Part shown: positions 1 to 42,342 of the stretch, in pieces
How the letters are laid out: each line of letters begins with the position of its first letter
Position numbering within the stretch: the stretch's first letter is position 1
Origin: Anaerolineaceae bacterium
GTDB lineage: Bacteria; Chloroflexota; Anaerolineae; Aggregatilineales; Phototrophicaceae
Assembly: GCA_007693385.1 (NCBI GenBank)
Contig: REDR01000059.1
Location: 1-42,342, forward strand
DNA length: 42,342 nucleotides
Direction of reading: 5' to 3'
Made by a program: the position numbers and the translations under genes
The notes under the pieces: generated by a model
Told to the model about the DNA's origin: nothing
Database searches by the model: none
What the model saw: only the letters and a program-made list of their open reading frames with translations

Positions 1-23
1 TCTTCCCGAAAGATAGCGAGTAG
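1..23 (+). CDS. 3' end of an upstream Uma2-family gene (partial)
   Basis: The first bases read in frame as I-F-P-K-D-S-E-stop (TAG at 21-23). This nearly repeats the C-terminus of the following gene, which ends D-I-F-P-K-E-stop. The shared ending suggests that the gene cut off by the window edge is a tandem paralogue of the next Uma2-family gene. Only seven codons and a partial one are visible, so the family call rests on this short match and on adjacency. Confidence 0.5.
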
Positions 24-39
24 ACGAGGTGAACAACAA

Positions 40-591
40 ATGACCGTGCAAGTCAAAGAGGCGATGACGCTGTCAGCGTTCGAGTCGTTCATACAGCAAC
101 CGGAAAACCGCGAAAAACGTTTTGAACTGATTAACGGGGAGATTATCGAAGTGCCGTCTAACCCTTTCGTCTCAGTGATCGCGTCACGGATTATCACATT
201 CATCAGCTTGTATTTGATGGGGAGAGAAATGGCCGGGCACGTCACGGGGGAGGGGGGCGGCTTCGTCATAGATGGCCGCGTGTTCGCGCCGGATGTGGCC
301 TACGTGCGCGATCTGCCCACCGCGCAGGGCTACGAGCAGACACCGCCGCTTCTGGCCGTTGAGGTGATCTCCGATCCGCACAGCAACACCGAACAGCGCG
401 ATCTGCGGCGCAAAATGCCGCACTATCTGCGGGCGGGCGTGGTGGTGTGGGTGGTGGATTACGTGGCGAGCGAAGTGGAAATCCACATAGCAGGCCAGCC
501 GGTAGCGGTCTATGGCAAAGACGACAAGCTGACGTGCGACATCCTGCCCGACTTTGAGCTGACCGTCAAGGACATCTTCCCGAAAGAATAG
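40..591 (+). CDS. Uma2 family (DUF820) PD-(D/E)XK restriction endonuclease-like protein
   Basis: This 183-residue protein has the usual length and motifs of the Uma2/DUF820 family: an N-terminal FELINGEI segment, then APDVAYV, LAVEVISD, and a downstream RRKMPHYLRAGV stretch. The D, E-x-x-S/D and K residues fit the PD-(D/E)XK nuclease core known for this family. The biological role is not established; members occur in large paralogous sets in cyanobacteria and Chloroflexota. A GAGGTG ribosome site at about 26-31 supports the ATG at 40. The preceding gene fragment ends with a near-identical C-terminus, so this is probably one member of a tandem pair. A hairpin follows the stop and separates it from the convergent permease gene. 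Confidence 0.88.
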   Translation: MTVQVKEAMTLSAFESFIQQPENREKRFELINGEIIEVPSNPFVSVIASRIITFISLYLMGREMAGHVTGEGGGFVIDGRVFAPDVAYVRDLPTAQGYEQTPPLLAVEVISDPHSNTEQRDLRRKMPHYLRAGVVVWVVDYVASEVEIHIAGQPVAVYGKDDKLTCDILPDFELTVKDIFPKE

Positions 592-598
592 TATCACG

Positions 599-624
599 AA
601 ACGGGCGACTCGCGCCGCCCGTTT
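599..624. terminator. Bidirectional hairpin terminator between Uma2 gene and ABC permease
   Basis: An 8-bp perfect stem (AAACGGGC at 599-606 with GCCCGTTT at 617-624) lies between two convergent genes. The 3' arm ends in TTT on the plus strand, and the mirrored A-run gives a U-run on the minus strand. It can serve both genes. Confidence 0.6.
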
Positions 625-630
625 GATGCG

Positions 631-1533
631 TTAATCGCGCCGTCCACGCCCGAGATAGCGCTCGATCAGCCCGACAAACATCGAGAGCGTCAGCGTCAGC
701 ACCAGATACGTCACCGCGACGACGTTGTATGACTGGAAGAAAGTGAATGTCGCGGCGGCGAAGCTCTGACCGGCGCGGGTGATGTCCTGCACGCCGACCA
801 CCGAAACCAGCGAGCTTTCTTTTAACATGGCGATGAAGTCATTGCCCAATGCCGGCAAGATGTTGCGGATGGCTTGCGGCAAGACCACGAAGCGCATCAC
901 CTGCCATTGTGACATGCCCAGACTCCGCGCCGCCTCGCGCTGACCTTGATCGACGCTATCCAGACCGGCGCGGAAGACTTCCGACAGGAAAGCCGCGTAA
1001 GAGATGGCGAGCGCGGCAATAGCCCGCCACACCGTCGGCACATCACGCGGGACGAGCGCGGCCAGCCATTCGCCGATCCCGCGCAGGGCGTCGATGTCGC
1101 GCTCTATCATGGACGTACCCAGACCGTTGAGCAAGCCGACCATCTGCGGCACCAGTGCCAGCGCAAAATATAGCACGAATACCAGCGTCGGAATGCCGCG
1201 TATGAATTCCACGATGATCGTCGCCGGTTGATAGACGAATAGATTGTACGTCACCGAGCGCGACGGACGGCGCAGGAGCGCCAGCATTAGACCTAGCACC
1301 AGCGCGATAGAGTAGGCGACTACCGTCACCCAGATAGTCGTCCAGATGCCCTTGCGTACCGCCGCCCAGGCGTTCTGATACGTGGTGCTTTCCGACACGC
1401 TCAGCACGAACACCACCACGAAGATAATCAGCGCGAGCAACCACCACGGCGCACGCGATAACTTCAAGATCAGGATATTTCGCTTTTGCGGATTGGGGCG
1501 AGCATCGTCAATCGAAGTGAATAATTGTGCCAT
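631..1533 (-). CDS. Amino-acid ABC transporter permease (HisM/GlnP type)
   Basis: This 300-residue inner-membrane subunit moves polar amino acids or related compounds. Hydrophobic segments begin near residues 30 and 68. The second sits in the conserved W-T-T-I-W-V-T start of the His/Glu/Gln/Arg permease domain, followed by VEFIRGIPTLVFVLYF, which is diagnostic of the family. The EAA loop that contacts the ATPase is present (EAARSLGMSQWQVMRFVVLPQA). It lies downstream of the substrate-binding protein gene on the same strand, with a strong hairpin between them. No ATP-binding subunit is encoded on either side, so the ATPase must come from another locus. The substrate cannot be read from the sequence. 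Confidence 0.92.
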   Translation of the reverse strand: MAQLFTSIDDARPNPQKRNILILKLSRAPWWLLALIIFVVVFVLSVSESTTYQNAWAAVRKGIWTTIWVTVVAYSIALVLGLMLALLRRPSRSVTYNLFVYQPATIIVEFIRGIPTLVFVLYFALALVPQMVGLLNGLGTSMIERDIDALRGIGEWLAALVPRDVPTVWRAIAALAISYAAFLSEVFRAGLDSVDQGQREAARSLGMSQWQVMRFVVLPQAIRNILPALGNDFIAMLKESSLVSVVGVQDITRAGQSFAAATFTFFQSYNVVAVTYLVLTLTLSMFVGLIERYLGRGRRD

Positions 1534-1648
1534 TATCGCTACGCAATCTCGTTAATCTGACAACAGGCTCATTGTTTGAGACAACAAAAAGAGACGGCAC
1601 AACGATATTGCCTACCTTGCGCCATCTCACGATGCGTTGAGATCAGCC

Positions 1649-1684
1649 CGCGATGATGGGCACGACGCCGCGCCCATCATCGCG
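1649..1684 (-). terminator. Strong intercistronic hairpin between substrate-binding protein and permease genes
   Basis: A perfect 13-bp inverted repeat (CGCGATGATGGGC at 1649-1661 and its complement at 1672-1684) has a 10-nt loop. No U-tract follows on either strand, so it is more likely an mRNA-stabilising or partial-termination element than a full terminator. This arrangement is typical where the binding protein must be made in excess over the permease. Confidence 0.55.
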
Positions 1685-1710
1685 CTGACCGGAAAATCTG
1701 TACCCGCGTG

Positions 1711-2544
1711 TTAGTCTGCTTCGGCGGGGGAGAACTGCACCAGCCACTTATACGCCAAGAAGTCCAGATAACCATCGTCGCTCATGGTCGCCAGCGCCGC
1801 GTTCACCGCTTCGATTAGCTCTTCGCTTCCTTCCTTGGGGAAGATGATGCCGAAGTTATCGGTGCTGAGGACATCGCCCACCAGCGCCACCGGTGCGCCC
1901 ATCGCGTTGACGAAGCCGCCCGCGACGGAAGCATCCGCCGGAATCGCGTCGATGTCGCCATTGACCAGCGCCTGCACGCCTTCCGCGAAGCCGTTATACA
2001 CCACAACGCGATCTTCGGTCATCAGGCCGTCGGAGATGTAGCCCATCGCCAGCCAGTAATTAGCGCCACCGCTCATCACGCCGAGCAAGTTGCTCTCGTC
2101 CGCCGCGAACGACTCCAGATCGGTGAAGCTATCGTCACCGTCACGCGCCAGCAGGAAAACTTCGATCTGTACGTAAGGATCGCTGAATTCGACGACTTCC
2201 CGGCGCTCCTCACGGATGGAGATGCCGTTGACGCCCATATCGTATTGGCCTTCGCCAACCGCCGCCATCTGCACTTCCCAGCTTGTGATCTCATAGACCG
2301 GCGTGAAGTTCAGGCGATAGGCTAGCTCTTCGATCAGGTCGTGGTCGAAGCCAATCGGCCCTTCGGAACGGGGGTCAACGAACTGGAACGGGGCATACTG
2401 GTTTTCGATGGCGACGATGATCTCCGCGCCTTCGAAGTCGGGCAGGTCGGAGTAGACCGGATGGGTTGCCTGTGCCGGGAACAGCGCGGCGACCAGCAAC
2501 AACGACACGGCCAACGCTATCAAACGGGATGCTCTTTTAATCAT
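1711..2544 (-). CDS. Amino-acid ABC transporter substrate-binding protein (SBP family 3)
   Basis: An exported solute-binding protein of 277 residues. A lysine/arginine-rich start followed by a hydrophobic segment ending near A-Q-A is a signal peptide. The mature part follows the SBP_bac_3 pattern: I-I-V-A-I-E-N-Q-Y-A-P-F-Q-F-V early, GFDHDLIEEL, MGVNGISIREERREVVEFSDPY, and LVNGDIDAIPADASVA. The ATG at 2544 is chosen over an in-frame ATG nine codons upstream because a GAGGAGGC ribosome site sits at 2552-2559. It is the first gene of a two-gene operon with the permease. A sigma-70-type promoter lies about 220 nt upstream, with a terminator-like hairpin inside the leader. Confidence 0.92.
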   Translation of the reverse strand: MIKRASRLIALAVSLLLVAALFPAQATHPVYSDLPDFEGAEIIVAIENQYAPFQFVDPRSEGPIGFDHDLIEELAYRLNFTPVYEITSWEVQMAAVGEGQYDMGVNGISIREERREVVEFSDPYVQIEVFLLARDGDDSFTDLESFAADESNLLGVMSGGANYWLAMGYISDGLMTEDRVVVYNGFAEGVQALVNGDIDAIPADASVAGGFVNAMGAPVALVGDVLSTDNFGIIFPKEGSEELIEAVNAALATMSDDGYLDFLAYKWLVQFSPAEAD

Positions 2545-2602
2545 GGATACTGCCTCCTCAAAGATGAACAAAAAGTTACGCGAGCGTTTTATTGACGATC
2601 AA

Positions 2603-2641
2603 AATAACAAAAGCCCCGACGCTTCGCCGGGGCTTGTTATT
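2603..2641. terminator. GC-rich hairpin terminator/attenuator in the leader of the amino-acid ABC operon
   Basis: The arms AAGCCCCG (2611-2618) and CGGGGCTT (2628-2635) are extended by matching AATAAC/GTTATT flanks. On the minus strand the stem is followed by a U-rich stretch (TTTTGTTATTTTG). It lies between the promoter at 2774-2802 and the binding-protein start at 2544. It may therefore end a short leader RNA or act as an attenuator. No plus-strand gene ends nearby that would need it. Confidence 0.6.
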
Positions 2642-2773
2642 CACAAATGGAACAGCAACACAAGCAACGCAAAGGCGGGCGCAATCACACCATAGGATTA
2701 TGGGATGGGCAACACATCATTTCCGCGTGTTTGTGTATCATGCTGAGTTTTCCAGATCGTTCACGATGGCGTG

Positions 2774-2802
2774 AATATAACAAAGTCCGCCCGCCAAGTC
2801 AA
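2774..2802 (-). promoter_or_regulatory. Sigma-70-type promoter for the amino-acid ABC operon
   Basis: On the minus strand, a -35 TTGACT (2802-2797) and a -10 TATATT (2779-2774) are separated by exactly 17 bp. Both boxes are close to consensus. It points toward the binding-protein gene and predicts a leader of roughly 220 nt. Confidence 0.65.
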
Positions 2803-2963
2803 GCGGTTGCATCAACGGAGGAGTGGCCGCCCCGCCTGTGCTTTAATGCGAGCCAGCCTCAGACGGCGAAAATGACCGGCGGCGCATTTTTGACGCTGGA
2901 TATTGTGGTTGGAATTCTCATCTTTTGCCGTGACTGAATGCAGGCATCGCCGCGAATCAGAAA

Positions 2964-2980
2964 CGCCCCATTATGGGGCG
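2964..2980 (-). terminator. Hairpin downstream of tRNA-Lys
   Basis: A 7-bp stem (CGCCCCA/TGGGGCG) with a 3-nt loop is followed by TTTCT on the minus strand, 12 nt after the tRNA 3' end. It is the likely terminator of the tRNA transcript. Confidence 0.6.
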
Positions 2981-2992
2981 CTTTCTCTGCTG

Positions 2993-3064
2993 TGACTCCG
3001 GTAGGACTCGAACCTACAACCGTTTGCTTAAAAGGCAACTGCTCTGCCATTGAGCTACGGAGCC
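2993..3064 (-). tRNA. tRNA-Lys (anticodon UUU)
   Basis: The 72-nt sequence folds into a full cloverleaf on the minus strand. The acceptor stem is GGCTCCG/CGGAGTC with one G-U pair, the D arm is GCTC/GAGC, and the T arm is GTAGG/CCTAC around TTCGAGT. The anticodon loop CTTTTAA places UUU at positions 34-36, which reads lysine codons. The first anticodon-stem pair (27-43) is a G-A mismatch. The 3' CCA is not encoded. It stands alone, not in a tRNA cluster. Confidence 0.95.
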
Positions 3065-3159
3065 AGCGCGATTGATTCTAGGCGATAAGCGCCTTGTGGT
3101 CAAGATGTAAATCCCCCGCTACCGCTACGGCCAACCTATCCGCAAGCCCGCGCTTGCGC

Positions 3160-3178
3160 TACAATAGGGCGCATTGTA
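3160..3178. promoter_or_regulatory. Palindrome upstream of the cytochrome c lipoprotein (operator or -10 candidate)
   Basis: TACAAT and ATTGTA form a perfect 6-bp inverted repeat with a 7-nt centre, 35 bp before the ATG at 3213. The left arm could itself be a -10 box, because a similar C-G-C-TACAAT occurs in front of miaB. No convincing -35 box is visible. Confidence 0.35.
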
Positions 3179-3212
3179 AAAGCGTTCACAAATTGCTTTA
3201 GGGAAATTCGCA

Positions 3213-3875
3213 ATGACATATAGATTATCACTGCTCTTAGGTCTGATGGTGTTGCTGGTTGCCGCTTGCGGTTCATTCGCGGAGCCACCGCCCAATGCCG
3301 CCACACTGGAAGCCGAAGCGCTCCTGCAAGACGATGACGCCCCCGACGCGGTAGCCGTCATCCCCACCAACACACCTCTGCCGCCTACCGAGACGCCGCT
3401 CCCACCGACGGATACCCCGCCGCCGCCCACTGAGCCGCCCACCGAAGAACCGATTGAGGCCGAAGAAGAACCCGCCGACGATGCCCCAGCGCTGACCGCC
3501 GAAGAAGAAAATATCATCTTCTTCATTCAGGAGTTCAGCAACCCGAGCAACGGTCAACAGCTATTCAACCGCACATTTGAGGTCGAGATGGCTGGCGATG
3601 TCATCGGTGAATGGGCGTGTGTCACCTGTCATGTCGTCGATAATGATGAGGCTGGCGTCGGGCCCGGCGTGTATAGTCTGGCGTTACGCGCTGGTGATCG
3701 CGTGCCCGGCCAACCCGCCGAACTGTACATCTACGAATCGATCATCTTGCCTAATGCTTACATCGTGGAAGGCTACAGCGCTAACGTCATGCCGATTGGC
3801 TATGCTGATGTTTTCACCGAGCAAGAACTGTACGACATCTCGGCATATCTGATGACGCTGACCGGCGACGAGTAA
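3213..3875 (+). CDS. Cytochrome c family lipoprotein
   Basis: A predicted 220-residue electron-transfer lipoprotein attached to the outer face of the membrane. A lipobox (L-V-A-A-C) places the lipidated cysteine at residue 19. Residues 30-95 are a Pro/Thr/Glu-rich tether. A single class I cytochrome c domain follows, with the haem attachment motif C136-V-T-C139-H140 and a likely axial methionine at M193 in N-V-M-P-I-G-Y. The partner oxidase or donor is not in the window. A GC-rich hairpin separates it from mgsA. The family call is firm; the redox partner is unknown. Confidence 0.9.
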   Translation: MTYRLSLLLGLMVLLVAACGSFAEPPPNAATLEAEALLQDDDAPDAVAVIPTNTPLPPTETPLPPTDTPPPPTEPPTEEPIEAEEEPADDAPALTAEEENIIFFIQEFSNPSNGQQLFNRTFEVEMAGDVIGEWACVTCHVVDNDEAGVGPGVYSLALRAGDRVPGQPAELYIYESIILPNAYIVEGYSANVMPIGYADVFTEQELYDISAYLMTLTGDE

Positions 3876-3912
3876 AAATCGTACACGGCGGCCTAAAGAA
3901 GCCACAACATCG

Positions 3913-3934
3913 GGCGCGGGGAGTGCCTCGCGCC
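3913..3934 (+). repeat. GGCGCG intergenic hairpin between cytochrome gene and mgsA
   Basis: A 6-bp stem, GGCGCG (3913-3918) with CGCGCC (3929-3934), encloses a 10-nt loop. No U-tract follows. It resembles in core sequence the other GGGCGC-type intergenic hairpins in this window. Confidence 0.4.
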
Positions 3935-3958
3935 TGTCATCACCGAAAGGACACACCG

Positions 3959-4333
3959 ATGAGTACAAAGACCGTCGCGCTGATCGCGCATGATGGCAAA
4001 AAAGACGACATGATCGCGTTCGTGCAGGCCAACACGAACGTATTGCGGCGCTACAATCTGGTCGCCACCAGTACCACCGGATCACGCCTGCATGAAGTAT
4101 GCGATCTACAGATCGAGCGCCTGCTATCCGGCCCGTTGGGGGGAGATGCACAGATCGCCGCGCAGGTGGCGGAAGGTCTGGTCGCGGCGGTTTTCTTCTT
4201 CATAGACCCGCTAGGCAAGCACCCGCACGACCCCGATATTCAAACGTTGATGCGGATTTGCAACGCGCACAACGTCCCGCTCGCCACCAATCCGGCGACG
4301 GCGGCGTTTGTCATCTCGGAAAAGGCGCTTTAG
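3959..4333 (+). CDS. mgsA: Methylglyoxal synthase
   Basis: A cytosolic enzyme that converts dihydroxyacetone phosphate to methylglyoxal and phosphate, bypassing lower glycolysis when phosphate is limiting. The 124-residue product carries the family pattern: IALIAHDGKK-like start (A-L-I-A-H-D-G-K-K), TSTTGSRL phosphate-binding segment, GPLGGD with catalytic D63, and FFIDPLGKHPHDPDI. The ATG at 3959 follows a GAAAGG ribosome site, and an upstream in-frame start lacks one. Its stop codon (4331-4333) overlaps the stop of the convergent gene (4330-4332) by two bases. Confidence 0.95.
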   Translation: MSTKTVALIAHDGKKDDMIAFVQANTNVLRRYNLVATSTTGSRLHEVCDLQIERLLSGPLGGDAQIAAQVAEGLVAAVFFFIDPLGKHPHDPDIQTLMRICNAHNVPLATNPATAAFVISEKAL

Positions 4334-5304
4334 TCGGCTCTTTCGGCGCGACGGGTGGCATAGCCCAGCAGGGCATCGGCTAGCAGTGCCTGCAACAGCA
4401 CATAGCCCATCAACGCCGCGCCGATCAACACGCCGTAAGGAATGTCGCGCCACACCTCCGCGCCGTAAAATCCCAGATACAGCAAACTGAACCCCCAGTC
4501 GCCCAGCGCGGCGAAAGCGAAGACCAGCACCCACGCCAGCCAGCCGCCGCTATCCAGTGGCGCGGTGCTGAGCGTGCTGAACATCAGCAAAAGCGCCAGA
4601 CTGACCATCACGCGCACGGTGATAATGGTGATCTGCGCCAGCGCGACGTAGGCCCGCCGCTTGATGTATGTCGCCAGCAACAGGCCGAGAGCCGCATCTA
4701 ATCCGAGCGTCGTCACCGGCAATAGCAAGACCGCCGCCATCGTCAGCGCCAGCAAGATCACCGCCGCCACCGGCGCGACATCCGGCGTGATCCCGCCGGT
4801 TAAGCTCCGCAGATATTCACCCTGAAACGCGGTCAGATCGTACAGGAGCGCGGCGATCAAGACCAGCCGCCCGCCCATGATGGCGGCTAACGATCCGCGC
4901 AGGCGATAGAACAGCAGATGCGCCCAGCGCGTGCGGAGCGTCAACCCCGCGCCGTGCGAGGTGGCGCGTACCGTATCCCACAACCCGCGCCGTTGATAAT
5001 GGCCGATCATGCCAATGGTAGACATCAGCACCACGCCGACCATCACGATCTGCACCATGTACACCGGATACAGCAGGCCGCGAGTCAGCATCTCGCTGAT
5101 TGGCAGGTCTAGCGGATCGTGGGTGAAGAAGTCGCTGGCCGCGCCGTAGCCGATGAAGCTCAGGATGACGAGCGATAGCAGAGCGCCGGCGATGCGCGTA
5201 TAGCGCCCGCCGGATTTGCCGCGCTTCGCTTCGCGGTGCGAGCGCAGAACCGGATGATCGCTTGTCGCCCATGCCGGCATCGTGCCTAATAGTCGCTGTA
5301 TCAT
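4330..5304 (-). CDS. Polytopic membrane protein of unknown function, coupled to addA
   Basis: I do not recognise a family. The 324-residue product has about eight hydrophobic segments after a basic, soluble N-terminus of roughly 38 residues. The longest lie around A-L-L-S-L-V-I-L-S-F-I-G, Y-M-V-Q-I-V-M-V-G-V-V-L-M, V-I-L-L-A-L-T-M-A-A-V-L-L, and near the C-terminus. A soluble loop with R-W-A-H-L-L-F-Y-R-L-R-G resembles the coupling loops seen in ABC-2-like membrane proteins, but this is weak. The start ATG overlaps the addA stop in an ATGA, so translation is probably coupled. It is the last gene of the five-gene addAB run. Confidence 0.75.
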   Translation of the reverse strand: MIQRLLGTMPAWATSDHPVLRSHREAKRGKSGGRYTRIAGALLSLVILSFIGYGAASDFFTHDPLDLPISEMLTRGLLYPVYMVQIVMVGVVLMSTIGMIGHYQRRGLWDTVRATSHGAGLTLRTRWAHLLFYRLRGSLAAIMGGRLVLIAALLYDLTAFQGEYLRSLTGGITPDVAPVAAVILLALTMAAVLLLPVTTLGLDAALGLLLATYIKRRAYVALAQITIITVRVMVSLALLLMFSTLSTAPLDSGGWLAWVLVFAFAALGDWGFSLLYLGFYGAEVWRDIPYGVLIGAALMGYVLLQALLADALLGYATRRAERAD

Positions 5305-8300
5305 CGCGCTGATGTCTCCTGTGTGTGATCGTCGTCGCCTGCGAGTGCGGCGCGGATGTTCTCGTCAAGCGGCGTATCGGCCAGCGCTTCGCGCCATGCT
5401 TCGCGGCTGATCGTCACCGGTTGGTCTTTTCCGCCGCGTATGTAATGCACCAGCGCCGACGGCTCTTCGCCCAGTTGCGCGGCCAGCGCGGAAGCATAGA
5501 TGCCCAGTTGCAGATGATAGCGGCGGGCGTGTCGCCGGTAATCGCCGCCGCGCACGACGCCGGTCTTGTAGTCAGCGACCACCCAATCACCCGCCGCCGT
5601 CTGATAAACCACGTCGATGACGCCGTGAATGATGTAATCATCGCGCTTATAGATGAACGGCATTTCGCGGTAGACCTGCCGTGCGTTTTCTAGCGCGTGG
5701 TATGTTTTACTGCGCTCGAAGCGTTCCAGCAGATCGTGACACGCTGAGACGATTCCGGCGGCCTGCGCCGCGTCGGTGATGCCATGTCGCCACGCATACG
5801 CGGTCAGGATGCGCTCAAGTTGTCCCGCGCCGGTGTGCTTCGGCAGATGCCAGTGGCGCAATGCCTCGTGGACGATCTGCCCGATGTAGCGCCCCTGCTG
5901 GCGACCATCGCGTTGTTGACTGACGGTGCGGATGTTATTCGGCGCATCGTACAGCACGCGCCGCCGGATGCGGTCACGGTAGAAGCGGCGTTCGTGCGGT
6001 GGCGTGTGCCGGATACTGCCCAGATCGGCGATGTGGGTGGCGGCAAGATGATGCGCCGAAGCGTGCGCCGATGCGCCGTCTGCTAGAATCGGCGCGGTGA
6101 GTGGTGGAGCGGTTGGTTCTGCGCCCGATACATCCGGCCATGCGAAAGACCCCGCCGCGCCGATTTCCGCGTGTGCGGTGCGGCCTACCGGCATGTGAAC
6201 GCGCAACGGCGGCACATCCGGCCACACGTCCAGCAATTGCGGCGCGGCGTCCGGCGCGATGCGGTCAGCCAGCGCGAACGCTTCGATCAGTCTCGCCAAC
6301 CACGTCGAGCCACCGGCGCTGAATCCACCGTTTTTTGATAGCTTGGCCTGTCCACTGACGATCAGCAAATCTTGAGCGCGGGTGGCGGCCACGTATAGCA
6401 GGCGCAGATTCTCGGCGGTTTCGCGCTCTTTTTCCAACGCTTGAATGCGACTGTAGATGTAGCGCGTCTTGTCCGCTTTTTCGTCGTCGGGCGGCGGCGG
6501 GACTTTGCACCCCAGCCCGTACCGCGCATCATAGACCACATCCGACGCCGTGCCGCGTCCGGTGTGACTGGCGTCGGCCAGCACGACAACCGGAAATTCT
6601 AACCCCTTGCTGGCGTGTACCGTCATGATGTTGACCGTGCCTTCGCTCAGCGTGGGGGCTTCGCCTTCGCGGGCTTCCTTGTCGCTCATCTGCGCCAGAT
6701 AGCGCAGGAAATCGGACAGCGTGACGCGCCCGCTTTTCTCCGCTTTTTCGATCAACTTCTCCACATTGGCGCGGCGCTGGACGCCATCCGGCAGGGCGCT
6801 GAGCGTCGCCATGTAGCCGGTACGCGCCAGCAATTCGCGCAATAATTCGGCGATGGTCACGCGGCCAGCCATGCCGCGCAGACCGCGCAATGTCGCCACC
6901 GCAAAGGCCAATCGTGGCCGGTCTGCGGCGGGCAGGCGTTCGGCAGAGGGTGACTGCATGGCCTCCCACAGTCGCGTTGGGCTGTCGCCGGTGCGGAGCG
7001 CGAAAAGCGCTTCATCGCTGAGCGTGAAAAGCGGCGAGCGCAACGCGGCAGACAACGCCAGATCATCCGCCGGATTGTAAATGGCGGCCAGCGCGTTCTG
7101 CAAATCCCACACTTCCTGACGATCATAATAGCCTCTGCCGGAAAGCGTGATGAACGGCAATCCCCGCGCTTTGAATACCGCTTCGTACAGCGAAACTCGC
7201 GTCATGCCACGAAACAGGATGGCGAAATCGCCGTATTGCACTGGCCGCGTCGCGTCCGCTTCGCGGTCATAGATCAGCCGCCGTTCCGCTACCAGCGCAT
7301 GAATCCGCGACGCGATTTCGTCCGCTTCCCAGCGCCGCCGCGTCTCCGCGTTTTCTTCGTCGGTTTCTTCGCCGATCAACAACATCTCGACGCACGGCGC
7401 ATCAGACGGCGGTTGATCGCGCTGGGCGCTCATCGGCACGCCGAGCGTCACCTGATACGCGCTGGCTTCGCTTTCGTCGTCGCGCCGGAGCAACGCGCCG
7501 AATAGATGATTAAACGTTTGCACCAGTGGCCGGTGCGTGCGAAAGGAGCGCGAGAGCGAAGCCTCGCATCCGGCGTCACTGTCGCTGATCGCCGCGCAGA
7601 CCGCGCCAAACACGCTGACATCCGCGCCGCGAAACGCATAAATGCTCTGTTTGGGATCGCCCACCACAAACAGCGTCTCCGGCGCGTCCAGATCGGCCAG
7701 CGCCCGCACAATCGCCCATTGATCGGCGTTGGTATCCTGAAATTCATCGACCATCAAATGCTTGATCTCGCGCCCGCGATAGCGGCTGACGGCAGACGCG
7801 CCCGCCGTCGTGAGTAACTCGCGTGTCAGTCGTTCCAGATCATCGAAGTCGAGCGCGGCGGCCTGTTGTTTGGCGGCGCGGTACGCATCGCGGACGGTGG
7901 CGATCACCTGTGACCAATAGATGACCAGCCGTGCCGCTTCTGCTTCCTGTGCCGTGTCGAAGGTGTTCGCCCGCGCCCAATCCCGCGCATCTTCGATGAT
8001 GTGCTTGGCTTCGTTGAACGTCTCATCAGATGCCCATTGTTTTTTCGAGCCGCCGCGCAGATCAAATCGCGTCATCGCGTCGATCTGGTAATCGGGCGGT
8101 TCGCCCGCGCTGATCGCGTCAGCCATCGCCCGCAGATCGCGTAGCGTCTGCCCGCGCTTGCAACCGGTCGGGATGGCTGTCTCTTGCGCTAGCGCGTCGA
8201 TGCGTTGTAGCGTCCGCGTCATCGTCGCCCGCGCCGACTGCTCGAAATGTTCGCGCCACGCGGCGACGAGCGCCTCCGCATCGGCTTCCGGCAGATCGAC

Positions 8301-8849
8301 AGCGTGCAGGCGTGTTTCGGCCAGCACATCGCGGATCGCCTTTTCGGTGTATGTCTCCAACAGCGCGACCATCGCGCCGCCGTCGTCGCCGTTTTCAATC
8401 GCCCGCAGGATGACATCATCGATCACGTCATCCAGCAACAGCGCGGCGTCGATTTCATCCAGTATGGCGAAGCCCGGGTCGATTCCGGCCTCCGCCGCGT
8501 TGGTGCGGAGCAGATCACCGCATAGGCCGTGAATGGTGTCGATGCGGGCGCTGTCCATCCCCGCCAGTAAGCCCGCCCAGCGCCGCGCCTCCGCCGAGTC
8601 CGCCACCTCTGCGAAATATCGCGCTTCCAGACCAGCCCGCACGCGGTCACGCATCTCTGCCGCCGCCTTCTTGGTGAATGTGATGGCGACGATGGCGTTA
8701 AGCGGCCAATCGGCGTTTTTCTCCAGCAGATACAGAAAGCGGCTGACCAGAACGTGCGTCTTGCCGGAGCCTGCACCGGCCACCACGACCAGATTCTTCG
8801 CGTCCGGTGTGTAGACCGCATACGCTTGTTCATCGGTGTAACGCATCAT
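5301..8849 (-). CDS. addA: AddA-type helicase-nuclease (UvrD/Rep superfamily 1A with PD-(D/E)XK nuclease)
   Basis: The motor and nuclease subunit of an AddAB double-strand-break repair enzyme, about 1182 residues. It has a Walker A AGAGSGKT with K30, TFTKKAAAEM (motif Ia), a D-E-F-Q-D-T-N motif II, GDPKQSIYAFRGAD (motif III), TVHASKGLEFPVVV and LLYVAATRA (motifs V and VI). The C-terminal nuclease shows G-V-I-D1079 and A-D1093-Y-K1095-T-G. The start is placed at 8849 because a strong AGGAGG site (8855-8860) precedes two adjacent ATGs at 8849 and 8846. The ATG at 8849 overlaps the addB stop. Both active sites look intact, so it should both unwind and cut. Confidence 0.93.
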   Translation of the reverse strand: MMRYTDEQAYAVYTPDAKNLVVVAGAGSGKTHVLVSRFLYLLEKNADWPLNAIVAITFTKKAAAEMRDRVRAGLEARYFAEVADSAEARRWAGLLAGMDSARIDTIHGLCGDLLRTNAAEAGIDPGFAILDEIDAALLLDDVIDDVILRAIENGDDGGAMVALLETYTEKAIRDVLAETRLHAVDLPEADAEALVAAWREHFEQSARATMTRTLQRIDALAQETAIPTGCKRGQTLRDLRAMADAISAGEPPDYQIDAMTRFDLRGGSKKQWASDETFNEAKHIIEDARDWARANTFDTAQEAEAARLVIYWSQVIATVRDAYRAAKQQAAALDFDDLERLTRELLTTAGASAVSRYRGREIKHLMVDEFQDTNADQWAIVRALADLDAPETLFVVGDPKQSIYAFRGADVSVFGAVCAAISDSDAGCEASLSRSFRTHRPLVQTFNHLFGALLRRDDESEASAYQVTLGVPMSAQRDQPPSDAPCVEMLLIGEETDEENAETRRRWEADEIASRIHALVAERRLIYDREADATRPVQYGDFAILFRGMTRVSLYEAVFKARGLPFITLSGRGYYDRQEVWDLQNALAAIYNPADDLALSAALRSPLFTLSDEALFALRTGDSPTRLWEAMQSPSAERLPAADRPRLAFAVATLRGLRGMAGRVTIAELLRELLARTGYMATLSALPDGVQRRANVEKLIEKAEKSGRVTLSDFLRYLAQMSDKEAREGEAPTLSEGTVNIMTVHASKGLEFPVVVLADASHTGRGTASDVVYDARYGLGCKVPPPPDDEKADKTRYIYSRIQALEKERETAENLRLLYVAATRAQDLLIVSGQAKLSKNGGFSAGGSTWLARLIEAFALADRIAPDAAPQLLDVWPDVPPLRVHMPVGRTAHAEIGAAGSFAWPDVSGAEPTAPPLTAPILADGASAHASAHHLAATHIADLGSIRHTPPHERRFYRDRIRRRVLYDAPNNIRTVSQQRDGRQQGRYIGQIVHEALRHWHLPKHTGAGQLERILTAYAWRHGITDAAQAAGIVSACHDLLERFERSKTYHALENARQVYREMPFIYKRDDYIIHGVIDVVYQTAAGDWVVADYKTGVVRGGDYRRHARRYHLQLGIYASALAAQLGEEPSALVHYIRGGKDQPVTISREAWREALADTPLDENIRAALAGDDDHTQETSAR

Positions 8850-11800
8850 TCGCCCCTCCTGCTGATGGCGTGGCGGCACAGTTGATGAAATTCGCAATAG
8901 CGCGTACATTTGCCGTCTTGCGGTCTGGACGGCGTGACGGTGAATTCGCCGCGCCGCGCCGTCGCCACAAACGCGGTCAATTGATCGGCGGTGGCGTCGA
9001 TCTCTTCGCGGTGTTTCGACAGGATAACCGCGCCGGATGCCTTGCGCCCGCCGATCAGACAGAACGCGCCGCCCAGCTTCGCCACGCTCGGGAAGCGATC
9101 ATCGAGCGCCTGCAAATAGACGAAAATCTGCATGTTGCGGCCTTCCGTCATGTCCTTGATGTTGATGGCGGTTGATCCGGCTTTGTAGTCGATGACGACC
9201 AGACCTTCGTCACAGCGATCTATGCGGTCAATCACGCCGCGTATGCGGATCGGCTCGCCGTCCGGCGCGTGCATCCGGTAAGCGAACGGCCATTCTAGCA
9301 AGAACGGGCGGCGATTGGACATCGTGCCGAACGTTTTCTCGGTCAGCAAATCGCCGCCGAAGTCAGCGCGGACGAAGCGCTCTAGCTTGCGTAGCGCCCC
9401 CTCCTGCGTGTATCGCCATAGCGCATCTTGCCGGAAGCCGAATCGCTCCGGCGCGGTGGGGAAGGTGGCTTCAGCGGCTTCGCGCAGATGGTCGAGCGCG
9501 GCGTCGGTGTTGGGCGGCGTGATGGTCAGCCCATCCTCGCGGATACCGGTGTATGCCGCCTCCAGAATCGCGTGATACAGCGAACCGCGTTGCAGAACGT
9601 CCAGCCCTTCCTCCGGTTCTTCCAGCGCTTCGAGATTCAGCAGGCGTCCGGCGAAGAAGCGATAAGCGCATTGGCCGAAGCTGTTGAGCTGGCTGGCGCT
9701 CCAATGATGGTCGGCGTCGGTGTGCGCGGCCAGTTCGGGCAATAGCGGCGCGTGCTGGATGACGCCATCATACGCGGGCGGGATGTCGCCTTTATAACGC
9801 GAAGACTCGATCTGCTGGCCGGTGCGGATGTTGTCATACAGCGCGGCATGTTGGGCGCTCAACCATGCCAGCGCTGACCGCGCCTGATGATCGTCCGCGC
9901 CCGCGCTGAGATCGCTGACGGCGGCGACGGCGGTTTCTTCCGGCGTGATGGCTGAATTCAGGCTGACCGCTTCCGCCAGCTTGACGCGCCGCGCCGCGAT
10001 ATGCGCCGCAACTTCCGCGAATGGACGGCACGCCGCCGCCCACAGACTGCTCGCCAGCCACGGCTTGCCATCCTGCACGGTGGGGCGGGTGAGCGTCAGC
10101 GTGTGGCGGGCGGTGCTGATGAGTTCGTAGAACAGGCCGTCATCGGCGCGGCGTTCGGCCTGTGTCGCCAGCAGACGCCGCCCATCGTGGCGGAGCGCCT
10201 GCCGTTCGCTATCCAGATAGAACGGATCAACCGGTGATGGCGCGGGGAAAACCCCCTCACTTAATCCGGTGATGAAGACGTGCGCGTGTGGCAGGCCGCG
10301 CCCATCCGCCGCCGTCGTCACCAGTACCCGCCCGAAGCGATCCGGGCGCGGCTTGATGTCGGTTGATTCCAATCGGCGGCCTAGCTCCGCGTAGAAGTCG
10401 CGCCACGTCACCGGCGGATTATCCGCGCCGAGCGACGACATCAAATCTTCCGTGACCAGAAAAGCGGCGAAACACGCCTTGAGCGCCTCCAGCGCGGCGA
10501 GGTCGCGGTTGATGGCGGCCTCCGGCGCGTCTTCAGCGCGGATGCACCGCATCATCTGAAGTGGTGGACGCGCTACCGTCTCCGCTGTGTCGTCGGTTTC
10601 TTCTGCTGTGTCGTCGGGCGGCATCTCGTCCGCGCCGATCAGCGCCTCTATCCACCCGATATACTCGGCGATGGTGGCGCGTTCCGGCGGCGTGATGGCC
10701 TGTATGATGGTGGCGAAGTGACCGCGCAAGGCTTCGCGCTCCGCTTCGGATTCTGCGATTGGCTGATCGTCCGCCGCTATTTGATCGTCGTCGTCGGCCA
10801 TTCTGCCCGCTTTGATCGCGTCGTCCCATTGCGCCATGCCGCGAATCACCTGATGTTGCAGGCTGACTTTTTCCAGATAGGCGACGGCTGAGGCGTCGAT
10901 AGAGTCAAATGTCCAGTAGGGCGACTGCAACACGTCAATCACATCGCGCCGCCGCAGACCGCTAGCGCTCAGTTCCAGCACTTTCATCAGCGCGATGATG
11001 GCCGGATTGCGCGTGACCGGTTCGCCGTAATGGTGCGCGATGGGCAGATGATAGCGCCGTGCCGCCGCGCTGAAATAATCGCTGTAGTTCGTCCAATCGC
11101 GCAGGACGATCATCACATCATCGGGCGCGACGCCATCCAGTAGCAGGCGCTTGACGCGCCGCGCTATCGCGCCGACTTCGCCCGCCGCGTCCGGCGCTTC
11201 GATGAAGTCCAGCCCGCCACTGATGGCGCGTTCCGGCGCATCTTGCCGGAAGATATTGCGCGTCAGATGTTGCAGGTCGGGGTGGCGGCCATCTTCCGGC
11301 GCGGCGGGTAAATCGGCTTCGCTGTAGGCATCGCCTAGCGCACCGGCCAGCCGTTCCCGCGCCTGCGCGAAGCGCCGCCCGATGGTCTGCTCGCGTCCGG
11401 CGACGTGCGTCATGGTGATGCGTACCCGTCGCACGCGCTCCGCTAGTCGCGCCAATAAGTCGGCCTGCACCTGCGTGAACTGGTCGAAGCCGTCCACCAG
11501 CAACAGATCGACGCTGGCGGCCAGACGCGGCGCGGCGTCCAGCGCATCCAACGCCAGCCAGCCCTCACCCTCACGATCCGCGAGATTGTGGCGTTGTAGC
11601 CGCGCTTGATACGCGCCGTAGATGCGGGCGAGATCGGCGTCGCGGCGGTCTTGTGCTGACTGCGCGAACGCCTCCGGCTCGATGCGGTTCTGCTTTAGTT
11701 CGTAGATGAATTCCGCGACATTGGCGACAAATCCGGCGGTCTGCGCGATGGGGGCGAATAATTTCAGCGCGTCGCGCTCGTCGGCGATCACATCGCGCAA

Positions 11801-12088
11801 TAATTCGCGCCGCGTCGTCTCGTCGATGGTGCGCGGCGGATTGCCCGCCATATCCAGCAGGCGGCTATACAGCGTGTAAAAGTTGAAGAACTCCACGTTG
11901 AAGCACGCGCCACCGGCGACGGCAGAGGAGTCGATCAGGCGTTGGCGGAACGCGGTTTCCTGTCGTCCGGTTGCCAGCAATACCCACACGCGGGTGAAGG
12001 GATGCGCGGCCAGTTCTGCGGCTAATTCATTGATGAGATGCTCGGTCTTGCCCATCCCGACGGGCGTCAGTAGGGTTTGCACATCCAT
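8846..12088 (-). CDS. addB: AddB-type subunit of the AddAB helicase-nuclease, with iron-sulphur nuclease
   Basis: Partner of AddA in resecting DNA ends for RecA loading. The 1080-residue protein has a Walker A-like T-P-V-G-M-G-K14-T at the extreme N-terminus, as in AddB proteins. Its C-terminal PD-(D/E)XK nuclease contains IRIRGVIDRI and VVIDYKAG. Four cysteines, C807 before the nuclease and C1061, C1065 and C1071 after it, match the 4Fe-4S staple known in AddB. The ATG at 12088 is preferred over a TTG two codons earlier. It starts 9 nt after the NERD gene and overlaps addA by 4 nt. Sequence similarity to RexB/AddB is remote, so the partner subunit type is inferred from motifs and context. 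Confidence 0.88.
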   Translation of the reverse strand: MDVQTLLTPVGMGKTEHLINELAAELAAHPFTRVWVLLATGRQETAFRQRLIDSSAVAGGACFNVEFFNFYTLYSRLLDMAGNPPRTIDETTRRELLRDVIADERDALKLFAPIAQTAGFVANVAEFIYELKQNRIEPEAFAQSAQDRRDADLARIYGAYQARLQRHNLADREGEGWLALDALDAAPRLAASVDLLLVDGFDQFTQVQADLLARLAERVRRVRITMTHVAGREQTIGRRFAQARERLAGALGDAYSEADLPAAPEDGRHPDLQHLTRNIFRQDAPERAISGGLDFIEAPDAAGEVGAIARRVKRLLLDGVAPDDVMIVLRDWTNYSDYFSAAARRYHLPIAHHYGEPVTRNPAIIALMKVLELSASGLRRRDVIDVLQSPYWTFDSIDASAVAYLEKVSLQHQVIRGMAQWDDAIKAGRMADDDDQIAADDQPIAESEAEREALRGHFATIIQAITPPERATIAEYIGWIEALIGADEMPPDDTAEETDDTAETVARPPLQMMRCIRAEDAPEAAINRDLAALEALKACFAAFLVTEDLMSSLGADNPPVTWRDFYAELGRRLESTDIKPRPDRFGRVLVTTAADGRGLPHAHVFITGLSEGVFPAPSPVDPFYLDSERQALRHDGRRLLATQAERRADDGLFYELISTARHTLTLTRPTVQDGKPWLASSLWAAACRPFAEVAAHIAARRVKLAEAVSLNSAITPEETAVAAVSDLSAGADDHQARSALAWLSAQHAALYDNIRTGQQIESSRYKGDIPPAYDGVIQHAPLLPELAAHTDADHHWSASQLNSFGQCAYRFFAGRLLNLEALEEPEEGLDVLQRGSLYHAILEAAYTGIREDGLTITPPNTDAALDHLREAAEATFPTAPERFGFRQDALWRYTQEGALRKLERFVRADFGGDLLTEKTFGTMSNRRPFLLEWPFAYRMHAPDGEPIRIRGVIDRIDRCDEGLVVIDYKAGSTAINIKDMTEGRNMQIFVYLQALDDRFPSVAKLGGAFCLIGGRKASGAVILSKHREEIDATADQLTAFVATARRGEFTVTPSRPQDGKCTRYCEFHQLCRHAISRRGE

Positions 12089-12097
12089 CAGCAAGCC

Positions 12098-12829
12098 TTA
12101 GTCATCGCTCAGTATTTCGACAATTGCCTCAACGGTGCGCTGTTCGATGCGTTCCCGTGCCAGATAATTCTGCTTCAAGCGATGATGTAGCGATGTCATG
12201 TGGGTGGCGGGCACCACCGGATTCTTGAGTGTGAGGTGCGCGTCGGGGTCGGATTCGACGAAGACGACGATGCCGTAAACCGGAATATCGGCTTGCCCAT
12301 GCGCCACCAGATAGCGCCGCAACGCTTGCACATCGTCAATCGCCTCTTTCGTCGGGTTGAATGATAGCGGCTTCCAATGTCCCTGCGCGTTGGCCTTCAT
12401 CCAATGGCCGCCTTCGTTGAGGAATTTGCCGGTCTGCCCGACGATGCGAAAGACCAGCACGCCCGGCTTGCCGATCAAGAGCGCGTCGATGTATCCCAGT
12501 CGGCGCTTGCTCAGGTTGCGGATGTAGATATATGAATCGTCGAACAGGTCGCGCATGTGGTTGCCGACGGTGATCGCCAGCGTGTTATCCGGCTTGATGG
12601 TGGCCGCCCGAATCGCGAAGCCGACGCCAGCCAGCCCGATCAAGACGCCGCCGAACAATAGCGTCACCTGCGCCAGACTGACCAGCGTGCCCGGATCATC
12701 GTCGGCGGTGACGAATAGCGCCAACCCCATGATGCCGCAGAAAATACCCAGCGAGATCAGCAAAAACGCGATCTGAAAAAATGTGATCGTGCGTCGCGTG
12801 ACGATGTGTGAGGGGATGATACTCCGCAT
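12098..12829 (-). CDS. Membrane-anchored NERD-domain protein with altered active-site residues
   Basis: A 243-residue protein with two N-terminal membrane helices (about residues 17-41 and 50-73) and a cytosolic NERD (nuclease-related) domain from about residue 88. The D115 of Y-I-D-A-L-L-I is kept, as is the N158-P motif. The E-x-K pair that normally follows in this family (I-E-V-K) reads F-R128-I-V130 here, so nuclease activity is doubtful. It is the second gene of the addAB operon, 3 nt after the response regulator and 9 nt before addB. Its location suggests a structural or recruiting role at the membrane for the repair enzyme, but that is inference. Confidence 0.75.
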   Translation of the reverse strand: MRSIIPSHIVTRRTITFFQIAFLLISLGIFCGIMGLALFVTADDDPGTLVSLAQVTLLFGGVLIGLAGVGFAIRAATIKPDNTLAITVGNHMRDLFDDSYIYIRNLSKRRLGYIDALLIGKPGVLVFRIVGQTGKFLNEGGHWMKANAQGHWKPLSFNPTKEAIDDVQALRRYLVAHGQADIPVYGIVVFVESDPDAHLTLKNPVVPATHMTSLHHRLKQNYLARERIEQRTVEAIVEILSDD

Positions 12830-12832
12830 GTT

Positions 12833-13303
12833 CTAGGCTTTCTCTTCGGAAGAGGGCGGTTTTTGCTGTTGTTTGGTGCGTGCTTGCGCTAGTTGTGTGC
12901 GCCGCCGCGCTATCGTCTCTTCCAGCATCTTTTGTAGCTCGGTGAATTTCGGTAGCGGCTTATAAATCAGACGATCCGCGCCCGCCTTCGCCTTGACCGC
13001 TTTCTCTTCTTCTGTGTTGAGCTTGTAGGCCGTCGTCAACACGATGGCGACATCGCGCAACACCGGACTGCGCCGCAGGCGCTCGCCCACCGAAGGCCCG
13101 TTGATCTCGCCGGGCAGACGGATGTCGAGCAGGGCTAGCTCCGGCAATTCGCCCTTAAAGCGGTTATTATCCACATCGTCGATCCATGCAACCGCTTCTT
13201 CTCCATCGACGAAGGCGACGCCATCAATGCCCCAGATGCCGAACATCGCCAATAAAACTTCATAAATATCGGGTTCATCCTCGACGACCATCCATGTAGA
13301 CAA
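12833..13303 (-). CDS. Single-domain response regulator at the head of the addAB operon
   Basis: A 156-residue receiver (CheY-like) protein with no recognised output domain. The acidic pair is E8-D9, the phospho-acceptor is D60 in A-L-L-D-I-R-L-P-G, the switch threonines are T90/T91, and the lysine is K115 in Y-K-P-L-P. Residues 121-156 are a charged, Gln-rich tail. The start is a TTG at 13303, because the next in-frame ATG (13291) would remove the first beta strand; an AAAGG lies upstream. No histidine kinase gene is nearby. It probably senses phosphorylation and acts by protein contact, perhaps on the downstream repair or NERD proteins. Confidence 0.85.
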   Translation of the reverse strand: MSTWMVVEDEPDIYEVLLAMFGIWGIDGVAFVDGEEAVAWIDDVDNNRFKGELPELALLDIRLPGEINGPSVGERLRRSPVLRDVAIVLTTAYKLNTEEEKAVKAKAGADRLIYKPLPKFTELQKMLEETIARRRTQLAQARTKQQQKPPSSEEKA

Positions 13304-13401
13304 TTGCTCTGACCTTTCACGAAAACGACATTCAAACGTCTATACGACACACTTCAATCATAAAATCATTACAGCCTGAAAGCAAATTAAGGTCGGGGGG
13401 C

Positions 13402-13425
13402 GGGAGCGTAGCATACTACGCCCCC
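13402..13425 (-). terminator. Hairpin downstream of the parvulin gene
   Basis: GGGAGCGTAG and CTACGCCCCC form a 10-bp stem with one mismatch and a CATA loop. On the minus strand it lies about 70 nt beyond the stop of the parvulin gene. It may end that transcript or protect it. Confidence 0.4.
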
Positions 13426-13443
13426 GCAGAATTCCCGTTTGTG

Positions 13444-13473
13444 TTTGTCGCGGCGCAACGCATTGCGCCGCCG
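13444..13473. repeat. REP-like palindrome, copy A
   Basis: A perfect 8-bp stem (CGGCGCAA at 13451-13458, TTGCGCCG at 13463-13470) with a CGCA tetraloop is preceded by TTTGTCG. The same layout (TTTGTCG plus GGCGCAA/TTGCGCC) recurs at 39380-39410. It sits 21 nt past the stop of the parvulin gene. It has no U-tract. Confidence 0.5.
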
Positions 13474-13493
13474 TGACATTCCGGGCTGGCGGT

Positions 13494-15311
13494 CTATTGA
13501 CCGTCGGTTGATTCGGCTCGCGGCAAGCTCAGCCCGCCCAGCACATCAATCAGATTGCCCGCACCGCGCCGCGCTTCGATGATCTCAGCACGGATTTGCA
13601 GGATTTGTTCGTCAACGCCGGCCAATCGTGCATCGTATTGCGACGGCAACAACTCGAACGTATCGACCACGCGCCACAGGTTGGTCTGTAGGATGCGATC
13701 ACTCTCGAATTGCTCGGTTTCCCAATCGCGCACATAGAAGCGGCGGGCGAGGTCAACATCGGGCGGCTGTGGCTGGCGTTCGCCGATTTCTTCCAGCCGG
13801 ATCACGAACCAATCGCCGAATACTTCCACCGGCGCGAAGATGTCGCCCGCTTCCGCGCCTTCCGCGAACACTAAGCGCTCAATCGGCAGGGCGGTCTCCT
13901 CAAAGATGTATAGGCCGCGTTGCTGGCCGTTGGAAAACAGCGACAGTGTATCGCCGCGTGTTCCGGCGGCGGAGGGGTCAATCGAGCGCTCTGTCGCCAA
14001 TTCGTTGAAGTCCGCGCCTGCTGAAATGCTGGCGATCACGTCCTGCGCTTCTTCCTCTGTTTCCAGCAGGATGTGGGCGACATCGACCAGCCCTGCCGCT
14101 TCAAACGCCAGAATCTCGATGACGTGATAGCCGAGTTCGGTCTGTACCGGATCAATCAAGCCGGGTTCGGTCTGGCTGAACACCGCTTCGCCCAGTTCAG
14201 GGATGACGCGATCACGGGTGAACGCGCCCAGATCGCCGCCGCGCTGACGGGTCGCTTCGTCAATCGAGAAACGCTGGGCGAGTTCGCCGAAGCCAGCGCC
14301 ACCGTTCAGCAAGTCGATCACCTGCGTCGCGTCGCGTTCGCTTTCGACCACGATCTGGCGGGCGGCGGCGATGGGTTCTTGCGCGTTGACGCGAATCACA
14401 TGATAGCCGAAGTTGGTCTGTATCGGCCCGACCACTTCACCCACCGGCGCACTAAACGCGGCTTCATCAAATTGCGGCACGGTGTCGCCGCGCTCGATGA
14501 GACCGAGTTCGCCGCGATTGCCGGTCACGCCTTGATCCATCGTGTATTGCGCCTGTAGCTCATCGAAGGACTCGCCATCCTGCAAACGCTCGTAGATTTC
14601 CTGCGCCAGTGGCTCGGTCTGCACGCGGATATGGCGGGAGCTACGCGCAGGCTGTAGTTCGATGGGGGCTTCTTCGCGCAGATCGTCAAGCACTAGCTGA
14701 TACTGGATGACCGCCATCACGGTGGCGTCTACCTGCTCCGGCGTCATCGCGGCGAATGTGGCCGCTTCATCGTAGTGGGCGGCTTTTTGCTCCGCGAAGC
14801 CTTCCGGCGGATTCTCGCAGTCGAACATCGGGTCCTGAATGCCCACACGTAACGCCCACAATTCTTCAATCTGGCAATCGGTCACGTCGAGGCCACGCAA
14901 GGCCGCTTCCTGACCGTATAGTTTTTCAATAATCATGGTGTCATAAACCAGCGTCGGGAATTCGTCATCGTCGACTAGTCCGGTCAGCAGGTCGCGCACC
15001 GGCGCGGCGAATTGATTGTTCGGGTCGTTGATGTTGAGCGCTTCCTCACCGGCCTGCTCGACCAGATTAACCAGCGCGTCGTAATAACGCAGGCGCTCGA
15101 AGCGCAGGCGCTGAACAAAATCGGCGATGGTGATGGTTTGCTCTCCCACCTGACCGATGACCATTGCGGGGTCAATGTCTTCCGGGAACGGCGGAATCTG
15201 GAAGCCGTCGTCATCGTTGGCGGTCACAATGCTAAAGCTCATCAACATGATCGACAAAAAGGCGATTATACGTAACAAGGCGTCACTACTCCTGAAAAAT
15301 TTACCTGTCAT
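13494..15311 (-). CDS. Secreted peptidyl-prolyl cis-trans isomerase with tandem PpiC (parvulin) domains
   Basis: A folding catalyst acting outside the cytoplasmic membrane, 605 residues. It has an N-terminal signal segment ending near V-T-A-N, a SurA-like helical region, then three parvulin repeats. The first two are clear, each with a G-D/E-L-G motif and G-Y-H-V-I at the end (about residues 220-310 and 315-400); the third (about 405-510) is divergent. The TTG at 15278 is an attractive alternative start: an AGGAG lies 10 nt before it and it would give a compact signal peptide. The ATG at 15311 has no ribosome site. It is divergent from the response regulator gene at 15469. Confidence 0.87.
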   Translation of the reverse strand: MTGKFFRSSDALLRIIAFLSIMLMSFSIVTANDDDGFQIPPFPEDIDPAMVIGQVGEQTITIADFVQRLRFERLRYYDALVNLVEQAGEEALNINDPNNQFAAPVRDLLTGLVDDDEFPTLVYDTMIIEKLYGQEAALRGLDVTDCQIEELWALRVGIQDPMFDCENPPEGFAEQKAAHYDEAATFAAMTPEQVDATVMAVIQYQLVLDDLREEAPIELQPARSSRHIRVQTEPLAQEIYERLQDGESFDELQAQYTMDQGVTGNRGELGLIERGDTVPQFDEAAFSAPVGEVVGPIQTNFGYHVIRVNAQEPIAAARQIVVESERDATQVIDLLNGGAGFGELAQRFSIDEATRQRGGDLGAFTRDRVIPELGEAVFSQTEPGLIDPVQTELGYHVIEILAFEAAGLVDVAHILLETEEEAQDVIASISAGADFNELATERSIDPSAAGTRGDTLSLFSNGQQRGLYIFEETALPIERLVFAEGAEAGDIFAPVEVFGDWFVIRLEEIGERQPQPPDVDLARRFYVRDWETEQFESDRILQTNLWRVVDTFELLPSQYDARLAGVDEQILQIRAEIIEARRGAGNLIDVLGGLSLPRAESTDGQ

Positions 15312-15372
15312 TGCTCATAAGCATAACGCCGCGTATTTGTGGCGGCAATGGTTGTTTTCTAGTGAGAAATAG

Positions 15373-15402
15373 TTGCGCCTAGATAAAGAACGATGGTAAA
15401 CT
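15373..15402 (+). promoter_or_regulatory. Candidate promoter for the response regulator at 15469
   Basis: TTGCGC (15373-15378) and TAAACT (15397-15402) are 18 bp apart, with a TG extension just before the -10 box. The position fits the downstream gene. The boxes are only partial matches to consensus. Confidence 0.35.
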
Positions 15403-15468
15403 CAATATGATGACGGAGGTGATTGAACGCACCCGCACAGACGCAAATTCGGAAGGACAACACCTACA

Positions 15469-15846
15469 ATGAAAAAGCATATCCTTGTGGTTGATGATGA
15501 GATCGGTGCGCTGACCCTCATCGGTATCATGCTACAGCGCGGAGGCTTCGGCGTGCTGAAAGCCAAGGACGCGCAGGCGGCGCTGGCCGTACTCGATCAA
15601 GAAACACCGGATATGATTATCCTTGATGTGATGATGCCGGGCATCAACGGGATCGAGCTATGCCGCATGATCCGCGAGCGCGAGGACACGGCCAAGACCC
15701 CGGTACTGATCCTATCTGCCCGCAACGACGCGGAGAGCGTAATGCAGGGCATGGAGGCCGGTGCGGACGATTATCTGCCCAAGCCGATCTTACACCATGA
15801 TCTCGTCGCCAAGATACGCGACGCGCTAGGCGATCCCGAAGCATAA
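15469..15846 (+). CDS. Single-domain response regulator (CheY-like)
   Basis: A 125-residue receiver with every hallmark intact: acidic pair D9-D10, acceptor D53 in I-I-L-D-V-M-M-P-G, switch S83 in I-L-S-A-R, and K105 in Y-L-P-K-P. There is no output domain, so it probably works by binding a partner protein or as a phosphate relay. A GGAAGGA site ending 11 nt before the ATG supports the start. No kinase is adjacent. It is a stand-alone gene between divergent and convergent neighbours, with a shared hairpin after it. Confidence 0.9.
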   Translation: MKKHILVVDDEIGALTLIGIMLQRGGFGVLKAKDAQAALAVLDQETPDMIILDVMMPGINGIELCRMIREREDTAKTPVLILSARNDAESVMQGMEAGADDYLPKPILHHDLVAKIRDALGDPEA

Positions 15847-15880
15847 CCACGCAACCCCGCACCATCGAGAGAATCAAAAA

Positions 15881-15910
15881 CAGGATGAGCCACCGTAGCG
15901 GCTCATCCTG
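15881..15910. terminator. Bidirectional terminator between response regulator and ftsH
   Basis: A perfect 11-bp stem (CAGGATGAGCC with GGCTCATCCTG) and 8-nt loop are flanked by a five-base U-tract on the minus strand. It is therefore the ftsH terminator and can also stop the plus-strand transcript. Confidence 0.8.
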
Positions 15911-15925
15911 TTCTGCCTTAAATTC

Positions 15926-15945
15926 GGGCGCAACACGTCGCGCCC
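15926..15945. repeat. GGGCGC-type intergenic hairpin near the ftsH stop
   Basis: GGGCGC (15926-15931) pairs with GCGCCC (15940-15945) across 8 nt. It belongs by core sequence to the GGGCGC hairpins found in several intergenic regions of this window. Confidence 0.4.
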
Positions 15946-15978
15946 TTGTCGTGTTACGTTGTTATGTCGGTATTTACA

Positions 15979-18003
15979 TCAATCATTGTCGGCGGATTCC
16001 TGCTCTGATGATTGATCTTGATTGTCGCTGGTCGGCGTTGCGTCCTCTTCATCCAGCGAGAAATGCTGGCTGGCGGATTTCTTGCCGTTGACCGTGCCGC
16101 CCGCTTCTTCAGGCGCGATGCCGATGATGCGGAACATCTCGCGTTGGTCGATCACCTCTTGCACCAGCAATTCCTCAGCTAGCGCCGTCAGCTTATCGTG
16201 GTTTTCTTGTAACAGATCGACAGTGGCGATATAAGCCTCACGGATGATGCGGGCGACTTCCGCATCAATCTTGGCGGCGGTTTCTTCGCTGTAGTTCTTG
16301 TTCTGCGACAGCGAATAGCCCAAAAACGGCTGGCGGTCATTGTCGCCGAAGTTGACCTGACCGAGTATGTCGCTCATGCCGAATTGCGACACCATGCGGC
16401 GGGCGAGGTCGGTCACGCGGCGCAAGTCGTTCTCCGCGCCGGTGGTTACTTCGTCGAAGATGATATGCTCCGCCGCCCGCCCGCCGAGCAGGACGTAAAT
16501 CCGCCCCATCAAGTAGCGTTTGGGGTAGTTGCGGCGGTCATCATTCGGCATCTGCGCGGTGACGCCCAGCGACTGCCCACGCGGAACGATGGTCACTTTC
16601 AGCACCGGATCGGCGTCCGGGATCAGCGAGGCGACCAGCGCGTGGCCGGCCTCATGATAAGCGACGACTTTCCGCTCGTGCGGGTCGGATAGCGGCGGGC
16701 TTTCCGTGCCGAGTACGATGCGATCAAAGGCATCGGAGAAGTCGCGCATAGAGATTTTGCGGGCGTTGCGGCGGGCGGCATTCAATGCCGCTTCGTTGGC
16801 AAGGTTGGCTAAGTCCGCGCCGGAAAAGCCAATCGTGCCGCGTGCCAGCGCGTCTAACTCCACGTTGGAATCTAGCGGTTTGCCGCGTGTGTGAATCTTG
16901 AGAATCGCCATGCGGCCATGACGATCTGGCAGGCCAACCGTCACCTGACGGTCAAAGCGTCCCGGACGCAACAGCGCCGGATCGAGTACGTCGTTACGGT
17001 TGGTGGCCGCCATGACGATCACGCTTTCCGTCTGGTCGAAGCCGTCCATCTCGGCCAGCATCTGATTCAACGTTTGTTCGCGTTCGTCGTGGCCGCCGCC
17101 TAATCCCGCGCCACGCTGACGCCCTACCGCGTCGATCTCGTCGATGAAAACGATGCTCGGCGCGTTCTCTTTGGCACGGCGGAACAGGTCGCGTACGCGG
17201 GACGCGCCCACGCCGACGAACATCTCCACGAATTCCGATGCGGCAATGCTGAAGAACGACACGTTAGCCTCGCCAGCCACCGCCCGCGCCAGAAGCGTTT
17301 TACCGGTACCCGGCGGGCCGATCAGCAGGACGCCGCGCGGGATGCGTGCGCCGAGCGCGATGAATTTATCCGGCTCGCTGAGGAAATCGACGATTTCGAC
17401 CAGCTCACGCTTGGCCGCTTCTTGTCCGGCCACGTCGTTAAACGTGACTTGCGGCTTCTCGATGTTGTATTCGCGGGCTTGCGTGCGTCCGAATCCCATC
17501 TGGTTACCCATTTGACGCTGGGCGCGGCGCATGATCCAGATGAAGAAACCGACGATCAGCAGGAAGGGCAGGAAGTTAATCAAGATCAGCAGTAGCGGTG
17601 ATGTGTCTGATGTTTCAAAGACCACCCGCGCACCGCTATCTTCCAGCGCCTCTTGTAGTCTCGACTGGTCATCGGGGACTGTGACCTCGAAATTCGTCAC
17701 GGTCTGACCGGCAGAGCCTGAAACTGGCGAACGGAATCGTCCGGTTGCATCATTGCCGCGTATGGTGATTTCCTGTACGTTGTTACCACGCGCTTCGCTG
17801 ATGAGCTGGTCATACGAGATGGCGCTACCGGGTGTCATCGACCCCGCACCGAACATCTGCAAGAATACCCAGCCAATAATGAGAAATATAACAACAGGCC
17901 ACACCCAGCGTTGCCACTCTGGGGGCTGTTGCTCTGGTGGTTCCTGGTTGTTGGGCTGGCGCTTGCCGGGCCCGTTGCGGTTATTGTCGTTAGGAAATTG
18001 CAT
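15979..18003 (-). CDS. ftsH: ATP-dependent zinc metalloprotease FtsH
   Basis: A membrane-anchored AAA+ protease that degrades misfolded membrane proteins and short-lived regulators. The 674-residue protein has a Pro/Gln-rich cytosolic N-terminus, two membrane helices (about 34-52 and 136-158) around an external domain, the Walker A GPPGTGKT at 229-236, F-I-D-E-I-D-A-V-G (Walker B), the second region of homology N-R[16 protein letters not shown], and the zinc motif H450-E-A-G-H454. A C-terminal acidic/serine tail follows. It has normal length and no missing catalytic residues. It is divergent from the ECF sigma factor gene. Confidence 0.98.
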
Positions 18004-18100
18004 CGTATATGCCTAATCCGTCTTGTAGGAATCAGTTGAACGGAGTGTACCAGTCGAATATTAGAACAATACAAGCGTTTTGTCAGCACCCAATGAACCC

Positions 18101-18176
18101 CAAAATGCGCGAAAGTCGCTTACTTCATCACCGTCTATATGCTAAATTGACTTTTTTGAGACTTTCACGCATTTTG
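18101..18176. repeat. 17-bp inverted repeat with 42-nt spacer upstream of the ECF sigma gene
   Basis: The left arm (18101-18117) and right arm (18160-18176) are complementary at 16 of 17 positions; the core is CAAAATGCG/CGCATTTTG. The element lies between divergent ftsH and the ECF sigma factor, just upstream of the latter's -10 box. It could bind a regulator as two half-sites or form a long hairpin. Confidence 0.6.
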
Positions 18177-18204
18177 AACGTTCTAACTTGTGACAGTGAG
18201 CAAC

Positions 18205-18213
18205 TGTTATAAT
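18205..18213 (+). promoter_or_regulatory. Extended -10 promoter of the ECF sigma operon
   Basis: TGT-TATAAT is a perfect extended -10 element, with transcription expected to start near 18220. The -35 region is weak, as is usual for extended -10 promoters. This position excludes upstream in-frame starts and supports the ATG at 18250. Confidence 0.6.
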
Positions 18214-18249
18214 GGATGGTGTGAAGACGCCATTCAGGACACAAGAACG

Positions 18250-18825
18250 ATGAAGTCATCAGCGGTGACGCCGGAGGTTATCGAAAAGGCCGCGCAGGGG
18301 GATAACGGGGCAATATCGACAATTTATAGGGCGCATGTACAACAGATATATCGTTACATCGCCTATCGCGTCGGTTCTGAGGAGGATGCAGAAGACCTAA
18401 CGGCTGAGGTTTTCGTTCGTATGGTGCGAAATATCGCGCAATATCAGCCAACCGGCGCACCTTTTGAGGCGTGGCTGTACCGAATCGCGGCTAATTGCAT
18501 CGCTGATTTTTATCGCAAAAATAAACAGGTGACACAGGTGGAACTCATGGATAACGTTATAAGCGACGCCCCACATCCCGAACAAAGATTACTGGATCGT
18601 CAAGAGGTGGACGAATTGCAATCCGCCATCCGGCAATTGCAGGACGGCGAGCAGACCATCTTGATCTTGCGCTTTGTCGAGCGCAAGAGTCACCATGAGG
18701 TTGCCGAGATACTCGGCAAGTCGATTTCTGCTGTCAAGAACGCACAGCACCGCGCCCTTGTCAAATTGGCCGCACTACTGGGCAAAGACAAGGTTAGACA
18801 TTACTTGAGAGGGCATGATGACTAA
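18250..18825 (+). CDS. ECF-type RNA polymerase sigma factor (sigma-70 family)
   Basis: A 191-residue alternative sigma factor with only regions 2 and 4. Region 2 is seen in Y-R-Y-I-A-Y-R-V-G-S-E-E-D-A-E-D-L-T and F-E-A-W-L-Y-R-I-A, which contacts the -10 element. Region 4 is the helix-turn-helix around S-H-H-E-V-A-E-I-L-G-K-S-I-S-A-V-K-N. The ATG at 18250 is chosen because the extended -10 element lies after an earlier in-frame GTG. The gene overlaps the next one, which encodes its likely membrane-bound regulator, by 11 nt. Confidence 0.93.
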   Translation: MKSSAVTPEVIEKAAQGDNGAISTIYRAHVQQIYRYIAYRVGSEEDAEDLTAEVFVRMVRNIAQYQPTGAPFEAWLYRIAANCIADFYRKNKQVTQVELMDNVISDAPHPEQRLLDRQEVDELQSAIRQLQDGEQTILILRFVERKSHHEVAEILGKSISAVKNAQHRALVKLAALLGKDKVRHYLRGHDD

Positions 18826-20203
18826 TCGTCGTAAAACGCCGGAGCAACTGGCCGACGAACTGGACGCCATGCTTCATACCGGTGATCGCCGCCATTTAGC
18901 ACGCGGCAGACCGGCGCGAAGTGATGATCCACTCGTCAAGCTGGCACAATCCATCGCGGAAAAACCCGCGCCTAAACTATCGGCGGCGGCCGCTTCGCGC
19001 ATCGAAGCGAAGATGCTGACCGCGTTGAAGCAATCCCAACCGCCTACTACATCACAGCCGCAGACCGCGCCGCAACCCGTCGCACCTGTCAAGCATACAT
19101 TCGCCCAGCGCCACAACGGTAATCATAAAATTATTCGTCATATCGGACGTGCGCTGACGTTTGCCGCTTCTATCGTCATCATGATGGCTTTCACCGTCAC
19201 GATGGCGCATGACAGCCTGCCCGGTGAGCCGTTGTACACGGTCAAACGTGCGGTGGAGCGCGTCGAGCGCGGCGGCGCGATCTGGACGGGCAACATGGTC
19301 GGTGTGCGTCTGAACCATGCCGAGACGCGAGCGCGTGAAGCGGTGACGCTGATTAACCGCGATCAATTCCGCGCCGCCATCCTGCGCGACGCCATCGACG
19401 ACCTGACCGCCGTTGCGATACTGATTACAGCCGACGCACCCCGCGATTCTATCGTAATCGGCAATACCATGTTGACCATCACCGCCCCGCCGGATGTCAT
19501 CCTGCGGACGACACAGGTCAACGCGCTACTGGATTATGTCGTCGTTGAAGCACAGGAACGCGCTCTCGCTGAACCGGAGCAAATCCGTGAGGTTGCCCGC
19601 ACGCTCAGCAACGCCCGCGAATCCGGCTCGATCTTTGTGCCGCCACCGGACTCGGTTGTCGGCGGTGTCGATCCTGCCGATGACGTGGTAGAGGAAGCGC
19701 CCACATCGCCGCCGCCCGTCGAAGTGACCGACGTGCTATCGCCGACGGATGCCCCGACAACTGCGCCAACCGACGCACCGAGCGCCACGCCTGCGGGCTT
19801 GCTGGCCTTCGTTGATGCGACGGGTGTCACCAACGTCCGAAGCGGGCCGGGCACGCAACATGACATCATCGTGCGCCTGCCACCGCGCACCGCTATCACG
19901 GTGATCGGCGAGAACGCGGATGGCTCGTGGTATCAAATCCGGCTGGAAGATGGCACGACTGGCTGGATAGCGACGTTCCTCGTCACCTCAGGCACGCCAC
20001 CCCCGCCGGGACAGGGACAGCCACCTGACTCACCGCCGGGACAGGGACAACCGCCTGACTCACCACCGGGTCAGGCGCAACCGCCTCAACCCCCCGGCCA
20101 GTCAGGGCCGCCACCCGGACAGGGTGACCCGCCATCATCACCGCCCGGGCAATCAACACCTCCCGGACAATCCGCGCCACCGCCCGGTCAACAAAGCGAT
20201 TAG
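18815..20203 (+). CDS. Membrane-bound anti-sigma-like protein with DUF5667-like region, SH3 domain and PPG-rich tail
   Basis: A 462-residue protein, probably holding the upstream sigma factor at the membrane. Residues 1-105 are cytosolic. One membrane helix lies at about 110-131. It is followed by H-D-S-L-P-G-E-P-L-Y-T-V-K-R-A-V-E, the signature of the DUF5667 domain found with ECF factors. A Thr/Pro linker leads to a bacterial SH3 domain (about 328-394, with N-V-R-S-G-P-G and G-W-I-A). The tail is a run of P-P-G-Q repeats. The SH3 domain may sense cell wall, by family analogy. It overlaps the sigma gene, which strengthens the pairing. A zinc anti-sigma motif was not seen. Confidence 0.82.
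   Translation: MMTNRRKTPEQLADELDAMLHTGDRRHLARGRPARSDDPLVKLAQSIAEKPAPKLSAAAASRIEAKMLTALKQSQPPTTSQPQTAPQPVAPVKHTFAQRHNGNHKIIRHIGRALTFAASIVIMMAFTVTMAHDSLPGEPLYTVKRAVERVERGGAIWTGNMVGVRLNHAETRAREAVTLINRDQFRAAILRDAIDDLTAVAILITADAPRDSIVIGNTMLTITAPPDVILRTTQVNALLDYVVVEAQERALAEPEQIREVARTLSNARESGSIFVPPPDSVVGGVDPADDVVEEAPTSPPPVEVTDVLSPTDAPTTAPTDAPSATPAGLLAFVDATGVTNVRSGPGTQHDIIVRLPPRTAITVIGENADGSWYQIRLEDGTTGWIATFLVTSGTPPPPGQGQPPDSPPGQGQPPDSPPGQAQPPQPPGQSGPPPGQGDPPSSPPGQSTPPGQSAPPPGQQSD
20000..20190 (+). repeat. Degenerate tandem repeats encoding a Pro-Gly-Gln-rich tail
   Basis: Direct repeats of about 27 bp (units reading G-Q-G-Q-P-P-D-S-P) open this stretch and decay into a looser PPGQ-coding run. They make the C-terminus of the anti-sigma-like protein. 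Such repeats are prone to length change. Confidence 0.6.
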
Positions 20204-20224
20204 GGCGACGATGTTTTAATCCCG

Positions 20225-20276
20225 AAATCCCCCGCCCGTGTGTACGTTGGGACAGCACACGGGCGGGGGATTTTTT
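20225..20276 (+). terminator. Strong intrinsic terminator of the sigma/anti-sigma operon
   Basis: A perfect 15-bp GC-rich stem (20228-20242 with 20256-20270), extendable by three A-T pairs, is followed by six Ts. It is the most canonical terminator in the window. Confidence 0.92.
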
Positions 20277-20391
20277 ATTGGGTGATTGCCCCGTGTCAAT
20301 ACCGGTCTATCATTTCAGGGAGCGCTAAGATTGATGGCGTATAGTGATCGGTGCAGATTGTTTTCCGATGGATGTATGTAGGAGTTGAGAC

Positions 20392-21606
20392 ATGATAAAG
20401 CGTATATGCTGGTCGTTTCTGCTGGCCGGTCTGCTACTGTTGCCACTGGCCGCCACCGCGCAGGACGAAGAAGCGGAAGATGTCGTCACGCGGCACGAAA
20501 ACCCGCCGGATACCGCCGCGTTTGAGATTGTGACGTTTGCCGAAGGATTCAGCACGCCGCTACTGGCGACACACGCCGGTGACGGTAGCGGGCGCGTGTT
20601 TGTCGTGGAGCAGAGCGGGCGCATCTGGATCGTTGACGCTGACGGCCAGCGCCTCGACGCGCCGTTCATTGACCTGTCGCATGAGGTCAGTCAGGATGTC
20701 ACCGTCCGCTATTCGGAGCGCGGCCTGCTCGGTCTGGCGTTTCATCCACAATACGCCGAGAATGGCCTGTTTTATGTCAATTATACCGATCAGGTCGCGG
20801 GCACCACGCGCATTGTCGAATACAGCGTGTCGGCGGATGATCCCGACAGCGCCGACCTTGCCAGCGCCCGCGACATTCTCGCTATCAGCCAACCGTACAC
20901 CAACCATAACGGCGGCTATATGGCGTTCGGGCATGACGGCTATCTGTATATTTCCGTCGGCGATGGCGGCGCGGGCAACGATCCGCTAGCCGTCGGGCAA
21001 GACCCCGCCGATCTGCTGGGCACGATCATTCGCATTGACGTTGATAATCAAGATGATGACTCCGCGTATGCTGTCCCGCCGGATAACCCTTACATCGAAA
21101 ACGACGCGCTCGCGCCGGAGGTCTGGGCGTGGGGATTGCGGAATGTGTGGCGCTTCAGCTTTGACACGGCGACCGGCGATCTATATCTGGCGGACGTGGG
21201 GCAGAGCGCCCGCGAAGAGGTGAACTTTCAACCGGCGGATAGCGCGGGCGGCGAAAACTACGGCTGGCCGGCCTATGAAGGCTCTTTGCGCCACATCGGG
21301 CCGGAGCCGATGACCGATGTCGTTCTGCCGGTCATCGAATACGATCATTCGGTGGGATGCTCGATCACCGGCGGTTATGTGTATCGCGGCGAAGCGATCC
21401 CGGCGCTAGACGGCTATTATCTGTTCAGCGATTGGTGCAGTGGGCGACTGTGGGCGGGCTATCGCACATCTGAGGATGTGTGGCGCTTCGACCAGATCGC
21501 CAACCTGCCGGTGCAGGTCAGTTCCTTCGGGCAAGATGAAGCCGGTGAGGTGTATATCATCGGCTACAACACCGGCGAGATTCTGCGCTTCGCCCCTGCT
21601 GATTAG
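20392..21606 (+). CDS. Secreted PQQ-dependent sugar dehydrogenase (glucose/sorbosone dehydrogenase family)
   Basis: A six-bladed beta-propeller enzyme of 404 residues that oxidises aldose sugars outside the membrane using PQQ, by family. A clear signal peptide ends near A-T-A-Q-D. Family motifs include G-L-L-G-L-A-F-H-P, T-N-H-N-G-G with the conserved histidine, D-G-Y-L-Y-I-S-V-G-D-G-G, and A-W-G-L-R-N-V-W-R-F-S-F-D. An AGGAG precedes the ATG. It is a single-gene unit between terminators. PQQ-synthesis genes are not in the window, so the cofactor source and exact substrate are unknown. Confidence 0.9.
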   Translation: MIKRICWSFLLAGLLLLPLAATAQDEEAEDVVTRHENPPDTAAFEIVTFAEGFSTPLLATHAGDGSGRVFVVEQSGRIWIVDADGQRLDAPFIDLSHEVSQDVTVRYSERGLLGLAFHPQYAENGLFYVNYTDQVAGTTRIVEYSVSADDPDSADLASARDILAISQPYTNHNGGYMAFGHDGYLYISVGDGGAGNDPLAVGQDPADLLGTIIRIDVDNQDDDSAYAVPPDNPYIENDALAPEVWAWGLRNVWRFSFDTATGDLYLADVGQSAREEVNFQPADSAGGENYGWPAYEGSLRHIGPEPMTDVVLPVIEYDHSVGCSITGGYVYRGEAIPALDGYYLFSDWCSGRLWAGYRTSEDVWRFDQIANLPVQVSSFGQDEAGEVYIIGYNTGEILRFAPAD

Positions 21607-21622
21607 CGCATTTCTGCCGAAC

Positions 21623-21655
21623 AGGGCGCATGATTTTTATCGGTCATTGCGCCCT
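21623..21655. repeat. GGGCGCA-type intergenic hairpin after the sugar dehydrogenase
   Basis: AGGGCGCATGA (21623-21633) pairs with TCATTGCGCCCT (21644-21655) with one bulged T. It shares the GGGCGCA core with the other intergenic hairpins of the window and has no U-tract. Confidence 0.5.
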
Positions 21656-21695
21656 CGCACACGGTCAACGGCGTGGCTTCTGCCTGTAAAAGCAA

Positions 21696-21725
21696 ACCCC
21701 CGAAGTCTGCTACGTCTTCGGGGGT
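21696..21725. terminator. Bidirectional terminator between sugar dehydrogenase and TadG-like gene
   Basis: A perfect 10-bp stem (ACCCCCGAAG/CTTCGGGGGT) with a 10-nt loop is followed on the minus strand by TTTGCTTTT. It lies between two convergent genes and can serve both. Confidence 0.8.
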
Positions 21726-21766
21726 GCAAAATAGGGTGGGAGTTATATCAGACTAGATGCGTCTGC

Positions 21767-23023
21767 TTATTCCGTCAGACGGACGGTGCCGGGGATGCTC
21801 GGGAACATATCCGGACGATAGATGATGGTGCTATCTGATGCACTGTATTCCACTGTACCGCCGATGACCGCACCATTCACCCACAGCTCAGAGCCGCTTA
21901 GCTGGATGTTGCCGTGCGGCGCGAGGATAGCGCCGTCTATGATAGACGAGTTGCCGTTCAGGTGAATGCCGTGATTGCCACACGGATTATCATACAGGGA
22001 GTAAAACACAACGCCTCCGGCATACGCGCCGACATCTTTGTTATTGAACTGATTGGCGCTGATGGTGCCGGTGGCGATGATCGTCACGCCGTCTGCATGG
22101 AGGTTGACTTGGTTGCCAATCCTCACATCGCCGTCAATGAAGTATAGCCCGCGCAAAACGCGATTGTTGGCTGGCGTCCAGCGTCCGTTATTGCCATAGT
22201 CGGAGTCATCAGATGGGCTACTGTACTGGTTGATAATCATGCCATCTTCATAGAACCTGCCGCCCGGAAAGAATTCCGAGACCGCGAAGAAATCACCGAG
22301 CGGGTTATCGACCACACTGCCGAAACCATGCGTCGTCGGGACGGTCATATCCTCATCCGCCCAGAAATTGACGCCCTGATCTTGAACGTTAGCGCCGACA
22401 ACATAGGTCGTGCCGCCGATGATGTTATTGGGGTTATTGTTGCCGGAGCTACCTTGAATCGACGCGCCCTGATTGCTATGCACACCGCCAAAGACATAAC
22501 TGCTCGATGTGCTGAGGTTCACCGTCCAATTTGATGAACACCCCTGCGATAGCGCGGTGATGGCCTGTATATTGGACGAGTCAAATGGGCGCTGGCAGAA
22601 GCTGACCGCGCTGTTGGTCAGTTCCAGCGGCCCGCGATGCACAACATGAATGAAGTATGATGGCTTCTCGGAACGGATACGCACTTCGACATAGTTCGGA
22701 TCGCCTTGCAGATGTCCGCGTAGTGGCGGGTTATGCACGGTGACCACCGTCGAGCCGTCGTTTTCAAATCCATTGGCCGCCGCCGCCCGCAGGCCAGCTT
22801 CGGTCATGTCGCCGCCGGTGCAGAGCGCGTGCGCCGCCGCCAGCGCGGAAGCGTCCGTCGCGTTTTGCATGTCGCGCCACATGAAATACATGCCGCCGCC
22901 ATCCAATGCCAGACCAGCCATCGCCAGCATACCGATCATCATACCGGCGATAATCACAATCGCCTGTCCTTCTTGCTTACGGTGTAATGTTGTCGGTTTT
23001 TTGGTCTTATTATTCTCGTTCAT
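21767..23023 (-). CDS. TadG-like pilus-assembly/pseudopilin-related protein with repetitive C-terminal domain
   Basis: A 418-residue exported protein. The N-terminus carries E-G-Q-A-I-V-I-I-A-G-M-M-I-G-M-L-A, the membrane anchor of the Flp pilus-assembly TadE/G-like family, followed by M-Q-N-A-T-D-A-S-A-L-A-A-A-H-A-L, which is typical of TadG. From about residue 170 the protein is Gly/Asn/Ser-rich with alternating short hydrophobic strands (for example V-N-G-A-V-I-G-G-T-V), suggesting a beta-helix or polymer-forming fold. A GAGGAG site precedes the ATG. It is the last of three TadE/G genes in a row. No pilin, ATPase or secretin gene is nearby. Confidence 0.82.
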   Translation of the reverse strand: MNENNKTKKPTTLHRKQEGQAIVIIAGMMIGMLAMAGLALDGGGMYFMWRDMQNATDASALAAAHALCTGGDMTEAGLRAAAANGFENDGSTVVTVHNPPLRGHLQGDPNYVEVRIRSEKPSYFIHVVHRGPLELTNSAVSFCQRPFDSSNIQAITALSQGCSSNWTVNLSTSSSYVFGGVHSNQGASIQGSSGNNNPNNIIGGTTYVVGANVQDQGVNFWADEDMTVPTTHGFGSVVDNPLGDFFAVSEFFPGGRFYEDGMIINQYSSPSDDSDYGNNGRWTPANNRVLRGLYFIDGDVRIGNQVNLHADGVTIIATGTISANQFNNKDVGAYAGGVVFYSLYDNPCGNHGIHLNGNSSIIDGAILAPHGNIQLSGSELWVNGAVIGGTVEYSASDSTIIYRPDMFPSIPGTVRLTE

Positions 23024-23121
23024 CTCATCGACTCCTCGTTGTTTCGACTGGCCGCTAGTCGTGCTATGTCGCCTACAGCCAGCATAATTTCATCATCATG
23101 TCAGTGATTTTGCAGATGCCG

Positions 23122-23637
23122 CTAGCTACTCTCGTCCTGTGGCGGCCTCATGTGTTCCGGCAATACCTCAACGCCGCCCGCTATCGTGCGCTGGCCGCTC
23201 AGCCGGAAAACCCAGTTCCCCGAGAAGCGATCCGCTATCGGTGTGACGAGATCAATGCGTGTCACCAGCTCAATCTGGAGCATGTCGCCAGCACCTACCA
23301 GCGCCAATTCTTCTGCGTCCGCATCACAAGCGATGATCTGGCCGGTTGATGCGATCTCGTATTGCACGATGACCGATTCCAGACGCACGGAGGGTAACTC
23401 GCTGGCCTGTCGCCGGATGCGCTCGCAGTCCAGATAAAGCGGCGAGCCGTCCTCATAGTCGTACAGTACCGCCGTGCGGACTGCGGTGCGAACCGCGTTG
23501 ACCGACATCGTGTAGGTATAGATGATCCGCCCGAATTCGATGATGCCGAACAACAGCAACATCAAGATGGGGAATACCAGCGCGAACTCGACCAATGCTT
23601 GCCCGCTATCTTTGTTTTTGCGTCCATGATTCATCAT
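23122..23637 (-). CDS. TadE-like pilus-assembly protein
   Basis: A 171-residue protein with the family signature D-S-G-Q-A-L-V-E-F-A-L-V-F-P-I-L-M-L-L-L-F-G at residues 11-32, a single membrane helix and an extracytoplasmic tail. Such minor pilin-like subunits belong to Tad/Flp machinery. It lies 20 nt after another TadE-like gene and about 100 nt before the TadG-like gene, all on the minus strand. Two adjacent ATGs exist at 23637 and 23634; the first is listed. Confidence 0.88.
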   Translation of the reverse strand: MMNHGRKNKDSGQALVEFALVFPILMLLLFGIIEFGRIIYTYTMSVNAVRTAVRTAVLYDYEDGSPLYLDCERIRRQASELPSVRLESVIVQYEIASTGQIIACDADAEELALVGAGDMLQIELVTRIDLVTPIADRFSGNWVFRLSGQRTIAGGVEVLPEHMRPPQDESS

Positions 23638-23657
23638 GATGTTTGCGCTCCCTGTTG

Positions 23658-24134
23658 CTATGAACTCTGCTCTGCGACACGCTCGGTCAGGATGATCTGG
23701 CTAGCCGTCGCGTTCAAATTGAGGCGATCACTGCCGATGACCTGCCGGATGAAGGGCATGAGCATATCGAATTGATAACGCACTTCTACCGTTACGATGT
23801 CGCCGACACTGTAATTTTCTGGCACGCTCATCCGCACATCCACGCGATCCCAGTCTAGCTCGACGCCGCCCACGCTACGCGCCCGGAACTCGGTGTTGTT
23901 GGGGTTGGCGCAACTCATGTCTTCGCGGCTAGCTTCTGTCTGGCACTCTGGATTTAATGAGAGGTAGAGCGCCGCTTCGCCCGCGCTATCTTCCAGCGCC
24001 ACCATGATGAAGTATGCCCGCCCCAAATCGGCGATTCCCATGAAGATCGTTATGATAATCACCAATCCCAGCGCGGCTTCAACAAGGCTCTGGCCTTCTT
24101 CGAATTTGTTGTGATGTTTTGTGAAACCAAGCAT
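23658..24134 (-). CDS. TadE-like pilus-assembly protein
   Basis: A 158-residue paralogue of the following gene, with E-G-Q-S-L-V-E-A-A-L-G-L-V-I-I-I-T-I-F-M-G near residues 13-33 as the TadE anchor. The rest is extracytoplasmic, with C63 and C74 possibly paired. A GGTGGAG ribosome site precedes the ATG at 24134. It is the first gene of the TadE/TadE/TadG group. The AT-rich upstream region (24135-24280) probably carries the promoter, but I cannot fix the boxes with confidence. Confidence 0.87.
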   Translation of the reverse strand: MLGFTKHHNKFEEGQSLVEAALGLVIIITIFMGIADLGRAYFIMVALEDSAGEAALYLSLNPECQTEASREDMSCANPNNTEFRARSVGGVELDWDRVDVRMSVPENYSVGDIVTVEVRYQFDMLMPFIRQVIGSDRLNLNATASQIILTERVAEQSS

Positions 24135-24282
24135 CGCTCCACCTTCTTTCTTAATGCTTTGTCACGATTACAGTAAATTTTTGTCGCCTTTCACAAGCCA
24201 AAACGTTGATTTTTCGTGGATGTACCACAAATTGACAAAATCTATACAAATGTAAAAATGTTTTGACATGTTGAATCAAAAA

Positions 24283-24300
24283 GCCCCGCGAAGGCGGGGC
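24283..24300 (-). terminator. Intrinsic terminator of nagA
   Basis: On the minus strand a 7-bp GC stem (GCCCCGC/GCGGGGC) with a CTTC loop is followed by TTTTTG. It lies about 30 nt past the nagA stop. Confidence 0.85.
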
Positions 24301-24330
24301 GGTTCAAAAATATTCAGATTGTGGCGGCGT

Positions 24331-25488
24331 TTAATCTATGGCGACATCGTACACGACACGGCCTTTGACGATGGTCTGCGTCACGTTCAGCGCATCATCC
24401 AACAACACCAGATCGGCGCGTTTGCCGGTGGCGATGCTTCCGGTGATGTCGTCCACGCCGATGACGCGGGCGGGCGTCCGGCTGAAGCACGGCCATAACT
24501 GCGCGAAGTCGCAGGCGGTGAAGCGGGCGACGTTCTGCACGGCGGCGCTCATGGTCAACGTGCTACCGGCCAGCGTGCCATCATCCAGATAAGCCGAGCC
24601 ATCGCGCACGGTGACGCGCCGCCCGTCCTGCTGATAGATTGTCCCCTCCGCCAGTCCCGCGCCGCGCACCGCGTCGGTAATCATGATGAGGCCGTCCGCG
24701 CCCTTCACGCGCCACAGCAGATCAACGATGGCCGGATGCAGATGCACGCCGTCGGCGATCACCTCACAGCGCAGTTGTGACAACAGGAGCGCCGCGCCTA
24801 CCGTGCCCGGCTCGCGGTGATGCAGGCCGCGCATCGCGTTGAATGTGTGCGTGGTACTGTCCACGCCCCGCGCTACCGCTTCTTGCATCTGTGTGAATGT
24901 GGCGTCGGTGTGTCCGGCGGAGACGCTGATGCCCCGTTTGGCACAATCGGCGGCCAGCGCTTGATTGGCTTCAAATTCCGGCGCGATGGTCACGCGGCGG
25001 ATGACGCCAGTCGCCCGCCATGCGTCGAACTCCGCACGGTCAGCGCGGCGGATGTAGCCGTCCGGCTGAGCGCCCGACTTGTTCTCGTTGATGTACGGCC
25101 CTTCGACGTGTGCGCCCAGCAAATCCGCGCCATTGAGCGCGGCGGGATCGGCCATCACATCAGCAACCGTTTGCAGGGCGTTCAAGATCGCGGTATCCGC
25201 CGCCGTCCACGTCGTCGCCAGAAAGCCGGTCACGCCATGCCGCGCATAAAAAGCCGACAGCCCGCGCAACGCTTCCGGCGTCGCGTCCATCGCTTCGTGA
25301 CCGCCGCCGCCGTGTACGTGAATGTCGATGAAGCCCGGCGCTAATGTGCGCCCGCCCGCGTCGATACGCGGCGAGTCGTCGGGGGGTGGGGTATCGCTCA
25401 CCGCGTCGATCTGCTCCCCGTCGATGCGAAGCCAGCCGCGCTCGATGACGCCATCTTCGGCCAGTATGCGGGCATTGTAAATCAGCAT
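24331..25488 (-). CDS. nagA: N-acetylglucosamine-6-phosphate deacetylase
   Basis: A cytosolic amidohydrolase of 385 residues that converts GlcNAc-6-phosphate to glucosamine-6-phosphate and acetate, in amino-sugar and cell-wall recycling. Metal and active-site residues are visible: H57-V-H59 in I-D-I-H-V-H-G-G-G, E129 in H-V-E-G-P, H193 in S-A-G-H-T-D-A, H214 in T-H-T-F-N-A-M, and catalytic D272 in M-I-T-D-A. An AGGGAG sits 8 nt before the ATG. No nagB or GlcNAc transporter is adjacent. A terminator hairpin separates it from the upstream pckG gene, so it probably has its own promoter. Confidence 0.95.
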   Translation of the reverse strand: MLIYNARILAEDGVIERGWLRIDGEQIDAVSDTPPPDDSPRIDAGGRTLAPGFIDIHVHGGGGHEAMDATPEALRGLSAFYARHGVTGFLATTWTAADTAILNALQTVADVMADPAALNGADLLGAHVEGPYINENKSGAQPDGYIRRADRAEFDAWRATGVIRRVTIAPEFEANQALAADCAKRGISVSAGHTDATFTQMQEAVARGVDSTTHTFNAMRGLHHREPGTVGAALLLSQLRCEVIADGVHLHPAIVDLLWRVKGADGLIMITDAVRGAGLAEGTIYQQDGRRVTVRDGSAYLDDGTLAGSTLTMSAAVQNVARFTACDFAQLWPCFSRTPARVIGVDDITGSIATGKRADLVLLDDALNVTQTIVKGRVVYDVAID

Positions 25489-25531
25489 GATGATCGCTCC
25501 CTGTGTAAGGAAATACGCATAATAGCAAAAA

Positions 25532-25553
25532 GGGAGTGCCCGCAGGCACTCCC
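25532..25553 (-). terminator. Intrinsic terminator of the PEP carboxykinase gene
   Basis: A perfect 9-bp stem (GGGAGTGCC/GGCACTCCC) with a tetraloop is followed on the minus strand by TTTTTGC. It lies 40 nt beyond the stop codon. Confidence 0.88.
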
Positions 25554-25592
25554 CGTTAATGTACTGCTTTTGATCGTATCGCGCTAGGCGTT

Positions 25593-27464
25593 TTAGCTGT
25601 TGTAGCCGCCCACGCCTACGTCCCAGTGTTCACCGGTACGCCACAGGTTGCTCAGCAGTAGCTCGCGCATGGCGAGGAACTCATTCGGCAGGCGGTCATA
25701 CAGTTTGATGAACAGTTCTTCGTGCGACAGAATTTCTTGTAGCCACAGGTCGCGGTCAACCGCCATCAATTCCTGGAATTGCTCTTCGCTGAAGTCCAGA
25801 CCAGTCCAGTCGAGGTCTTCGTAGCGCGGCATGTAGCCCAATGGTGATTCCACTGCGGAGCGTTGCCCGTTGGCACGTTCCACAACCCACTTCAGCACGC
25901 GCATGTTATCCGCGAAGCCCGGCCAGATGAACTTGCCGTTTTCGTCCTTGCGGAACCAGTTCACGTTGAAGATACGCGGCGGATCGTTGATCTGACGCCC
26001 GACGTTCAACCAGTGGTTGAAGTAGCTCGCCATGTGATAACCGATGAACGGGAGCATGGCTAGCGGATCGCGGCGCACCTTGCCGATGTTGCCGAAGGCG
26101 GCGGCGGTCATTTCCGAACCCATTGTCGCGCCAGCGTATACGCCGAACGTCCAGTTAAACGGCTGGTAGACTAACGGCACAACCGTGCTACGACGCCCAC
26201 CGAACATGATCGCTTTGATCGGCACGCCGTCCGGATTTTCCCACTCGGGGTCAATGGCCGGGTTCAATGAAGCGTGAACGGTGAAGCGGGCGTTAGGATG
26301 CGCGGCTGGTTTGTCGCTGTCCGGCGTCCATTCGTTGCCGTGCCAGTCGATAGCCTTTGCGGGCGGGTCGCTCATGCCTTCCCACCACACATCGCCTTCC
26401 GGCGTCAGTGCTACGTTGGTGAAGATGGTGTCGCGCTGGATGGATTTCATCGCGTTGGGGTTCGTCTCGTAGGACGTACCCGGCGCGACGCCGAAGTAAC
26501 CGGCTTCGGGGTTGATGGCGTATAGACGACCATCCGGGCCCGGCTTAATCCATGCGATGTCGTCGCCGATGGTGGTAACTTTCCAGTCACCCATCGCTTC
26601 CGGCGGGATCAACATAGCGAAGTTGGTCTTGCCACACGCGCTCGGGAAGGCCGCCGCCACGTAGGTCTTTTGACCTTCGGGGCTTTCCACGCCCAGAATG
26701 AGCATGTGTTCAGCCAGCCAGCCCTCGTCGCGTCCGATAACGGAAGCGATACGCAACGCGAGGCACTTCTTACCCAGCAGGGCGTTACCACCGTAGCCGC
26801 TACCATACGACCAGATCGAGCGCTCTTCCGGGAAGTGAACGATGTATTTCACGTCCGGGTTGCACGGCCACGGGATGTCTTCCTGACCCGGCTCTAGCGG
26901 CATACCGACGGTGTGGATACATGGCACGAAGTCGCCATTTTCACCCAGTACGTCGTATACTTCTTTGGTCATGCGCGTCATCAGACGCATGTTGACCACC
27001 ACATACGCGGAGTCGGTGATTTCGATACCGGCGTAGCTGATGTGCGAACCGAGCGGCCCCATCGAGAAGGGGATGACGTACATCGTACGCCCGCGCATCG
27101 CGCCATCGAACAAGCCGTCGAGGGTGTCGTGCATTTCCTTCGGGTTCATCCAGTTATTGGTTGGCCCGGCGTCGTTTTTGTTCAAGCTACAAATATATGT
27201 CCGGTCTTCCACGCGAGCCACGTCGCTGGGGTCAGACCGCGCTAAGAAGCTATTCGGGCGCAATTCTGGATTTAAGCGGATGAACGTGCCGTTTTCAACT
27301 AGCTTATCGTTCAGCGCGTCGTATTCTTCTTCAGAACCCTCGCACCAATGAATCGCGGCGGGCTTACACAGGGCGACCATCTCGGCGACCCACGTCTTAA
27401 CCCGTTCGTGGCGCACGTATGTCGGGAACTGTAGTTCAGCGTTGTCTTTTAGTTCTTGATACAC
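25593..27464 (-). CDS. pckG: Phosphoenolpyruvate carboxykinase (GTP)
   Basis: A gluconeogenic enzyme that interconverts oxaloacetate + GTP with phosphoenolpyruvate + CO2 + GDP. The 623-residue product shows the GTP-type signatures, including the P-loop F-P-S-A-C277-G-K279-T-N-F with its reactive cysteine, [15 protein letters not shown], and F-G-G-R-R. The start is the GTG at 27464, because an AAGGAG (27472-27477) lies 7 nt before it. Longer in-frame starts would add an unrelated hydrophobic stretch. Length and motifs are normal. GTP-type enzymes are less common than ATP-type in bacteria, which fits Chloroflexota. Confidence 0.97.
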
Positions 27465-27510
27465 TGTTGAACTCCTTTTTGCGTCAAAGCAATATGAACG
27501 AACTACTACG

Positions 27511-27516
27511 ATTATA
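27511..27516 (-). promoter_or_regulatory. Candidate -10 box for the PEP carboxykinase gene
   Basis: A perfect TATAAT on the minus strand lies 47 bp before the GTG start. No good -35 box is seen 16-18 bp upstream, so it may need an activator. Confidence 0.35.
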
Positions 27517-27726
27517 AAGAATGAATCCAGTTTGTGACGATTACAGATGTCAGTAAAATCCTGAAAAGAAGTCATATTGTACTTTTTTTCACAATCTGTC
27601 TAGTGCGTCTGGACACACCCCAACATTCTGGCACAGCAACCTATCCGGCGCAAATCATCCCGCCCGACTGTACCCTGTCTGTGCCCCTATTTTCCGGATT
27701 TGTGCAATGTAACCACCTGCAAGGGG

Positions 27727-27756
27727 TTGCAAATCATATATCATCTGCGTTACACT
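27727..27756 (+). promoter_or_regulatory. Candidate promoter of the LacI-family regulator gene
   Basis: TTGCAA (27727-27732) and TACACT (27751-27756) are 18 bp apart, predicting a start near 27763 and a leader of about 100 nt. The palindrome at 27769-27786 lies just after that start, where a repressor would block transcription. Confidence 0.45.
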
Positions 27757-27768
27757 GTAGACAGCGCG

Positions 27769-27786
27769 TAGTTAAGCGGTTAACTA
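27769..27786. promoter_or_regulatory. Palindromic operator candidate for the LacI-family regulator
   Basis: TAGTTAA-GCGG-TTAACTA has perfect 7-bp arms and a 4-bp centre. Its size and symmetry fit LacI-family operators, and its place just beyond the predicted transcription start suggests autorepression. I found no second clear copy in front of the sugar ABC genes. Confidence 0.5.
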
Positions 27787-27861
27787 TCGTCGAAAAAATA
27801 GCTGTTTTCGTGTTTAGATGTATGTGACGTTTTTTGCTAAATAATTTTAGAAGATCAAAAA

Positions 27862-28869
27862 ATGCCTACTTTACAGGATGTCGCCCGTCACGCGGGTGTA
27901 TCGACGGCGACTGTCTCAAAGGTCTTATCGAATACCCCATACTTCACCGAAGAGACGCGGCAGAAGGTCATGGACGCGGTGACGGTACTCGGCTACCGGC
28001 CTAACTTGCTGGCACGGGCGCTTTCGTCTGGCCGCACCCACACCATCGCCGTCGCCTTTCCGTATGTGTACGACGCCATCTTCAAAGACCCGCTCGTGAT
28101 GCAAATTCTCGAAGGCATTGAGGCGGTTTGTACGCAAAACGACTATAACATCCTGTTGAGTACCCCACATCTAACCGCCGACGGCCCCGACGATCAACAC
28201 CAGCGCATGATCCAGAGCGGCTTCATCGACGGCCTGATCGCCATCGACAATATACGGCTATCTTCCGTGACCGAGTACGCGCAACAGAACAACGTGCCCG
28301 CCGTCACGCTCGGCTACCATCCCGGAACGCACCACGTCTACAGCGATGATCTATCCGGCGCACAGGCGCTGATGTCGCATGTGCTGGGGCTGGGGCATCG
28401 CCGCATCGCGGTATTGACCATCGCGCCGGGCAACTTCGCCATTGAGGAGCGCGAGCGCGGTCTGCGTCTGGCGGCGGCGGCTTGCGGCGTGCATGATTAT
28501 CCGGTGGCGCTGGGCGATTTTTCCACCGAAAGCGGCTACCGTGTCGCCCGCGATCTACACGCCGCGCACCCTGACCTGACCGCCATCATCTGTTTGAATG
28601 ATCGCATGGCGATTGGCGCGATGCACTACTGCCGGCAGGCCGGTTTGCGCGTGCCGCAGGATATTTCCGTCGTCGGCTATGACAACATCGCTATGTCGAA
28701 CGTCATCAGCCCGACGCTGACCACCATCGACCAGAAGGCCGGTGAGATGGGCGAAACCGCCGCCCGCGTCATGGTCGATGTGCTGGCCGGATCAACTAAT
28801 TTGCCGTCATCCGTCGTGATCCAGCCGGAGCTGGTCGTCAGAGATTCATCTGGCGCACCGCCCGCTTGA
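27862..28869 (+). CDS. LacI-family transcriptional regulator of the carbohydrate locus
   Basis: A 335-residue DNA-binding regulator. The N-terminal helix-turn-helix and hinge are T-L-Q-D-V-A-R-H-A-G-V-S-T-A-T-V-S-K-V-L and L-A-R-A-L-S-S-G. The rest is a periplasmic-binding-protein-like effector domain with L-G-H-R-R-I-A-V-L and I-I-C-L-N-D-R-M-A-I-G-A. It directly precedes the sugar ABC and GH2 genes on the same strand, so it probably responds to the imported sugar or a product of the glycosidase. The effector cannot be read from the sequence. Confidence 0.94.
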   Translation: MPTLQDVARHAGVSTATVSKVLSNTPYFTEETRQKVMDAVTVLGYRPNLLARALSSGRTHTIAVAFPYVYDAIFKDPLVMQILEGIEAVCTQNDYNILLSTPHLTADGPDDQHQRMIQSGFIDGLIAIDNIRLSSVTEYAQQNNVPAVTLGYHPGTHHVYSDDLSGAQALMSHVLGLGHRRIAVLTIAPGNFAIEERERGLRLAAAACGVHDYPVALGDFSTESGYRVARDLHAAHPDLTAIICLNDRMAIGAMHYCRQAGLRVPQDISVVGYDNIAMSNVISPTLTTIDQKAGEMGETAARVMVDVLAGSTNLPSSVVIQPELVVRDSSGAPPA

Positions 28870-28994
28870 TCGCGGCGTTTTGATGAAAGTGCCCGATAGT
28901 TGTTTAGGGAGGTAACGGATATAAATAGAAATCAAACTGTCCGTATTCTTGAAAATGATCGTATATTGAACCATTTAGCAGGAGAAAGTTTAAG

Positions 28995-30278
28995 ATGACT
29001 AAACGCTCTATACTCATTATGATGATCGTCGCTATGCTGGCGATGTTCGCTGTGCCGATGACTATCGCGCAGGACGACGAAGACGTGACGCTCCGTTGGC
29101 GTACCCGTCCCGACAATCAAGCTGAAATTGACGTATACACCGCCGCTAGCGAGCAGATCGACGCCGAATGGGATGGCGTGACACTGGTTTACGAGCCGGG
29201 CGGCACCGAGACTGAAGACTATCAAGTGGTGCTGGTCACCGAGCTAGAAGCGGGCACCGCCCCTGACGTGTTCTGGATCCCGGGCGCCGACATCGCCACC
29301 TTTGCCGAAACCGGCCTGATCCTCAACCTGAACGATCTGGCGATGGCCGATGAGGACTTCGACGCCAGCGACTTCTACGAGGGGCCGATGGGCTTCCTGA
29401 CCACCCCCGTCGATGAAGATGTGCCGGATGTGCTGTGGGGCTTGCCGCGTGACGTTTCCGCCTTCGGTCTGTACTACAACAAAGACCTGTTCGACGAAGC
29501 CGGTCTGGATCACCCCGAAGCCGACTGGACTTGGGATGAATTCGCCACTGCCGCCGAAGAAATCGCCGATCTGGGCGCTGAGATTTACGGCTTTGGCATG
29601 AGCGCGTGGTGGGGGCCGTTCGGCTACTTCATCAACGCGGCGGGTTCCAGCTTCTTCACCGAAGACTTCAGCGCCTGCGGTCTGAACAACGACGCGACGG
29701 TTGAGGGCTTGAGCTTCGCGGCTGATCTATACCAGAGCGGTATCGCCTTCCCGTATGCCAGCGACCCCGAAGGCCCGTTCATCGCCGGTCAAATCGGCAT
29801 GTTCATGAATGGCCGTTGGGCGACCCCCAACGTCATCGCCAATGCTGGCTTCAACTGGGACGTGGCGACTCTGCCCATCGGCCCCAGTGGTGAGGCGACC
29901 AACTGGCTGTTCTGGGGCGCGTATGTGGTGAACGCCAACACCGCGCATCCGGAAGAAGCATGGGAACTGGTCACCCGTCTGACCGACGAAGTGATTCAGG
30001 GTCAAATCGCCGATCTGGGCGCTAACATCCCCAGCCGCCAGACCGATGAGGCTATCGAGCTGTTCCTCGCCACCTTGCCGGATGCTGGCATCAACAATCA
30101 GGCTTTCGTTGATGGCGCGGCTGTCGGCGTGACCGAAGCACCGCTGTTCACCGGCAACTGGCCGCTGATCCGCGACACCTACAGCGACGGCGTGGCGGCG
30201 GTTCTTAACGGCGAACTGAGCGCCGAAGACTTCGCCAGCACCATCTGCGACGATGTGGCCGGTCAGTTCTTCGACTAA
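28995..30278 (+). CDS. Sugar ABC transporter substrate-binding protein (SBP family 1)
   Basis: An exported carbohydrate-binding protein of 427 residues. A signal peptide ends near M-T-I-A-Q-D. The mature protein has the family 1 pattern: A-G-T-A-P-D-V-F-W-I-P-G, L-N-L-N-D-L, a conserved L-Y-Y-N-K-D-L-F-D-E-A-G-L with W-T-W-D-E-F, and I-G-M-F-M-N-G-R-W-A. An AGGAG lies about 11 nt before the ATG. It heads a four-gene set with two permeases and a GH2 enzyme. A GC-rich hairpin after the stop probably keeps its expression above that of the permeases. It has an acidic composition. Confidence 0.94.
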   Translation: MTKRSILIMMIVAMLAMFAVPMTIAQDDEDVTLRWRTRPDNQAEIDVYTAASEQIDAEWDGVTLVYEPGGTETEDYQVVLVTELEAGTAPDVFWIPGADIATFAETGLILNLNDLAMADEDFDASDFYEGPMGFLTTPVDEDVPDVLWGLPRDVSAFGLYYNKDLFDEAGLDHPEADWTWDEFATAAEEIADLGAEIYGFGMSAWWGPFGYFINAAGSSFFTEDFSACGLNNDATVEGLSFAADLYQSGIAFPYASDPEGPFIAGQIGMFMNGRWATPNVIANAGFNWDVATLPIGPSGEATNWLFWGAYVVNANTAHPEEAWELVTRLTDEVIQGQIADLGANIPSRQTDEAIELFLATLPDAGINNQAFVDGAAVGVTEAPLFTGNWPLIRDTYSDGVAAVLNGELSAEDFASTICDDVAGQFFD

Positions 30279-30301
30279 ATAACGCGAACGACTAGAACGG
30301 G

Positions 30302-30337
30302 CGGGGGCGCGGCGCCAGAGACGGCTCTGCGCCCCCG
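30302..30337 (+). terminator. GC-rich hairpin between sugar-binding protein and first permease
   Basis: CGGGGGCGC (30302-30310) pairs with GCGCCCCCG (30329-30337), with an inner AGAG/CTCT helix. It is followed by TTT only, so partial termination or mRNA protection is likelier than a full stop of the operon. Confidence 0.6.
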
Positions 30338-30389
30338 TTTAACTTGTGGCGCTACGCCCGAATGTGAACGATAAAGAGAGGCTACGAAA

Positions 30390-32204
30390 ATGGACGCCAC
30401 TTTAGACTATGCCCCACGAACAGCCGATAAAAATTGGCGCAATCAGTTTGAAAATCTGATTATCCCGCTCAGCATCCTGATTAATCAGGTTGTACTGGTC
30501 GTCACACTGTCCTTATCTATCAACATTTTAGACCTCGATGAACGCGGCGGATTGTTCGCGCTGATCGGTGGCATCACCGGCGTCGATGTCGGCAACTTCG
30601 GCAATCTGGGCGCGGCGGTGCAAAACTTCACCGGCTTATTGTTGCTCACGCCGGTGCTGATGTCGATTTACGGCTCGGTACGCCTTTATTTCCGCAAGCA
30701 GGACGGACGTTATTTTTCGCTCTTATTGCACTTCGCCAGCTTCGCGGTGTGCGTCGTCGTCTTACTGCAATTGTGGGGCGTATTCCTCAGCTTCGAGTCC
30801 GTCGTCGATGGCATCATGGAAATGCCGTGGGTGCTTCTCGGCATTCCGCTAGCCTACGTGCTTTTCTGGATCGCCGGTAAGTTCAGTCCGGTTAGCCAGC
30901 TACGCGCCGTATTAGAATATGTCGCGCTGGGTATGGCTGGCCTGACGTTCATCGGCTTCGTGATCTTCTCCGATCTGCTCAGTTCGACAACGCTGATTCG
31001 CCTCTCGCAAAATTTCGGCGTCTGGCTGGCGATTGCCGGTCTGCTGGCTTTCGGCATCATCGGCTTCGGCCTGTTACGCATGGGCGACGCCTTCGGCGAG
31101 ACGCCCGACCAGCGCGTGGCATGGCAGGGCTGGCTGATGCTATCGCCCAATATCATCGGCTTCACGCTATTCTTCGCCGGGCCGCTTCTGCTGTCGTTCT
31201 ATCTCAGCTTCACCGTGAGCCGCGTCGGGCAGACGCCGGTATTCACCGGCCTTGACAATTACCGCAACATCACCGCGCTCGAATTCGCGTGGTACGACCC
31301 GCAGGCGGCGGCACAACCGAATAAGCTCGCCTTCGCCTATGGCGGCCTGCAAGAGCAGTTCGTGTGGGTGGCGGATGAGTCGGTGCGGCGGTATCGCGTC
31401 AATACGGTGGGATACAATGTGCTGGCTAGGTGGGATATTCTGGATCGCACGCTGTACATCGGCGCTCGTGATCGGCAATTCTGGCGAAGTATGGGCAATA
31501 CCATCACCTTCTGTTTGATGCTGGTGCCATTGGCGACGATTCCAGCGGTGGGCATGTCGATCTTGCTCAATAGTAAGATGCCCGGCATGAAGTTCTTCCG
31601 CGCTGTGTATTTCTTACCCTCTGTCGCGGCGGTGGTCGGCACGGCCACCATCTGGCGATGGTTGTATCAGCCACAGGGATTTTATAACTATTTTCTGGCG
31701 GAAATAACCGGATTCTTCAATAGTGTACTGGGCACAAATTACGCCGATCCGCAGATATTATGGCTCAACGATCCGGGCGTAGTGCTATTCTCTATCGTCC
31801 TGCTGGCCGCGTGGCAGGTGGTCGGCTTCAACACGGTGCTATTTCTGGCCGGTTTGCAGGGCATCCCGCGCCCGCTTTATGAGGCGGCGACGGTGGACGG
31901 TGCCGGACGCTGGAAGCAGTTCTGGTACATCACACTGCCGATGCTCCGCCCGACGACGTTCTTCGTGCTGACTACCACCATCATCACCGGCTTACAGGTA
32001 TTCAATGAGCCGTATACGCTATTCCCCGCCCGCCCGATACCGGAAAACGCGGTCACGTCGGTTTACTACATCTGGATCACCGGCTTCACGCGGCTAGAGC
32101 TAGGCTTCGGCTATGCGTCGGCGGTGGCGTGGCTGTTGTTCGCGCTGATCTTTTTGGTCACGCTCGGTCAATTCCGCGTGCAGGGTTCGGGACAATACGA
32201 CTAA
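30390..32204 (+). CDS. Sugar ABC transporter permease (MalF type) with a large extra N-terminal membrane domain
   Basis: A 604-residue membrane subunit. The permease core begins near residue 240 (W-L-M-L-S-P-N-I-I-G-F-T-L-F-F-A-G-P) and has the EAA loop Y-E-A-A-T-V-D-G-A-G-R-W-K-Q-F-W-Y-I-T-L-P. Ordinary MalF-like sugar permeases are about 300 residues. Here some 230 extra residues with about six hydrophobic segments precede the core. A loop of about 85 residues between the first core helix and the main domain is also enlarged. The gene follows the binding protein and lies 12 nt before the second permease. No ATPase gene is in the operon, so a shared MsmX/MalK-like ATPase is likely. Confidence 0.92.
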   Translation: MDATLDYAPRTADKNWRNQFENLIIPLSILINQVVLVVTLSLSINILDLDERGGLFALIGGITGVDVGNFGNLGAAVQNFTGLLLLTPVLMSIYGSVRLYFRKQDGRYFSLLLHFASFAVCVVVLLQLWGVFLSFESVVDGIMEMPWVLLGIPLAYVLFWIAGKFSPVSQLRAVLEYVALGMAGLTFIGFVIFSDLLSSTTLIRLSQNFGVWLAIAGLLAFGIIGFGLLRMGDAFGETPDQRVAWQGWLMLSPNIIGFTLFFAGPLLLSFYLSFTVSRVGQTPVFTGLDNYRNITALEFAWYDPQAAAQPNKLAFAYGGLQEQFVWVADESVRRYRVNTVGYNVLARWDILDRTLYIGARDRQFWRSMGNTITFCLMLVPLATIPAVGMSILLNSKMPGMKFFRAVYFLPSVAAVVGTATIWRWLYQPQGFYNYFLAEITGFFNSVLGTNYADPQILWLNDPGVVLFSIVLLAAWQVVGFNTVLFLAGLQGIPRPLYEAATVDGAGRWKQFWYITLPMLRPTTFFVLTTTIITGLQVFNEPYTLFPARPIPENAVTSVYYIWITGFTRLELGFGYASAVAWLLFALIFLVTLGQFRVQGSGQYD

Positions 32205-32216
32205 GGAGCAGGCGAT

Positions 32217-33479
32217 ATGTACGAAAGTGAAATGACCCGCAAGCTGAAATTCTACGTCGTCCGTTTCCTGCTCTACGCCGCTTTGATCGGATTCGGGCTG
32301 ATTATGTTGTTCCCGTTCATCTACATGGTGGCGTCGTCGCTCAAGACATCCGACGACGTGACCAGCTACCCGCCGCGTATCCTGCCGCGCTCACCGGAGC
32401 GCACCGAGTTTGAAGGCGAGGATCGCGTGCTGTATCGCGTCGAAGTAGACGGCGAAGAGCGCCTGATGGTCGTCACCGATGAGCAAGCGCCGCGTCTCGG
32501 TTTCTTCGCCGAGCCGCAAGACCTCAACGCCGATGACCCGCGCTCGACGCCCATCGAACTCACGGTGGAATTCGACACAGGGATCGAGGACGGCACGCTG
32601 ATTGACCTTGAGCAGGAAGTCGTCGTCGAATCGCGCACCGGACGCGAACGCAGTTTTGATCTGTACGACGTGGAGATCGACGGCGAATTCCGCACGCTGG
32701 CCTTAGCGTTCCGCACGCGGGGCAATATCTTTGTAGACCCCGAAGACCCCACCGTGACGGCGGTTGGTAGCGTGCTACGCGCCCAGCGCGTCGAGTTCGT
32801 CGAGCTACAACTCGGCAACTATAACGCGGTGCTAGAGCTAGACATGGATCGGGCGCTAGTCAACACCACTTTCGTGACCATTCTCGTGGTCGCCGGACAG
32901 GTCATCACGTCGATCTTCGGCGGCTATGCCTTCTCGCGCATCCCGTTTCGCGGGCGCAACGCGCTGTTCTTGATGTATCTCGGCTCGTACATGGTGCCGT
33001 TCGTGGTGCTGATTATCCCGATGTATCGCCTGATGGTGGCTATCGGCTGGCAGGGGCGCATCGTCTCGCTGATTGTGCCATGGGTATTCACGGTATACGG
33101 CACGTTCTTGTTGCGGCAGTTCTTCATGTCCATCCCGCGTGAGATCGAAGAGGCCGCCTTGCTGGACGGCGCGGGGCGCTTCCGCATCCTGTGGGGTATC
33201 TTCGTCCCGTTGAGTAAACCGGCGTTGGCCGCGCTGACCATCTTCAGCTTTCTGTATGCGTGGAATAGCTTCCTGTGGCCGCTTATCATCATCGGTGAGG
33301 GCAACGTCGATAATCACGTCTTGACACTCTCGCTCATTCGCTTGAATAATGCGGCGGCTACCGAGCCGAATCTAGCGCTGACCGGCGCGGCTATCGCCAT
33401 CTTGCCGCCGATCTTCATCTTTATTCTGGCGCAGAAGTATTTCATCGAGGGAATCGCCACGTCTGGCCTCAAGGGGTGA
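32217..33479 (+). CDS. Sugar ABC transporter permease (MalG type) with an extracytoplasmic insertion containing a repeat
   Basis: A 420-residue membrane subunit; typical MalG-like permeases are about 280 residues. After the first helix (about 15-40), about 165 residues of soluble sequence are inserted before the second helix. The insertion contains two similar copies: L-Y-R-V-E-V-D-G-E-E-R-L-M with F-F-A-E-P-Q-D, and L-Y-D-V-E-I-D-G-E-F-R-T-L with I-F-V-D-P-E-D. The EAA loop is E-E-A-A-L-L-D-G-A-G-R-F-R-I-L-W-G. The insertion faces the binding-protein side and may help docking. It is followed by the GH2 gene 32 nt downstream. Confidence 0.92.
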   Translation: MYESEMTRKLKFYVVRFLLYAALIGFGLIMLFPFIYMVASSLKTSDDVTSYPPRILPRSPERTEFEGEDRVLYRVEVDGEERLMVVTDEQAPRLGFFAEPQDLNADDPRSTPIELTVEFDTGIEDGTLIDLEQEVVVESRTGRERSFDLYDVEIDGEFRTLALAFRTRGNIFVDPEDPTVTAVGSVLRAQRVEFVELQLGNYNAVLELDMDRALVNTTFVTILVVAGQVITSIFGGYAFSRIPFRGRNALFLMYLGSYMVPFVVLIIPMYRLMVAIGWQGRIVSLIVPWVFTVYGTFLLRQFFMSIPREIEEAALLDGAGRFRILWGIFVPLSKPALAALTIFSFLYAWNSFLWPLIIIGEGNVDNHVLTLSLIRLNNAAATEPNLALTGAAIAILPPIFIFILAQKYFIEGIATSGLKG

Positions 33480-33511
33480 GGCCGGATGGTCGGCTAACGG
33501 AGTGACAAACG

Positions 33512-35671
33512 TTGAGAAAAATCTATCCATTCAATGCCGGCTGGTTGTTCATGTCGCAACGGGCGGGCGATGATGTGGCCGATACCGACTTCGTGCCGGT
33601 CACGTTGCCGCACAGTAACGCGCTTTTGCCGGTCAACCACTTTGACGACGCGGAATATCAGTTCATCAGCACCTATCGCAAGCGCTTCCGCTTGCCGCGT
33701 CCGCTAGACGGCCAGCGCGTCTTCATCGACTTCGCCGGCGCGATGATCTCCGCGACAGTGAGCATCAACGGCCACACCTTCGCCGAGCATCGCGGCGGCT
33801 ATACGCCGTTCGCCTATGACATCACCGACTATCTGCACGCCGACGGCGAGAACCTGCTGACCGTGCATCTGGATAGCACCGAACGCGCCGACATCCCGCC
33901 GTTCGGCTACGTGGTGGATTATCTGACGTTCGGCGGCATCTATCGAGAGGCCGCCCTGCGCTACGTCGCGCCCGCCCACATCGTCAATGCCCGCGTCCGC
34001 CCCGATGATCCGATGGCGCAGTCCACGACAGCCGATGTCGATGTGTGGCTGAGTGATGCGACCCCCGCCGGTCTCACGTTGATCGCGCAGGCCACCATCG
34101 ACGGGCATACGGTGACCGTTGAGGGCGTCACGACGGCTGAAGGCACGCTGACGCTGACCTTGCCGCCGTGCGCTTACAAGCGCTGGTCGCCGGATTCGCC
34201 GCAGATGTACACGCTGGATTTGACCTTGCTCGGCGCGGATGAAACGCTCGACGGTTACGCGGTGCGCTTCGGCGTGCGTCAGGCGGTCTTTGCCGATGAT
34301 GGCTTCTACCTGAACGGCGAAAAGTTATTCCTGCGCGGCCTCAACCGTCACCAGACATACCCGTATATCGGCGCGGCGGCGCCCGCCCGTCTGCAACGCA
34401 AGGACGCCGACATCATCAAATATGAGCTAGGCTGTAATATCGTCCGCACGTCGCACTATCCGCAGAGCAAACACTTCTTAGAGCGTTGCGACGAGATCGG
34501 CCTGCTAGTCTTTGAAGAAATCCCGGGCTGGCAACACATCGGCGATGAAGCGTGGCAAGCGCTCAGCCTGCGCGACGTTCGCGCTATGATCGAACGCGAC
34601 TGGAATCACCCGTCCATCGTGTTATGGGGCGTGCGTATCAATGAAAGCTGGGACAACACCGAATTCTACACGCGCACCAACGCGCTCGCCCGCCAGCTAG
34701 ACCCCACCCGCCAGACAACCGGCGTGCGCTTCTGGCCGGAAAGCGAATTTCTGGAAGATGTGTACGGCTACAACGATTTCACCAATAGCGTACTGGAGCC
34801 GACGCAGACCCCGTGGCTAATCACCGAGTTCAACGGCCATATGTTCCCGACCAAGACTATCGACGGCGAAGAACGTCAGGTTGAACACGCCATCCGCCAT
34901 GCGCGGATTCAAGATCGGGCGCTGGGCATGGGCGGCGTCAGTGGCGCGATTGGCTGGTGCGCCTTCGACTACAACACGCACAAAGAATTCGGTAGCGGGG
35001 ATCGCATCTGCTATCATGGCGTGATGGACATCTTCCGCCTGCCAAAATACGCCGCCTACGCTTACGCCTCGCAAGTGTCGCCGCAACAGCGCATCGTGTT
35101 GCAGGCCGCCACCATCTGGGCGATGGGGGATCGCTCGGCGGGCGGCAATGACCCGCTTTACATCTTCTCTAACTGTGATGAAGTCGATGTTTACGCCGGT
35201 AAAGACCATATCGGGCGTTTCATGCCGGAACGTGCCGAATTCCCGTACCTTCAGCACCCGCCGTTCAAAGTGACCGGACTGGGGATGCGCTGGGGCGAAG
35301 AATTCGGCGATCTGCACGTCGTCGGCTACATCGACGGCCAGCGCGTGGCCGAACAGCGCATCTCCTGTGATGGGCAACCGGCACAGCTTTTACTGTGCGC
35401 CGATGACCCGACGCTGGCGGCGGATGGCGCGGACATGACGCGGATCGTGTTTAAGATCGTTGATCGCTATGGCAACCGCTTGCCGTATGCCCGCCACATC
35501 CTGACGTTTGCCATCGAAGGCGACGCGCAGATCATCGGCGAAAACCCGATAGCGGCGGCGGGCGGGCAGGGCGCGGTCTACGTCAAAGCCGGAACGCGGG
35601 CGGGCGTCATCAAGCTGACCGCCCAAACTGCGCGGCTACCGGCGGCGACGGTACACATCAACATCGGCTGA
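33512..35671 (+). CDS. Glycoside hydrolase family 2 enzyme (beta-galactosidase/beta-glucuronidase-like)
   Basis: A 719-residue retaining beta-glycosidase without a signal peptide, so probably cytosolic, acting on the sugar brought in by the upstream ABC system. Domain order is an N-terminal jelly roll (to about 165), an Ig-like domain (to about 260), a TIM barrel (about 260-535) and C-terminal beta domains. The acid/base is E378 in R-I-N-E-S-W and the nucleophile is E439 in L-I-T-E-F-N-G. Barrel motifs include L-R-G-L-N-R-H and V-R-T-S-H-Y-P. The start is a TTG with GGAG 9 nt upstream. Substrate, whether beta-galactoside, glucuronide or another, is uncertain. Confidence 0.92.
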   Translation: MRKIYPFNAGWLFMSQRAGDDVADTDFVPVTLPHSNALLPVNHFDDAEYQFISTYRKRFRLPRPLDGQRVFIDFAGAMISATVSINGHTFAEHRGGYTPFAYDITDYLHADGENLLTVHLDSTERADIPPFGYVVDYLTFGGIYREAALRYVAPAHIVNARVRPDDPMAQSTTADVDVWLSDATPAGLTLIAQATIDGHTVTVEGVTTAEGTLTLTLPPCAYKRWSPDSPQMYTLDLTLLGADETLDGYAVRFGVRQAVFADDGFYLNGEKLFLRGLNRHQTYPYIGAAAPARLQRKDADIIKYELGCNIVRTSHYPQSKHFLERCDEIGLLVFEEIPGWQHIGDEAWQALSLRDVRAMIERDWNHPSIVLWGVRINESWDNTEFYTRTNALARQLDPTRQTTGVRFWPESEFLEDVYGYNDFTNSVLEPTQTPWLITEFNGHMFPTKTIDGEERQVEHAIRHARIQDRALGMGGVSGAIGWCAFDYNTHKEFGSGDRICYHGVMDIFRLPKYAAYAYASQVSPQQRIVLQAATIWAMGDRSAGGNDPLYIFSNCDEVDVYAGKDHIGRFMPERAEFPYLQHPPFKVTGLGMRWGEEFGDLHVVGYIDGQRVAEQRISCDGQPAQLLLCADDPTLAADGADMTRIVFKIVDRYGNRLPYARHILTFAIEGDAQIIGENPIAAAGGQGAVYVKAGTRAGVIKLTAQTARLPAATVHINIG

Positions 35672-35696
35672 TTTCAACCGGCCTTCGCTTAACGCA

Positions 35697-35725
35697 TTGA
35701 CGCTCTATAGTCAGTCCGCTACAAT
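35697..35725 (+). promoter_or_regulatory. Sigma-70-type promoter of miaB
   Basis: TTGACG (35697-35702) and TACAAT (35720-35725) are separated by exactly 17 bp and lie 33 bp before the ATG at 35758. Both boxes are close to consensus. Confidence 0.7.
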
Positions 35726-35757
35726 AAGTTAGACGTTTGTTTGAGGTTCGGTTTAAT

Positions 35758-37137
35758 ATGACAAAATACTACATCTGGACATACGGCTGTCAGATGAACA
35801 CCGCCGATTCCCAGCATCTCGCATCAGAGCTGGAACGCATGGGGCATCAAGCGGCGGCTGACCCCGATGAAGCGGATATTCTGGTGGTCAATACCTGCGT
35901 GGTGCGTCAAAGCGCGGAGGACAAAGGGCTGGGGCGTTTGCTATCCCTGCGGCCACTCAAAGAGAGCCATCCCGACAAAGTGATCGGCGTGATGGGGTGC
36001 ATGGTCGGCGTGCGTGATCCGCTACACATGCGGCAGAAATTACCGTTTGTCGATGTCTTCCTGCCGCCCTCAGAGCCGACGCCGATGGTCGATTTCCTGC
36101 GTGACCGCATGAGCGAATCCGACTTGATGGCCTACGAGCAAGCCCAGCGCGAACAGCGCGACGCCATACAGGACGGCGACCTGATCTTGCCCGAACACGA
36201 AGCCAACAGCCTCATCAGCGCCCATGTGCCGGTGGTTTACGGCTGTTCGCACGCCTGTAGCTTCTGCATTATCCCGTTCCGGCGCGGCATTGAACGCAGT
36301 CGGAGCGTCGGCGAGATTGTCGCCCATGTCCGCAGTCTGGCCTTGCAGGGCGTCAAAGAAGTGACGTTGCTCGGGCAGATCGTTGACCGCTACGGCAAAG
36401 ACATCCCCGACGGCCCCGATCTGGCCGATCTGTTGCGCGTGGTGCATGGCGTGGCCGAAGAAACCGGACTGGAGCGCATCCGCTTTTTGACCAGTCATCC
36501 CAACTGGATGGACGATAAATTGCTGGATACCGTCGCGGAATTGCCCCGCGTGATGCCCCATATCGAAGTGCCGGTGCAGGCCGGTAACGATCAAGTGCTG
36601 GAAAACATGAAGCGCGGTTATACCAACGCGCAATATCGCGCCCTCGTCGAGCGTATCCGCCAGCGTATCCCCGATGTCGCCATCAATACCGATATTATCG
36701 TCGGCTTCTGTGGCGAAACCGAAGCGCAGTTCATGGATACGTATAACCTGCTGGCTGATCTCAAACTGGATAAAGCGCATCTGGCACGCTACAGCCCGCG
36801 CCCCAATACCGTCAGTGATCGCCGCATGGACGATGACGTGCCCGAAGACGAAAAGAAGCGCCGTCATCAAATGCTGGACGAATTGCAGGCGCAGATCGTC
36901 GCCGAGATTAACGGGCGACATCTGGGGCAGATGGTGGAAGTGCTGGTCGAAGGGGAGCATAAAGGCAAGTGGCGCGGGCGTACCCCGCAAAACAAACTGG
37001 TATTCTTTGAATCCGCCGAAGATTGGAAAGGGCGGCTAGCGCGTGTCGAAATCGTATGGACAGGGCCGTATAGTATGCAAGGGCGTTTGCCCCAGCAACA
37101 GCCCGTCCACGACCCGCTTCTGGTCGTCTCCGGTTGA
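35758..37137 (+). CDS. miaB: tRNA-2-methylthio-N6-dimethylallyladenosine synthase MiaB
   Basis: A radical-SAM methylthiotransferase that adds a 2-methylthio group to isopentenyl-A37 of tRNAs reading U-starting codons. The 459-residue protein has the N-terminal MTTase cysteines C11 (Y-G-C-Q-M-N), C47 (N-T-C-V-V-R) and C81 (M-G-C-M-V-G), the radical-SAM triad C163-x3-C167-x2-C170 in Y-G-C-S-H-A-C-S-F-C, and a C-terminal TRAM domain (about 385-450). The ATG at 35758 is preferred over an upstream in-frame TTG because the family starts at this point. The promoter sits right before it. miaA is not in the window. Confidence 0.94.
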   Translation: MTKYYIWTYGCQMNTADSQHLASELERMGHQAAADPDEADILVVNTCVVRQSAEDKGLGRLLSLRPLKESHPDKVIGVMGCMVGVRDPLHMRQKLPFVDVFLPPSEPTPMVDFLRDRMSESDLMAYEQAQREQRDAIQDGDLILPEHEANSLISAHVPVVYGCSHACSFCIIPFRRGIERSRSVGEIVAHVRSLALQGVKEVTLLGQIVDRYGKDIPDGPDLADLLRVVHGVAEETGLERIRFLTSHPNWMDDKLLDTVAELPRVMPHIEVPVQAGNDQVLENMKRGYTNAQYRALVERIRQRIPDVAINTDIIVGFCGETEAQFMDTYNLLADLKLDKAHLARYSPRPNTVSDRRMDDDVPEDEKKRRHQMLDELQAQIVAEINGRHLGQMVEVLVEGEHKGKWRGRTPQNKLVFFESAEDWKGRLARVEIVWTGPYSMQGRLPQQQPVHDPLLVVSG

Positions 37138-37259
37138 TGGCGGTTGTTTTTTACGTGGAAAGTCGTGCAGTCCTCACGGCACAATCCGAGCGTATCCTGT
37201 CGGCGCGTCCGGCGTCAGTCGCATACGATGACCAATCATTAGGAATGATCGGCGTTGTG

Positions 37260-37268
37260 TGCTATACT
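37260..37268 (+). promoter_or_regulatory. Extended -10 promoter of the V4R-domain gene
   Basis: TGC-TATACT is an extended -10 element about 110 bp before the ATG at 37381. A weak -35 region precedes it. It implies a leader of about 105 nt and lies inside an upstream in-frame extension of the gene, which argues for the shorter protein. Confidence 0.5.
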
Positions 37269-37380
37269 CCTGACTCGAAATTATGGATACGAACCGCTTG
37301 CGCTTCATAGACTGCGTGTATCTCTTACTGAAGACGAAACCACGGTTGGTCTCAACGCACCGATTGGAGGATCAAACACA

Positions 37381-38010
37381 ATGGCGGAAAAAAGCGGATT
37401 TTATTACCCGAATAAATTCGCCCGCATCACGGTAAAGGCGATGGAAGAGATTATGGGTCGGAATGGCTTAAACGCGATTCTGAACCTTGCCGGGCTTACT
37501 GATTTGGTTGATAACTACCCGCCCGACAATCTCGAAAAACAGTTTGACTTCGCAGACTTTACCGCGTTGAACGTGGCGCTGGAAGAAATGTACGGCCCGC
37601 GTGGTGGGCGTGGGTTAGCCTTGCGTGCTGGCCGGGCAACCTTCGCCGATGCGTTGCGCGGCTTTGGTGCGTTGGCTGGCGTCGGCGACCTCGCCTTTAA
37701 GGTATTGCCCCTGAATGCCAAGCTCAAAATCGGCGTTCCGGCAATGGCTAATATCTTTAACCAGTTCTCCGACCAGATTTCAAACGTCTATGAAGAAGGC
37801 ACTGACCGCATCATCTACACCTTAGAGCGTTGCCCCATCTGCTGGGGACGCAAGACCGATAAGCCGGTCTGCTATGTGGCGCAGGGACTCTTGCAAGAAG
37901 GTCTGCGCTGGGTGTCCGGTGGTAGCGAATTCAAAGTTGATATGTCCGACTGCATTGCCAAAGGCGACGAGATGGGGCGGCTCATCATCTACAAAGAGCC
38001 GATTGGCTAG
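37381..38010 (+). CDS. V4R (4-vinyl reductase-like) domain protein
   Basis: A 209-residue protein resembling the V4R small-molecule-binding domain: an N-terminal region with Y-Y-P-N-K-F-A-R and R-N-G-L-N-A-I-L-N-L-A-G-L, a central helical part, and a C-terminal half with conserved cysteines (C-P-I-C, V-C-Y-V, S-D-C). In V4R proteins such cysteines are thought to bind metal. The ATG at 37381 follows a GGAGG site 10 nt upstream. It is expressed alone, with its own promoter. The name reflects the domain; enzyme activity as a vinyl reductase is not implied. Ligand and role are unknown. Confidence 0.72.
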   Translation: MAEKSGFYYPNKFARITVKAMEEIMGRNGLNAILNLAGLTDLVDNYPPDNLEKQFDFADFTALNVALEEMYGPRGGRGLALRAGRATFADALRGFGALAGVGDLAFKVLPLNAKLKIGVPAMANIFNQFSDQISNVYEEGTDRIIYTLERCPICWGRKTDKPVCYVAQGLLQEGLRWVSGGSEFKVDMSDCIAKGDEMGRLIIYKEPIG

Positions 38011-38117
38011 TCCGCGCCTCTCGTGCATCGCGTAGCGCCGACAGATCAATAGACCGCAATAAGGCTATCGCCATGCGTGCGTTTGCGCGTCTGGATGGCG
38101 TGGCCTTTTCGTTTTTG

Positions 38118-38126
38118 TGCTAAAAT
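38118..38126 (+). promoter_or_regulatory. Extended -10 promoter of the SH3/CARDB lipoprotein gene
   Basis: TGC-TAAAAT forms an extended -10 element about 50 bp before the ATG at 38176. Its form matches TGC-TATACT before the V4R gene and TGT-TATAAT before the ECF gene. Confidence 0.5.
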
Positions 38127-38175
38127 GAGGCTGTAGCTTTCTGCGATAACGCCTTTTAACACAAGGATAAACGCG

Positions 38176-39354
38176 ATGATTGATCGTGTACGTGTGTCCC
38201 TTTTAATCGCATTTCTGGCTGTGTTTTTGGCCGCTTGTAATCTCGGTGGGATCGAGCGCGAAGAAGACATCGACACCACACCGCCGCCCACAGAAGAACA
38301 ACTCGCGGTGCCGGAAGTCGTCATCAACTCGCCACTGGACGGCGCGGAGTTTGTCATCAATGCGCCGCTTTTCGTCACCGCTACCATCACCGATAGCGTC
38401 GGTGTAACCACCGTGCAACTACTCGCCAACGGCCAGCCGGTACGCACCGTCGGCGTCGAAGAAACCGACAACCGGCAATTCCAGCCCGTGCTGGACTTCA
38501 CGCCGCGCACCACCGGCACGGTCACGCTCGGCGTGATCGCCTATCGCGGCAACGTCGCCAGCCAACCGGCCACCGTACAGGTCACCATCCGCGATAGCGC
38601 CTCTGCCGTCACCGCCACGCCGATTCCCGGCGGCAATCAACCGGTCATCAACCCCGACGATCCCAACTGTCGCGCACTGGTCAATACCGGCTTGAACTTC
38701 CGGCGCGGGCCAGCCACCTCATTTGACATCATCCGCACGCTCGGCGCGGGCGAAGTGCTTCAGGCCGTCGGACGCTTGCCGGATAATACGTGGTGGCAGT
38801 TGATTGACCGTAGCGGCACACGCGGCTGGGTGAGCGCGAATTTCATCACGCTGTATGACGGGCGCGTGTCGTTGTGTCGCAATGTCAACATCATTCAGCC
38901 ACCGGCCACCGCCACGCCACCGGCTACCGCTACGCCACCACCATCACCGACAGCCACCGCCACGCGCACCGCCACGCCGACGCGCACCGCGACGCCGACT
39001 GCCGTCCCGTTGCCGGATTTGCGCGTGTCTAACGTGTTCTGCCCGACGGAACTGGTTATCCCTGCGGGTGAGCCTGACGTGACCGCCGAATTCAGCTTTA
39101 ACATCACCAATTCCGGCGGGGTGGTCAACCAGCAATTCTCGGCGCGGGTGCGCGTGGTCAACGGCGATACATTCGACGCCGGAACATATAGCGGGCTGGA
39201 TGGCGGCCAGACGTTGAGCGCGACAGTAGACATCACCATCGCGCAGACCGGCGAAGTAGCCGTTATCTTCGCCGTCGATCCGGATAACGAGATCACCGAG
39301 AGCGACGAGACCAATAACGAGCGCACCTGCACGGTGACGGTTACCAACGAATGA
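38176..39354 (+). CDS. Lipoprotein with Ig-like, SH3 and CARDB-like domains
   Basis: A 392-residue surface lipoprotein with a lipobox (F-L-A-A-C21). After a short Thr/Pro spacer, an Ig-like region (about 45-140) is followed by a bacterial SH3 domain (about 168-230; L-N-F-R-R-G-P-A and G-W-V-S-A-N-F). A T-A-T-P-T linker (about 240-280) then leads to a CARDB-like beta domain (about 281-392; V-N-Q-Q-F-S-A-R-V-R-V and D-N-E-I-T-E-S-D-E-T-N-N). The parts suggest cell-wall or polymer binding outside the cell. No enzyme domain is visible. It stands alone between its promoter and a REP-like hairpin. Confidence 0.85.
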   Translation: MIDRVRVSLLIAFLAVFLAACNLGGIEREEDIDTTPPPTEEQLAVPEVVINSPLDGAEFVINAPLFVTATITDSVGVTTVQLLANGQPVRTVGVEETDNRQFQPVLDFTPRTTGTVTLGVIAYRGNVASQPATVQVTIRDSASAVTATPIPGGNQPVINPDDPNCRALVNTGLNFRRGPATSFDIIRTLGAGEVLQAVGRLPDNTWWQLIDRSGTRGWVSANFITLYDGRVSLCRNVNIIQPPATATPPATATPPPSPTATATRTATPTRTATPTAVPLPDLRVSNVFCPTELVIPAGEPDVTAEFSFNITNSGGVVNQQFSARVRVVNGDTFDAGTYSGLDGGQTLSATVDITIAQTGEVAVIFAVDPDNEITESDETNNERTCTVTVTNE

Positions 39355-39379
39355 GAATGACCTCTGCTTTGTTCGATGA

Positions 39380-39410
39380 TTTGTCGGGGCGCAATGCGGT
39401 TGCGCCCACG
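39380..39410. repeat. REP-like palindrome, copy B
   Basis: TTTGTCG is followed by an 8-bp stem, GGGCGCAA (39387-39394) with TTGCGCCC (39400-39407), around a 5-nt loop. It matches copy A at 13444-13473 at most positions. It lies 46 bp before the transposase-like fusion gene. Confidence 0.5.
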
Positions 39411-39455
39411 CTGAACTGTGTAAGTCCTGACGGGAATAAACGGTAACGGGAAACG

Positions 39456-41474
39456 ATGGCGAAAGCATCTATACGCTTTTTGATCTTGCACAAACAATTG
39501 AGCTTTTCGCTCAATATCAAGCACACGCTGGAGGCGCTGGGCGGCTTTGATGTCGCCCCGTTCACCACGCCACAGACCGCGCTTGATTACCTGCAAGCGC
39601 ACCCCCAGCACGTCGCGCTGATTGATTTCGCATTGCCCGGCGTGGCCGGAAGCGAAATCGTGGAGGCGTTCCGCGCCTGCCAGCCCGATTTGCTGATGAT
39701 CGCCTCGCCGGATTTGCCGCGTGTGGTCTCCGTCGCCCGCCAGATGAAGCTGAATGGCGTCGCCGACGCGCCGACCACCGCCCGCGCCCTGATTCCGGTG
39801 TTGCGCCGCGTGCTATCGCGCATGGACGATCTGCCGGACGCGACCCGCGCCACGCTACAGATACCCGCGCCGCCGATTGACGATGACGAACGCGCCATTT
39901 CTGCGTCTACTGCCACGACGGGATCGCGTCCGCTAGACCCCGAATCGCAGGCCAGAACGATTGAATTCGTGTTGAAGGCCGATGTCGAGAACCTGCGCGA
40001 TAGCGGCGAAATCCCGGAAGGCATCAGCGATGAAGTCCTGCAATCGTTCAAGCGTCTGGCCGCCGAAGAACCGCCGATGCCGACATTGGCCGAAACCGGC
40101 ACCGTACACGATCTGCGCGTGATCGTCGCCGATGACGGCGGCACCACCAACCAGCAACCCGCCCCGCCGCGTGATGTGCCGACTGCCGACGACTCCAGCC
40201 CGCGCTTCGTGGAGAGCGCCCTGCGCGTTGTCGAAGATGACACCATCCCGCTTGAGCAACTGCGCGACGCGCTACAGGCCGAATTCCCCAACACACGGGA
40301 GGGCGAGCCGCTTCCGTCGTGGCTGGAAAACGTCGAGCGCTACGTCAACGAGCCGGATTTTCTGGACGGCGTGACGCCGCGTGACCCGTTGGCCGCCTAC
40401 GTTGACGGCGACGACACCCCGCCGCCCGACAGCTTGCCCGGACAGCAACCGCCACCGCCTGATAATCTGCCCGGACAGAAGCCGCCGCCCGCGTTGCCCG
40501 CCTATGAGTTCCCGTCGCCCGATCAACCGCAAGCCCAGCCGCAGTCGCCACAGGCCGAACCCGAACCCGCCCGCGATTCGCTGGACGATCCACAGATCGC
40601 GCAGATGGCCTTGAACCTGACGCAAGCCGCCACCGATTTGACGGCGGAAATGGCCGTCCTCGCCCGTGAAGGGCAGATCATCGCCCATGCCGGAATCCTG
40701 CCCATCGAAGAGGTTGACGGAATCAGCGATCTACTGGCCGATGACTGGGGCGCGGATTCCGGCGAAGCGCGTATCCGCTTCATCACATTGCCCGATAGTG
40801 GCCGCGATTACATGGTGCATTCGCGCCAGACCGACGACGGCCTCACGTTGTCGCTGGTGTTCGCCGGTAATATGCCCCTGCGCGTGATGCGCTTGCAGAG
40901 CGACAAACTACTGCACGCGCTGACCAGCGTGCCGGAGTTGCCCGCGCCCGGCCAGAGCTTGCTGGACGCCCTGCAAGCCCGCGAAATTCAGTCGCTCGAA
41001 TCCACCGCCGCGCAGGAATTTGAGGCCGCCGTCAACAGTACCGCCGAAGTCGCCCGCGAACACGGCGAACAGGCCGTAAGCGATCCTGAAACCGACGCGC
41101 CGGAAGACGCCCCCGCGCTGACCGCCTACACGGTGGTCTGGATGCTGGCCGACCCGCAAGCTGTACTCGCGCCGGAGGCCAGCCGCGCCATCCGCGAGCA
41201 ACTGGAACGCGACCTGACCGCGCTCGGCTGGGTGGTGGATAGCTTGCAGGTGCATGAGGACTATATCTATCTGCTGGCCGATGTGCCGGTGGGCGATACC
41301 GCCTCCGATGCCATCGTCGCCGACCTGAAAGAGCGCGCCGCGTGGATCGCGCATGAGGCCGCGCCCGATCTTGACCCGTCGGCGCTGTGGGCGGATGGCT
41401 ACTGCGTTCTGCTTCCCGGACGCGACCTCGACCCCGATGAAATTCAGCGTTATATCAACTTCGCCCGCCTGTGA
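39456..41474 (+). CDS. Multidomain protein: degenerate receiver + Roadblock/LC7-like + inactivated IS200/IS605 (Y1) transposase-like domain
   Basis: A 672-residue protein with no annotated family that I know. Residues 1-120 form a receiver-like domain: D57 is kept (A-L-I-D-F-A-L-P-G), but the acidic pair is H12-K13 and the KP lysine is missing. Residues 125-385 are mostly disordered, with P-P-D-S-L-P-G-Q repeats. Residues 385-495 resemble a Roadblock/LC7 domain. Residues 556-672 follow the IS200-type TnpA pattern: Y-T-V-V-W, G-W-V-V-D-S-L-Q-V, then D602-Y603-I-Y605-L-L where transposases have D-H-V-H-L, and E-I-Q-R-Y666-I at the end. The family glutamine after the tyrosine is A670. polA starts 36 nt downstream, so the two are probably co-transcribed. 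Transposition activity is unlikely; a binding or signalling role is inferred. Confidence 0.7.
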   Translation: MAKASIRFLILHKQLSFSLNIKHTLEALGGFDVAPFTTPQTALDYLQAHPQHVALIDFALPGVAGSEIVEAFRACQPDLLMIASPDLPRVVSVARQMKLNGVADAPTTARALIPVLRRVLSRMDDLPDATRATLQIPAPPIDDDERAISASTATTGSRPLDPESQARTIEFVLKADVENLRDSGEIPEGISDEVLQSFKRLAAEEPPMPTLAETGTVHDLRVIVADDGGTTNQQPAPPRDVPTADDSSPRFVESALRVVEDDTIPLEQLRDALQAEFPNTREGEPLPSWLENVERYVNEPDFLDGVTPRDPLAAYVDGDDTPPPDSLPGQQPPPPDNLPGQKPPPALPAYEFPSPDQPQAQPQSPQAEPEPARDSLDDPQIAQMALNLTQAATDLTAEMAVLAREGQIIAHAGILPIEEVDGISDLLADDWGADSGEARIRFITLPDSGRDYMVHSRQTDDGLTLSLVFAGNMPLRVMRLQSDKLLHALTSVPELPAPGQSLLDALQAREIQSLESTAAQEFEAAVNSTAEVAREHGEQAVSDPETDAPEDAPALTAYTVVWMLADPQAVLAPEASRAIREQLERDLTALGWVVDSLQVHEDYIYLLADVPVGDTASDAIVADLKERAAWIAHEAAPDLDPSALWADGYCVLLPGRDLDPDEIQRYINFARL

Positions 41475-41510
41475 TTGGCACAGCGAGCATGAACGAGAGG
41501 ACAACATCGC

Positions 41511-42342
41511 ATGGCTGATAAGCCGGTATTTTATTTGATTGATGGTCATGCTGTGGCCTACCGCCAATATTTCGGCCTGCCTGCCCGCAGTTTCAACACA
41601 TCATCCGGCGAACCGACCAACGCCACATACGGATTCACCCGCATTTTGCTCGACATCCTGTTCAAAGACCGCCCGCAATATCTGGCCGTCAGCTTTGATG
41701 AAGGGCTAAGCGGACGCGATGAACTTTACGCCGACTACAAAGGCACGCGGGCGAAGATGGAGGACGATCTGCACCGGCAGATGTCGCGCATCCGGCAGAT
41801 GGTCGAAGCGTTCAATATCCCGATCCTGTCGCTTGAAGGCTACGAAGCCGACGACGTGATCGGCACGGTCATCACGCAGGCCGATGATGTGCATTGCCAC
41901 ATCATCACCGGTGACCGCGACCTTCTGCAATTGCTGGATGAGCGCGTCACCGTCGCCTTGCCGTCACGTCAGGGGCCGGATACCGTCTACGATATCGCCC
42001 AATTTGAGGAAAAATACGCCCTGCGTCCCGATCAACTGGTCGATATGAAGGCGCTGATGGGCGACCCGTCGGACAACATCCCGGGCGTGAAGGGCATCGG
42101 CGAAAAGACCGCCACCACGCTATTACAGACATATGATACGCTGGACGCCGTTTACCACAACATCGAATCCATCAAAGGCGCGACGCGCAAGCGGCTGGAA
42201 GCGGGGCGCGAGATGGCCTACATCAGCCGCGATCTCGCCCGCATCCGCCGCGATGTCCCGCTTGAGTTGACTCTGGCCGCCTGCGTCGCCGACGACTTCG
42301 ACCATGAGCGCGTGTTGGAATTGTTTCAAGAACTGGAATTCC
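41511..42342 (+). CDS. polA: DNA polymerase I, N-terminal 5'-3' exonuclease part (truncated by window end)
   Basis: The first 277 residues of DNA polymerase I, which removes RNA primers and fills gaps in replication and repair. The visible part is the flap-endonuclease domain: F-Y-L-I-D-G-H-A at the start, F-D-E-G, Y-K-G-T-R-A-K-M, E-A-D-D-V-I-G-T, T-G-D-R-D-L-L-Q-L and D-P-S-D-N-I-P-G-V-K-G-I-G-E-K-T-A, giving the metal-binding aspartates and the helix-hairpin-helix. An AGAGGA ends about 10 nt before the ATG. The polymerase domain lies beyond the window. It follows the transposase-like fusion gene by 36 nt. Confidence 0.96.
   Translation, partial: MADKPVFYLIDGHAVAYRQYFGLPARSFNTSSGEPTNATYGFTRILLDILFKDRPQYLAVSFDEGLSGRDELYADYKGTRAKMEDDLHRQMSRIRQMVEAFNIPILSLEGYEADDVIGTVITQADDVHCHIITGDRDLLQLLDERVTVALPSRQGPDTVYDIAQFEEKYALRPDQLVDMKALMGDPSDNIPGVKGIGEKTATTLLQTYDTLDAVYHNIESIKGATRKRLEAGREMAYISRDLARIRRDVPLELTLAACVADDFDHERVLELFQELEF

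Follow-up and report, generated by a model that had tools for sequence, protein, structure and literature searches.

Introduction

How does the reading frame of an insertion-sequence transposase come to form the end of a signalling protein encoded beside the gene for DNA polymerase I (polA), and what may it do there? The question is raised by one open reading frame (ORF) in a DNA stretch of 42,342 nucleotides from an Anaerolineaceae bacterium, the whole of which is referred to as the window. A preliminary description, made from the letters alone, had read the product as a receiver, a Roadblock/LC7-like domain and a domesticated Y1 transposase of the IS200/IS605 type (TnpA). Known TnpA transposases are dimers, and Roadblock domains bind Ras-like GTPases or act as dimeric scaffolds. 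RAYTs keep the HUH histidines and the tyrosine and act with REP hairpins; to our knowledge, the domesticated Y1 transposases described so far retain this HUH/Tyr chemistry.

As a kind, i.e., a domesticated transposase, such a protein is already known, and TnpA-REP is termed the first prokaryotic domesticated transposase in the excerpted text of PMC8266576. We found no report of the architecture itself: no receiver-Roadblock-Y1 transposase protein is described in open-licence PMC text, as judged by titles and the starts of abstracts, in keeping with the preliminary description, which knew of no protein with this order. Fusions of Response_reg with Robl_LC7 do exist (PMC4316618) and likewise present a receiver followed by an MglB-like domain, whereas the excerpts of that article mention no transposase domain or polA link, and the words "transposase" and "DNA polymerase" are absent from its main text. 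According to excerpts of PMC6006769, TnpA-Y1 proteins were sorted there by their HuH/Y core and unexpectedly long ones were discarded as gene fusions or annotation errors; the present family was therefore probably removed from that classification. The reading developed below, which we regard as somewhat probable, is that a receiver-Roadblock protein encoded at the side of polA captured a TnpA frame once, early in Anaerolineae, and that this part now serves as a non-catalytic scaffold module.

Organization of the Locus and of the Fusion Gene

The ORF is free of stops from its ATG onward (Table 1), and its coordinates as well as the positions of D57, Y603-I-Y605, Y666 and A670 had been given exactly in the preliminary description. 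The 672-aa product comprises, in order, a receiver, an acidic and proline-rich linker, a Roadblock/LC7 domain, a further linker and an IS200/IS605 Y1-transposase domain; the three domain identities and their order, as first proposed, are supported, the last domain by Pfam, PDB profiles and predicted fold, the middle one by PDB profiles and predicted fold, and the first by Response_reg matches of relatives and PDB profiles. The length of the whole ORF varies widely among relatives. The polA gene starts 36 nt downstream, and a gene for an SH3/CARDB protein ends 101 nt upstream; the cluster of the latter (c2) is present in 32 of 48 loci and that of the V4R-like protein (c6) in 14 of 48. Scans of the window for sigma-70 promoters (2 vs 2.1 in shuffles) and terminators (7 vs 5.0 in shuffles) remained at about shuffle level, and a tRNA was the sole match in the Rfam scan.

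Table 1. Coordinates of the fusion gene, its parts and its neighbours, counted from the first letter of the window.
Feature	Position	Strand	Basis or remark
V4R-like protein	37255..38010	+	weak V4R match, E 0.0074, below cut-off
SH3/CARDB protein with lipoprotein-like N-terminus (from sequence)	38176..39354	+	upstream neighbour of many relatives
Receiver-Roadblock-Y1 transposase (apparently dead) fusion gene, 672 aa	39456..41474	+	ORF, Pfam, relatives
Pseudo-receiver (by its residues), residues 1-125	39456..39830	+	Response_reg 24 bits; relatives' matches; PDB profile matches
Asp57, phospho-acceptor position	39624..39626	+	D in 74/78 receiver rows
Linker, residues 126-375	39831..40580	+	composition 23% Pro+Gln, 20% Asp+Glu
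Roadblock/LC7 (MglB-like) domain, residues 376-500	40581..40955	+	PDB profile search, model, Foldseek, Z 11.9
Apparently dead IS200/IS605 Y1 transposase domain, residues 551-672	41106..41471	+	Y1_Tnp 28.1 bits, PDB profile, fold
Y603-I604-Y605 at the HUH position	41262..41270	+	aligned by profile with the HUH stretch in solved TnpA structures
Tyr666 at the nucleophile position	41451..41453	+	family alignment
polA, N-terminal 277 aa, ends at contig edge	41511..42341	+	5_3_exonuc_N, 5_3_exonuc

A first contig scan with the single fusion protein as query found no relative. In the set of fused domains analysed here, those identical over the trimmed region are counted once, giving 84 rows (the two copies of genome G262 merge), and matches under 85 aa are left out. 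The stand-alone TnpAs used for comparison are all from Chloroflexota and were taken as the top matches to PF01797 or to the fused profile rather than drawn at random. All named relatives are metagenome assemblies, which would suit an assembly or gene-calling artefact, but Roadblock and transposase domains stand in the same open frame in 84 distinct sequences, which come from nine families, the fusion also occurs in single-contig genomes (e.g., G213, G027, G733, and G379), and the ORF in the window carries no internal stop. The number of independent assemblies sharing the open frame contradicts an artefact, to which we assign a negligible probability.

Identity and Fold of the Transposase Domain

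The last domain is well supported as an IS200/IS605 Y1 transposase by descent and fold, as the preliminary description had read it. In a scan of the full protein, Y1_Tnp (Pfam PF01797, cut-off 23 bits) matched residues 557-668 with 28.1 bits, and the last domains of 30 relatives matched in all 30 cases (E up to 0.1). When six more distant or longer relatives were scanned whole, three lay over the cut-off, two lay below it and one was without a Y1 part; the fused relatives below the cut-off scored 18.4 (L180) and 15.5 (L048). A PDB search with the profile of 30 relatives returned Y1 transposases of eight different sequences, with E between 1.6e-18 (2f4f) and 6.2e-10 (IS608), and the sole non-Y1 match up to E 1 had E 0.33. 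In the profile alignment to the solved TnpAs, the HUH stretch stands opposite D-Y-V-Y of the fused family. Furthermore, two members, one of family f32 and one of f62, reach the cut-off of 55 of the NCBIfam model "IS200/IS605 family transposase" (55.9 and 56.4), under which the copy in the window remains (25.4).

The AlphaFold2 model of the domain, built with 30 sequences, has a pLDDT of 92.8 and the order beta-alpha-beta-beta-alpha-beta-alpha. All 30 Foldseek matches at E up to 0.001 are Y1 transposases, and VIA-align placed the model closest to 2fyx (Z 14.3, rmsd 2.8, 119 aligned residues) and 2f4f (Z 13.8), as compared with a Z of 7.3 for the best non-Y1 structure; the RAYT structure 4er8 is a weaker match (Z 7.4). 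An unrelated ferredoxin-like family is thereby out. A fold other than Y1 and relatives in another ferredoxin-like family, the two outcomes that the preliminary description had named as contrary to its reading, were looked at, and the results favour Y1. Over its last 122 residues, the protein shares fold and sequence with IS200/IS605 TnpAs (2f4f, 2ec2, ISDra2 2xm3, IS608 2a6m, and DR_0177 2fyx).

The Roadblock Domain and the Pseudo-Receiver

With E allowed up to 1, Pfam Robl_LC7 left the middle domain unmatched in all 30 members and was dropped as a test of this domain. The PDB profile search placed MglB, the Roadblock GAP of the small GTPase MglA, on top (E 0.0016). The model (pLDDT 75.9) follows the order alpha-beta-beta-alpha-beta-beta-beta-alpha, i.e., that of Roadblock domains, and the top 27 Foldseek matches are all MglB entries, the best at E 2e-6. 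In VIA-align, Mon1 (Z 12.2) and MglB (Z 11.9, rmsd 3.5, 113 aligned residues) lead, and because longin-type domains come within 1 Z of them (e.g., 4afi, 11.3), Z alone cannot tell Roadblock from longin. Sequence and Foldseek together favour a Roadblock domain in the predicted structure, and the Roadblock/LC7-like domain that had been placed between the other two is borne out to this extent. The middle domain thus shares the fold of MglB and, unlike MglB, is fused and missed by Pfam Robl_LC7.

Response_reg reached 24 bits in the protein from the window, under its cut-off of 30.2, and matched the first domains of 23 of 25 relatives (E up to 0.1); the PDB profile search with the first domain returned response regulators (best E 5.7e-10). 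Aspartate stands at the position of Asp57 in 74 of the 78 receiver rows. In the copy of the window, H12-K13 replace the Mg-binding acidic pair and D104 replaces the conserved lysine; across the family, T or H followed by R or P mostly stands in place of the acidic pair, and mostly D or R in that of the lysine. Judged by these residues, the first domain is a pseudo-receiver, and the early account of a receiver with D57 but without the acidic pair or the lysine holds for the copy in the window and mostly for its family.

Loss of the Catalytic Residues

Both HUH histidines are kept in none of the 84 fused domains, as compared with 28 of 30 stand-alone TnpAs of Chloroflexota. The first is kept in three and the second in one of the 84, and at least one is lost in all. 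The loss noted for the window is therefore common to the family. The best structural match, 2fyx, is a TnpA that itself reads D-Y-V-H, with tyrosine at the first histidine. At the nucleophile position, the fused domains carry phenylalanine in 58 cases, tyrosine in 24 and leucine in two; the stand-alone TnpAs have tyrosine there in 27 cases and gaps in the other three. The catalytic tyrosine had been described as kept, which is correct for the copy in the window (Y666) and incorrect for the family; Tyr666 is no family feature because of this composition. The glutamine four residues past the nucleophile is present in 11 of 84 fused domains, and A670 occupies its place in the window, as noted before. 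Unlike TnpA, the fusion has thus lost at least one and mostly both histidines and is usually without the tyrosine; unlike TnpA-REP/RAYT (4er8), with which it shares a domesticated Y1 fold without an insertion sequence, it lacks the HUH pair throughout and has the tyrosine in only 24 of 84. From these residues, the fused domain looks catalytically dead and presumably lacks enzymatic activity.

The residues at the old HUH site are nevertheless non-random, since the first is Y or F in 78 of 84 rows and the second Y or Q in 74, and one may ask whether a new catalysis, metal-free or differently liganded, could operate through these aromatic or glutamine residues. The pattern is not one pattern, however. 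Y-x-Y, whose fixation among homologues had been put as a question, is not fixed: it occurs strictly in 22 of 84 rows and as Y/F-x-Y in 50, and family f32 mostly carries Y-x-Q while mostly keeping the tyrosine at the nucleophile position. Because the residues vary from group to group (Y/F-x-Y, Y-x-Q, and W-V-N), packing fits them better than a single chemistry, and we consider a new catalysis very improbable.

Origin, Selection, and Immobility

In a careful tree of 45 stand-alone TnpAs and 37 of the 84 fused rows, thinned at 0.72 similarity, the fused domains fall on one branch with support of 100/98. The corresponding branch in a FastTree tree of all 84 fused and 30 stand-alone domains has support of 0.941; both trees are unrooted. 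The fused transposase domains are under purifying selection: over close pairs, which are mutually non-independent, the transposase part has a median dN/dS of 0.084 (205 pairs), as compared with 0.101 in the Roadblock part (86 pairs) and 0.177 in the receiver (33 pairs). Furthermore, the fusion gene is the sole PF01797 match in the genome of the window, and the features of a mobile TnpA, namely several copies and variable position, are not seen; the gene stands before polA in 67 of 84 cases. Unlike TnpA, the fused domain thus belongs to a single fixed gene and is joined to signalling domains.

These observations bear on whether the locus harbours an active or recently active transposase, or the remains of an insertion sequence within a signalling gene. 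Homology to TnpA and the presence of Tyr666 in the copy of the window would be expected in such a case, but the histidine losses, the single branch, the purifying selection, the usual place before polA and the absence of a second PF01797 match in the genome contradict it, and we deem it extremely improbable. The fusion protein is not classed as a transposase because both catalytic and mobility features fail. The domestication proposed in the preliminary description agrees with this picture, in which mobile DNA seems to have turned into a fixed cell component.

Distribution in Anaerolineae and the Link to polA

Some part of the protein is matched (E up to 1e-6) in 137 of 154 genomes of the window's order; the 17 genomes without a match at this threshold include all nine of family f6. 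In the rest of the class, 41 ORFs have a Roadblock match, of which 33 also have a transposase domain and eight consist of receiver and Roadblock only. One ORF of the latter composition, L026, lies near a contig end. After removal of repeats, the 33 ORFs represent 26 genomes, and a receiver is found in 24 of these, once weakly. The pair of Roadblock and transposase was read in nine families, i.e., f1, f2, f3, f4, and f5, which belong to the window's order, and f32, f39, f56, and f62; in the f56 protein, no receiver was found.

The preliminary description had asked whether the fusion is conserved next to polA. It largely is: 67 of 84 distinct fusion genes are followed by polA on the same strand at a distance of at most 6 kb, and 60 of them at no more than 400 nt. 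The link is absent in 14 and data are lacking for three; the 14 include the copies read of f2, f4, f5, and f39, one of f32 and five others with less than 3 kb of downstream sequence. In the family of the window, the genes usually run from a putative MiaB-like gene, so read from its motif, through the V4R-like, SH3/CARDB and fusion genes to polA; past polA, a carbamoyltransferase, a TPR protein and a CdaA-type diadenylate cyclase are often found.

A census of the region upstream of polA at 90 loci over the class gives the converse view. Roadblock and transposase matches occur together at five loci. Roadblock alone occurs at four (three of f40 and one of f10, where the ORF runs off the contig start), receiver and Roadblock at two (f15, and f14 with a weak Roadblock match), and a receiver alone at four (three of f33, and one of f15 more than 500 nt away). 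The upstream stretch examined at the other 75 loci has no receiver, Roadblock or transposase match; the upstream sequence is shorter than 700 nt at eight of the 90 loci and no longer than about 1500 nt at 30, and absence at such short loci therefore says little. In G019, a fusion gene lies 1390 nt before polA and was missed in the census because of the short upstream stretch. The polA link is far from universal in class Anaerolineae. In f59, a receiver-Roadblock gene lies directly before polA, and given such genes and the Roadblock-only genes, the link is not confined to transposase-bearing genes. In our reading, a gene that already stood beside polA probably took up the transposase, which would have been gained once rather than lost by the other families.

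Basic Positions and Nucleic Acid Binding

The Y1 fold is nearly unchanged (Z 14.3) and the gene is linked to polA, both of which would suit a domain that binds single-stranded nucleic acid such as hairpins without cutting it; the Roadblock/receiver part would in this way reach DNA or RNA, possibly where PolA-dependent repair takes place. Binding to DNA or RNA hairpins had been suggested in the preliminary description. At six positions, half or more of the stand-alone TnpAs carry K/R, and these positions were scored in 58 rows of the window's order, 23 of f32 and 30 stand-alone domains. Three are retained in f32 (100%, 96%, and 100%), and in the order's copies the same positions are retained in 47%, 41%, and 90%, respectively; the position kept in 96% and 41% is basic in 30 of 30 stand-alone TnpAs. 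By contrast, one position, basic in 29 of 29 stand-alone TnpAs scored there, is K/R in 2% of the copies from the order and in no f32 copy, and the remaining two are largely lost in fused copies. The order's copies are acidic, with a median net charge of -7 vs +6 in stand-alone TnpAs and a median pI of 4.79 (58 rows) vs 9.47 (30 rows), f32 having 8.64 (23 rows); since a pI below 7 was also obtained for 20 of 23 genes measured in the window, among them the polA part, acidity alone decides little. Because f32 is mildly basic, mostly keeps the tyrosine and has K/R at three of the six positions, and the order's copies keep one of them in 90%, nucleic acid binding may survive. Hairpin binding by the apparently dead domain is accordingly possible from its residues, the evidence of the basic positions being mixed, and as a general role of the family it is a tentative reading that we place below the scaffold module.

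A Proposed Working of the Fusion Protein

For the scaffold module, the following course is proposed. A receiver-Roadblock protein encoded beside polA would have taken in the reading frame of an IS200/IS605 TnpA once, early in Anaerolineae; the captured domain would then have lost its HUH metal site and, mostly, the nucleophilic tyrosine as well, and may since have been retained by purifying selection as a non-catalytic module. The present fusion protein would be a cytoplasmic scaffold, in which the Roadblock domain may dimerise and bind a partner such as a small Ras-like GTPase, the pseudo-receiver may dock a partner or be modified at Asp57, and the TnpA fold, with its mostly aromatic old active site, may offer a second dimerisation or partner-binding surface.

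A 190-aa protein encoded in the genome of the window (G000:C39:60658-61107) is a candidate MglA-type GTPase (ATP_bind_1 65.2 bits, Ras 33.9, and Arf 33.7), found by an Arf search that is unspecific, with matches in 14 of 14 control genomes, and three single-domain Robl_LC7 proteins are encoded elsewhere in the same genome. No GTPase gene was recognised near the fusion in the neighbourhoods read, in which some clusters were scanned. From the habits of Roadblock domains, the dimers of TnpAs and this candidate GTPase, we propose a scaffold that carries two modules for dimerisation or binding. Dimerisation, a GTPase partner and any effect on PolA are part of the proposal rather than results. A bolder extension, in which a dead HUH transposase within a signalling protein made with DNA polymerase I would carry receiver and GTPase signals to DNA repair or replication in lineages across Anaerolineae, appears unlikely.

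Perspective

Since two members reach the NCBIfam cut-off, some genes of this kind are probably labelled as transposases in public annotation. The fusion also points to a tie of Roadblock/receiver genes to polA in part of Anaerolineae that calls for an explanation. With the fold kept and the catalytic residues lost in nine families, alongside a Roadblock domain and usually a receiver, the fusion would provide a natural case in which an enzyme of a mobile element has become a structural or binding module.

Gene Surroundings in the Window and in Relatives

The V4R-like protein of the window (neighbor cluster c6) is encoded upstream of the fusion gene at 14 loci, and one relative gives a weak match to MetOD1, under the cut-off of that model. 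On the 3′ side of polA, a carbamoyltransferase, a TPR protein, a CdaA-type diadenylate cyclase, and a YbbR protein are encoded in many relatives (e.g., loci L037, L104, and L100). Elsewhere in the window, the two genes of the AddA/AddB-like helicase-nuclease pair overlap by 64 nt and are preceded by a NERD-domain gene, and the 324-aa ORF that follows the pair had no match in the Pfam scan.

Coordinates of features in the window and in genome G262
Feature	Position	Strand
AddA/AddB-like helicase-nuclease pair region	4330-12829	-
V4R-like protein	37255-38010	
Broken second fusion-gene copy (L052)	G262:C1:1456912-1458867	

Genes Preceding polA and a Second Fusion Copy

Short ORFs with a Roadblock match, lacking the transposase part and with polA downstream, are found in families f40 and f10 (L185, L187, L188, and L191); the ORFs of L185, L187, and L188 end about 60–90 nt from the polA start, and the f10 ORF extends past the contig start. 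In families f15, f59, and f14, receiver-Roadblock genes immediately precede polA (L196, L179, and L248), the Roadblock match being weak in f14. Genome G262 carries an intact fusion gene besides L052, in which four TGA codons and one TAG codon lie inside one matched part.

HUH Residues and Public Annotation

The transposase domain of the fused protein L011 reads F-I-H, with histidine in the second HUH position, whereas the remaining copies in its genus read F/Y-I/V-Y. Among stand-alone TnpAs, one HUH histidine is substituted in L140 (Y-V-H), L142 (H-V-R), and L278 (H-V-R); therefore, partial loss of the motif also occurs outside the fusion. Two fused proteins, L175 and L174, score 55.9 and 56.4, respectively, against the cut-off of 55 of the NCBIfam IS200/IS605 transposase model, and such above-threshold matches are a likely source of wrong names in public annotation.
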